Part shown: in pieces, positions 1 to 64,000 of the stretch | How the letters are laid out: each line of letters opens with the position of its first letter | Position numbering within the stretch: position 1 is the first letter of the stretch | NCBI GenBank assembly: GCA_037074765.1 | Contig: JBAMDO010000007.1 | Span: 310,001 to 374,000, forward strand | Direction of reading: 5' to 3' | Length of the DNA: 64,000 nt | Source of the DNA: Mansonella perstans | Lineage: Eukaryota; Nematoda; Chromadorea; Rhabditida; Onchocercidae | Program-made: the position numbers and the translations under genes | Notes under the pieces: generated by a model | Told to the model about the DNA's origin: nothing | Database searches by the model: none | Seen by the model: the letters and a program-made list of their open reading frames with translations, nothing else

Positions 1-1068
1 GTCTTATACATATTTTATTGAGAGGCATTAGAAAAAATTCAGGAATCTCTTACTTTTAATATTTGGAAAAAAATTGTAGAAAAAAAGATGTAGATAGCTT
101 CAGTTAGCCATAATAATGATTGTTATCATTTTCTGCCTGAAATATAACTCTTTGGCCCATGAAACGTTTATCCAGTTCTGGAATCTAATAAGATATGAAC
201 AAAGTTGAGGAAAAATTCATAATCCTTCTAGTCATCCTCTATGATTCACGTAATCAGTTATATTTTCAATCTTAGCGGATTATTGTTATATTAATAATTA
301 GAATTCTAAAGTTTTGTGATTTCTATTGATCTCGTTAATGACCAATAGTATCAGATGTGTTCCGAGCCTTGATCAAATTAAAAGTTACCAATAAAATTGC
401 CAATAAAGAGTAATACATTTGGTTTGTAGCACATTAAAGAGTAATACATCCCGTAAAAACTGTGCTTTAACAAAACCATTCCACCATTATGAATTGTCAA
501 TTCATCAATAATAATAAATATGATAATATAATAAAAGTAAACGAAAAAATTGACAATAAAATTTTGTTTTTCATTTATTTGTAGTGTAATTTCCCATCAA
601 ATGTGTAAATTTTCTGAAGGGAATGTTGTAAAAAAATTCCAATTTAAATTTAAATTTTGTTTAATTTCAAAATTATTGTTTAATCATTTAAGTTTTGTTT
701 AATTTAGTAGTTTTAATCGTCTTTAAGAATTTAATATTTTGTTGATACTTCCAACTAAATACAATCTTTCACTGAGTAAAATTGTACATCTTCGATGAGC
801 GTAATCCTGAATGGCTATACTATTGGTCATTAGCTGAATGATGAACAAAATGATGGTACCTGTATAATCAATTTGATAACCAACCAGCCGTTCGTTAGAA
901 GTTTTTATATAGTGAGAAAGAACAAATAATGGTTAACTACATACAGAACTAACAAATATTGTATATTTCAAACTGAATCTAATCTAAAAGAAAAGGTGTT
1001 TTTTATTTCGAATAAATTTCGTTTAAAGATTTTTATTTTTCGTGAACTATTCTATTACTAATGATTCT
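1..1068. other. Non-coding, AT-rich
   Basis: I see no convincing coding exon on either strand here. The stretch is very AT-rich with many stops in all frames and probably holds the upstream region of the small gene that starts at 1069. Confidence 0.5.
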
Positions 1069-1423
1069 ATGCCAAAAGTTTCCTTTATACTTCTGACTGT
1101 GATTTTATATTTATTGTTGTTTGGTTGGATAATGTTGAAACTTTGTACTATGAAATACCTGTACAACAATTGCAAGAGTTCTTATGTAAGTAATGTAATA
1201 CTTGGAAATAAGATTAATTCTAAGACTCATATAAATTTGATTTAAGTTAAAAGACTCGGAATATTTGACAAGAACAGATACGGTTTTATTTCGAATTCTG
1301 TTGGAAATCCCGGATAAGCTATGCGTTGTTCAAGACCCTATTATTTATCCGTCCAGATTAGAAAAGAGCATTGAAATCATAGCTGCTAACACTAGAGGTC
1401 GCGACTCTCTCACTCCTTCATAA
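1069..1423 (+). CDS. Small single-pass membrane protein, unidentified (2 exons)
   Basis: Two exons, 1069-1185 and 1247-1423, joined in phase 0 over a 61-base intron (GTAAGT donor, TTTAAG acceptor), give a 97-residue protein. Residues about 5-27 form one strongly hydrophobic helix preceded by a single lysine, so it is a signal anchor or uncleaved signal. The remaining 70 residues are polar and mixed in charge, with the segment LLEIPDKLCVVQDPIIYPSR, and end in RDSLTPS. I do not recognise the family. Support is the in-phase splice, ordinary codon use in exon 2 and the TM helix. Against it: the acceptor lacks the usual TTTCAG and both exons are short. It lies upstream of, and on the same strand as, the cathepsin gene. 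Confidence 0.5.
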
Positions 1424-2256
1424 AGTTGCCAATCGATTTTTAAGTCTAACTGTGCAGATATCATTTTAATCCTTTCGTGCTGACCAGTTCATTGTGCTGC
1501 ACTTATTCGTATAGGTCACAGGTTATGTATTCATTTTCAATTCCGATTTCAACTAATTTCCGAAATTCGAAGCGCAAGTTTAACTTACACATTCAGATTT
1601 ATATTCACTTTGATCCATATGCTCTTTTAATTAGATCCTTAGACTCTTCAACTTTTCAACAATAAGTTTCATTGACTGGGTCAACATCTCTCTTTCCTTT
1701 CGTTCATCTTAGCGAAAGAAAATGTGAGTCATATAGTGTAAACTCAGTCCTTATTTACTTTCATAGATTTGTTGGTGTACTTTACATGTGCTGTATCTGT
1801 TCAACAATTATTTATACCAAGTTCGAAGAGATTAATTATCTGCAAACTATTTGATCTCATTTGTATCTTTTAGAGATTGCTAATTGAGCCTTATTCATTT
1901 GTTATATTATAGAAAGATCAAAATTTTATTTCAATAACTATGTTATTATCATTAGAAGTTGTAGGGGAGAATAAGTGCTTACCTTCACTTAAATTATCAA
2001 CCTTAAATTTAAATAAAATTAAATTTAAAAACAGTTTGTAAATGAAACAGCATATCGAAATTTTAATGATGAGCAATAAAGATAGTTTATTGCAACGATT
2101 CGATCTTTGATTTTGTCATATCAGAGCACTCTTGTAACCGTTTTTGTCTTGAGAAGTGATCATTGTCATTTTTATCATTTTTCTTCACCAGATTATCGTA
2201 GTGCATTTCAAAACCACAATAAAACTTCTTCAGGTAATTGATTTAATTCCGATAAA
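1424..2256. other. Intergenic
   Basis: No supported gene. Two open frames of about 60 codons (1477-1854) have no splice context or protein-like composition. A T-rich stretch ending in TTCTTCAG at 2233 could be the trans-splice acceptor for the next gene. Confidence 0.45.
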
Positions 2257-5200
2257 ATGTGCAGAAGACCTTTGCTGCCGGTAATGTGCCTTTTTGTGCT
2301 TCACTTATGCTATTCCACAACTGTATCAAATGTCACTGCTCCAAAAAGTTCCATAAAGCCCCTTTGGCTGGCTTCAAAAGAAAAGAAAAAGTAAGCGTTG
2401 ATTTAAGTAAATTTGAACTGCGACTAGTATTCCAGATAATGTAAAATTATAGAGATAAACTTATATAATGCTTTCTATTTAGATTTGAGGTAATACATTG
2501 AATATTTTTGCAGATTTGTCGCTGATGAGCATAGAAATACTGAAATAGCTGCAGAAAATTTATCCGGTCAAGAACTCATCGATTACGTCAACTCACATCA
2601 AACATTATGGAAGGTAAATTATTAATGAAAATCAGTGTTAGATAAAATGCAAAAATAATAATTGAATTTGCTTGAGGCTTTGTACCAAGTTTTAGCAGGT
2701 GTATTTCCAGGCAGGAATAAATAAATTTAATGTATATAGCGATACTGTGAAATACGGTCTGCTTGGTGTAAAGAATATAAAACGGTCCATGCAAAACAAG
2801 AACCTGTCACCAACACGACATTTAACTATATCTATCCCAAAATCATTTGATGCTCGCGAAAATTGGCCAGAATGTGCATCGCTCAGAAATATCCGAGATC
2901 AGTCTTCCTGCGGTACTATTTTAACTCTCATCCTAAAGTTTTTTGGTTCCGTAGACATTCTAAAATTTTGATATCTGCACTTGGAAAAGTAATTCAGGTT
3001 CATGCTGGGCAATAGCTGCTGTAGAAGCGATGTCGGACCGGATTTGCATTATGTCGAAGGGAATGGAACAAGTAACACTTTCAGCAGATGATCTTCTGAG
3101 CTGCTGCAAAACTTGTGGTTTTGGGTAAATTATGCATTTTATTCCATATTTCATGTCATTTGGCTTATTCCTTTTTCTACTCCTTTTCTGTTTTTCGAGA
3201 TATAGGGTAACTGTGACAAGAACAGCAGTTAATTATTCGATCGTCACATCACGTTTCTTTACGTTTTTTTTAAATTGCCTCTCTGTGATATGCCAGAATT
3301 TATCCGGTGATTCAAAGACTACCCGTTTCGTATTCTTATAAATCTGGGTTTCACGATGTGAATTGTCCGATCAAAAGTATATTAATATTCGTGCCTTGCA
3401 GCTGTTTTGGGGGTGAACCGATGGCAGCATGGAAGTATTGGGTGTTGAACGGTATCGTTACGGGAGGTAACTATACGAATCACAGCGGTTGTCGACCTTA
3501 TCCATTCCCCCCATGCGAACATCACAATAATAAGACGCATTATGAGCCATGCAAACATGATCTCTATCCAACGCCAAAATGCGATAAAAAGTGTGATAAA
3601 AATTACGGAAAGTCATACAAAGCCGACAAATATTATGGTTTGTTCTTTAACGGGCTGATAGGGAACATAGACGATAATGGTGACCATATCGGATTTCTCA
3701 GAGACCCAAACAATGGATTTATTGTTTGATTAGTCGATTTTTAAATAATCTACTCATGGAGCTTCCACTAATCCTTGAGAGTCTATGGAAGTTGGAATTA
3801 ACTAATAATTAAAGAAAGATTCAAGAGCAATCATATTATTTCGGATTCCAGCTCTTCCTTTTTTCATTTAAGAGTCCTCAAAAATTGATCGTAAAGAATA
3901 CTGTCAAACATCAGTGACAGATTAAATTATTTCAATGATAAGACTTGCGTGATATAGCTTAATTATAATATTTAAATAATGCAATACAAAATTTACAGGG
4001 AAACATGCTTACAACGTTGAAAGTAACGTAGAATCAATTCAGAAGGAAATCATGACGTTTGGTCCGGTTGAAGCTTCTTTTGAAGTATACGCCGATTTTC
4101 TGCAATATACCGGCGGAATTTACAAGGTTGCCATGAAGTTACGAGATTTTACAACACGGATCAATACTAAATCTAAAAAATTATTGCTGCTTCCAATCTA
4201 ACAATGAAATCTTTCGAGCCCAGTTTTCGCTGATTTACTCGTGACACATATTTTTAAGTTAGATGATGCAGATGAATTCACTCAGAAAACAATCTGTTTT
4301 TTTTTATTTTGTGCTTTTTAGACTTCTTAAATTTGAAGGAATGACTCCGAGGATTTTAACCATTGATAATACTAAACTTAAGAGGAATTGAGATTTCTTC
4401 ATTCATCTTTTTAATGAATAACAAAGTCTTTTTTAATATCCTATACATCCTATACAGAGGATGGGAGCGGGAAAAGGCCTGAATTTTTTTGAAGAGGTAG
4501 CATTCAGCATGACATTCCGGCTGGTAATTCCTTTTGTATGCAAATTGTCATTAACATTAGTCTTTATCCCAAAGAATACCGGGTAATTTAGCTGGCATAA
4601 TTTAACTTGTGTTGAATTCTAGATTCATTTCTTTATTCTGTTCCTTAATAGTTTTTACATATTTTCCAGATCCTTTATGGATGTTTTATATAGAAACGCA
4701 ACAAATCTCTACTCATTTTAATTAGCGTTCATACCGTCTTGTAATTCGTAGCGCACTGATTTTTATATATTATTTTCAATAAATTCCACTGCTTTGATTC
4801 GGTTTAGAAAAATCAGTATATAGTGTTTAGCATGTAGCGGGATCTCTGGGTGGTGGACATGCCGTGAAATTGCTTGGTTGGGGTGTCGATCAGGGAGTGC
4901 CATACTGGTTGGCGGCTAATTCGTGGAACAGCGACTGGGGAGAGGATGGTCAGTTTCTAATTTTATTCTTATTTGCGAAAAAAAAAGCCAGAATATCGAA
5001 GAGTATTCATTTTCCGTAGTTGCTTTCAAAATTTTAGTTATTTTCTGTTATTGAGATTCAGAAAATGAGGCTAATGGAATATGAAATTTTTTATGACTTA
5101 AAGTCAATCTTGATTAATTCAACAAAAGTTAGCTTAGGTCAGGCTGAACTAAATAATATTTACAATCCTTGTTGGATATTGCAAGGAATTTGTCACATTT

Positions 5201-5423
5201 ATTATTAATCTGGTTGCAAATTTATTCACTTTGGCAAGTGTAAAAAGTACTTACCAATAGATTCACGCAGTTTGCAACATAATCCGTAAAAGTATTTTCA
5301 GGTTATTTCCGTATTCTTCGTGGTGTCAATGAGTGCGAGATCGAATCAAGTATCGCTGCTGGAATTCCTAAACATCAAGCCAAATCGAAATTCCATGGAA
5401 CCAGTGAATTTCTGGTTGGATGA
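2257..5423 (+). CDS. Cathepsin B-like cysteine protease (C1A), secreted
   Basis: Eight exons (2257-2390, 2514-2613, 2711-2912, 2998-3124, 3402-3637, 3999-4126, 4831-4948, 5302-5423) join in phase to 388 residues. The start at 2257 is chosen because it opens a signal peptide ([20 protein letters not shown]); a nearby alternative frame does not. The propeptide carries [11 protein letters not shown], the usual cathepsin B pro-motif. The mature enzyme has the oxyanion Gln and catalytic Cys ([17 protein letters not shown]), the occluding-loop His pair (CEHHNN), the catalytic His ([12 protein letters not shown]) and Asn ([10 protein letters not shown]), and a Cys-rich middle typical of the family. 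It should be a lysosomal or secreted endo/exopeptidase, in worms used in gut digestion, moulting or host contact. Odd: Ser replaces Gly after the oxyanion Gln and Ile replaces the usual Phe after CWA. Confidence 0.95.
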
Positions 5424-5576
5424 AGGAGAATTTATGTAAATTTCGAAGAAAACTGAAAACTTGAGCACATCAGTTAAAAATATTTTCCGACTGATCATTG
5501 TTTTTGGTAGACCATTTATTGAACCACACATTGATTGTAATTCATTTATTATATTATTGAACAACAGCATTTAGCA

Positions 5577-5582
5577 AATAAA
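5577..5582 (+). terminator. AATAAA poly(A) signal of the cathepsin gene
   Basis: A canonical AATAAA hexamer lies 154 bases after the stop codon of the cathepsin B gene, the first well-placed one downstream on the plus strand. Confidence 0.5.
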
Positions 5583-5584
5583 GC

Positions 5585-6545
5585 TTATATTTCCATTTTT
5601 TTTTTTTTAGTCCATTTTTTAGTCTGGAAAGTAAATATCTGGAATTTAACTTGATCAACATTATTCCTGTTGTCTGTAGACGTTGAAAATTGTAGCAAAT
5701 CATTTTCAGTCTGGTTTTCAATAGAGCTTTTATCTTGAGATGCAGTATCTCCCTCTGATAGGTAGAACTTGCTAATTTCGAACACTAATAACTTAAGCTT
5801 TTGATTTGGCCTTCAATCCTGGTATTATGCCGGGCGACATATCACTCTACCAGATCTCTTCACATATCTGATTAGCTTTTTAAGCAATGACAGCTTGTAA
5901 TCAAGAGAATTTACAAAATGGAACAAAACACCGCGATTACTAGAGTGGGTGGAAAATGCTAAAAAAGATCAATTAAATAGCAGAAAGCTTAAAATCATGG
6001 AAACAAAAGTAATCGAAAATGAAAATTGCAACATTTGTTGCTTTGTTAGAAAAAAAGAACCGACAACTTCATATTGATCCTTGCAGCACCTAATTCTATA
6101 TGATAAGAGTTTTTAGATTTGACCACCGAAATATTTAAGTTTTCATGAGAATTTGCAGTTATAATGTTCTTCAATAGTAGCTGATGTATATCTGTTAATT
6201 CTGAACTTCCACAATGATATCTTTGATAGGAAATGATATATTTTGAGGATATTAAAATATATTTTAACAAACATCAATTTACCAGTTAAATGTGCTTCTC
6301 AATACTTCATTGTTTGAAATCAAATGAAAAGCGAATCATTTCAAATTTTTGGTGTAAAAAACCTATGAGAAATGCATATCGCTAGTATATTTTAAAATAA
6401 AATGATTTTACAAAACAGGAATTACTGAAATGCAACTATTTACGCTAAACAAACTTCTCGTATCGCCAATTGGAGTCGCTTATCATCAACTTTTATTTTA
6501 TGATTTACTTTTTCGATAGCTTGGATTAACTTTTTTGCAAATTTT
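5585..6545 (-). CDS. Possible minus-strand gene, unidentified (3' exons)
   Basis: Three coding-looking blocks read on the minus strand: about 6530-6440 (IEKVNHKIKVDDKRLQLAIR), 6231-6053 (GSSELTDIHQLLLKNI) and about 5773-5585 (KFYLSEGDTASQDKSS). They join in phase through a GTAAAT donor at about 6442 and a GTTGTC donor near 6052, and give a mixed-charge, non-repetitive protein that I do not recognise. No start codon was found; the first block begins just after a 27-base poly-T/poly-A tract, so upstream exons would lie beyond it. The acceptor of the middle exon (TATCAAAG) is weak. The 3' end approaches the cathepsin gene tail to tail. It could be a degenerate copy. Confidence 0.35.
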
Positions 6546-6549
6546 ACAC

Positions 6550-6576
6550 TTTTTTTTTTTTTTTTTTTTTTTTTTT
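6550..6576. repeat. Poly-T tract, 27 bases
   Basis: Uninterrupted homopolymer, the first of five runs of 24-31 bases in this window. Confidence 0.95.
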
Positions 6577-6972
6577 GCAATATGCAAATCTTACACAAGC
6601 TTTATGAGAGGAATAATAAACATTTTTGTCTTTCATGCATCAAAATTACAAAAATCTTTTGTATTATCTCGTTAATGGACTAAATGATGACAACTGATCA
6701 GTATCCAGGCTTATATTATGAGAGTAATGGTTATTAATTACGTGAAACCTGGTATCGATGACATAAAGGACATATTAGGAAGACCAGAATGTCCCATGAA
6801 AAATGCACTAAAAATGAAGAGTGCAAGGAGAGAGTAAGAGAGCAAAGAAATAGTACTGGCCTAAAGGGCAAGAAAATGCTACAATTGCATTGAGAGAGCA
6901 CGATGATTGTGTTTATGATTTGGAATTGATAAAAGTTATGGCTTAGTGATAAGGTAAGGTAAAGTAGGATCT

Positions 6973-7140
6973 ATGATGAGAAATGATATTTGTGGTAGAT
7001 GTATATCATTGAGATATCGCGGGATACACAACACTGGAAACTGTACACAGTGTGGTGAAAATATTTTTGATTGGAAAGTGCAATGGAAATTAAATTTAAT
7101 GAAAAACAAAAAAGCATTACCTGAATATTCTGTATTCTAA
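6973..7140 (+). CDS. Possible zinc-ribbon microprotein or exon
   Basis: An ATG-to-stop frame of 55 codons encodes two CxxC pairs spaced like a zinc ribbon (CGRC, then 13 residues, then CTQC) followed by FDWKVQWKLNLMKNKK. The composition is protein-like. Just upstream (6715-6960) three different plus-strand frames are locally open and protein-like, among them HEKCTKNEECKERV and QENATIALREHDDCVYDLEL, so the true exon arrangement is not clear. I do not recognise the protein. It may be the last exon of a short gene starting near 6715, a pseudogene, or chance. Confidence 0.3.
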   Translation: MMRNDICGRCISLRYRGIHNTGNCTQCGENIFDWKVQWKLNLMKNKKALPEYSVF

Positions 7141-7526
7141 TTAATACAAAATTTTCTTTTGTACTAATTTCTATTTTTTTATTTCAAATTTCTCATCGAA
7201 TTAGATATACACTGTCTGTTTTTATTAATTTTTAGTTAATAAAGTAACGAAATGGAATGTTTTTTTTCTGGCGATATTTTATGTTTTGATGAAGATACTA
7301 AATAAAAGAAAAATTTTGTCGTTTTTAAGTTCCTTATAACCACTGTGTTAGAAAAATTTATGATACATTGATATTCGAAGTGTTGAAAGTTCGACCTAAA
7401 AATATTGTTGATTAGGTCATTCTTGTCTGCAAATGATTCCTATTTTGTTGTAATAGTATGTACCGAAATTATTGAAATCATGGTAGTCTTTTTACTGTAA
7501 TTTACTATAGTTTATTCGAATTTCAG

Positions 7527-8128
7527 TGACAGTTGATCATATTAATGCTCCTACTAAAGGGAAGCATGAGCAAAGGAGAGTAAGCATGTGGAGGCAATCG
7601 AATATAGTTGCATTCACTGATAGTTTCAATTCGGTTTTTCTGGTAATTTAGCAGGAAATCTTATCACGTGAAAGAGCCGTCAAAATGTTCTGAGGTTCTT
7701 GGACATCTAATTAGAATTGCTTTTGTTAACTACAAATTGTGATTATTTTTGTTATTATCCATATGAAAATTAATTAATTGCTTTACTGATGAGTTTTTTT
7801 TTTTTTTCAGCATTTATACGGCATAAATAATCTCAACATTTTCATTGTAAGTGTTCTACGGGGCCTTTCCACTTATCGTCTACCGTAAACATGGAAAGTG
7901 CGTCTATTTGGTTTTTGTTTTTGTACACTTTTTAGTAATTTGAATAAAATTTAAATTCTGGTTTTCTGATATTACTATTTGAAATCATTTATAAGTTGAA
8001 ACTTTAAGATTCAGATTTTAGGAAATATCAGAGGTTTGTTCAATAATTATTATTTGTTATGTTATATTTTGTTTGTCCTGTATTTTACAGCGTTCTTTCA
8101 GCTGCTAGGACCAGTAAAATATCATTGA
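7527..8128 (+). CDS. Possible short multi-exon gene, unidentified
   Basis: Three segments are framed by good splice signals and stay in phase: 7527-7579 (TVDHINAPTKGKHEQRR; TTTCAG before, GTAAGC after), 7811-7846 (HLYGINNLNIFI; 11-T tract and CAG before, GTAAGT after) and 8102-8128 (LLGPVKYH then TGA; CTTTCAG before). The first segment also stays open for 20 more codons to a possible GTAATT donor. No start exon was found, and one base of the first codon must come from upstream. The product is unknown; it could be the 3' half of a gene that includes the zinc-ribbon frame at 6973. Confidence 0.25.
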
Positions 8129-10043
8129 AAGTATCCTTGGAGATCATGGTTTTTCTTTAGAATTCTTCCGATTTTTGTACGAAGATGCGCATAGAAAATG
8201 TGTGAAGATGAAGTCCTGCTTCAGGTTTCTTTAAATTTATCATTCCGATAATTCTTTTTAAAATATCTTCAAGCCTCATTGTATAACATGGCGATCGCAT
8301 GAAATTTTTTGTATAAAAAGTTATTTGCTCATCCTTTTCATACGTAAATTTCGTTTTTATTACTGCATGTTGTTATAAATAATACTATGCTGCTATTTTG
8401 GGCATGAAATTTTATTTTGAAATGGATTTTTGAATTTCTATCATTTTTAAATTTTTGAACCAATGTTTTATTGGAGTTTCAAATTATCCAAAAAAAGAAA
8501 ATGGATGTTTTGCCTTTTTTATCTTTTCATTAATAGTGTTTGAGTCAATTTTTAATCCGGTTCCTACTCATTTAAATGTTTTCTTCTAGTCTAATCAAAC
8601 TCTTTTGAAATGCTATCGCTTGTTATCTCCTTCAGAAATTCTTAAAGGAGGTTTCCGTTATGTTTCCATCAAATGGTTCGACAGAAAAAATCGGAAGATC
8701 AAAAGATACCGAGTAGTAGGTGCTTCATACTAAATTTTTTACTATCTGTTTTTCGTGAAAGGTGATTTGGTTATCACTCGCTGCTTCAATTCGTTTTCGA
8801 TCTCACATCGTTTCTTTCTTTCATTATTCTGTTTACTCTTCGATACTATTCGCAAAAAGATTTCTATTTACTTCTATAGAGAAATACTTCTATAGATTTG
8901 TATAGAAGTATTTCTATTTTCTCAATTTTTAAAATATCCATTCCATGGGATTGATATATTTTTCATATTCCTACGGTTAATTTTGAATCGGCTTGAAAGT
9001 GCAGTGCAGTACTTTCAGTCATCCTTAATAAAATGGTTTACATTTTTGTCATAGAACGATATTCTTTTTATCACTTTATGGACAGACTTCTTATATTCTA
9101 ATCACGTGATAGCCCTCTGATATGCTTCCAACATGATCACTGTGGAGACTTCTAATACTTTTTGTTTTTCATGTTTAATCTTTGGTTATTTATGTTTTCA
9201 CAAACAAATAAACCCTTTATTATTGTTTGATATTCTTTCATGAAAAATTTCTTATTGAGGGCTGTTTTTTGAGCCTCCTTTCCAGGGTATTTATCCTTAA
9301 TCGTATTTGCAGGAAAGTAGTAAAAAACTGAACTAAACAATGTAGTATTTTAAGAACATTGAGACAAGTGATCATATTTTGTTTTTTATAATTCGAAATA
9401 TACTTGTGCAAGCAAATGGTTTTGGTAGGAATCGAAATTTTTGATAGTGATATCTGTACTGAATAAATTTATATACATATCGCTTCATATTCGTATCTCA
9501 AATCATTGTTTTCAAATCAGTTTAATGGAGGGTTGAAAGAATTCATTGAGAAAAGAGATTTTTCTACCATTAACTAGTGCTTTTGACTATGCAGTTTTTA
9601 TTAGATTGGGTAAAGTTTTCTATTAAAAATTAAATTAATTTGGATTGGCGCTGCTTTTAAAGATCTTTTAAAGATATCATGAATAAGTAAAATATAAGCC
9701 AACGATGAGAAGATGATAATTATGACCCAGATAGGCTCTTCAGTCTTACTACAGCTTATAGTTGTTAGCAAATTTTGTATGTTTTTCTTCGGTTTGTTCG
9801 TTTTTGAATACTTTGTATTTATATTTACATTTGTGCAAAACATTTTGTAACTGCACCTATATACTAATTTATACGTATGTTTGTTTATACTTAAATAAAT
9901 TGCTGTATATAACCCAACGAAAAATAAATTGTATCATGTTAGTGCTGGAAATATTAACGGTACAATTAATTTAACAGTTAGGAGCCGTAAGGTGTTTTTT
10001 TATTGAGTTTACTTGGACTTATTTTTGTATGTATTTGCAGATT
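8129..10043. other. Intergenic, with a possible minus-strand TM exon at 9601-9843
   Basis: Mostly AT-rich sequence without clear exons. The 9601-9843 minus frame contains one hydrophobic helix (WVIIIIFSSLAYILLI) followed by a basic tail, but no convincing splice partners were found. A short plus-strand open stretch at 8133-8225 ends in CAG|GTTTCT and might be an exon. Confidence 0.35.
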
Positions 10044-11690
10044 ATGGTAATTAGATTCATATCAAATGTTATCAGTCCACCAGTGATGTTATATATGGGT
10101 GTTGACAAGTTTGAAAATGAAAATTTGATAAGGTAAAGATTTGTCGAAGTAATGTTATGCTTGGAAGCCTTATGTAAATTGCTGATTTTATTTGTAATAT
10201 TGAGTGAGTGCAGATACTAAATAATCAAATAAAAGTGATTTTACTACGTCCAGCTAATGTAAAACTTGGTAGCAAGTTTGAATATATATTAAAAACTTAT
10301 AGAGAAAAATTATGGAAGAATTATAGAAATTTATGTAGTCATTTTTAGGTGGGGTTGGCCCGAAGATGTTTGGTTTCATGTTGACAAAGTATCATCTGCA
10401 CATGTGTATGCTCGTCTACCTTCGGGACAAACGATCGATGATATGCCTGAAGCTTTAGTTGAAGATTGCGCTCAGTTGGTGAAAGCTAATAGCATCCAGG
10501 TCCTATTTAAATGTGAAAATGCAGTGCTCTTTTACTTCTGTTTTCTGAAGAAAACAATCTTGACTGGAAAGTATTCAAAATTTTAAATTAGCATTTACAA
10601 GAGTTCTAAATGCTAGAGAAGTTTCATTTCTTTTCAGGGAAATAAAATGAACAACGTCGACATAATTTATACTCCTTGGGATAATTTGAAGAAAACAGGC
10701 AATATGGATGTTGGACAGATTGGTTTTAAGGATGAAAAAAAAGTTAAAAAAGTGATTTTTTCTTGAAAAAATAAAATGCTATTAAGTTACGTGCATAGGT
10801 TTTGTGTTGGTGTGACAATGACTTACTAAATACGTCCTTAAAAAATCTGTGATATCATGTACCTTTTTGGTCCTCTGTTGACAAATAATTTTGAAATTTA
10901 ATAGATCTGATATTCTTTGAGATTGTTTTTATATCTGACTAACTTTTTTTTTCTCTATTTTTGTAACTGCTTATGCTTTAGCTTAATACTCCTTTTAAAG
11001 TTATACATAGCATTTCACGTTTCTGTTTGATTCGTTGCTTACGTTCTGTGGATTAAATCTTTGGAATTTCCAGATACGTATCGCGAAGCGCATGAATGAT
11101 ATTGTAAACAGGTTAAACAAGACTGAAGTACGCGTGGATATTGATTATCGAATTGAAAAAGAAGAGAGAGATGCAAAAGAGCGTCAAATTAAGGTAATAT
11201 GAATTATAGGTACAAGGTTTAGTAGATTTTGTCGAATCCTTAAAATTCTAGTTGAAACATTTGTTGTAAGGTTCCTAAGGTTTAATTTAATTACTTGTCA
11301 GTTTCTGTTAGTTCTGGTGGTCAAAAGTCACAATCGTACTTAACAGAAATGTACTAAATTAAATGTATATTTTTTTTTTTTTTTCTTGAGACGTATTATC
11401 TTAGAAATGGATCTATGATTTGATTTACAGGGCTTTAAGAACAATAATTTCGAATGACATGTCGACCGATTACTAGGTATAAATTGATCATTTCTGATCT
11501 GCTCGTTGGAGTCCATAATTTCTTGAACTTCTTTTAGAAACAAAAGCAACGCGAACTGAAAGAGACTGAAAAAGCTGAAATGGAAAGAAGAGAAAAAGAG
11601 CGCCAAATGCGTTCCTATGATGGTGTTTTTTGCGATGAAAAGATGCATTCGAATCATGATGGTGGTAACGATTCCGATGGTTTCATGTAA
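10044..11690 (+). CDS. CCDC25: CCDC25 orthologue (NFACT-R domain, coiled coil)
   Basis: Five exons (10044-10132, 10349-10499, 10638-10751, 11074-11193, 11538-11690) give 208 residues, the same length as human CCDC25. The protein opens with MVIRFISN, keeps [33 protein letters not shown] and [15 protein letters not shown] of the NFACT-R domain, and [20 protein letters not shown], then a highly charged Lys/Glu/Arg coiled coil (about 120-185), ending NDSDGFM much like the human GNDSDEFM. The family is conserved in eukaryotes and resembles the RNA-binding part of NEMF/Tae2; in mammals CCDC25 is reported as a membrane sensor of extracellular-trap DNA. What it does in worms cannot be read from the sequence. 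An acceptor lies directly before the ATG (TTTGCAG). Confidence 0.93.
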
Positions 11691-11986
11691 ATGAATAGTG
11701 ACTTCCTTCTTGTTTTTCATGGCTGACTGATTCTGGCTATCATTAATTTATTCTGGCTTTTTACTTTTTTGTAGTACTTATATTTCTTTCTATTAGTTGA
11801 TAATACTGGAAGGTGGTTGTTCTTCTGATGTTAATGTAGTTTGTAAACTGAAGCAATTTGTAATTTGCAGACATTGTTAAATTTAAAAGAATTTTCTATT
11901 CATTACTTTGTACTATCATCAACAACGATATATCTACACTGTGTTTAATTCTGGAATAAAAACAGTAATGAAGCGTTTCTTGCTTA

Positions 11987-14900
11987 TCAGTTTCTTTTAT
12001 CAGCTATTAATTCGGTGATTATTCTTGTTGTTAACATAATTATGTGATTACTTTCATATTCAATGTAATATGGCATTAAGTCACGAACAATTTCGTTAAA
12101 AGTTGGTCGATCTACAGGCTGCTTTCGCCAGCATTGTAAAATAATGTTGTAGATGTAATAAGGCATCGACGATGGTTTCTCCATCCGATGATTGTCTAAA
12201 ATTTTTTTGAAGATGAAATCAAGCTCAATTTGACCAAAAAAAGGAAGAAAGAGAGTTCGCTGAATAATAACTACTCTGAATCAAACTTATATCAGTTGAT
12301 GATTTTGTTCCAGTTCGTGTTTCGTGGCGTCATAGAGTTATTGATGAACTTATTTCGGAATAAGGCACCTTTCAGGAAAGATAACACTTTTTCGTTCGGT
12401 AGCATTCCATATGGATCAATGACACCGTAAGTTTCGGTAGCGAGTATCGCATATGCCCACACATCTGATTTGGTGCTTAGCTCTCGACGATGTAACACTT
12501 CTGGTGGCAACCATTTGAAACTGCAATGCAGTACAGCCAGATGTGATCAAAATTTCATCGGTAAATGATTGTACTGAATTACATATTTCGTAAATCGCTC
12601 CATAACTTACGGCATTTTTTGCGGGTCGTCGGGGAGAAAGTGCACTTCGTGACGAGTCGTTTTTGATAAACCGAAGTCACTTATTTTTAACAAATATCTG
12701 TAAGGCCAGAATTTTTAGTCCAGTAAGGTTCATATAATGCTTGATACATTAGTTAATGTCACTTCCGCAGTTGTGAAGTAGACTAGAATTGCATGGTAAA
12801 AATACCACCAACAGACCTTGTTTTGTCTTTCGGGTGATGATAAATTAGAACGTTACGCGCTGCCAGGTCCCCGTGCACAATTGGAGGATCCATTGAGTGA
12901 AGGTGTGCCATACCACGCGCTATTTGTGTGAGGAAATCAATGTGTTCATTTGCCGATATATTATATTCATGTACCTGCCATATATTCTAATTCATTCTCC
13001 TAATTAAACGGTGATCGCAAAATTTTTCGAGAATTGAAAAAATCCCGCATCACATGCCAAGATCTATGTGGCCAATACCTAAATTTATATATTTACTGCA
13101 GACTCAAAACTTAGAACTGATGAAGTAAAACCTTCATGAAGTCAGCTAACGACCCAATATCCGTAAGTTCGAATGCGAGCATTACATACTCTTTCGTTTC
13201 ATCGTAACAAAAGCCGTAGAAGTTCGTCACATTTGGATGGCTGACTACCTGAAATTAGTTACCTGATCTGTTTGATAAGCTATAGAAACTATAGGTGATC
13301 GTTCTTACCACTTCTTGTTCTTCCAGTTTCTTTGGGAACTTTTTTTTATCCTTTGTGCCAACATTTCCTTTTTACCCCTAATCATTGAATTTAAATGTTT
13401 GTTCCATTTATAGTTTTCGAGCCAAAGTGTCCTTATATGGCTTTAGCAAGTGTTTGGGTTTAAATTTAGTTTCTAAGTTTCAAATTTGCAATAAATTGCC
13501 TGCAAAATTTCGATTTCAGAAATCCATGATTCTTGATGACCCGCGTCAGATGCAGTTATTTTCAATTTTTTAATAGCAACATTTACCTGAGAGTATTTTA
13601 TTTTCACGTTTGTAAAAATATTTTGATTGCCAAAAAAACATTGAAAATCGGATCAGAACGAAACAAAGGTTTCGTAGATTTATGAACTCAAATCTTTCTC
13701 AGAACCCAGTTTAAATTATTGTAACACATTACCTTATTTGCAAAAAGATTTTTCCGTTATTGTGCTATCCGGCAACAGACGATCAACATCGTCCCTAAAC
13801 TTAATGCGGGTTTCAAAATAACTCATTACCTCGCCATCAACTGTTTCTAACTTGCCACGATATACTGCACCGAATGCTCCGGATCCGAGTATGTCTTCTG
13901 ACGAATATTTCTATAATTCAAAAGCTGAAAGTCTTTAAAATTATGCAAAGTTTCCCAAAGTTTTCAATTAAATTTGCAATAAAGAATAGCAATATTTGAA
14001 AAACTGTTTTGTCATGCAGGAAGACGGATATTCCTAGGCAGCTCAGGAGAATGACGCCACGAAGTGTGCACCAAATTTGAAACATCAATTTCGATGGCAG
14101 CATTTGTTTTCAGCACTGCGTCATCAGTTGTTCTCGGATCAGGAGTTGGTTCCTAAAAAAATGCTTTTTTTGGTAAAAAAGGGAATGGTACATTATATTC
14201 AATAACATAATGACAAAAAAAAATTCGAGAAATGGTATCAGATAAAAGATTTCCCAGTGACTTTTGTTACCATATGATTGAGAAAAACCTGACTAGAAAG
14301 CAGAAAATAAAGAGAACATAACCGGATTTCGCTTTCCTGAAAACCATTTCCGGGGAGAAAGTACTAAAATTAAAGAAATTATCCCGAAAAGTTGGATTAT
14401 TGGAGGTAAAATTAGGAAACCTTAACGGGTCCCGCACTTTCTTTTGACTTTTTTTCTTGCTTCAAGTGACTTCGAGCTGTTTCAATAATATCATTACTAA
14501 GTTGTGCAGAATGAGCGAATTCCATGTGGGACTTATCGTAAGGATCGAAAACAGAACGAGAAATATACGAGAATGTTTGCGACAGAAGTTGCGGTTCTGT
14601 TATCTGAAATAAGATACTCAAACTAACCTATAATTTAGTGTTAATTTAGTAGCAACCAGAAAAACGCGAAAACAGTACTGTTTTAGGAATTTTCCATTGA
14701 AAAAAATTAGACGTTTCTCGAATCAAGTACCAGAAGGATACCTGATCGAAATACCGAGCTGCCCATTGTTCACTTTGCATCGTCATTGCATGAATGTCGC
14801 GAGTTGGTGAAGTAAACGGTGCTGGGACACTGTGGAAATGAACAAATTGCTGCTGAACAAAGACGATATTATAGAAAATCAAATACAACTGAATTTATTC

Positions 14901-17900
14901 ACTGTAAAAAATCGTGAAAAGTTTAAATACGTAAGCTTATAAGCAAATAATCACGTATATAATCCGAATTTCAAGCTATTGAAGTCTTAATCGTATATTT
15001 ATGATTTAATCGCTTAATTTCCTAAAATTAAAACTCGATATTCAAATAATAAATTGATCTCGGCATTTAATAATGCAATACCTCCGCAAGAAGTAGTGCT
15101 TGATGTAAGTGAATTCAACATTTGCTCATTACTGACCTCTTTTGTAGGGCCATAACTGAGTTTGTGTGGAATTGGTGACTGGTAATTTGTGTAGTAATAA
15201 ACTAAATCGTAGAGTGTTGAGAATTGTCGATTAAACAACAAGTAACGTCCAATTCGACTACGACGTATTGTGTAAGTCTAAACGACATTGATTTATCCAA
15301 ACTGTTTAATAATAAGTACCTACCTGGACACTTAATCAAGCAGCTACCTATGTTAATTGTCTTCATAATTCATTTCAATGATACAAATCCTGTTTAAAAC
15401 ACATGTGCCTACACAGATATATTGTTTATTTATTCTTTACTGCAAGAATTAAGTGCGATAAGTTTAAATGCATTGCTGAAATAATAATCGTTAAACACAT
15501 TTAGATGAAGCATTATTCTAAGGAAAATTTTTATATATTTTCAAATTAGACTCAAAATCCGGTACCTTTATGTAAAATGGCGATGATGTATGTTCTATAG
15601 GCTCTAGATCGATATCTTCCTTTCCGGACTTGTTCTCATCTTTATGCTCTTGTTCAAATGGTTCCTGTAATTTCATTTTGTTAGGTGATACTTAAGTTTT
15701 GGTTTCAGAATCAACTGAAAGCTATAAAACGATCAACTTTTAAAAGATTGCTTAAGCTAAGTTAAATGAGATACTAAACTGGCAGAAAAATACGCTGTGC
15801 AGCACCTTGGTCACTTTTTGATGGCTAGGTGATGCTGAGACATTTCCAGGTATCATTTTCGTTGATGCATCCTTCTTTGAATTATCGTTCTGAAAATTGT
15901 TGGACATCTTGCTTTGATCAGTACACTTGTTCCTTCTTGATATGAATGATCTGACTACTAAACTTTATATGTATCCGCGAAAAATAAATAACAGCGTACT
16001 AGCGTGCGATTGTCGCTTTATGTGCACCAAATTACGTTCCAAATCATTTTACACTCTATATTAGACTTTAGCCTAATGTTAAATGATTTGGATGTGAATA
16101 ATTTGTGGGGTTACAAATACTAGATTTTAATACGCTAGATACTTGACTCTAGCACGAAATAAGGGACAGTAAGTAGGCTTTAATTTGTAGAACTCAATAA
16201 CTTAAGTGCTTTTCGCGGCGTCATATTTGCTGTCAGTTCTTCCAGTTATTTTCAAATTTGATGCAGGCTAAATTGGAATAGTAGAACTAATTTATTTCAA
16301 GATTAAATGATTTCCATCAGAAATAAATCCCAAATTCGTGATGTAGTTGATTGGTACTGGAAGATCTAGGAACTGATTTGAGCCAGAAAACGGCGGAATG
16401 GAATGTTCAGCAGGGGAATGTTTTCAGTTAGGAAAATAAGTGGTAAAAAAATGAGGATGTTTTACGATTATGAATTTAATAGTTTTCGTCATGAAGATTC
16501 CATTAGCATACGCCTATGTAACAGCTTAATTTAATGGAATGTATAATAAAACAATGAAAGGAGCAATTACTTGAACTTTAGGTATTTACATCTAAAATTT
16601 TGCTTGGCAATATTATGTCAAGAATCAGAAGCAAAGAAAAAGGTTAGGCAACGTTTACAATATTTCTGTTGATCAAGAACCCGAACAATTAGGATATGCA
16701 TGCTTTTCTTAGTTCTCATTGTAAAATGATAAGTTAACCTGTTGTAAACCAGTTTTCGCTTGATCTTCCACAGTAGAAGGACGAAGAACGGAAATCATGT
16801 GTGTATTCAAATCAATCAGAGCTCCCTTTGCTGCTAAAATGTTATTGTTTTTAATTAAATTTTCTCAGCATTCATTAGATTTCAAACTGTCTAGAAAATG
16901 ATATCAAGTTTTTTCATCACAACAATGGTTATAACAACAGTACTCTGTTGTTATAACTTTCGTTTTTAATATCAGTTTATGGATATTTGGTCATATTTAA
17001 CCTGTAATTTGTTTCTCATAAGTTCTTATCATCTCACTCAAAATACTGTTGCTTTTGGAACACATAACAAGAATCATATAAGGACGGTGATCACGAGCAT
17101 CGATATTAAGCCAAACTGGTGAGAAGATGACAAATAATCCTCAAACAAAATTCATTAATTCTATGTAGCAGAAAATAAAAAATTGGAGTCAGGCATTTAA
17201 ATTCAAATAATCAGTCAAAAAATCGTTCAATCATTCAAAAAATTTTTCACCTGGCCTGTAAGAGCTACGGTCTTCCAAGAGATATTCATAAGCAGTGCTA
17301 AGATCAGAGATTCCCAAAAACCATGTTGGATGAACAAATAATCTTTTATTTGCTGAAATATATTAGAAACCTATCCAATTAGAGAAGGTAATTGAATTAG
17401 TTGAACTTGAGTAAACAGTAGTAATAATTATGAAATGTAAATTTCACCATCATAGAAACTCTTCTTGATAAGCCAACAAGATGGTATCAACCCGATATTT
17501 GATTTAAACGATCGCCTTCTAATCCACCTACCCAATGACCATTGCATTGGGAGTCGTAAAAATGTTCGACCGTCTGATGTTACGCTATCAATTTTACGAA
17601 CTCTGAATGTTTCATTTGCCCATTTAATTATTAGCAAAAACTCTGTTTACTTAAATATATATTTGTCTTTTAGTGTGGATCATTTTTCAAAATATTAATT
17701 ATAGGAACTAACGTACCACTCAGCGTCTGATGGATTTAGATACTACCTTTTCTCAGAAGTTAAACTCTTGAAAATGTAACGGTTTTTGACCGCTGTGCTA
17801 TGCATTTTCGCTACGACTTTTTATGGTGGAAAATGTATAAGGAGAGAGAATGCATTCGAAAATCACTGGAATTCTTCGCAAAGTACGTTGATTTGATCTC

Positions 17901-18893
17901 CTGCTATACAATTGATATCCAGGCATGATGTACCACCGAAATAATCCCAAAGTGCGATATGTGGTATCTAAGATATTCAATAAGCGAGCGGAAAAGTAAT
18001 GAGTGGCGTATTTACAATGTTGCAGAGACTATCACAAGAGCCAGTGATAGTCTCTGCAACGAAACTAAATTGTTTAAAATAATTGAATGCTTACTGGTTT
18101 CTTCAAGGCTTTCAAACTCCGAATAGAGAGAATCTGTATGGTATCTCTGAACAGAGCTTTCTCGGTTTTTATTTTGACTAAATTTACAGAAAAGTCATAT
18201 GTCTCAAACTTATATTTCTAAGAATTACGTTTGTGATAATGCAAAGGGAAAATATTTACCTGAATTGGGTTTGCTTTGATCCCTTTCAATTTTTGCCACC
18301 ATGGAAGATCTTGTACATTCAGATTAAAATTCGCGGCTTTGTCGAATGTTTTGAAGAGCAGATCATCTCTTAACGGAAGACCATTTGTATCTAAGCCAAA
18401 TCTATAACTGATAAGGCTCTGCTGAATAAGCCCAATAAATTTCAGACTTTTTCGAATCTTTCCTACAACTCAAAATTTCTTTTAGCTGAAGCTAGAAGGG
18501 CTCATAAATGATTACTGACAATTTCTTCAGAAAATAATATGAAAAGTAAAAAAAATCATAGCACAATGGTGTTTGTTTACTGAATAGATTTTTCTGCAAG
18601 CATGAATTTTTCCATTTATTTACTTAATCGAAAGTCATGGTATAATTTAAAAATTATAGAAAAGTCAATATTTAAATTGTAACGAACTTATAAAGCCTCT
18701 GAGTAAATTCAGCATCATTCATATATAATGCATCCGTATCATGTTCGTCACCAATTGCGCATTCGGGATCGTTAGAGTATATTGATGAAAGATCGGATAC
18801 ATTGTCTAACTTATCATTGATACGATAAATAGCATTCGATGGAAGCAGAAATGTATCATCTTGAGCAAGGAAATATTCTTCCGTATTAGACAT
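11987..18893 (-). CDS. Divergent SH3-SH2-tyrosine kinase with degenerate, interrupted SH2
   Basis: About 22 exons from 18893 to 11987 encode roughly 875 residues. Exons: 18893-18688, 18401-18260, 18146-18095, 18053-18016, 17967-17867, 17602-17448, 17352-17251, 17115-17002, 16833-16739, 15889-15806, 15664-15566, 15277-15137, 14852-14742, 14603-14421, 14152-about 14035, 13910-13830, 13586-13500, 13248-13132, 12974-12817, 12697-12611, 12520-12369, 12195-11987. After an acidic N-terminus come SH3 (about 147-225; [19 protein letters not shown]), SH2 (about 238-443; [16 protein letters not shown] to [20 protein letters not shown]) and kinase (about 585-870; [31 protein letters not shown]). The FLVR arginine is absent and about 100 residues are inserted in the SH2; HRD is HGD. 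All other catalytic residues are kept. The layout is that of Src/Abl/Csk kinases but I cannot name an orthologue. The end of the 14152 exon is unresolved. Confidence 0.85.
18019..18060. repeat. Perfect 17-bp inverted repeat over a kinase mini-exon
   Basis: Arms 18019-18035 and 18044-18060 are exact reverse complements (GTTGCAGAGACTATCAC) with an 8-base loop. On the minus strand the upstream arm contains the CAG acceptor and the start of the 38-base exon 18053-18016, and the downstream arm covers its 3' half, so the pre-mRNA would fold with its splice acceptor inside the stem. Confidence 0.9.
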
Positions 18894-21800
18894 CACTTAA
18901 CAACAGGATATGTGATAAGAATGATAAACTCTTGGTCGTTTATTTCTTATTTCTAACATAATTTGCTATGATAATGATAAATTAAAATGCACTGTTTTAT
19001 ATGCAGCGTATACCAACTTGAGATTACTTCTTTTTTGACTTCGTCATGAAAATCGTTTTGCGCCTTATTTAAATAAAGATAAGAATAAGCACATTCCTTT
19101 GCAAAAAAAAAAAAAAAAAAAAAAAACAATTTAAAAATGTCCTGGAGATCACAATCTTAAAATTTATCGTAACAAAATACTTTTTAGCGTTCAATGTGAG
19201 CTGAACAGTGCGAGTGAAACGCATACGCTAGCGCAAATGGCACATTGACAGGTAATATCTTTGACTAACTTTAAAAATTCATTTCCGTATTTTAATACTC
19301 AGCAAACACTATAAAAAATTTGCATCTCTATGGTAAATTTTAAAACAATTTTGCATATTTAACTTAATAAAACGTTTCAAATATATTGATATATTGATAA
19401 TGTTAATACATTCATTTTGGATGAGCGCTATTAATTTTCATTCAGGAACTTGAAATAACTTAAGTTTTTTCAAAACCACCAAGCATAAAAAAACACTTGA
19501 TAATGGTAAGACACTCTACTAACTATTTTACAACATGAACTAAATGCAGTAAAGTATAATAGTTGTGTTAATAGCTTGTGTAAGGATAATTTAAAGCAAT
19601 TTAACATTCTCAATGAGTTTTACAGAATTGATTGGAAGTTAAGTTAATTACGTTTTCCTTATACATTCTGCAACTTTTGATAATTCTAAAACCATAGCGA
19701 TTACTTAAATACATGAAATTATTTAAATAATTATTTCATCAACGACTTTTCGCAAAAGTTCTGCATGTCTTTAGTGTTCTGTAAATCGATTTTTATAAAT
19801 TTCATCGCAACATATCATTTTACATCTTTCATTCTTCTTATCATTCACTTATAATAATTCATCATTTTCGTCATTAATTAATGCTTTGTCATTCTTGTAA
19901 TTAGGTTTCATCCGTATTTTCAATTACTGTTAAAATATTCTGCCATTCTTTAATCAACTTAACACTGCAACTAAACGCTTTCTTTGGTCGTGGAAAGATA
20001 ATAAAAACCATTAGTACAAAGTAGTTCGAAAAAATTTATTTCCAAAAATAAACAAGTTAAGTAGAATTTAGATTTAAAAAACTGAAGCTTTCATCTCAAA
20101 GGAAGCAATAAAATTTCTGATGTCTCGATAAAAAGATAAATGAATTTAATTGTTAAAAATGCAAAAATTTATAACGCTCAAAGAGGAATTGCTCAAAGAG
20201 GAATGAGAGAAAAAAGCTAACATTTGAACTTAGAATTGAATGGAAATAAGTCTTAAAAGTTTTTAAATTTCAAGCTCGTCACCATCATATTTCCACCTCG
20301 AAACCGAAATACAAAGCATTTACCATATTAATTATGTTGTTTCCTTTCCCAACTTCCACATGCGAAATTCCAGAGTTAATTCGCAAACAACGTGAAATAA
20401 ACAACATTAGAGAAAGACACCAATCATTCTATCAAATCAAACAGTCCTCAACACCATCAATGTAGTTATCATCTTATCATTAAGAATAATAACTGAATAT
20501 GTAAAATAATATACAGCGTACGTTTTAGAGATGATATTTCTTGCACAGTAATATTTATGAGAATCAGGACCTCCTGAAATTAGAAAACTTGTCATTTTAA
20601 TTCAACCCAAAATTCTACAATACGAAATGGACATAAAAAATAATTGATAGTTTAATCGAACAAAAACTTATCACTCCCATGAAAATTTGTATCAAAATTC
20701 AAAAAAATTTCAAATGGAATATCTTAGCGAAGTCTATGTATTGTTAAATAGGCTTGAAATGATGATTTAGCACTTCAATAACAATATTTCATGATAGCAA
20801 TAAATATAATACCAATTAAAACCTGATCTTAACATTCGAACAAACGTATTTTGAAATGCTCGTAACGAGACTTCTAGATTTTTTGCAGAAATTTTGAAGG
20901 ATGCATGAAAATGAACTCCGCTAGTGCAGTAAGCGAAGGTTGTTAAATAACAGAGATGTATAATGGGTCATGCATCAATCTAATGGAAAAAAAAAGCTTA
21001 AAGCAACAACAACGATTCTAAAATCATAGTGCTAACTACGTCTATTAGTTGTTCCATAATAAAGTTTTCAAATTCAAAACATGCGCCAAATTCTGTCACC
21101 TTCATGCATGTAAAGAAAAATTCACTGTCTATATACTACAATATAATAAAATACAGATTTAAGTTTACGCACGTGAAAATGTCATTTTTCAGCAATCATC
21201 GTTAATGTGTTAATTTGCACATGAAACTTCCAAAGAATACAAAATACAGTATTAAAAGCAACTGCGGAAATACTGTGCTACAAGCAACTGCGGATGAATG
21301 TATTTCAGCTATGTTTCGTACCACTTCATTTCAAACTCTTAATAGTATTTTCATGCAGATGTTCTTTACTATACGCCATAATTAATGGTGTATTATTGTG
21401 TATTTCAAGGTCCAAAAAGCAGTAATTTCAATCTCTTTACGTTCGACATTAGAAATAAATTAATAGTTAGCTTGCAGCTGTTAAGAAAGGTTTGATTAGG
21501 TCTAAATTTCAAAAAAGCACCCAAAAGTTTAAATACGTGCTTTCTGAACACTAATAACTTATGAAAAATATAGAACTTATGAATACATTTCATACACGGC
21601 AATAACATTATATGCAGATGAAAAATACTCTGAGACCACCAAAACTTTTCAGATTATTATTTAGTTACAATATTATAGCTGCTCCTCTCAGATTATGAAC
21701 TATAGCGTATTTCAGCTAACGAGGAAAATCAAAATTGATAGCTAAAGATATGTTGTAGGAAATAATGTGTTAAACCGATTGACTATCACCATATTAAGAA

Positions 21801-22007
21801 CAACAATAAGAATATCACTGTAAAGATGAAACAGGGCGAAAACTTCATAATTTCAGATTCCATAAATGATAAAAAAAACTACACTGATTTTGACTCTTGT
21901 CTCCTTTTGATATATTAACAGTCGTTAGCAAGAGAGATGACAACGGAGTGCATCTTCCTAATAGTCTAATATTCTTAAGTAACTGAAGCTTTAAAAAATC
22001 TACAAGT
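18894..22007. other. Intergenic, 3.1 kb
   Basis: Lies between the 5' end of the kinase gene and the 3' end of the RGL gene. I see no supported exon. It contains the 24-base poly-A run at 19103-19126 and otherwise AT-rich sequence; the minus frame at 21405-21608 has no splice context. Confidence 0.55.
19103..19126. repeat. Poly-A tract, 24 bases
   Basis: Uninterrupted homopolymer about 210 bases upstream of the kinase start codon. Confidence 0.95.
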
Positions 22008-25000
22008 TCACAAATAACCGCTACTCCATCGCAATAAATTACACCGTTTCATCATATTTAATTTTTTCGTTGATGGCGCAATACCGCCTGATATTGCTAC
22101 TCGCTCGGTATCGCTTTTTCGTCGTAAAACAAAATTCAACATTGTTGAAGTGGGATCTGGTGCTACAGCATAATACGGATTACATTTCTCTGGTAAACAA
22201 AACTCGCCTAAATATGAAAAAATATAATTGAAAAATGCTCTCATTAAAAATCAAAAATCTGCAGCCAACAATTAGAAGAAATTTAAGCTCATAATAGAAA
22301 AAGAAGTTACAAGTACTGAATCTAGCTTCGATTCTGCTTCTAGTTCTTGACAAAAGTAATGTTAAAACCTTTCGATAATTGAGGCTACTGACCATTTCTA
22401 AAGGATCAATTATATCTCTGGGTTAATTTAAAAAAAGCGTAACAGTGAACATAAAAGCTTAAAAGATCCTAGGTTTTAAAAATATCCTCGAGAATAAAAT
22501 TCATATGCTAAAAGACCAACATCCATCAGGAAGGAGCTGCACAAGACAATATTCTGAATGATCACCACGGATTAGATGTTTTTCTAACGTTCTTTCAATT
22601 AATTCCGCCATCCTGTCACCATTTTCGATCTGAAAAGAGAAACAAGAAAATGAATAAAAATCTATCAAATATTAGATTTGCCTATCCATTCATTAATTTA
22701 GATGGAATCCCCATTTATAATGATTCAGAATCTTTCGGATATTAAATGATTCATTCCTCATCCTTCCATAAAAAGTTGAGTTTCATAAACTAAACCTTAA
22801 CACATTTATAATTAGCAGTGCCCGTATCATTGGTCATTGAATCATCTAAAGCGATTCGGGCAAGATGGAACGGTGCTGTCTGTTGTAACGAACTCGCTGA
22901 AACGCATGAACCTGATGACGTTTCCGGTGTCTGGAAAGATGAAAATTGCAATGTGTAATTGAAATTCGTAGTGCTGCATATGCAAACATAACAGAAAAAC
23001 ACTCGTTTTTTAGTACTTTACACACTTTCGGCCTGAATGCTCGAATAAAGTGCAACGTTACTGTATTTGCTCCAAATATCTTTTATCTACCTCAGATTGG
23101 CGAGTTTTTTCAAAATCAGTAGAATAACATATTAGAACAATATCTCAGCACTATTTAGATTCAATCGCTGTGAACCTGATAGAAACTCACCATATTCCCA
23201 CAAGAAATCAATGAAGCACCAACGGTTACATCATTCAATTGATGCTTTCTGTCCCAACAACCACTTGTTGACCGCCGATGAGAAAAAGCAGCACTGGGGC
23301 TAAATTCACTGCCTAAAAATCGTAAAGTTTTTTCTTGGGTAAACTAAATTTTTCCACTAGTAAGTAAATGGCAAGCTCTTTTTCTCATCGATAATTTGGC
23401 TAAAACTGGATCAGAAGTAAGGGCAGCACTCAAAAAAGTAGCGAATATTAGCATAACTAAGCACAAAACTAACCACCTTTCCAGAAAACTGCGCTGGATG
23501 GTGTTGGCGGTGCAGTAAATGATCGCGAAGAAATGATACCAAACGGACTATAGCCAGTCACTAATGTCTTCGAAAATGATTTGGTTACGCCATTGTCGCA
23601 CCATAAATCTTCAGTTGCGATACCAGAATCATTAGATATTTGCCCACTGTCGTTTGGATTCTCGTCTACATTCATACCTGATATCAGCCGTGCTAATGCG
23701 TTCCTGAAACATTTATGAACTTCTCCACTTCTTATTTAACGAAAATCAATAAAGCAACTGAAAGAAACGAAACAGAAATTGTTATAAAAATCTTACAAAT
23801 CAACTAAGCGATACAAAATAAGAAAAAACAAAAACTGCATTATTTGCAAAATCTGAAAAATCACTATTTACAGCTTGCTATAAATGAAAAAATAATTAGG
23901 CTTAGGATCACACTTTCTATTCTTGAAATGTAGTTAAGAAAGAGCAAAAAATTGTACAAAATTTTGTGCAGCAATTAGAGCTTAAAAGACCATTTTAACA
24001 TATAGAAAAAAATCTTGACTATGAAATATAAGGAAGAGGAAATTGTTACGTATTACGTGCATGCAATAACATTATCAAATATGACCTCTGTTAAGTACAT
24101 GGAGATAGAGTTAAATGGATTTTAATGACACCAAAATTATCCGCAGCAAAAAGAAATTATTATCCGAATGCTTCCTTTACTGTTCCTTCTTAAGAATTTT
24201 TTGCCATTCTTAAAAATAACTTTTTTAAATTTCAGTGCTATTATTCAGTAAAAGAATCTTATTTAATAACACAAAAAAAAAAAAAAAAAAAAAAAAAACA
24301 CTACTTACTTTCGTATGAAAGATTCAAATAAAGTGGAAAGGGAATGTAAAGAAAATGAGGGAAAAAGGAAAAATAAGTAAAAAGACAATGAAAAAAGAAT
24401 GAATTATTTCATCAATGACAATTTTAGCGTTGTTATAAACTTTTTAGAGTTCGGAATTAGTTTCTTTTTTCTTCTACTAGTTTCTTTTAGTCACTGTATT
24501 TAATATTGTATGCAATATTTTTATCGTTTGTTTCAACGACAAAAAAAGTTTGTTTCAACTTTTTCCTATGAATCTAAAGCTTAAATATTTGAAATTGGGA
24601 CTACCCGAGAATACGATCATTAAATTATTATTAATTTTTTAAATTATTAAGTCTCTTGATGGTGAAGGAGCTTTCTCAAAAATACTCTGAGAACCTAGAA
24701 CAGTTCACTTCTCCCTACCATTATTTAAAGAATAAAAGTCTTACATTTTTGATGGCTGTGATGATTGAAGTATCTTGGATGAATCCGCTTGATTAGTTGG
24801 CAATTCCACTTCTAGCGACCTTGCAAAACTGAAAAAGATTTATTTCCGAATGATTAAGAGTCAAAAAGATCATGAAACAATTCAAATGGAAGAGATTCGT
24901 CAAACAGCAATAAGTAGTGTAGATGATTTCATTATTTAAGTGATAAAATTGCTCAGTAAAAGATCTCCGATTAGCTTACGGCAAATCTTCACGAAATTTT

Positions 25001-28000
25001 TGAGTTCCGCAAAAAAGAAATATGGATCAAAAGCAATAGAAAATGCTGTGAATTCAAAACTGGAAATCTTTTGCTTGAAAAATGTGTCCTAGGCACTAAT
25101 CTTTAATACATCGACATATCTCAAAGTTATTTCTATCATATTTTAATTTGATCGTTCATGAAAAGAATATCAGAAAATTGAAATTTTGGTAATAAAAATA
25201 AAAACCCTACTGATATATATACGGATACCTAAATCTAAAATAGCCAAAACTAAAATGAAAAAAATATGAAACATATTCAAAAAAAAAATACTATTGCTCA
25301 ATAAGTAGTGAATATTTCTGTAATTAGTAGGATCACCTAACTAACTACAACCAAGACAAGTATTTTTTTCAATAATTACGTGCACATAAAAAATTACAAA
25401 AACAGTTACAATAATAGTCGTCCCAATGAAAATTATGACAAGAAAAACAGAAACTGATTTTCAAAACGCAAAAAGTGGGAAGACTATACCGGAAACCATG
25501 GGAAATGAAGTCCAAGATCACAAGAATACTTTGCACATAAAATCTTGAAATGATATAATTGAAAGAAAAATAACCATTGATTTTCATCCAGTGCAGGAAG
25601 AAAGCAGAACCATGAACAGAATGCCATATCCATAGGGATCATATAGGCACGACAAGCAGATTGGAAAAGACGAATTTTGGCGATTATTTCGAATTCCTTT
25701 CGACGCTTTTCAAAATTTATGAAGCCTTCTGTATAAAAAGATAAAATATAAGATTCAGGAAATGCCATTCCATAAGGATCCATTCTTCAATCATGAATCT
25801 TAAAAATAAGCTTACCCTCAGTGAAATCTGGATTAGCTTGGTCAATCATGGAGAGGTCGGTAAGGAAAGTACCTAAATAGGGTACTGTTCCTTGGGATTC
25901 AGCTAGATTAACATCGCTTTTTGTTCTTCGACAATTCTGAATAAGCTGTGGTCGCCTTAACGGTGATTTCTTTGCTGTGCCTTCCTGAAAATGAAGCTGG
26001 CTAAAATTTATAGTGCGCAGGAAGTTTTGGAATTTCTGAAATCTAGGATACATTCACCAATTAATTTGAGAATATTAAAACACTGAGCAGAAAATAAGTG
26101 GAAAAATAAACAACACTTCTTCAAGAATTCGTCTAATGCGACGTTCTTCACCATCATCGTCTGCATCAAATATTGATGCTAATTCACGGAACTGAGCTAG
26201 TGACGCACTGAAAAATAACGGCTTTATCCATTTTTTTGCAGCACAGAACAAAGGAAAACTTATGATCAAGTATGAGAAGTTTAGGACCTAGGAACTTGTG
26301 CCCATGTAGATTTCAGCCTATGAACTGGTTCGGACTGAAGCGTCGATATAATTGCTTTTAATGACGAGAAATTTTTCAAAGCTCTTAACTCCTGAAAGAA
26401 AAATTCACTGTAAATGCATGTGACTTGCAGATCAAAATATTCCTTGTCTAGATTTGAAACACTGATTTTATATTCAGTGAACTGAGAAATCAATTCATGT
26501 TCAAATGACCCTCGCAACATCGATCCATTTTACGATTATTTTTGCTCGGAAATCAGGCCGACAATCTGGAAGAACTATACTTGTCATCGCTTTTTGAACC
26601 ACTGCATTGAACTGAAAGTGAGTTAGTTATTTTTGGTCATACTGTATAACTAAGAATATATAAACAGCTAAAAAGTTGGACTGTCAGAAATTAAAAAGTC
26701 CAGCCGAATAAGATATTCATGTAACGCTACCTCTAAGTTAGCAAGAATATTTTTGCGATGCTACTAACATGAGTAAGTGTAGTACAGGAACCTCTGATTT
26801 AGAATTTTGAAGAAATTAATGTTTCGAAACCAAAAATAACCACGATTATATCAAAAATTTTGAAAATCTTTGCGGAATTGTTTATTAACTAATCTACTGT
26901 TAAGCTTATTGAAAATCAAGGCATAAAATTGTTCAAATTGTTCAAAGAATTTCTTGGATAGACTAATGGAACCTGATCAATTGTTGCTTTCACGGTATAC
27001 ACAGTTTCTGACCCTTGCTTATTTCTTTTGTTCCACACACAACCTTGGCACTGCTGTGGTAACAATTCTTTGAACAATTCCTGTAAAAAACGACTGAATG
27101 AAAGAAACCACTACTTAGATCACGTGTTTTGTTCTTTCAGATCCATCCTTTTCATAATCGTTAAATAACTGAAAAAATATGACACGAATCATTTGCCCAT
27201 CCGGAAAACCAGGGTAGCATAAAAACCTTACAGCATCCCAAAAAGTGAGTTGCTCAGCAATCTGTACGCAATTCTCCCTTCCAATGTCGAACATATTAGC
27301 CCTCTGTACACAAGTATCAAGATCTGGAGCATCATAACCTGTGCTGAAGACATACTGCTCCATTGAAGGTATTTGAGCTGTAAGATGCGGGATTCAAAAA
27401 CTTATTGATACTAGATGAAAAACTCCAAAATGAAACGAAAATACAAAGCCCAAAATTCAGTATAATTCTTTTAGTATCAGAAAAGATTCTAAATAATTCA
27501 AAAAACCTGTATCCAGACCGCATGCATGAAAGAATGTAGTTTTATGACTTTGCTTACCCAGCTTTGCTCTATAATGCAAAAACTTAATGGAACGTGAAGG
27601 AAGAGATAAACTTAGTATTCGTGGATTCTAAACAACATGCGCATACCTAAATAACGTCCGTCCATAATCTGACGTTTATAAGTTTCCCGCAACTGTCGAG
27701 CTTTCGTCCTAACATCAGTGATTTTATGAATCCTCCCAAACTCGATTAGTCGCATCAAAGTAGCAAAGTCGGCACTAGGCTCATTGAAATCTTCAGGGTA
27801 CATTTCCAACCAACACATTATTACAGAACGTAGGGAGCTGAAATTCTTTTTTTTCATCAAATATACTTTAAGAATTAAAGCAATTCAATTCCAAACATTT
27901 TCGTACCCCATATTTTGCAGTTGTCAACCGACATAACGGTTATAAATAAAAGTTGTTGGCCATATCATTATCTACTAATAATAAAGAGAATAAAGGTAAC

Positions 28001-29048
28001 TCGCCGCCCTTAATTTTTCAAAGCTCAGAAAAGTGTTCCTTAAGCAAGTTCGTGTTTCAGATTTTTTTTTTTTTTTAAAAAAAAGACCATTGCAAAGTGA
28101 CAGTTTTCGCTTTGCCAATTACCAGCGAATTCATCTCAAGCGCTGCATAACGATGAAGTAAAAGTTCGAGTACATTTGAACATGTTGCAAAAGAACGATA
28201 AGTGGCGAAGAAAACATTAAAATGTCTTGAATCCATCAACATATCATCGCTTATAAGGCACTCCTACAAATCATAAACATTAAATGTATCAGAAAGAATA
28301 AATGAAACTTCAGCATGAGCAAAAAATCCTGATGTATCGGCTATTTCTTTGACAGTTCAAAGAGTTTAATAAAAATTATACAATCAATTTGCTCCTTAAC
28401 TCTTGGGAACCTCTGAATTATTACTGATAAGGTTTTCTTCAATTTTATACTTATCAATAACTTTTCAGTATATTTGGCTCTGAAGTGACAACAATCTAAC
28501 TTATGAGCTATTGATTTGGGATAAAATAATTTAAAAATGACTATAAAAATCAAAAAATATAATTTTCATTGCGTGAAGACAAATAGCTTCAAAAATTATC
28601 CTCCATCCTTGACCACAACAATAATAGTAGAGTAAAAATTTACAACTAATTTTTGTAACGTTCCAGCACGAATGACTCGTTCGCGAATAGTTTCCCAATG
28701 CAAATGATCGGGTGTATTATCTACAGAACAGCCATTCTTCTTTATATTTGGCGTGCGATCATCCTAAAAATATCTATTTGCAATACTGAAAACGAAGAAA
28801 TGTAATGAAGTCATGCGAACATCTTTTTACTTTTCATTAAAGTTAATCTGAATTCTAGGATCAAGAATTCTTCATTTTTATATCCATGCTAACAACTCAT
28901 TTTGGCTACTTTGAACGAATACTACAAAAATTAAAGAAAATACCGAAGATTCAATGTTCGGTGGTGATACATAGCGTACTTTACGTAGATATATCGCATA
29001 AATAGCATCCTCCAATTTCTCCTCTCCAAAATATTTCACAGCTGTCAT
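22008..29048 (-). CDS. rgl-1: RalGDS/RGL-type Ral guanine nucleotide exchange factor
   Basis: Seventeen exons join in perfect phase to 771 residues: 29048-28944, 28763-28644, 28263-28123, 27845-27647, 27377-27232, 27080-26973, 26611-26510, 26391-26288, 26207-26117, 25984-25816, 25728-25575, 24828-24745, 23703-23477, 23312-23191, 22930-22796, 22629-22521, 22207-22008. RasGEF-N lies at about 50-190 ([23 protein letters not shown]), the CDC25 catalytic domain at about 225-485 ([69 protein letters not shown]) and a RA domain at about 668-745 ([37 protein letters not shown]). Between them is a Ser-rich linker. Members load GTP on Ral downstream of Ras. The acceptor of the 27845 exon is the weakest join. 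Similar to nematode rgl-1 by domain order. Confidence 0.93.
24273..24298. repeat. Poly-A tract, 26 bases
   Basis: Homopolymer inside the RGL intron between the exons ending at 24745 and starting at 23703. Confidence 0.95.
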
Positions 29049-29195
29049 TTCATTCGCTTAAGATCCAATCAAATTGGCAATCAATAGAAGAAGAACGGAT
29101 AAATAAATTGTTATAAGTCAATAACTTTAGGAGGTAATATGAGAGAAACAAGGATATCTCCTTGTTGTTGAATATGTTGCATACCTTGCTAATGG

Positions 29196-29196
<1 letters not shown>

Positions 29197-29226
<30 letters not shown>
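29197..29226. repeat. Poly-T tract, 30 bases
   Basis: Uninterrupted homopolymer just upstream of the RGL start. Confidence 0.95.
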
Positions 29227-29227
<1 letters not shown>

Positions 29228-29862
29228 TATATAATCAGCTGATGTAATAATTAGGCATCTGAAATTAAATATTAATAAAATCTGAGCAAAAACGCAACTA
29301 CCTGAATAACGCAAATAATCATTGTGTATCAAAAAGCATTTACGCTATTTCCTTCTCTAATTCTTTCAACAATAATCAACAAAACGTTATATTTCGATTC
29401 TTTCACACATCTCAAAAATTTGGAATTTATGAGGAATACCGGAACTTGTCATCGAGAATGTGATCAGGAACTTTCCAATTGCTACGCATTGCCTACCATA
29501 ATAACCAAACAAGCCAGGATTCTTTCATTCATTATCCCCTGCAAATCTCGTCAACCCCATCTGTCCTCTCCTATTTCCCAACAATGTTTTGTTTCTCTAT
29601 ACCATCGCAATTACAATACATGATGAGGTCTACCACGGGTCTCGACGAGATTTTGTCTATTCTGTTTGTATCGCTTTAAACGCTATTTCCTATGTGGTTG
29701 CATCGAACTCTCAATGTTTGTTCAACTAGATTAAATTTTAAAACAGACTAGTAACTTATCATACTATCTCACATATCGGATATTCAGATACGACATATGA
29801 GGATGATCACATAGCATTACTTCAAGTCTATAAGCATATATTTCTGCGGTGCTCAATGATAC

Positions 29863-29978
29863 ATGATACGGTCATCAGTACTAATTCATTGGACTATCAA
29901 ATTGTTACGGTAAAGTCATCAATGATACGGTCATCAGTACTAACTCACTGCACTATCAAATTGTTATGATAAGCATAG
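29863..29978. repeat. Tandem duplication, 59-base unit, two copies
   Basis: ATGATACGGTCATCAGTACT begins at 29863 and again at 29922. The two copies differ at only a few positions over about 57 bases, so it is a recent local duplication in non-coding DNA. Confidence 0.85.
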
Positions 29979-31018
29979 AGTGAAGAAAATCGAAATTTTA
30001 ATCAGAAAGCATCTTCGATAAAGGTAATACAGGAAACAAAGATTCACATTCATATATCACGCACTATATGGTCTAGTGATAATCAAAATCATAGTAGTAT
30101 AGGAGGTTAAAGTAAATATATTAAAGATATTTGCTGAATATGGATGAAATATTTTTAATAATAGGAAAGTGAAACAAACAAATGATTCAGTAGACTCATT
30201 GAACAGTCTTGTTTAATTTTGAATTTTACTATCAATCAAAGATGGGCTCTATTAGAGATAGTGCTGAAGTTCTTTTCTCTTATATTGATGAAATTTCCCT
30301 GAACAACTATAACTGCTTCAATACTTATGTGGGACCTGTTGTTTTTTAATGTATTTATACATTATTAAATTGAGCAGAATAGGTCAGATTTTAGTTCCCA
30401 AAAAATAATTTACAGTACCAATCAATGCAATGCCTTATACTTTTCCATTCTATTCTGAATTGATTATGAGTAGCTTAACAGGAACATTTGTTAGCAATAT
30501 ATGCAAATGACAAATGCACTCTAAAATTTAAATTTTAATAATTTGAGTTTCAGACAACTAAATAATGATGATAATTATGGTGAAGGTTTACTTTATTCTT
30601 AGAACAAAATTTATAAAAAATCGAGCGTGATTTTCATGACCGTTAAAAAACTGGATAGCATTTTTTGAATCTCAATGGATCGATCCATAGGAGAAGATGT
30701 CGAAGGGCTCGCAAATTTCTTAGGCACTCCTGTAGAATGGTTCAAAAATTGAGTACTTTAAAGATCTCCAGTCAAATTTGCGCAAGCTGATGTTAATTTT
30801 ATAGAAGTCTTTTTTCGCATCTACCAATCTTTAGAGATCATGTTTTCATTTTCCAGAATTACCTCACATTTGAACGATTTCGATAGTTTAGAAAATTTCT
30901 CTCTAAAAATGAAAAAAATCAAACGAAAAAAAAAATTCGAGAAAAATTAACTGGTGGATAACTGTAATGTAATGTTATAGGAACTGAAAGCAATTGTTTT
31001 CTACTCTAACCGCTTTAA

Positions 31019-31335
31019 ATATTAAAACTGCTCCAAAGTATTATCAGCGAAATCATTCAAGCATGCGTTACACTACCGAATAATACCAGTGTTGTTCTTC
31101 ACGGGAAGATTTTAACTCAGATTGAACTCACGCATGGTATAAACATGCAGTATGCGAAGAATTATATCATCAAGTAATTCAGAAAAAAATACATTAAGAA
31201 AGGCTGCAATTACTTTCAATTTTTCGACAACTGTCACCAAATACACCATGAATTCCAAGAATTGAAGACTCAATTTTCCTCACGCCATCCGAAGAAGCAA
31301 TCGAAATTGAGCAATTGGGTCAATTAAATGCTTGA
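31019..31335 (+). pseudogene. Coding-like remnant, unidentified
   Basis: Two plus-strand frames look like protein but lack a start and good splice signals: 31019-31177 (52 codons, with LLQSIISEIIQACVTLP and VVLHGKILTQIELTHGI) and 31252-31335 (27 codons, RIEDSIFLTPSEEAIEIEQL then LNA and stop). Stops flank both. They could be exons of a missed gene or fragments of a decayed one. I cannot assign a family. Confidence 0.25.
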
Positions 31336-32539
31336 ACGACAGCTATCGCTAGGATGCACGCCTGGATCATTTGTCATAAATCCCGAGAGAACGTGCACTG
31401 TATCAATTTCTATTGCTATGAAGAATGATAATGCGAATAGCGGGAGCTTTAGATGTCCTAACTAACGATACTGCTCCTTTTTTTGCAAAAGACAATTTTC
31501 AGCAGCAATTTGTTTGATATTGCTAATATGGGAATGGCGGTGACTGCATGAATACCGAGAATCCACCGTACGGGCATCGGGGCTATTACGAGTCATTTTA
31601 TCATAAAATGAACTGAAGTAAAATTAAGTTGTAATGTGAATTAGTTATACTTCGAAAACAACGAAACCCAAAAAAATCTCTTCCTCCAGTGAGTTCCGTC
31701 CCGGGAAAACCAAGCAAACAATGAGCCAATCGTCCCGGGCATACATAACACTTGAAATTGAAAATTGAACTATTAACAAATGATGGCAACAACTGCAGCC
31801 AGCAGCCAGAATAACATAATCTAAACATTATGTATATATGTGCCCGAGTTGCTCATCAGCAATAAATTAATAAACAAAACTGGCAAATGCTTTCGTTTGT
31901 CTGTTTTTTACCATTTAATTTCGTGATAATTCCAATAAATCATTTCTTCACAGACAAGTGTGAGAGTAAAACACAGTATCCTTTTACACTGTTTGGAAGT
32001 CTTACCACAATGTATATAAATGATATGGCTCCGAATTTTTCCAAACACATCCCTCTAAAAGTTCTTCAAATTTTTGCAAGACAAACAGTATGTTGTGATT
32101 TAAAATCCTGCTCAATCTGATTTCCAGATCATTTTGTAGATCTAGAAGAATTCACTGAACAAATTTGGCTTGCTACCTACAATAAGGAACCGCGATATCG
32201 TCAGAACTACTCCCGACTACCCCATCGCAAGTCCGCATCAGTCCTTCATAAGTATACTTTTTATAAAAATGACACAGATTCATTCTGATAATGCTTCCCG
32301 AGATTTACTTGAAATTGGCATAACAAGTATCTTTTCCCATTATTTTTTCAATTACAAATCACTTATTTTTTTTTCAGACTATTATTTGCTAAGTTTCTAT
32401 CAGTCCTTCATAGCTTTCCGTGAAAACAGACCTAATAATAATAAAATCTGATCTTATCGATTTAAGTAAGATCTCTAAACCAATAATAACAATTTACTAT
32501 TGCAAAGTCAAATAACAACAAAAAACGAAGATATTTTTA

Positions 32540-33593
32540 TCAGAACTTATCAAAAGATTTCTTAGCTCCCGACGCCTTCAATACTTTCAACACATTGTAC
32601 CGCACGGTCTTCGACAATGGACGACACTCACCAACTGTTACTATATCTCCCACTGCAATATCCCTGAAAAAGCGGCTCTTGAAAAAATAACTACAAATTC
32701 ATTGCAAGGTTGATGAGCAAGTATGGACAAGTGAATTTCAAGCAACCAGATAAAAAATGCAAAGTTCTTAGATGATAATATAAGGCTGGCATAGAACAGA
32801 CATGTTGCTAACTGAATCCGAAATAAATAAAGTAAGTGAATACTGGGCTTTACACTGTTTTGCTGTAAATTAATCAATCGAAGAAAAGAAAAAAGGAAAA
32901 CCGAAGGAATTAACGCCTTTATGATTCGAAAAATTTGTGAATAACAAAAAAACCATAAGTCGTTAACCTGAAAGCGGGTGAGCAATGAACAGACATATTA
33001 CGATGACGTTTCTCATATCGACGATATTTTTTGATGAAATGCAAATAATCTCGTCGAATTACTATTGTCCTTTGCATCTTCATTTTCACAACAACACCAG
33101 TTAGTATGCGTCCACGAATCGAAACATTCCCAGTGAACGGACATTTTTTGTCAATATATGTACCGGTTATAGCCTGTAATTGAAACCAACACTAGAGAAA
33201 ATATTTCAGTGTCTCTAATAAAATCAGATATGGATAATAACGGTCCCAAACAGAAGCTTCTAATGAACTTTAAATTTACGCAGCAAACCTTTGAATTCAA
33301 GGCAAAGTTTACTGATGTGAAAACTGGTATGATATGAAAAGTGTCCACAGTTTCTATCCTAAGCGCTATAAACATGAACAGACTCGAAAATACTGATAAG
33401 TTAGAAGTGAGTAAAGTAAGCACATATCAGAATGAAACACTCTCACCTCACGCGGTGTTTTGAACCCCAACCCAACATTTCGAACATAACGTATATCCTT
33501 CTTGGCTTTCTTACCGATTCCCAAAGTTCGCAGTTTGTTGTTCAAAAAAACAGTCGGCTGTTTCTGGAACGCTCTTTCTGTTTGCTCCGCCAT
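32540..33593 (-). CDS. rps-11: 40S ribosomal protein S11 (uS17)
   Basis: Three exons, 33593-33447, 33173-32968 and 32663-32540, encode 158 residues, exactly the usual length. The protein starts [16 protein letters not shown], keeps [65 protein letters not shown] and [20 protein letters not shown], and ends SFDKF. It is a small-subunit core protein binding 18S rRNA through an OB fold. Both splices fall in phase with strong donors (GAG|GTGAGA, AG|GTTAAC). Expression is expected to be high and constitutive. Confidence 0.97.
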
Positions 33594-35967
33594 CTTTTAT
33601 GCTGCAATCTTCCAATTTATCCGTAAAATTCAAGAAACTGAAGATTCTTCTATTTTAACGAAAAATTCTGCAGAAAAAGGTCAGACATATCTAAACAGAC
33701 TGCAAGAAATGATTTTACACAACGCTTTCGGAATCAATGCCAAATGAAAAAACGTAAGATGTAAGTCAAATAGGCACACATTACAGCTTTTTCAATCTGT
33801 CTTCAAAGTTTTCCTTTTTTATTAAATCTGTTAAATCTATTAAATTCTTGTTAAAAAAAAAAAAAAAAAATCTTTATTAAATTCAACTAATATTTATTAA
33901 ATCTGAAAAGTAGGCTAAAGAACTGTTAGTATTACTGAACCACAAGATGAAGATGAATGCCACCTATAACTAAGTATTCCATAGATTTCTCAATGATGAT
34001 TGTCAAGTTTCGTTAAAAACTCTATCGAAGATGCTTGGATTACTATATATCATAGAGACTATGCACATTGATTCTTCCTCTTGAAGTGAATAAAAATCAA
34101 GATATGACAAAGTAATGTCAGTATCAAAGTATTGTTTTTGCATTAAATTAAGGTTTTTTTTTTCATAAAATATATTTCAGAATTTAATTCATTGATTGCA
34201 GGTTGCACATATATCATCAAAGTTTGACAATTGAGAGATGAGTGGACTATCTTATGATAAATCAAACATACAATCTATTCAACACATCATTTTATAACAC
34301 AACAAACCCTCTATCACCACCCAACCGAATATGCCAAAGTAAACCCCTAACACATCCCATATAATTGCTTCAGTTCACCAGAACCTAAAACAAGCTGCTA
34401 TTCCTAACGATGCCGTCGCGGTCTCGTTAAATCTGTGTTTTGGGATATTTCCTGCCCCAGTTTCATGCAACTGCCAAATCTATGTGTAAAGCGAAAACTA
34501 TGTAGATAACTCCTGGTAACTCCTGTAGGTAACTCCTGATGAAGTGGTTTTTATCGATTTAAATTTTTTAATTACATTATTAGGGACAAACAAAATCATA
34601 TCATATACACATATGTATATCATTGTAGAAAAATTCATTCTTCATGCGCTTTGAAAGACTGTTCTCGAATTTGGCCAAAAAAAAAGCATTAAAGAAGAAA
34701 TACCTGAAATTGTCTTTGCAAAAAAAAAAAAAGGATGAAGCAGAAGGGAATGTGCTATTTGAAAACTTTGAAATACATTGAAGTATGATTGATTAAGATG
34801 AAAACAAAAATTGATGAAGATTAAACTAACCCATACAGTAAAGTACAGAAATAAAGCAAATGAGCGGAAAAAGAAGAGCCAAGAATTGCGATGGAAATAC
34901 CATTTTGATAATAAAATTCTGAGGTATGAAAGGCTAAACATATTAAAGTAATAATATATGAATATCAGAACGGAAAGCTTTCAAAATATTCGAAGTGTAA
35001 TTGCGATTTGTTGTATTTTTTGAGTAAAATCATCTCATTTTGTATCAAACAATTTATGGCATAATGATAAACAAACTAATTTTAAGTAAACAACACTACG
35101 AGCATAATAACTAGTGCTAATTTTATAATTGACAATCACCAGCAAACTTTACATAACACTAACCACAATATAGATCCAAATGAGAAGGTATGGGAAAATT
35201 ATAGCAGAAAGAGCTAGCAAAAAATATCCAGCACAAAGATCTGCAGCAATCATGGACGTATAATCATATGCTAAAAATAATTTCAAACTTCTGCAAATAC
35301 CAAATTAACTTTTACTTCGGAGAAACAATAAAATCCTTAGTTCATCCAAATTGCAAGCATACAAACGCAAATAATGCAAAAAGTTAATTCAATCTGCTTT
35401 TCTCAATCTTTTAAATAATTATTTGCAATCCCTCTTAAAGATTTTTTTTTTTTTTAAAGTTCATCTCAAAAAATCAAATAGGACAATAAAAAATGGAACT
35501 AATAACCATTGTATGTGATAAGTAAATTGAGATCAATTTTATTATAACCAAAACTTCACTGAAAAACTGAAAAAATTACTTCTATCCTGGAAAATCAACA
35601 AAAAATTTATTGTAGCAATTTTCACAATAATTCAAAAAATATGGAGGAATTGAAGACTGTAATTATTAGAGGTCACAAAATTTCCGCTCGGAATGTTTAA
35701 TGTGCTTGCACCACTAAAAATTTAATCCTGCTTTTAAAGATGCTAGGATGATTGTGTCTTGTGTTTTTTTTTTTTTGTTTTTTGTCTTTTTTCGCGTAAC
35801 AGTAACTGCAGTATGAAAAGCAGAAATTTTTCACTTAAAACATTTGGAAATAAATCACAGTCGGTAAACAAATTTTAAAAAATTGACATATATCTTGAAC
35901 TTACTACTGCATATAATATATATATATGTATGCGTATTATTATACATGAAATATGTGGCACATACGT
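33594..35967. other. Intergenic, 2.4 kb
   Basis: Lies between the RPS11 start and the RPAP2 3' end. AT-rich with short homopolymer runs; frames such as 34642-34941 (minus) are hydrophobic low-complexity translations of A/T-rich DNA. I see no supported gene. Confidence 0.55.
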
Positions 35968-38900
35968 TCAATCCAATTTATTTATAACAGAAGAAAGGAT
36001 TTCAAAATAGCACTCCGCATCACATCCTATCCGTTTCAAGTATTGCATGAATTTAGGTGACCTTGCCGTGACAGTGCCACCAGATGAGTAGAAATCCATC
36101 AAAGATGTATCACAATAAGCCAGCCTAAAATTTGCTACTGCTTGAATTAAGATTCCAAGAGAAGAATGAATATATTATTAAACTATTACTAAAATTACTA
36201 AAATACATCAAAAATGAACGAAATCATTAACAGCGAACGAAATTATTAATAATATTTCTCATAAAATTATTCATCAAGATTTCTGAACATAATGTTATAT
36301 GTAATTCTAATAAAATAAAAGAAGCCATTCATCCAAAAGTATATTACTGATTTAAGGATGAGAAAACTTACAGTTGGAAAATAACGGCAACCGCAAGGTC
36401 ACATGTCTTCCTTTCAAGAACAACATTTTCTGCTGAAAGTCGAAATGTGGAAATAATCTTCAGAGCCTGTTGACCACATCCATTTATATTTAACATTCCC
36501 TCCAAAATTCGCCAGCTGTAAATATAAATACAAGCAGCGTAGGAAAATTGATAAAACTATACATTTTTTTTTGCATCAAATGTCTTCAATTTTGAGATTT
36601 TTAGAGCAAAAATTTCCCAATATGTAACAGAAAAATTAGAAATTTGACTCCTATTTGCCCAATAGTATCAAAATTTGAATAAAATGGTGGTGGATCACCG
36701 AAGTGGTTCTTTGTACAAGCAAGAACGGACCAGACCCGAAAATACAACCAGAAAAAGCATTCATTGTTTTCACTGTTGATGACGATGATAAAGAAATCAG
36801 CGAAGAGAAAAGGTAAAAATATTGTCACATATATGACAGCTTTTTGGAAACGATTCCTTTCATGTTTTACAAATTAAACTTCGTTGTAGCACCCTTAGGG
36901 AACTTTTTTGAGATTAATCACAACATTCTGCTCCTTTTTTAGAGCAATCAGTAAAGCAATCACCTGTATAATACCTAAGAAAAGAGAAAAATAATGTGGA
37001 TATGAGCTTACCTTGGCTTTAGTAATTCAGCTAGTACCGAAATCCGCTGTTTTGCTTGATCAACATTATCAATTGGGGGAAGAAACAAATCTCCCTCAAT
37101 CTCTTTGTTAATTGGTTGATCACCTGCATAAAAATGGGCAATGATGGACCTTGCTCCGGCAACTATCCCATCTTCATTATCTCGTAAATTCATTCTGCGG
37201 TGATATTGCAAGTAACAGATCGTTTCTGGACCACACCATTCCCTCAAAAAGTGAAAAAATGCAATCTAATTACTTTTACTTTAATCCAAAGTAAAAAGCA
37301 AGTGACCAAAAAATTCACATAGACTGAAAATTGAACTTATTTAGATAATATCAAAATTTAAGTAAGAGGGAAAGTATACTTACGACAGTGTTCTCCGAAA
37401 GTCATCACAGAAGTCCCTCGTAATTTTATTATTAAGCTGTAAACTTAATGGTTTGGCTTCAATTATTTCTGGGGGCCGTCTGAGTTTATTCTGATGATAT
37501 TTGTTCCGTATGCCAGCCAACTTTTCACTTTCAGAAAGTTGCTTATTCTCTTTTTTCTCCTGAAGTTTAGAAGGATAATGCGTACGCCAAACGAACAATA
37601 TAAATCAAAGAATTAGATCTTCTTTACCTTTAAAATATTCTAACTCCAAAAAATTTGACGAACTATTTTTACCTCCATTTTCGTGACGATTTTATCTGTA
37701 AATCTTTTAACTGTGGGTACAACTGTAAATTCTTTACTGCTAGAAACTGCAGGTCCCATTGTCAGATAAGACCGACAGAGACTATAAAACTCCTCATCAA
37801 CATTTTTTTCTTCATCCGTATTGGCTTCATCATTATTATCCTCCCCATCAGATTCTGCGGTGTCACCAATCTGAATAAAAAACCAACAAAATCATAATTC
37901 AGCGACAAATGAGTAAGAAATCGGAATGACAGACACAAAGGCAGCATTTTTACCTCCATTTAACTGCAATCTTTAAGCTTTTTTTCTCGACTAATAATTA
38001 ACAATATTGATTGTTTGCAAAGATTATGAAGATCATAAAATCTGAGGTGTTAACTACCTTCAAATCTATGCAGCTGTGCACATACCAGAGTAAATGAACA
38101 CTTTTGCATTTAAGTGAAGAAAAACATGCTTAAAGTGTAGGGGAAGCCAATAGTATTCATGACTGTATTAATAACAACTAAGAATCAAATAACAACTAAC
38201 TACAAGCGACCTCCCACCAAGGAAATAAAGTCAAGTCCTTACTTTCAAAATTTCAAGTGATGTTATCAGCGCTTGATCGTCAATGAATTCAAACTGACAA
38301 GTGTTCTGCTGCTGTTGTCTGATGTTTCCAGCATTCAGATCAAATAATTTTACTGACAAAAAAATATGCTTTATGGTCACAGCATTGTTTGAGTCATTTT
38401 TCTATCAGCTAATTATATTTCCGATCAAAATCTCCGATTACTGCAGTCCTTATAAGAATTTATTAAAATCAATGCAAGCGGTTGTTTATAGAGTAATAAT
38501 AATTAAGTTTTTTTGAATGAATTTGATAAAACACTAGTCATGAAATATAATTCAAAATCAATTCATCTGAAGTAAGGAATTCTCAATTTAGAAAAAAATT
38601 AAATCATACTAAATCATGCGCACACAAATGCCTAAAATCACCTCGTTTATCGCCTCTTATCCATAATGGTTCCACTTCTAGCTGTGCCCTTATTGCAGCA
38701 GAACGTAAAAAACAATCTTGGCAACAAAATTTATCAATTTCAGCGGATCTTTCGAACACCTGCAGGAAAAATTCGATGTGAGATTTAAAAAATCCACTAA
38801 GATTTGTAATTTTTTCAACTATGTTATCATTGATACATATATTTCCTCTGTTATCAATAAAAGTGTCTTTATTTAGCTTCTACGACTTTATATCTATTTC

Positions 38901-39477
38901 TACCATACAGACGGATAAGCAGATTCTTCTATTTATCATCTCATTTATTAGTAATTATTTTTCATTTAAAAATTATAATGAATAAAAGAAAGAACATATA
39001 GCAAAATGAAGCATTAAGGAGTAAATGCATCATGATCAGTTAAAGGTCAATGACAAAAATTCGCACTAAGTCTTAAATAGCATTATAACTGTGCAAAAGA
39101 GTTTGTTGAAAGGACCAAAAAAACTACTACTTACCTTTTTATTTTTCAAATCGATTCGATACTTTTGAGAATTCTTCACTTCTACAGGATTATTACAGAG
39201 TGGGAAACCACAAATTCGACTGAGGTAACGTTCCTCGACCACTTCCATCCAACTGCTTTGATCCAGACTATTCAACTACAAGTTAGCGTCTTAACTTTGC
39301 ATAGACAGAATGAACTTTGGTAACAAATTTTGGTAACAAAATACAAAATACCATTTTTTGCAGTGTTTCTTCGACGACACATTCTGACAAAGCAATGATA
39401 GCGTTGAAAACAATTCTACGTAATCGTTCCTCTTCCGCCAAACGATTCTCATCCTCCCTCATTGTTTCTACTTTCAT
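35968..39477 (-). CDS. RPAP2: RPAP2/Rtr1 homologue, RNA polymerase II CTD phosphatase
   Basis: Nine exons (39477-39352, 39275-39135, 38759-38642, 38352-38243, 37870-37673, 37559-37384, 37242-37012, 36515-36372, 36124-35968) give 466 residues in phase. The Rtr1 zinc module is visible: CGFPLC at 64-69 and KFCCQDC ending at 105, after a helical N-terminus (RRIVFNAIIALSECVVEETL) and WMEVVEERYLSRI. A long acidic linker follows, then a C-terminal helical region with YAGDQPINK and PPIDNVDQAKQRISVLAELL that parallels the human C-terminus. The family removes Ser5 phosphate from the polymerase CTD and helps import Pol II. It is shorter than human RPAP2 (612 residues). An in-frame stop separates the ATG from upstream open sequence; a good acceptor at 39580 marks the likely trans-splice site. 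Confidence 0.9.
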
Positions 39478-39784
39478 GTATCTTCACGTCTCAGAACTGC
39501 AACATACGTTTTCACGATGCGTCGATACATCATAACGCATTTCATCTTCCGACCAACCTGGATTGCAATTTTTCGGCACCTGTAATTAATGACAATAGAG
39601 GTTTAAGGGGATACTAGGTCTTTCTGATGGATAAGGAGTGGAGGATAGGAGGATTATCATATCGTTGGATGAATTCTCCAAGTATGGATAAGAAGAAATG
39701 AAAGAATGATTGAGGGGGAAAATCATTTCAGGACAATTTTATTAATCTTATTAAATAATTAAGTTTAGATTGAAAAAAGGCACG
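39478..39784. promoter_or_regulatory. Shared divergent promoter region RPAP2/NOP16
   Basis: Only 307 bases separate the start codons of the minus-strand RPAP2 and plus-strand NOP16 genes, so their promoters must lie here or overlap the first exons. A TTACAG acceptor at 39580 (minus) would set the RPAP2 5' UTR. No specific motif was recognised. Confidence 0.6.
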
Positions 39785-41320
39785 ATGAGATCAGTGAAAC
39801 ATGGAAGAAGGAAAGGTCGCCGACGCATTAATTACAGTAAAAGTTTGGTTGCTGCAAAAAAAAAAGCAATGAAAAGACAGAAAGCTATGGATGACATAAC
39901 TTGGTAACTTGGTTTTGTATGATAATTTGATATAGAATAGGCAGTTCTCTTCTTCCTCTCCCCGACTGCAAAACGGTAAGGATAATTTTGTGAAACAGCG
40001 TGATTTTCTTTATCCTGAAAATTATCTCCATATTTTGGATTGGATTTAGGCCTAATTTTGAAACAAGCCTTACCGGTTGCCAACAGTTTTTTTGCTTTTC
40101 AGTAACACTTGTTTTTATTGATAGCACATTGCTTCTGATGTCATCCATGTATTCTCAATACTGTAGTACCTTTGAGCTTTCCTACAAAGTGGTAAAAATT
40201 ACTTTATTTCGCTTTCCATTAGATATACCAGTTAGACTGTTTTCCTGTATATTTATTGAACAAATTACAGTAAACAGATGCGCATAGCTTGGGACAAGAA
40301 TGCTACAATCAAGCAGAACATGAAAGCGATGGGACTTGCTTATGACTCAAACAAATTGTTTCCTTTGTCTTCAAGCATTGTAATTCTTTTTTTCGTAATA
40401 GAGTAATTGATGATTTAATTCGTTTTTTCATTCCTCACAGGATATTTCATAAACTTTAGAGTTATTGATTTTGCAATGAAAATATTCAGTCGTTGTATAT
40501 TTTATCATGTTTCATTTGTACAACGGTGCATTCTTTTATAGAGCAACCATTGTGAAGAAATGGAAATTGGCGAACCAAAACTGTACGGTTCGGTTAAATC
40601 TCAGATGCTAAAAACTGTGAGTTTTCTAGGCATAATACCACGTTATTTAATCTATATTATTTTATTATTTTATTGCAAATTTTTGAAGGAAATCTAAACG
40701 CTAAGTTGATAACATAAACTCAGATAGTATATCCAATTTCCAGAAATAATTGTAGTTATTAGGAGGATCGTGAACGTGCCTTGAATTATTTAAACTGTCT
40801 TTGTAGTTGAGCCGTTGATCTAAATTCTTGAAAACTTTTGGAAATTTATAGAAATCAGCCAGTGATGAGAAAGTTTCAAAGGTGATTGCTGCTTTGGAAA
40901 AAGAAGTTGAGGAAGAAGAAATAAGGCAGAAAAAAGGACGCAGTTATCGTTTGCTAGCTCGAGATATTGAATTTTGTGTTTACATGATAGAGAAGCATGG
41001 CGATGATTATGAGGTAAGGACCTTTCGATTGATTCTTTCGTTTTGTTAGACTAAATCACTAGTAGTTCTTTTTATGTGTTGTGAAAAGTTAATCGTAGAG
41101 TTTTATACGCTTTGAATGTTTTGCGCTTGCAATTTATTTGAATTTGATAGATTTCTTGTTTATTCGAAAAATCTTGAAGTTTTCAATGCTTCAGAAAATG
41201 AGTCGTGATGCAAGGAATATTTATCAGGATACATCGAAACAAATACAGCGAAAAATTCGTATCTTCAAACAATCTCCAGAATATTCAAAGTATTTAAAGC
41301 TTATGTCGCACATTTCATAA
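39785..41320 (+). CDS. NOP16: Nucleolar protein 16 (ribosome biogenesis)
   Basis: Five exons (39785-39903, 40271-40379, 40542-40616, 40852-41013, 41195-41320) encode 196 residues. A very basic N-terminus (RKGRRRINYS, AAKKKAMKRQK) is followed by TCKQMRIAWDKNATIKQNMK and MGLAYDSN, matching the conserved NOP16 core (human CSHIRHAWDHAKSVRQNLAEMGLAVDPN), an acidic stretch, then the C-terminal block LLARDIEFCVYMIEKHGDDY and MSRDARNIYQDTSKQIQRKI, which corresponds to the human ARDEKNYYQDTPKQIRSKI. The protein acts in the nucleolus in 60S subunit assembly. All introns are GT-AG. Confidence 0.93.
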
Positions 41321-41858
41321 GTTATCAAACTGGAATCTCTCCGACAAATTATCAGATTAAATTTGACTTTCTGAAAATATGCAAGAAGTGTGAACATTGT
41401 AGCCTGGTTATCACAAAAATTTTCATGCTCAAATGAATTTTGTCTTTTTAAAGTTTCTGCAGTTGTTCTCTATATTTTCTGTTTATTGTTATCCATAAAA
41501 GTTTTTTTGAGTTGGGATTACTGAAATATGCAGAAGTTTTATGAACAAATGCAGTATAAAGTTTGATTTCTTTATGATGAAATTCGTTTTAAAAAAGAGC
41601 GATAGCAGTTGGAAAATATGATTACGGTGGAAAGTGCTTCTGTTCTTCTTTGAGGAGGAAAAAGTAAAAGTAGTCGACCGAAGGTGTTTATCTGTACAAG
41701 AAATCCTTAGTACAACGCCTAAGTGAATCTGGCTATTTATGTTTTTAGGCTGTTTTTTTGCTGGGCTAATTGGCCACTGGTTGAAACACTGCATTATCTC
41801 TCTTGAAAGCAGTTCTATTTCTGAAAGCTCAAGGATTTAGTTCTAAAAAAGTTAAGCT

Positions 41859-42108
41859 ATGCACAGTGTGAATTTACTGTTTGTTATAGCCAGTCGGTTT
41901 GCTTCGACTAACCGGCAAGGTGTGTATGTCATGAAGCTTACTGAGATTCAAATCATAGATCCATATAGTTGTATTTAGACTTGGTTTGGTGGAGGATCAC
42001 GTTCCTCAAAACGCCCGCTTCGATGTTTCCAATGACGGAAAATGTGCAACATGTTGTCACATGTACAATGATTCGTGTTTACTATGCTCAAAAAATCCCT
42101 CATTTTGA
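41859..42108 (+). CDS. Small secreted Cys-rich peptide, unidentified (2 exons)
   Basis: Exons 41859-41923 and 41979-42108 join across a 55-base intron with a strong GTATGT donor and TATTTAG acceptor, giving 64 residues. It begins with a short hydrophobic leader (MHSVNLLFVIASRFAS), continues VLGLVEDHVPQNARFDVSND and ends with a compact Cys cluster, KCATCCHMYNDSCLLCSKN, spacing C-x2-CC-x6-C-x2-C. The five cysteines suggest a disulphide-bonded or metal-binding mini-domain; the size suggests a peptide precursor. An overlapping second frame is also open, but it lacks the leader and the Cys pattern. I do not recognise the family. It lies between NOP16 and SEC-12 on the same strand. Confidence 0.5.
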
Positions 42109-42719
42109 AGTGTTCCAATTTCCTATTCAAATTTTTTATTTTTTAAATCAAATTATGAGTTTAGAGGTTTTAACGTTTGAAATGTTATACCCGGTATTAC
42201 TGTTATAGTCTTGTGTTATACAAAAGATTTTTTTAGAACTAAGTTTTAATATGCTAACTATTTATATGTACATGCCGCATTTCTCTTAGCTAAAGAGAAG
42301 ATCTTAATTAATGTCAAGATATTTTCAAAATAACTTTTTGCACTCACCAGGATCCAACTAGATTTCTTGCATGCTGCTCAACATCATTTTGATTTCATGA
42401 TATTAGCCTTCTTTAATGGATATTACTTGAAAAATTCCGCATATATTTGATCTGAAATCTTGTTCGGAGAGAGATCATATTTTTTTTTTGATTTCATTCA
42501 AATTCACTGAATTGATTTTCATTGTTGTTTCAACTTTCTGTACAGCATTCTATGCTTGTTACGCCTTATTAGTTTTTACATTTACATAAGAAATTACAAT
42601 TATGGTCGATGAATAATTTTGAAGAGATTCAAAAAATTATCAATTCAAACATGTAAAAATTGTTTTTGAAGTTTAAAATTGCAGCCAGAAGCTCTAAAAT
42701 TGATTTGAAATACTATAGT

Positions 42720-42756
<37 letters not shown>

Positions 42757-43307
42757 TGTAAATTTTATGTCAGAATACTGAGTTGATTATTTCAAAACAC
42801 AGTCAATTTAAAAACATAATTGTTTTTGGGAGGAACTCCTACCTAACATTAAATTAATAATATCGCAATCGTTACGAAGGAAAAACTGTAAACTTTGAAC
42901 TTTGCTCTTTATCATTATTAGTATTGTTGTGAAAACTAACAGTGTAGCCATGCTAATATCATGTTTTGATAAAGAAAACTTTCATATTACATCATTTCAT
43001 TTGTGATTAATCAGAGATAAAAATCAAAATTTTCAAAGATAAAAAGATTTTCAAAAATTTTCAAAACTTTCAAAAACATTCTCAAAAATTTTCAAAACAA
43101 ACTGTTGTTTGTTGTTTTAAGCTAAGAATTGCCATTCTGATCCAAAAATATTTCTTTTAGCTTCCGAATAATACAAATGGTAATTTTTCAGTGATACTGT
43201 CATAACAACTTCAAAATAAAGTGTCCTGAGAAGAAAGCGTGACTTTCGTATGTATCGAAGGTCACTCACTTGCTATGAAGTTTTACTGAATTCGGATTTT
43301 GCAGCGG
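42109..43307. other. Intergenic, 1.2 kb
   Basis: AT-rich, with the longest homopolymer of the window (31 T, 42725-42755) and imperfect repeats of TTTTCAAAAA near 43030-43100. No supported exon. A TTTTGCAG acceptor at 43304 just before the SEC-12 ATG is a likely trans-splice site. Confidence 0.55.
42725..42755. repeat. Poly-T tract, 31 bases
   Basis: Uninterrupted homopolymer. Confidence 0.95.
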
Positions 43308-46300
43308 ATGAGTTGGGTTGATTCCATGGGAAATTTGACATCGAACGATAGCCCTCCGATCATTGCTCGTTGCTCCTTACCGGCCTATTGTGTCCAGATT
43401 GTTGGTAGTAGGCACATTCTACTTGGTGGCGGTGGAGGAGCATCTAAAACTGGTGTACCGAATAACATTCAGGTTTGTTTCTTTTCTCATTGTTGACTCA
43501 TTTACGTCTTTCTCCATCACTTACATGAAGTATTTCTGTAGGATGTATAAGGTTCCTTCAAAAAGTCATATGAAAGTGAACAAATTAGGCACATTAGACG
43601 CATGCTACGTCAGATACATCCGAATTGATCTTCAAATTAAGTGCTTTGTTGAAGGAAAACTAGAATCAGTTGAGAATTTCAATTTCTTATGTGTGAGTAT
43701 TTTGAGTTGAAATCTCATTTAATTATGATCTAAAACTGATTGTCTATGATATGGATAAACAGTTCAAGAAATCTAAAGGAACGATGTAGAAGTGTTTTTT
43801 TTTTTTTTTTGTAGACCCTGCTACTTTCGTTCGACTCGAAATCATTGGAAGTTGCAGCGAAGGATTTACCAAAAGCAAGTGAACGGTTACCGCTGGTAAC
43901 GGAAGTTACAAACTCATTGGAAACCGATCCGTATGCAACGATGAATATGGATTGTGTATTACTGGGAGATTCAAAACAGGGCAAATATCTGTTGGCTGCT
44001 GGTCATAATGAGGTCAGTAGATAAATGTGATTCCGATGATTGTGATGGATGTGATGAGATTTTAGTATCTTATTTCACCATTTCAACTTTGATATTTCAG
44101 TGAATTTGCCTTGTGTGAGGGATAATTGAAGAGGATCTATTGTTTCCGAGATGAGCGGAATAAAATTTGTTGCTTGTAGAACTATTAATGCATTACTACA
44201 ATTTTTAGCATGCACATAGTTTTTTTGTTTTGCTGTTTGCATATTATCAGCAGTTTATCATTTATTTCAGGACTTTTTCTTTTTTTATATCAACGTCGAC
44301 TGCTCTCTGGGCTCTTAGCGACACATTTAATAATATTTTATAATTTCTAGAGTCGTTTTCCTTTTTCTCAAATAATTCTTTTAACAGGTACATTTAAAAT
44401 TCTTTCTGGTTTCAGTATTGTGATTTGTATGAGTCTAAGGGATTTTCACTATCAAAAGCAACGGAAAATAGAGAACCGCAACTGGCATTAAATTTTGAGA
44501 AAATTTCACGGATAATTTCGGATGAAAAATCGATCAATGCTTACCAGGTAAAGATTTTCAAATATAAGGGAGAGCCGTAGAAATATTTTGCCTCTCATAG
44601 AGGAAAATCAATCAAACAGTTTTGAATCAAATTGTACTAACAGATTAGGATTAGATTTTTGAAAGATATGACTTTTGCAGAAAACTGTTCGATTCGATCG
44701 AACTGTCGAAGGCCAACCTCAGAGGCTATATACAGGTGGCGCAGACGGATGTATACGCATATGGGATGTGGGAACGTTAAGACAAGTAAGTGTTTTCGTG
44801 TTGCTTTACTTTGGACTTTTTCCTTTTCTAAATTTCTGCAAATATTTACACTATTTTTTCACATCTACGAAAACTACGAGTGATTTTTTTTTTTTTAATT
44901 ATTTAAATAGCACATTATACATGGTAATTTTTCTGTTTTGTAGGGCTTTCCCTTGAAACAAACTCCGTTGATGAAAATTAAAGCTCATCAAGGGGATGTA
45001 GATGATTTGGATATCTCGCCGAATGGAAAGTTGTGCATCAGTGTGGGACATGATACTGCTGTATATATTTGGAACACAACAAACGGGGAAAAAATTTGCA
45101 GTTTACGGGTGCCAAATGAAATTGGTAATGGATTTAAGGTAAGTGGATTATTCATTTTCGCTGAAAATTTAATGTCGATCTAGAAAAACGAGGGAATAGG
45201 ACGTAGCTTGGATTTTCTGAGAACTGTTAAAAGTTTGATGACAAAGAATTAAATTGATAGGTTTTTAAATATATGTTGATGTTGAGACATTGAGATATGT
45301 TGAGCCTTCTTGACACATTTATAACCAAATGAGATCGCCACTGAATCTAAACTCTTTCTATATTTTTGAAATCGATGAACTTCATTCTACAGGCTCGATC
45401 AGTGCGCTTTACGGTTCTTGGTTCTAAGAACTCAATATTTTTGGCAATTTACAATCAAATTCGACTTACAAAAAGAGCTGTATCACACGTTGCGCTGTGG
45501 GCATTTAATAATGAACAGGATATATGTCGACCAATACTTGTTCGAGAAGCTTGTAACGAGGTATTTAATTTTATGTTTGGCCTTCATCTAACTCTCCTCT
45601 TGTTATCTGTTTCAAAAAAGTGCTTGATTCTTATTTCAGTGCATTTGTACGTTAATTCGGCAAAGTTAAAATAGTTCTTGAAATAATAAACGCCCTGCTG
45701 CCAACCGGCAAACATTATAAAAATTATAAAAACAGTGGTGTTTTAAATTAAACTGTAGCCGATTTGATGATTGATTTAAGAGATTGGTGTGTAGTTTATT
45801 ACAGACAGTATCGGCTTTAGCTGTTAGCGCCTGTGGTAATTTCTTTGCCGTTGGAACAATGGATGGAAGTGTAGGTATATATGATACACACGAATTGAAA
45901 CTTCTACATTTTGCTAGAGAAACGCATAGTATCTTCGTTACAGGTAAGTTTTATTTTGATGAGTTAGCACAATTAGTTAAATTAAACTGGTTATCTGTGT
46001 TTTATGAAGCTAATTATAAATCCAAAGTGAATGAGAATTGATAAAAACCAGTAATGTGTCTTATATTCTTCATGAAGTAAGGAATATAAGATTGGTAGAG
46101 CTGTGGTTCTACGAATTATAGTTTCCGGTACTGTTTCAGCTGTCGAATTTCTTCCTCGAAGAACGTACGATTTTGGTCCACTTAGTGGTGAAGTTGAACG
46201 GAAACATTCTTGTTATCCAGGATTGGCATCCGAATATCGAGCAGCTGTAATTTCGCTCAGTGCAGACCAAACAGTTCAATTTCATACTGTGCCTTTCGTG

Positions 46301-46405
46301 AAACGGACTCTATTTACGTGTTTCTTATGTAAACTATCATTTTTGGCCTTCTTTTTATATTATATTGTCTGGTATCTATGTGACAGGCCAAAAAAATTGG
46401 ATTAA
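43308..46405 (+). CDS. sec-12: SEC-12/PREB, ER guanine nucleotide exchange factor for Sar1
   Basis: Nine exons: 43308-43472, about 43552-43692, 43815-44012, 44416-44547, 44681-44785, 44944-45138, 45393-45560, 45805-45943, 46140-46405; about 470-500 residues depending on the second exon start. The N-terminal blade keeps the PREB signature GGGGGASKTGVPNN (human AAGGGGAAKTGIKNG). WD repeats follow: LYTGGADGCIRIWDV, IKAHQGDVDDLDISPNGKLC, TAVYIWN, AVSACGNFFAVGTMDGSVGI. Near the C-terminus is one hydrophobic helix (CKLSFLAFFLYYIVWYLC) with a short lumenal tail, as in Sec12 proteins, which sit in the ER membrane and charge Sar1 with GTP to start COPII budding. The second exon acceptor is uncertain: GTATAAG at 43551 or AATTAAG at 43641 both keep phase. 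Confidence 0.9.
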
Positions 46406-47309
46406 AAATTCATTGGGATGAAAGTGATCTATACATCCTGCTGGACGTGGAGCTGAACACAGGAGAGGTAGGTAAAATAAAAAAATTGATTTTATATTCT
46501 TATTTTGCAGTGGGTATTGTACTGTGTTAGGTTGAGGTTTACATGAGTAATTTAGTTTTCTGAGATTATCACAAATGTATTATTAGAAATGATACACATT
46601 TATCTCAGTTCCATGTAAGGATAATTGTTTTTTATTCATTCAAGACATTTTTTCATTGTCAATGTTTGTTAGGTTTTTTTGCATTGTTTTGATATTAAAA
46701 ATGAAATTTGCTAAAACTTTGTGTTATTCAAAATGTCATCTTCATTCGAAGAATACAAATATTTTATGCTAAGTTAATCTGATTTTTTTGTTTATGTCTG
46801 TTCTCTTGGCTGCCTGATCTTTTTTGACCTTTCGTGAATTATAGTTTAATTTTTTGTGCGTATACTGAAGTTAGGTTAAATGATTGCAAAAACTGGGTCT
46901 GAAGTAGTCTTTTGAGTCGGAATTTTAAGATCGGTTTAAAATCAGCGGCTAGCAACAATGAATCTTGACGAAGAATTCAAGACAGCTAGTATACATTTTA
47001 CTTATCTGTGGTAATTGTGCTATTAAGTCTTTTTGTGTAAGCATCCTTTTCGTTTTTGTGCTTGTGCTGCGGATATTCCGTGCATTTGGAGTGATCCAAT
47101 ATCTTTCGTATGATTTTTTCTGGCGAAGTTTTCTATAGGTGTAGCTCGAACAGCATTTCATGTCTTTCACAAAGCTTTTTTTTTTGTAATTTATTTTTTT
47201 GTAATTTCTTTATATATTTTGTAATTTCCAGTCAGTTAAGGAAGCTGAAAAATGTCTCACGCAATCTCTCGTGGAAGTGATAATGGAAATGATACTAGTT
47301 TTGTCAAAG
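46387..47309 (+). CDS. Possible alternative 3' exons of SEC-12 or start of another gene
   Basis: Two further plus-strand segments look coding and are phase 0 on both sides: 46387-46467 (AKKIGLKIHWDESDLYILLD then VELNTGE; acceptor TGACAG, donor GTAGGT) and 47232-47309 (SVKEAEKCLTQSLVEVIMEM; acceptor TTTCCAG, donor GTTATT). The first overlaps the last codons of SEC-12 in another frame. If spliced from a GTGAAA donor at 46298 they would replace the membrane helix by a soluble tail. No stop-containing final exon was fixed. Confidence 0.3.
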
Positions 47310-47454
47310 GTTATTTTAATTTTCTGAACTAGTAGTAAGATTTTTTTGTTCAAGAATGATTTTGGTAGTCATGGAAAGAGTTATTTTAATTAGCTTCTGT
47401 GGAAAATTGCACTTTTTCCTCGTTTTCGTTCTGGTGCTGCTGTAGAAGGCTTTT

Positions 47455-47736
47455 CTACATGTCAAAAGTTTTAAAATCATCCTTTAGTGTTTGAAAGAGG
47501 TGTGCGGTTGTGTTTATAAAATCCTCCTCATATATAACTTTATCGACGTGAGAGGCAACATTTGAACAGTGAAAACACTGCGAGGCGTATAAATTGTCAA
47601 GCGAGTCAAAGTAACACATAGATAATTGGGTGATAGAATTCAAGTGGCCATTAATATTGAAAACCCTGCTGGTGAATCGATTTAATGTACGTAGGATGGG
47701 TGACATTACTTTTTTTGTGAGGCGATACACTGTCAT
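47455..47736 (-). CDS. Intronless 93-residue protein, unidentified
   Basis: A single ATG-to-stop frame on the minus strand lies between two plus-strand genes. Its composition is protein-like, with C/G-ending codons more often than the surroundings: a basic start (MTVYRLTKKVMSPILRTLNR), then a helical, mildly amphipathic part with several Cys and His (CYFDSLDN, CFHCSNVASHVDKVI) and an acidic end (TLKDDFKTFDM). No signal peptide or TM helix. I do not recognise it. An intronless gene is unusual here, so a retrocopy or a young gene is possible; a chance open frame of 93 codons in such AT-rich DNA is less likely. Confidence 0.45.
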   Translation of the reverse strand: MTVYRLTKKVMSPILRTLNRFTSRVFNINGHLNSITQLSMCYFDSLDNLYASQCFHCSNVASHVDKVIYEEDFINTTAHLFQTLKDDFKTFDM

Positions 47737-47861
47737 GCTTTAATTTTTGAGTTGCTGAAGTGTCCTCAGAGTCGATCGACGTAACCCGATGAAAATATTC
47801 TCAGTGTACTGACTACATAATAAGATCATTTATACTTTTGCAACAAATTTGTGCAGGGAAG

Positions 47862-48733
47862 ATGATGGATGTGAAGGGATATGGAACACCGCGCCGCGCT
47901 TTAGGTGATTTGAAAAATGTATTCGCAACACCGCTCAGCGCTGCTATCAAACGAAAAGTTCCAGAAAAGTCTCAGTCCTCATTCGATTTATTTCATGAGA
48001 ATGAATTTGATAAAGTTAGTTGAAGGATGTTCCTTCAATTTATTATGATGTTGCAAAAATAATTTGTCATGTTGCCTTTCAAAATCCATGCTAAGTCCAT
48101 ATCGATTTAAGGAGAGGAATGTAGCTTCTGCTCCGGAAACTGAAGATTTCGATCCGATGCAGGAAACTGTCGATCCTATCGAAAAGTTCAACTTCGAAGA
48201 ATGCGCAGGTAAATGCCATGGGAAAACTAACATGATTTAATATGGAGATGGGCGAAAATAACACTTTCTGGTGAAGATTCGAAGTAGAGGAAAGCGAAAT
48301 TCGAGCAGAGTGATGAATATTTTTCAGTTTTAGCGTCATCCTCTTTACTGATGGCTGCTTGATGATGATTTTATTTTTCTAAAATCTGATTCTCTAAGTC
48401 TGATTTCCAGAGACATACGAAGAGATATTTCCTAAACCAGAACAAAGGATTGATGTAGCAGATCTGCTGCATAACGTTCAGACTGATGATCGCTTCCTGC
48501 GAAGTCTTTTCAGCGAATTGTTGGATGGCGAAAATCTCAAATTGCTAAATGAAAGTAAATTGCAGTTTTCTTTTTCTTAGTACTTAATTGATGTTTGGAA
48601 TTATTAGTAGTTCATCTCCACTACTTAAAATTCAAGTTCTAAAGTGCGCTAAATTTTAGAAAATCCGCTGACAAATGAAGATTGCGATAAAGCGCTTACC
48701 GAAATCCTTCGTATTGAAATATCTGAGCAGTAA
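47862..48733 (+). CDS. D-box protein, securin-like candidate
   Basis: Four exons (47862-48014, 48112-48208, 48411-48554, 48660-48733) give 155 residues, acidic and mostly disordered. Residues 9-19 read TPRRALGDLKN, a perfect APC/C destruction box (RxxLxxxxN) near the N-terminus, next to Thr-Pro sites (GTP, ATP). Farther on, IEKFNFEECAETYEEIFPKP resembles the segment before the C-terminal part of vertebrate securin (PEIEKFFPFNP). A helical C-terminus (DDRFLRSLFSELLDGENLKL, CDKALTEILRIEISEQ) follows. Securins diverge fast and are recognised by exactly these features, so a separase inhibitor is my best guess, not a proof. The alternative is another cell-cycle substrate. The start is set by a TGTGCAG acceptor five bases upstream. 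Confidence 0.6.
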
Positions 48734-51700
48734 TTCGATTGTTGCATTTTGAAGTGCTGTCTTGATGCTTATAGTAGTTGTCATTTTTTTGAATTGTTTT
48801 TTTTTTTTTTGGATATGATCTAGTTCCTATATTTGCTCCGTTACGCTTAATAGTTTTTAAAGCAGTATCCGATTTCGCGAGTTTTATCTGCATGTTTGAC
48901 TTTAATTACTAAAAATGAAAGAATGAGAACTCAATTCCATGTGTACGTTGGGAAAAGATTCAAATCATATTATCGTTTTATGAAAGAATTTCTGATGCAT
49001 TTTAAGCAAACCATATGACTTATTGTAATTTAATTTAAACAGTTTTCTTTTACCAGAGCTTCTTTTTCATTAGAATTATTACTTTTTTCACACTCGCGAA
49101 TTCCGCACTTTTTTCACTTCATTTCTTTTATTTGTTTTTGCACAAATGTAGGTGATTTCTGCAGGAATAAGATTTTTTATATAAAATTTTGAAGGCTTGC
49201 AACAGAAATACTGATTTGAAGAGGTTTCTGTCAGTTCTAATAATAGTGTTTCTGTTCTGATATTCTTAGAAGTTTAATCTTCCCCTGATTCGGACAGATT
49301 CTTGCTTGTTTCAAATCTCCAAAAAAGAAAATGTGGAAGTGTTTTTTTTGCTTCCGAGTATGTTTTCGTGTGCACTTGTTGAGAAGCACTTCTGAATTTC
49401 ACCAGCGCATTGCTAGTGCGTTGTTTAAATTGGCGTTTAGAACAAATTATAGTATCGGCGGTAGGAAAGATTATTTTCGTAGAAATTTGTTTAATGAGAG
49501 ATTTTTAGTGACATACAAATGATAAACAGTTCAATCTTTAAGGTTATAGCACTTGCTTAGAATGAAAAAGGATTGCAATATTTTTACAACGACTTTTATA
49601 TGCAGATCAACGTCAGGAATAAAGTAAAGATGGATAGGAATTCGAATTTATTTATTGGCATTACTTCATCTACGACATTTTTGATCGGATTGAATTGACA
49701 TTGTCCTTGTTCATTCATTGGTTGGATTCTTGACACATTTAGAGAAATTTTTTTTTACCGAGACATTGTATTTTTTGTCAAATTATTAGATATTGCAGAA
49801 TCATTATGGCGTAAGTAAATGGAATTGTCGGAAGAAACAAAGAAAAGAGAAGAAACAATAAAAAAAAATGAAATAAAAAGAGTGGTCATAGAAAGCTTGG
49901 TATCACTGAAAAGCAGTTGCATAAGTAGGAAGGATTAACTTGACGGCAAACACTAACGAAACTTTTCAGTCGGGAAATATTGTATAAACTTTGCTAAGAT
50001 AGAATGGGACACTTCGGAGAATTTAACTATTGACAATCCAATTGATGGCACATTTTAATGACGTTTTGAAAACAGAATAGCAAGAGAATTTCATCCTTCA
50101 ATTGGCAATTTAAGATATAATTTTAGAGACATTGACTGGAATGGCTGACGAAGATTCCTAATCCTACTAATGGTATCTTTAAGACAGCAAATGTTGCTTC
50201 AAATATGACAGAAAAATTGTTCTGCTTGTAAATGAAATTTCGAAAAATAATACAAGATTGGAAGTAAATTACAATGGTCGAATATTTGCTCAATCCTCTC
50301 GTTTTTCTTACGTAAACATTGTTATTCCATTTTGCATAAAGAACTGAAAAGCATTTAGTGGAAAATTAATTGCTACTTGAAGGATTGCCTCATTTGTTTC
50401 CCAGGTAACGAGGAATGTTTCAAACTTCATCGTGCATCCTCTCTCTAATATCAATTTCAAGTAACAACAATATACTTTTACGATCCGGTTTTACTTTCCA
50501 AAATTTCATTTTGATATCTTCTCATTTCACTTCTTCAGATAATTGAAAATTTGTCATAGTGATATTGATCCCTTCCAGTATCCTCCTTTAACTGATGATA
50601 CTTAATTTTGATAGCAACTTGTGCTCTCCGTTCCTTTTTTAATTCAATTTTAATTTGTCCCCTTATTTAAAGTAGTCAAAACCACTAAAGCACTATACAT
50701 TAATAAAAATGCCACTCAAATATAGTGCAGTTGCATGGTTTATTTTTTATTTTCAGTTCTTGAAGAAGTGAACAATCTGTGAAATATGGTTTGCTTATTT
50801 TTTCCTTCGAGCAAAAGTCAAGATATATACGATGTTTGCAAAATATAAAAGTCATTTAAACTTTAGTGAACACTTTATTTGTAGTAACAGAAAATATCAT
50901 AGTATCCAGCCATTACAAAAGAATATTGAAATTCTCAACCTTATGACCTTCCAATGAGAACTTCGAGGGCCCAAGCATTGTTTCATGGTTATACGATGGT
51001 TACTTTCGTTTTCCCTTTTTTCTTTCTGGTACTCTTTGTAAAGTAATCCCTTTCATAATATCTTTCCCTCTGCTTTACAACTTTTTTTTCTAAATTTTTT
51101 TACCTATTTCAATACCTAGAAGGTAGTTGTTTGTATTTATTCGAGGCTTGCAAGGAAATATATTGTAAAATCAGTTTGTTTGGCCTACTAGCAAAATGTC
51201 GTATTTTGTCAGAAAATATTCTAAAACAAAAAGGTAAAAAAATTCTACGTTTCTAACTGTTATGTCAATCAACATCGACAGCAATTGTCGTTTGCTGATT
51301 TTGACTTATTGCTGCCTATGGGTTTAGTGTATTTATTTGCAGTTATGAAATTTTATTTAGTGAAGATTTTGGCTATCATGAAAACTTAATAAATTTCTTA
51401 TAATGTTTTGCAACAGTTTTATGGCTAATGACTCAATAAGGATAATAAAACAAGAAAAATGATAAAATTAGTTCATTAGAGACTTATTTTATCATTTTCC
51501 TAATAACAAGATGTTTGTCAAATGCCACCTGTTGAGATTTAGAACTTCATTTTTCATTCAGATTTTTATTGAATAAAATTTTTTTATTGACGAAAGATTT
51601 TTTATTGGATGAAATTTTTTTTTTTTATTGAATAAATTGCACAGAATAATAAGAGAAACAGAAGAGCATGAAAAAAGAAAGGGAATGAAGCATGAAATAT

Positions 51701-53117
51701 TGTGCTCATTAATTAATTCATCAGAAAATGAAAATTCAAACTTAAAAATAAAAATTCTTAATTTACAAATATTTTATTTATGTTCGATATCATTCATGTG
51801 ATTATTGACCAATTTTGAAAATATTTTCGTGGTTCATTTAAACTGCTTTAACTACATTTTAAATTCTTCCTTTTTCTGCTTCGATTTGCATTCCTGAAAC
51901 TGGTACTCTCCACGATATGCAGCAAATCCAAAAATTTCAAATTCATTGAACGATTCATTTGCCAAAAATATATTCGTCGGAATATTAACCCGTAATCAGT
52001 ACAGGTGCTGACATAACATAATGGTTTGTATGCCGAGATCAGGTGCAATCGCACTTAACTAAACTTAATGAATTGAGTTGTAAATACTAGGCTAACAATA
52101 TGGCTTTGCTGATTTGTAGTCTGGCCTACTCTATGCTTTACTGGCTAAATGTAATGGCATAACGCAATATTCTCAAATGTGTTAAGCGCATTTGTTTTGG
52201 AATGTTTTAAACGTTTTCATCGATCTTGTCTGAATTTTCCCAACTTTTTTGTTCAATTATTATATGCGCAATGTACTCGAAAAATATTTGTGCCAATACT
52301 TTTCGGCCTCTATTCTCTGATTAATACAATATTTGCTATCAATTTTCCAAATCAATTGTATTTGCATTCCGCTTGCTGTTACTGCCTTATTCTAACAAAT
52401 TAAATCACTTACTAGTATGAGAACAGTTCAGTCTTGGGTAGATACGCCCCATCCGTCAATAGAAAAAAGATGAAGACTTAAAAATTTGCTTTACTGGTCC
52501 CTTATGGATTTCGATGAGAGTTTAATCAGGCGGAATTCACTGAATTCCAATACATTATTTTTATTTCTCTATTTTTTTTCTACAACTTAAATTCAGTATG
52601 CTTAGTATATACATCAATGTGAATGATCAACGACAGAGAATGTTGCAATGATAATTAATTGTCGTATTCTCACTTTGTGTAATATCTGTCTAAAAGTAAA
52701 ATATTTTTAGACTTTTGCCTTACCTTTCCACCGATTTTTGCTGCTGTACAACTAACTTCCTTAACCCTTGATATCGAAATTTAAGTTCCAAACGATCCAT
52801 AACTACTTGATAGTATAATGTTCAGAAAAGTAAACTTTTGTTTCGATGATTTGAACCGCTTAAAATTGATTTGTAAAAAAGCGAATTTTTTGTATTATGT
52901 TTATTTTTCTTCATTTCGTCATTCCAAGTTTTGATTTAAGTTCCTCGAAATTTAGTTCTAAAGATTGTGAACTCCTTGTTTTGCTGAAATTAGAAGATAT
53001 ATTGATAGATCTTGTTATTACCTACTACAATGTTCGAAAAACTTAGATGGCTGACGGTGAATATTATGATCTAACTAGTTGTGCATCCATTTTAAAGAAC
53101 CTCCAGATGTCGTAATC
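48734..53117. other. Gene-poor region, 4.4 kb
   Basis: Mostly AT-rich non-coding DNA. Two weak candidates: a 63-codon ATG frame at 49331-49522 (plus, basic, MWKCFFCFRVCFRVHLLRST) without splice context, and a protein-like minus frame at 51992-51852 (NESFNEFEIFGFAAYRGEYQ, ending KKEEFKM and stop) that has no acceptor or start. Neither is strong enough to call a gene. Confidence 0.45.
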
Positions 53118-53962
53118 TTAAATCTTAAACCAGTTATCACTGTTGATAAATAATTGTTGATGAAAAGCCATATCTATTAAAAAGAGATAAAGCGTTTTTA
53201 TAAACAATTTGTACTGAGAAAAGCCTAAAGATGGATTTATTTCAGCCGCCATTTCTATAACAGATTCATTTGCAAAGAATTGCAAAGAGATTGAGGTATC
53301 AGAAGAAATCTTAGAACGAACACTTGTTAGTTTTGTTTTTTCAGCAAATCTTTTTATTTTAGGTTTTGATAAAGATATTTTTGTGAACGGAAAGCAGACA
53401 TTTGAATATTTCGCAAGTAATTCTAATGCCAAACTACGCTGGAACCCATTTAAAAATAATCCTTACATCTTTTGAAAAAATTGTCCTAGGATCTGTCAAA
53501 TTTAAATTCAAAGAACAAATTTCGATTCATTCTAAAGCCTTGGACTAAACTGAAGCAACTACGCTTTTGAACAACTGACAAATTGTTGTCATTTTTTGTA
53601 TAATTCATTCTGACCCACCTTACTGATATAATCGTAGCTTTGGAAAGATCTCTCGCAATCTTTTCTTGCTATTTATATCATGAGCGTAAACTTTTCATAT
53701 TGAAAAATATTCACTGAAATATCTTATCGATTTCCGACTTTTTTTATCACCAAGTACGCAAAATTGTATAGATCATTACATTTGGTCTGTCTTAAGGACA
53801 TCTTTATAGCTGTGGGATGATTGGTAAGTGTCAAAACTCAAAGCTCTGCTCGCTGCATTCGTTTTCGTAGGGATTACTAGCATTAAAGAAAGTAAACGTC
53901 GTATAGAAAATTCCGAAGGCTTTGGAGGTACCAGTCCATAATCGATTAATAATCCATTCACA
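53118..53962 (-). CDS. Unidentified minus-strand gene (at least two 3' exons)
   Basis: Exon 53962-53800 (VNGLLIDYGLVPPKPSEFSI, SRALSFDTYQSSHSYKD) joins in phase 0 through a GTCCTT donor and a TTCCAG acceptor to the last exon 53438-53118 (SLALELLAKYSNVCFPFTKI, KIKRFAEKTKLTSV, FANESVIEMAAEINPSLGF, then stop), together 160 residues. The first exon needs two bases from upstream, and a coding-like stretch on the minus strand near 54130-54050 (KSEFKELKGKLEQLF) may be the preceding exon, but a GT donor for it was not found. Long internal open frames without repeats argue for a real gene. No domain recognised. It lies head to head with NCS-1. Confidence 0.4.
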
Positions 53963-54362
53963 CTATTTTAATAGCGATCGATTAATATAGAAATTTTGCT
54001 GAATACCGGCTTATCCGTCATCTGTTGACAGCTTTCATTGTGTCCTATGGTTGCAACGAATTGTTGTTAATCATTCCGCAAAACAGTTGTTCCAGTTTTC
54101 CCTTTAATTCCTTAAATTCACTTTTCTATTGAAAGTCTGAAGTTTTATCCAAAAAGTTATTTCATGTATATCACAATTTGTAACATGCGAAATGAAATAT
54201 GCCAAAATTTTTCAACTTATTTTTTGTGATTCTAGGAATTTCCACTGAATTTCCCACTAATAAAGCGGCAGTTCGCGGGGATTTACAGGAACTCACTTAA
54301 ATCACAATTTGGTCAATTTTACTGAAGTGTAATGTGCAAATCGCATGTAATGCTTGTCAACA

Positions 54363-56880
54363 ATGGGCAAACCGAATAGTAAACTCAAAAGAGATCAAGT
54401 GAAAGCACTTGCCAAGCAAACTTATTGTTAGTTAATTCTATTTCTATTTATTGGCATCGGTTTGATAATAGTTCTTTTCGGACATGTTTATAGTTTGTTT
54501 TAAGTTAAAGATATCTTTAGCTAATCATTTTCGTATTATCTGTTAAAAAAGATAATCTACACCAAGAGAAAAAACTCATCATTAAAAGTATTTCTTGCTT
54601 TTCAGTTACCGAGAAGGAAATCAAACAATGGCAAGTCTAGGCTTTTAAACATTGTCGCATTCCTTTCCAATTGTCCTTTTAGAAGTCCAGTTATTGTCCG
54701 AGTTATCACCATCGATGAATGACTGCGACAAAAACTCTAAAAAATACTTTTTTTTGATTTGAACTTCCAACATTACTTCTTATTTAATATTTGTTTTTAC
54801 CAATTTTTCTCTCTCACGAAGGGAAACTTTTAATTGAAGATGATAAAATTCAAATTGTGCAATTAACATATAATATTTTCCAGGCACAAAGGATTTGTTC
54901 GTGACTGTCCCAGTGGCATGCTCACTGAACCTGTTAGTCTTTTGAAAAAAACAAAATTTGTTAATGCATGCTTGTCGATGTAGTCTAGTAAAGATTTGTT
55001 CCGGAATGGAAGTTTTTTAATTTTATTTGGTCATTAATAGTAATGCAAGGTGGTCTATTTCAGAACAGTCGGGAACACTTATTGAGATTAAAAAAATGGA
55101 AATATATGTAAATTTAAAACTTTAACACTACTGATAGATTGTTCTTTGTAAAAATATTTCGACATTCCTATTTCGCATTGCTAATTCTAACCGCGAATCG
55201 CCAATGCATCTCAATAGTCCTTAATATATACAGTTGGCAAGACATTTTAACAAAGTAATAGCAGTTTAAATTTCAGGGTTTCCAAAAAATATACAAGCAA
55301 TTTTTTCCACAAGGTGATCCATCCGACTTTGCATCATTTGTTTTTAAAGTTTTTGATGAAAACATGGTAAATTTTTTTTTTTTTGAGATTAACACTGAAA
55401 TACGAAATGTCTACATTAAATGAATATCAAAAAGATTTGTTAAGTATTTAGTGCCAATAATAATTCTGTTGTAGAATGAAAAAATTTGATGAGTTTTTTT
55501 ATCTGCACTCATTATTCATTTTTCTGTCTCGAATTTGTGATTAACATTGATAGGTTGAAATAGTTTTTTCAATAAAACTTACTACCACTTGCGTTTTTGA
55601 CGACGGTTTATACTTTCGGATATATTATCCATTATTCCGGATAGATTTCTGAAAATTGACTCCTTTGCATTTAAATTAAAAAAAGAATAAATCTTTCAAT
55701 TGCCTTATGGCGTCTAGCCGACATAAATATTATCATTATTTAATGGAGTTATATTATTTTAACTCCAAGTTACTCTAATAATGCAAGTGACTTTTATGTA
55801 TGAAAGGTGATATTTGGAAACACTTGTGTTACTCACTTTCATGTATTGAAAATACTTATACTAATTGTTACCACTGATGGAATTTAAAAGAAAATGTTAA
55901 ATGAAATATCAATTTTGCAGGATGGAGCAATTGAATTTCACGAGTTTATTAGAGCTCTATCAATTACATCTAGGGGTAATCTGGACGAAAAATTACACTG
56001 TAAGCACTAGTAATAAATTTTGAATTTAAACCTACCTTTTTTGTCAAGAGAAAATGAAAGTTTGCATGATAACGTCTAAAAAAGCTCTCAGCAAGAAATT
56101 GTTTTGAAGATTTGTCAAAGAATTTTGTGTAAAATACGCTATCTCGGAAATCGCATTTCTCAGTGCCTTAATTTAAAACTCGATAAGATAAATCGAAGTC
56201 AGAAACTGGAATTTACCACTCGAAAAAATCTAACGGTCAGACCCGGAACATATGTTTTCTGTTTACAGGGGCTTTCAAATTGTACGATTTAGACAATGAT
56301 GGCTTTATAACACGAGATGAAATGTTGTCAATTGTCAGAAGTATTTATAAAATGGTTGGTTCAGCGATTAAATTGTCGAAAGAAGAAAATACTCCTGAAA
56401 AAAGAGTGGATCGAATTTTTAAAATGATGGACAAGGCAGGTTATAATTAGCCGAGTTTTCTTTCAATCGAAATTGAAAATACCATCTCTGTGCATAGCTT
56501 CCCTCATTACTATTCATTTAATGACTTTATTAAATATTAATTTCTTATACAATTTTCTGAACCCGCCAAAGGATTGCTTTTTAAATCATTATTGCTGTAC
56601 AAAGGCTTTTTACCAGCAGCACAATTATTGTTTTTTTGTGTTGGCGAGACAAGACAACAAGCACTTTTTCATTATTTTATTGTTCAAGTAACTTTTAGTG
56701 AATTCTTGGAAAATTATCAGTCAACAGAGCTGATCAAAAGCCAAAGGAAGTTTGCAAAAAACGAATAGATTGTTACAGAACAACGATGCGCAGCTGACAT
56801 TGGAAGAATTCAAAGAGGGTGCAAAAGCTGATCCATCTATTGTTCATGCCTTGTCCCTTTATGAAGGATTATCCAGTTGA
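54363..56880 (+). CDS. ncs-1: Neuronal calcium sensor 1 (frequenin)
   Basis: Seven exons (54363-54426, 54606-54630, 54884-54932, 55277-55366, 55921-55999, 56269-56435, 56779-56880) encode 191 residues; human NCS-1 has 190. The N-terminus MGKPNSKL is the family's myristoylation site. EF1 is non-binding as usual (DCPSG). EF2 (73-84, [12 protein letters not shown]) and EF3 (109-120, [12 protein letters not shown]) are complete. EF4 (157-168, [12 protein letters not shown]) has Ala instead of the invariant Gly at loop position 6. The C-terminus [16 protein letters not shown] is typical. The protein binds Ca2+ in neurons and regulates PI4-kinase and receptor partners. Two introns start with GC instead of GT (after 54630, GCAAGT; after 56435, GCAGGT), required to keep the conserved sequence. 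Confidence 0.94.
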
Positions 56881-59199
56881 TGTTAATTTTTGCTGACACA
56901 ACTAAGCAGTTTGAAGTTTAACTGTTTAATTGATTTCTTATTTTTTTTGAAGTTCATATTTTCCTATGTTTGCAGTGTTTACATCATTCAAACCTAAAAC
57001 AGGATTTAGCCGACAACACTATACTATTCAAGTATTTTTTTTATGGATCTGAAGTGGTCATTTTATTGGGTTTTTTTTTTTTGTCATTTTTGTGGAAAGA
57101 TGCTTAGCACTATACTTATTTTCTCAGTATATTTGTTGCAAAAACTTATTCGTCTAGAAACACTTGCAGATTCAAATAGCAGTGTAGATTTCCTAAGGTC
57201 GGGAAGATTCATACGAGTAATTATTTTGGCTACACGGTTTATTATTCTAATTGTTCATCTACTGATGTAGTTCAGTGAAGAAATTAGATGATAAATACGT
57301 TCATGCGGCCTCTATGTATTAAATCACTTTTCTTTTGATTTTATCGCAATGAATTTTTTCAGAGTTCCGAAATCTAACAAAGAAAGAGAATTACGGCTAT
57401 TATTTTGTATTGTCAGGTAAATTCGACAATTCCCCATCCAAAATCCATGCTTGGATTTAATTTATCCAATTTCAAGCAATATACCTATCCATCCTCTATT
57501 CTCTCCGATTTTTAACTTTAGCACAGCAACTTCCAGATTAATCGATCTCAGCCACAATTGAAACTTTTATCGTTTACTTTTCATAGTTATGGGATTTGGT
57601 GACCTTTTGCTTTTTCCATTTTTATCTATACCTTCCCTTCCTACTTTTATGGCCTGGAGCAGTAACATTACTAAATATTTATTTCACCGTTAACGCATTC
57701 ATTCATAACAAGGATAAGTCAATAAGGTTTTGGCTTTTGTTCTATTGATAAGCATTCTTCAACATTTAAGACTACTTATTGCTATCGGAATTATTGTTTA
57801 GTTATTCGTTCACTATCGCATTCAATATTTCTTGTTGTCCGAAACAGTTCTTCAAAATTTGTGCTTTATTCTTTCATTCCCAGTTTATACTAAAAATCCT
57901 GAATTTTGCATTAAATTTATCGTTTTATTTTGTAAGACAATTAAACTACAGAATGAGTAATCATCATTATCATCATCATCATATTATTCACTTATTGCTT
58001 CATTTTGTACAGAGGATGTTTTTTCTCTTACTTAATATCTAAATCACATCGCCGCCAAGAAAGTTAAAGCTTTTTCCACTTGAAATTTTTATTTGAAATA
58101 AATATCGTGGAGTGAGGATGTTCCCGAGAGGAATAGGAATAATGCATCGTTAATTTATTTTACATTATATAACAAACTCGAATTACTATATCCACATTAC
58201 TATAATTACTTACTATAAATTTACTATGTCCACATTCAGTAAAATAATTATTCTTACAATAAGTGAATTCGTAACAAACAAGAAAAACTTTGAATGAGAA
58301 AAATGCTACATTTACTAATCAACAATCTAACCTATCTATAATACATTACATCTGTTATGGCGATTTCCTCTCTAATTAATCTCGAAACATGTAATTTAAT
58401 CAAACTAAGACGAGTTCTAGATCATCCAAATTTAAAATTTAATCAGACAGTATTGTCAGATCTCGAGAAATCTGATGGAAGAAAAGGAATAATAATAATA
58501 TCGTGTATGCACTTGGAATTTGGAATTTTTTTTTTTTTTGCAGAAAATACTTGTTCAATAGTCTCGCATTGTCATTTATTAAAATGAGCCCAAATTGTCA
58601 TTTATTATTTTGCAAATATTTTCTGGATGATTCCGCACTCGCCAACTGTTTGATAACTATTGCGTTGGTTATGAAACAACAAAATATTTTGTAATTGCAG
58701 TGGAACACTAATCATTTATCATTATTATATTTCATATTTATTTTCTCTTATTTCATTCCTTTATGTTCTAGATTTATTAAAGAAAGTGGAAGCACAATAA
58801 TTTATAAATTGCCAATCATCTTTTCCCATTTATTAAGTCCCTCATTAAAATTTGTCTGTGAAATGTACGTAATCAGTCCCAAAGTATTATTGCAGATCTA
58901 TTTTACTGCATATTTAAATTTGAATGTATTTGTCAAATAGATTTGACAATATATCAGAGAATTATATCACATTAATAGAAATTCAGTTTAATTTTATGAT
59001 ATGACTATTAATGAATTTCATTGATCTAATTCTGTTTATATTAATAATATTCTTGTTGCCATTATAAATAATACTTATTGATTCGTTTTCAAACTTTTAG
59101 TAGAGTTCTTCACTTATAAAAGAATCAGTAAATGAGTTTCATTCTATATTCTGATTGTTCATGTGTATTCCAACTGATCGGAGATTGCAGGAAGGAAGG
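56881..59199. other. Intergenic, 2.3 kb
   Basis: Very AT-rich with a small CAT microsatellite near 57961-57985. Frames of 60-90 codons (57779-58042, 58357-58940) are Phe/Leu/Ile/Tyr-rich translations of T-rich DNA with no splice context. A GAGATTGCAG acceptor at 59190 precedes the next gene. Confidence 0.55.
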
Positions 59200-61756
59200 A
59201 TGGATGAAGGAAACGATGGACTGAAATTACGTTCACGAAAGTACAAAAAGGCATGTTAGATCAAAAACATATTATCTTAGAGTAATACGACTTAGTAGTA
59301 ATGTAAAGTTTCATTATCCTCAGTCATTTAGAAATCGAAGCTTCAAGTAAAAGTGCGATCACTCGAAATTTGATGATCGCAAAGTACTAAAAACAAATTA
59401 CTTTAAATTATGGTAGAGTTTAAAGGCAATCAACCGATAAACGATGATTCTTGGTGTTTAGTAGTTCATTTTAAATTTTGAATTGATAGATGTGCAATTA
59501 CTATGATCATCATTGGAAAATTTCTTCACAGCTGTACAAATAAATTTCGATGTATTGGCTGCATCGTCGTTCCTAGAAAGTAGATGGATAAATAAAAAAT
59601 GCGATGAAAGATTAGAGAAAATAGTTTGAGGTCGTTTGAAATTACCAATATTCTTGTTAAAGTGATAGAAAACAGAAATTGCGGCACTTCTACTTTCGAC
59701 GCTTTTGGATAATCACTGAGATTGCTTTCTTTTCTTATAGAATGAAAGGAAAAAGCTTAGGAAACGAAAACATCATCGAGACCGAAAACTCGAAGATTCT
59801 GAGAATAAAGATGACGCAGTGGTCGTCCGAGATAAGTAAGAGATCTTATTCAGGAATTGTTTGTTTAGCAAGACTTAGAATTTAATCTCATAAGTAACTA
59901 TCCAATTACTTGGTGAAATATTTAATTAGTTGAAACTAATTTCTGATTTTTGTCTATTGTTCAACTTCCATCATCTTTTCAACAACTCTCATGAATTATT
60001 CTTTCTGGTAAATACCGATTATCCGTGTAAAGAACTAGGTTAACCTAGAAAAAATCTCTGTCTGAAGAGATGTTAGCCTACATAGTAAGACTTCATACAA
60101 TCGTTTTTATTTACCTTGTTTGTTATGTGTTAGTTTTGTAGAAAAGCAATTTATCGCCGAAAGCATTACGGCTATCACAGAAGCCATAAATGAAGAGGAC
60201 ACCATAGAAGCCAAAAAGATATGATTCGAACGAAAGAAGAGATACCGTCATCTTTTTCGTCTACCAAAGCCACCACTGCCGCAGCCATTAACTTCATGTA
60301 CAGTCACAAAGGCGAAGCAGAAGAAGTAAAAAGAATCTGGGGAAATGACAAGTACAAATCAAGGCAAGTATTGGACAAGAAAAGATCAATGCTTCCTTAT
60401 TTTTCCTTCCCAAAACTTCCAGATCTGAAGTTTGAGTTTTTCCATCATTTCTTATTCATCATCAAAAAATCTCCTTCGATATGTAGGTCGTATTCTTCTG
60501 CAGACATAATTTGCCTTCTCTGTTTCTATTGTCCGAAATGTTTGCAGTCGAGTTGTCAATTGAAGGCAGCAAGTTCGCCTCCAGCACGTGACAGCCAAAA
60601 AGTTGAAGGGAGTGATAGTGCATATCAAGTAACAATTATGAACAAAACCGAATTGCTACAAGAACTATGCGTCACTCAGTGTATTCGTGACGGTTGCGAG
60701 ATAAGTCGACTGTCATATACGACATGTTTTTCGCTCTGCAAGAAACCGAATTTCATTTACTTGCCAAAGCTGAGGTTTGTATTTGTTTATTTTTTTTTTT
60801 CAGTTGTTTGTTTATTTCACAGCTGTTCCATGAGCTGACGAATGAAAAGTGTTCCACAAATTTTAATAGATTCGAATAAAATTCAAGGCCTCTCTCTCTC
60901 TCTTGTGACAAGATTTTATGCAATTTTCAAAATTTATCTAGAATACAACAAAATACAACAGATTCACGGCGATTAATGATGTGGACTCTGTGCGAAAGAA
61001 GTTTGCTCAAAAGAGTTCAACACCTCACGAAACAACTCCACCCGTTGACATTTGTCGAAACCATTCATTTGATTTGTCAAAAGTTCTTTTTCGTTGAATT
61101 CAGTGATTAGAAAGTTTGTCAACCAATGAATTGATAAAAATTAAAAAATGATTTTGATGAGCAAAATAAACGAAAAAATTAATCTTCACTATGTTTTTTA
61201 ACTAAATTATTTTCTAAAAGATGTCAAAAATCAGCTTGGATATATCACCAATAACTCGTTTCCAAGGGAAAAAATTCTACGATGGAAACCAAAATAAGGA
61301 ATTTTATGCGAAATCACAATGAATATTATTTAACCCCTCGAAAGCTCTCAAAAATATCTTTAATCTTAAGGTTCATACTATTCACTTATACATTAGCTTA
61401 CTTAATTCCAAGATTGTGAATTTCGATATTTCTTCATCATTCTCTCTCTCGACCTCTTTTTCTCTCTCTCTCTCTCTTCTAAGTTAATGTTTGGAATTTG
61501 TTCAAACATTATAAGACAATTTGATATTAAATAATATGATCAATTTTTCTTATGTATACACAGTATTTTGAGCGAAATACACAGTTATGATACGGATATA
61601 AAGGCAATCATAAATGATCTGAAAGAACTGATTGACAAAAAATTCACAATTTCAGCGATGTTTTACATTAGTAAAGGAGATGAAACATTTAGCAGTCGAT
61701 CTTTTATCATACGCCATTTGATCGCAAAACTTTTTAATCCTCAAGATTTCATTTAA
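59200..61756 (+). CDS. Unidentified multi-exon gene with basic N-terminus; in-frame TGA
   Basis: Exons that fit in phase: 59200-59250 (MDEGNDGLKLRSRKYKK), 59741-59835 (NERKKLRKRKHHRDRKLEDS), 60142-60363 (YRRKHYGYHRSHK, then TGA at 60191, then RGHHRSQKDMIRTKEE and KGEAEEVKRIWGNDKYKS). After an unresolved middle (60490-60700, several open frames) come 60706-60774 (MFFALQETEFHLLAKAE), 60823-60848, 60962-61075 (FTAINDVDSVRKKFAQKSS) and 61564-61756 (DIKAIINDLKELIDKKFT, ending FNPQDFI). The first and third introns would start with GC (AAG|GCATGT, AAG|GCAAGT). The His/Arg/Ser-rich style is the same on both sides of the TGA, so the stop looks like a mutation, an error or a missed splice. No domain recognised; the N-terminus suggests a nuclear protein. 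Confidence 0.5.
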
Positions 61757-62839
61757 TGTAATGACTCCGTGATAATGAAATGAAAATCGGATCATAAAAT
61801 CAATTTGATTATTAAAATTTTATCAAAGAACGAACTTTTTTACCGAATATCAAACTTCATTTTTAATTCTAATGGTGAATGATAGTCTTATTTCTTCTTT
61901 ATGTGTGTTTTTCATGACGGCAATGAACAAATAGCAAAGGACAACAAGTTTGAAAAACATTTAATAGAAGATTGAGATTTCATAATTGAAAGGGGAATTT
62001 TCTGAATGAGCAAAAAAGATTTGTCGATAATAAAGGGTTCATTCTAACTCTCAAAAAAATATTTAGTTTTTCATCAAAAATTGGAATAAATCACGATAAA
62101 ACTTTGAAAAGGTTAATTTGCTATCAAAGAAAAATTATTGGAGAAATAAATCGTAGCTGAATAAATGAGAGTTTTTGATTAATTTTACATAACAGCTATA
62201 ATTGACGGTGCAAATAGCCACTGACAAATTCTAGTTTGGTTGTAATCCTCAACCGAAGTATTTATAGTTTTCTGGATAAGTATGTGTAAAATTGATTTCA
62301 GCAAATGTTGAGTACTGTTTCCCTACTTGAAGCTAAAATGTGTACTTATCAAAACAAGTGATCATGCTCCTAACTTTTATACCTTTAACAATGAGAAATG
62401 AAAACAAAATCCTTGTTTCTGAATTTTTTTCATAGGAAATGAAAACATAGTAAAAGTTAGACTGACCTGGAATTAAAACTGGAATCTGAATTCTAATGTC
62501 AGGCCGAAAGTTCACAAGAACGTCCAGAAAAAAATTGGTTGATATCCAGTAAGTATCATTATTTTCACATGATATTCAAATGAAGAGAACATTCAATATG
62601 CAAAAAATTGAAGCACTCATGTACGCACGGCTGACGTAGAATAATAGCATTTAATTCAAAGTAACATTGAAATTAAAAAAATTAAAATTTTTATTTCAAA
62701 GCTAGGATAAACAACGTGGGATAATGGGAGCATGGTTGATGTTTGTTTATTTGTCGTTTATTGACACAACATTTGTTTCCGACAAATCCATACCTACGTG
62801 ATAATTACATTTGTTTTAACCGCAACACACAGTGTTGTA
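61757..62839. other. Intergenic, 1.1 kb
   Basis: No supported exon. A minus frame at 62333-62515 contains RPDIRIQIPVLIPGQ followed by a GTCAGT donor but no partner exon was found. The two flanking genes converge here. Confidence 0.5.
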
Positions 62840-63930
62840 TCACTTAACCTGCGATACATCTGAAATATAAACCATTCAACATCAAATAAAACAGACTTCT
62901 AAATTTCTGCCTAAATTCAAATTGGTGCGTTCTGAGTTCAATTAATTTATGCAGAAAATTGAAGTCGCTTTAATTTGCATACATACAAATTCTACAATTT
63001 TTTCAGAGCTGATGTACAACAACATGTTTACCTTTCATATTACTGGTAGCACCCATGGTGGTATCGCCAACCTGTGACATTCCCGTCATTTGAGATACGC
63101 CGCCTGTAGTTGCTTGTGAAATACCACCTACTGTCATCTATAACATCAATATGCCAAACAGCAAATCGACAGCGTAAAGATTGAAAAATTCAAAATTTTG
63201 GATTTTTTGAACAAGCACTGAATCACTCGTAAAACATATGCCATCTTCAGTTTCTTAAAAACACTATAGTTACACGACAAAACTTTTTCTTTAGAGGTGG
63301 AATTATTGTTTGAAGGAATAAGATGCAAAAGAGACATCAGCAGTTGCGAATTTCCCATATGTTTTCTTCATTTGCGCGTTCCATCGCTTATAATAAGTTT
63401 TGGAATTTCGACATAACAAAAAACCAGCTCCAAAAACTCTGAAACAAGATATGTGATATTTTCAAATCTCGAAAATAATTAATTTTTTGAGCCATAGGAA
63501 GACCAGCTTTAATAAAATTAGTTAGGAATTTTATCTGAGAAATTTTAGTAAAGGCGAAAGACAATGCTACGAAAGACATTGACTGGTTGTTGAAACAGTC
63601 CGAATAATTGGGGCTTGATCAGTAATTTGACAGTGTGGTTTTCCTGGGAAATAGTATTTTGATAAAAGATTGTCCAAACAGCCAAACATTTCCAAGACTA
63701 TTGTGAGTGAGCTAGAAGTTTTCTGAAAAGTTCTGTTAAATATTATAATTGCTAAATAAGAAGTCCGCAGTTTGTTTTTTGGTGCTTGTAAGTTACACTG
63801 TGAATCGGTAAATTAATGTAGTGGAGCTTTGCAACATATTTTAAATAAAATGAATGCCTACCCCACGAAGGTACCAACAATAAAACCAAGAGGTATGGAC
63901 CAGATATTCACACCTTTTCTGATGCGGTAT
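62840..63930 (-). CDS. 3' part of a small membrane-protein gene, runs off the right edge
   Basis: Four exons on the minus strand fit in phase: 63930-63862, 63438-63336, 63137-63032 and 62859-62840. They encode RIRKGVNIWSIPLGFIVGTF, then VFGAGFLLCRNSKTYYKRWN, a Lys-rich turn (MKKTYGKFATAD), a Gly/Thr/Met-rich tail (MTVGGISQATTGGVSQMTGM) and DVSQVK with TGA. The hydrophobic stretch WSIPLGFIVGTFVGVFGAGFLL spans one long helix with a basic cytosolic side on both ends, so a single TM segment or a hairpin. The first exon of this set needs two bases from an exon beyond position 64000. All donors are GT. I do not recognise the family. Confidence 0.6.
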
Positions 63931-64000
63931 CTGGAAAAAAATTACAGTTAGGTACATATTGTTTCACATTTTAAACAGAATTTAAAGTTAAAGTTAGACA

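What the first reader, a model, noticed from the sequence alone, without database searches (positions are those of the whole stretch)
16739..17352. SH2 domain without its phosphotyrosine arginine and with a ~100-residue insert
The kinase gene has a clear SH2 start ([16 protein letters not shown]...RPG) and a clear SH2 end ([13 protein letters not shown]...TLYDLVYYY), but where FLVR should stand it reads VWLNID, and four exons of polar linker (about residues 300-400) separate the two halves. Established: the FLVR Arg is needed for normal pTyr binding. Inferred: this SH2 no longer binds pTyr in the usual way, or binds another ligand.
Basis: partly seen in the sequence, partly recalled or inferred. 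Interest (0 to 1): 0.75.

Follow-up and report, generated by a model that had tools for sequence, protein, structure and literature searches.

The report
Nematode tyrosine kinase with rebuilt SH2
A worm enzyme laid out like Src kinase carries a module that normally recognises phosphate-tagged tyrosines, but in the nematode relatives found here that module has lost its key arginine and gained a long insert, so it probably reads something else or helps hold the enzyme together.

Summary
The gene is real: 20 exons, 842 aa, minus strand, 18893 to 11987. It encodes an SH3-like domain, an SH2-like domain split by an insert, a helical linker and an intact-looking tyrosine kinase. Its exon starts 24 bases late, however. 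With the splice site that exon-bearing orthologues support, the FLVR strand is present and reads FVIF: Arg betaB5 is Phe.

Of 43 nematode family members found, 27 carry this stretch and all 27 have the Phe. The other phosphotyrosine contacts are mostly gone too, while both SH2 halves are about as conserved as the kinase. The insert sits in the CD loop: a predicted helix plus low-confidence tail, poorly conserved. The kinase also lacks the HRD arginine (HGD). Most likely the domain is a phosphotyrosine-independent scaffold or regulator, comparable to JAK/TYK2 SH2s. Eleven annotated orthologues lack the FVIF exon in frame, but at least nine of them also lack another exon with an unusual splice site, so a splice switch is only a weak hint. 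No transcript or binding data were available.

The parts
11987..18893 (-). whole gene, 20 coding exons, 842 aa, ATG at 18893, stop TGA 11989-11987
   Evidence: phase-consistent model, 18 GT-AG introns and one GC-AG; aligned along its length with Brugia P0001
17867..17967 (-). exon 3, first part of SH3-like domain ([12 protein letters not shown]...VLCEEF)
   Evidence: fold of orthologue P0037 matches SH3 structures
17448..17602 (-). exon 4, second part of SH3-like domain (QVRKIDS...GLIPSCWL)
   Evidence: acceptor chosen from orthologues reading EEFQVR or EEYQVR
17251..17352 (-). exon 5, SH2 betaA and alphaA ([16 protein letters not shown]...RPG)
17002..17139 (-). exon 6, SH2 betaB (FVIF; Phe betaB5 at 17125-17123), BC loop with invariant Arg254 (17086-17084), betaC, start of insert helix; acceptor is GAG; 138 nt, phase 1-1
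16739..16833 (-). exon 7, CD-loop insert, predicted helix end
15806..15889 (-). exon 8, CD-loop insert, polar; the stretch has no counterpart in some orthologues (P0002, P0005)
15566..15664 (-). exon 9, CD-loop insert, polar; its end reaches betaD
15137..15277 (-). exon 10, SH2 betaD to alphaB ([16 protein letters not shown]...LYDLVYYY)
14072..14852 (-). exons 11-13, SH2-kinase linker with predicted helices ([10 protein letters not shown]...)
12065..13910 (-). exons 14-20 (part), tyrosine kinase domain, HGDLAARN and DFG
   Evidence: Pfam PK_Tyr_Ser-Thr 5e-69 on the draft spliced protein; catalytic residues

Best explanation
This is a member of a nematode family of tyrosine kinases, cytoplasmic by layout, built like the Src module (SH3-SH2-kinase). 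Its SH2 fold has stopped reading phosphotyrosine through the FLVR pocket. The FLVR Arg is a Phe in every member found that carries the stretch, the other phosphate-contact positions are mostly non-basic, and the phosphate-binding BC loop is replaced by a longer conserved motif (FSPxWLNxDxxDxRP). The CD loop carries a predicted helix plus a low-confidence tail of lineage-specific length. I propose that the domain works as a phosphotyrosine-independent scaffold: it packs against SH3, linker and kinase, or binds an unphosphorylated or acidic partner as JAK SH2s do, and the insert adds a docking or spacing arm. The kinase looks catalytically competent but lacks the HRD Arg, and the filarial members seen have no activation-loop Tyr, so it is probably not switched by the usual phosphotyrosine steps either. 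Shown here: sequence, conservation, predicted fold. Inferred: binding, regulation, location in the cell.
Against: No binding, activity or transcript data. Pfam does not reach its SH2 cut-off: 16.9 of 21 bits on a version I made without the insert, no SH2 hit on the draft with the insert, and 2 of 15 members match, best E 0.017. The structure match was made on P0037 (mean pLDDT 59.7, pTM 0.47), which carries a duplicated stretch, so part of the match uses the second copy. The Foldseek match to Hck has TM 0.13/0.33 and rmsd 8.9, so it supports the order of domains more than their packing. The BC loop is modelled with pLDDT under 50 at 246-252. Invariant Arg254 and Arg380 could make a new anionic pocket. 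One member has Arg at the betaD4 site (P0028). Drosophila Src64 R403C shows that HRD Arg loss may change little (PMC3223231 passages).
Confidence: 0.68

Rival explanations
1. The domain still binds phosphotyrosine or another phosphate, with relocated basic residues (Arg254 before betaC, Arg380 in betaD) doing the job of the FLVR Arg, as p120RasGAP C-SH2 uses other residues.
For: Arg254 is invariant in 27 of 27 rows and Arg380 in 26 of 26; the p120RasGAP precedent (PMC7530234 passages).
Against: The basic positions used by p120RasGAP, betaD4 and betaD6, are mostly non-basic here. Arg380 is three residues beyond betaD6; its orientation was not measured.
Confidence: 0.15
2. The FVIF exon is a regulated cassette: skipping it removes betaB and betaC and gives a kinase without a folded SH2, so the SH2 is switched by splicing.
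For: 11 of 43 members have the SH2 start but lack this exon, all from filarial or other spirurid worms. Brugia malayi isoform e has it and isoform c lacks it (P0001, P0010). The exon is 138 nt, phase 1-1, and its acceptor GAG is the only one of 19 that is not CAG or TAG.
Against: At least 9 of these 11 also lack exon 15, which carries the catalytic VAIK Lys and has the GC donor in the window, and several lack further pieces. That is what gene finders do at unusual splice sites; only P0006 clearly lacks exon 6 while keeping exon 15. No reads were seen.
Confidence: 0.15
3. The SH2 is a decaying remnant without function.
For: Loss of most usual phosphotyrosine contacts; Pfam does not call it.
Against: SH2 halves are about as conserved as the kinase, with many invariant residues and a conserved BC motif.
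Confidence: 0.05
4. Pseudogene or assembly artefact.
For: One GC-AG intron and one GAG acceptor.
Against: 20 phase-consistent exons without an internal stop; orthologues in many species; matches to the non-kinase part lie only here in the genome.
Confidence: 0.02

Closest known systems
Src-module kinases (Src, Abl, Tec, Csk)
   Same: Order SH3, SH2, kinase (named in PMC8662651 passages); Foldseek's best matches to the kinase-less orthologue are Hck and Fyn SH3-SH2.
   Different: FLVR Arg is Phe; CD loop holds 56-125 residues between betaC and betaD in members with both halves and exon 6, P0037 left out; long helical SH2-kinase linker; HGD instead of HRD; no activation-loop Tyr in the filarial members seen.
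JAK family, TYK2 (FLVR His; SH2 used without phosphotyrosine)
   Same: A tyrosine kinase whose SH2 works without FLVR Arg-phosphotyrosine recognition (PMC7530234 passages).
   Different: JAKs have FERM and pseudokinase domains (recalled); here Pfam finds one kinase stretch and lists no FERM.
SH2D5 and RIN2 (human SH2s without FLVR Arg: Trp, His)
   Same: FLVR Arg replaced (PMC7530234 passages).
   Different: Known to me as an adaptor and an exchange factor, not kinases (recalled); Phe here.
Legionella LeSH SH2
   Same: An SH2 with a large loop insert (PMC7530234 passages).
   Different: That insert is at the EF loop and the FLVR Arg is kept; here it is the CD loop.
Nematode-specific tyrosine kinase families KIN6 and KIN16
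   Same: Named as nematode-specific in PMC8662651 (passages).
   Different: Not compared here; no sequence of them was fetched.

Membership tests
SH2 domain (fold) | betaA-alphaA-betaB-betaC-betaD...alphaB fold | tested here: met
SH2 domain (phosphotyrosine reader) | Arg at betaB5 (FLVR) | tested here: not met
   Phe in the window and in 27 of 27 members with the stretch
SH2 domain (phosphotyrosine reader) | basic residues at alphaA2, betaD4, betaD6 | tested here: not met
   hydrophobic, mostly T/S/V, and T/P respectively, with one His and one Arg exception; register from alignments
SH2 domain (phosphotyrosine reader) | binds phosphotyrosine peptides | not testable with these tools
   needs a binding assay
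SH2 domain (Pfam PF00017) | score over the gathering cut-off | tested here: not met
   16.9 of 21 bits on an insert-less version, no hit on the draft with the insert; 2 of 15 members match, best E 0.017
Src-module kinases | SH3-SH2-kinase order | tested here: met
   SH3 and SH2 by predicted fold of P0037, kinase by Pfam; SH3 not significant by sequence
Src-module kinases | activation-loop Tyr and HRD Arg | tested here: not met
   window reads [30 protein letters not shown] and HGDLAARN; strongylids and Caenorhabditis have a Tyr in the loop
JAK family | FERM plus pseudokinase plus kinase | tested here: not met
   one kinase stretch, no FERM among the Pfam matches
active tyrosine kinase | VAIK Lys, alphaC Glu, HxD Asp, Asn, DFG Asp, AAR motif | tested here: met
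   present in the model; kept in the aligned members apart from gapped rows and P0037, which has no kinase
active tyrosine kinase | catalytic activity | not testable with these tools
   needs an assay

The most novel reading that the evidence does not exclude
A nematode-wide kinase family in which phosphotyrosine reading has been abandoned at two places, the SH2 pocket (Arg to Phe, with a new conserved BC-loop motif and an invariant Arg254 offering a different ligand site) and the kinase catalytic loop (HRD to HGD), and in which filarial worms can remove the SH2 core by skipping one exon.
Probability: 0.17. Interest if true: 0.8.

Novelty: new variant of a known kind. Interest (0 to 1): 0.58.

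Why it matters
SH2 domains without the FLVR Arg are rare: PMC7530234 (passages) says that all but 3 of 120+ human SH2 domains keep it. Here an animal lineage keeps one inside a Src-like kinase, with the predicted fold conserved and the pocket rebuilt. It offers a natural experiment on what an SH2 does in a kinase when it cannot read phosphotyrosine in the usual way. Pfam does not call the domain, so it is easily overlooked.

Tried and rejected
Sequence search alone matches essentially the C-terminal SH2 half to Src-family SH2s, best E 0.035 and 0.017; not enough by itself. SH3 by sequence profile: best SH3 E 0.45, while a designed repeat protein scored 1.4e-4, which I take as chance repeat scoring. 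VIA on the full P0001 model gave mostly kinase-only rows (RET, ACK1, SYK, MET, FGFR); three Fes rows reach into the SH2 region with rmsd about 20, so the SH2 is not tested there. Kinase placement: best sequence matches are spread over an EGFR tandem construct, a Src-Abl ancestor, TYK2, RET and FGFR (60 of 848 shown), so no family assignment is made; no tree was built. C. elegans orthologue: no hit with that name, although C. briggsae, C. remanei, C. brenneri, C. tropicalis and C. angaria appear; this is no proof of loss, as the searches take only word-sharing candidates. Rows left out of the alignment: P0017, P0026, P0027, P0035 (4 of 43); one search covers all 43. Rfam on the window: 0 matches at gathering score. 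NCBIfam gave only sub-cut-off kinase matches for P0001 and none for P0037. Papers: no paper held contains Bm6151 or CBG05171; the listings showed none that I recognised as describing this family; only the openly licensed library was searched. The Haemonchus kinome paper (PMC4672506, 12 passages) does not single it out in the passages seen; its supplementary tables were not seen.

Full report
Gene. The minus strand from 18893 to 11987 carries 20 exons whose phases all agree, with 18 GT-AG introns and one GC-AG intron (after exon 15), giving an 842-aa protein. It aligns along its length with Brugia malayi Bm6151 isoform e (P0001, 847 aa). In the genome, matches to P0001 outside this place touch only its kinase part, residues 556 onwards.

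The two SH2 ends are where it said. Its middle exon begins at an acceptor 24 bases downstream. With the upstream acceptor at 17139 the text is [16 protein letters not shown], which places FVIF at FLVR, so the Arg is a Phe (codon 17125-17123). Of 43 family members found, 27 carry this stretch and all 27 have the Phe; 11 have the SH2 start but lack the stretch; five lack the SH2 start as well (P0017, P0018, P0025, P0026, P0027). The 27 include several entries of one species (for example three of Acanthocheilonema viteae).

Orthologues. Searches found the protein in filariae, Thelazia, Setaria, Ascaris, Aphelenchoides, Panagrellus, Panagrolaimus, Steinernema, strongylids, Mesorhabditis and Caenorhabditis. 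In one search no non-nematode hit covered more than 51% of the query, and those hits carry kinase domains. No hit was named C. elegans; the searches take only candidates sharing short words, so absence is not shown.

Conservation. Window against Brugia P0001: SH2 halves 91% and 98% identical, kinase 87%, insert 52%. Against C. brenneri P0036: 43%, 41%, 45% and 15%. The pocket is not merely lost: G236, F238, F241, S242, P243 and R254 are invariant in 27 of 27 rows (window plus 26), N247 is kept in 26, and 249 is Asp or Glu. As a control, 26 SH2 places were found elsewhere in the same genome; 22 could be read at betaB and all 22 have Arg; three are second halves and one was not read. The control is biased, since the model used to find them rewards Arg. 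The stretch between betaC and betaD is 56 to 125 aa in members with both halves and exon 6, leaving out P0037 (218, duplicated).

Kinase. The catalytic Lys, Glu, Asp and Asn and the DFG Asp are present, but HRD reads HGD (23 of 24 aligned members with a kinase; HAD in one). The filarial members seen have no Tyr in the activation loop; strongylids, Caenorhabditis, Aphelenchoides and Panagrellus have one. In Drosophila Src64 the HRD Arg could be changed to Cys with little effect, while c-Src with Ala there kept 10% on a foreign substrate (PMC3223231, passages), so loss of activity does not follow.

Mechanism proposed. A Src-like layout in which the SH2 is a structural or docking part instead of a phosphotyrosine reader, as in JAKs (PMC7530234, passages). 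The predicted helix and flexible arm would add a docking or spacing function. This last part is inference.

Splicing. Eleven annotated proteins lack exon 6 in frame, and its GAG acceptor is the only one of 19 that is not CAG or TAG. But at least 9 of these 11 also lack exon 15, with the catalytic Lys, whose donor in the window is GC, and several lack other pieces. Gene prediction that fails at unusual splice sites explains this at least as well as a regulated switch.

Limits. No expression, binding or activity data; the BC loop model is of low confidence; coordinates were not at hand for measuring where Arg254 points; [quoted passage not shown]

Noticed in passing
window 18019-18060: Perfect 17-bp inverted repeat with an 8-nt loop inside intron 2 of the kinase gene; its arm was found elsewhere in the genome only once, with one mismatch; no Rfam match at gathering score.
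   Followed up: partly
window 16921-16964 and 16038-16092: Two further imperfect hairpins in introns of the same gene.
   Followed up: no
window 10293-11700, + strand: Convergent neighbour gene with an NFACT-R_1 domain (E 1.2e-13) and a charged coiled-coil-like open frame; looks like CCDC25 (name recalled).
   Followed up: partly
window 13500: GC donor for the intron after exon 15, the only one of 19 in the gene model; many annotated filarial orthologues lack this exon, which carries the catalytic Lys.
   Followed up: partly
window 14852-14072: SH2-kinase linker with predicted helices and conserved residues (EQWAARHFDQ...); no convincing Pfam match; possibly an undescribed small domain.
   Followed up: no
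window 18893-18260: N-terminal ~116 residues ([16 protein letters not shown] motif) shared by the family, without a convincing Pfam match; only a sub-cut-off Sda hit at E 0.042.
   Followed up: no
P0037 (Panagrolaimus sp. JU765): Annotated protein repeats the stretch from the insert to the end of the SH2, probably an annotation or assembly artefact.
   Followed up: no
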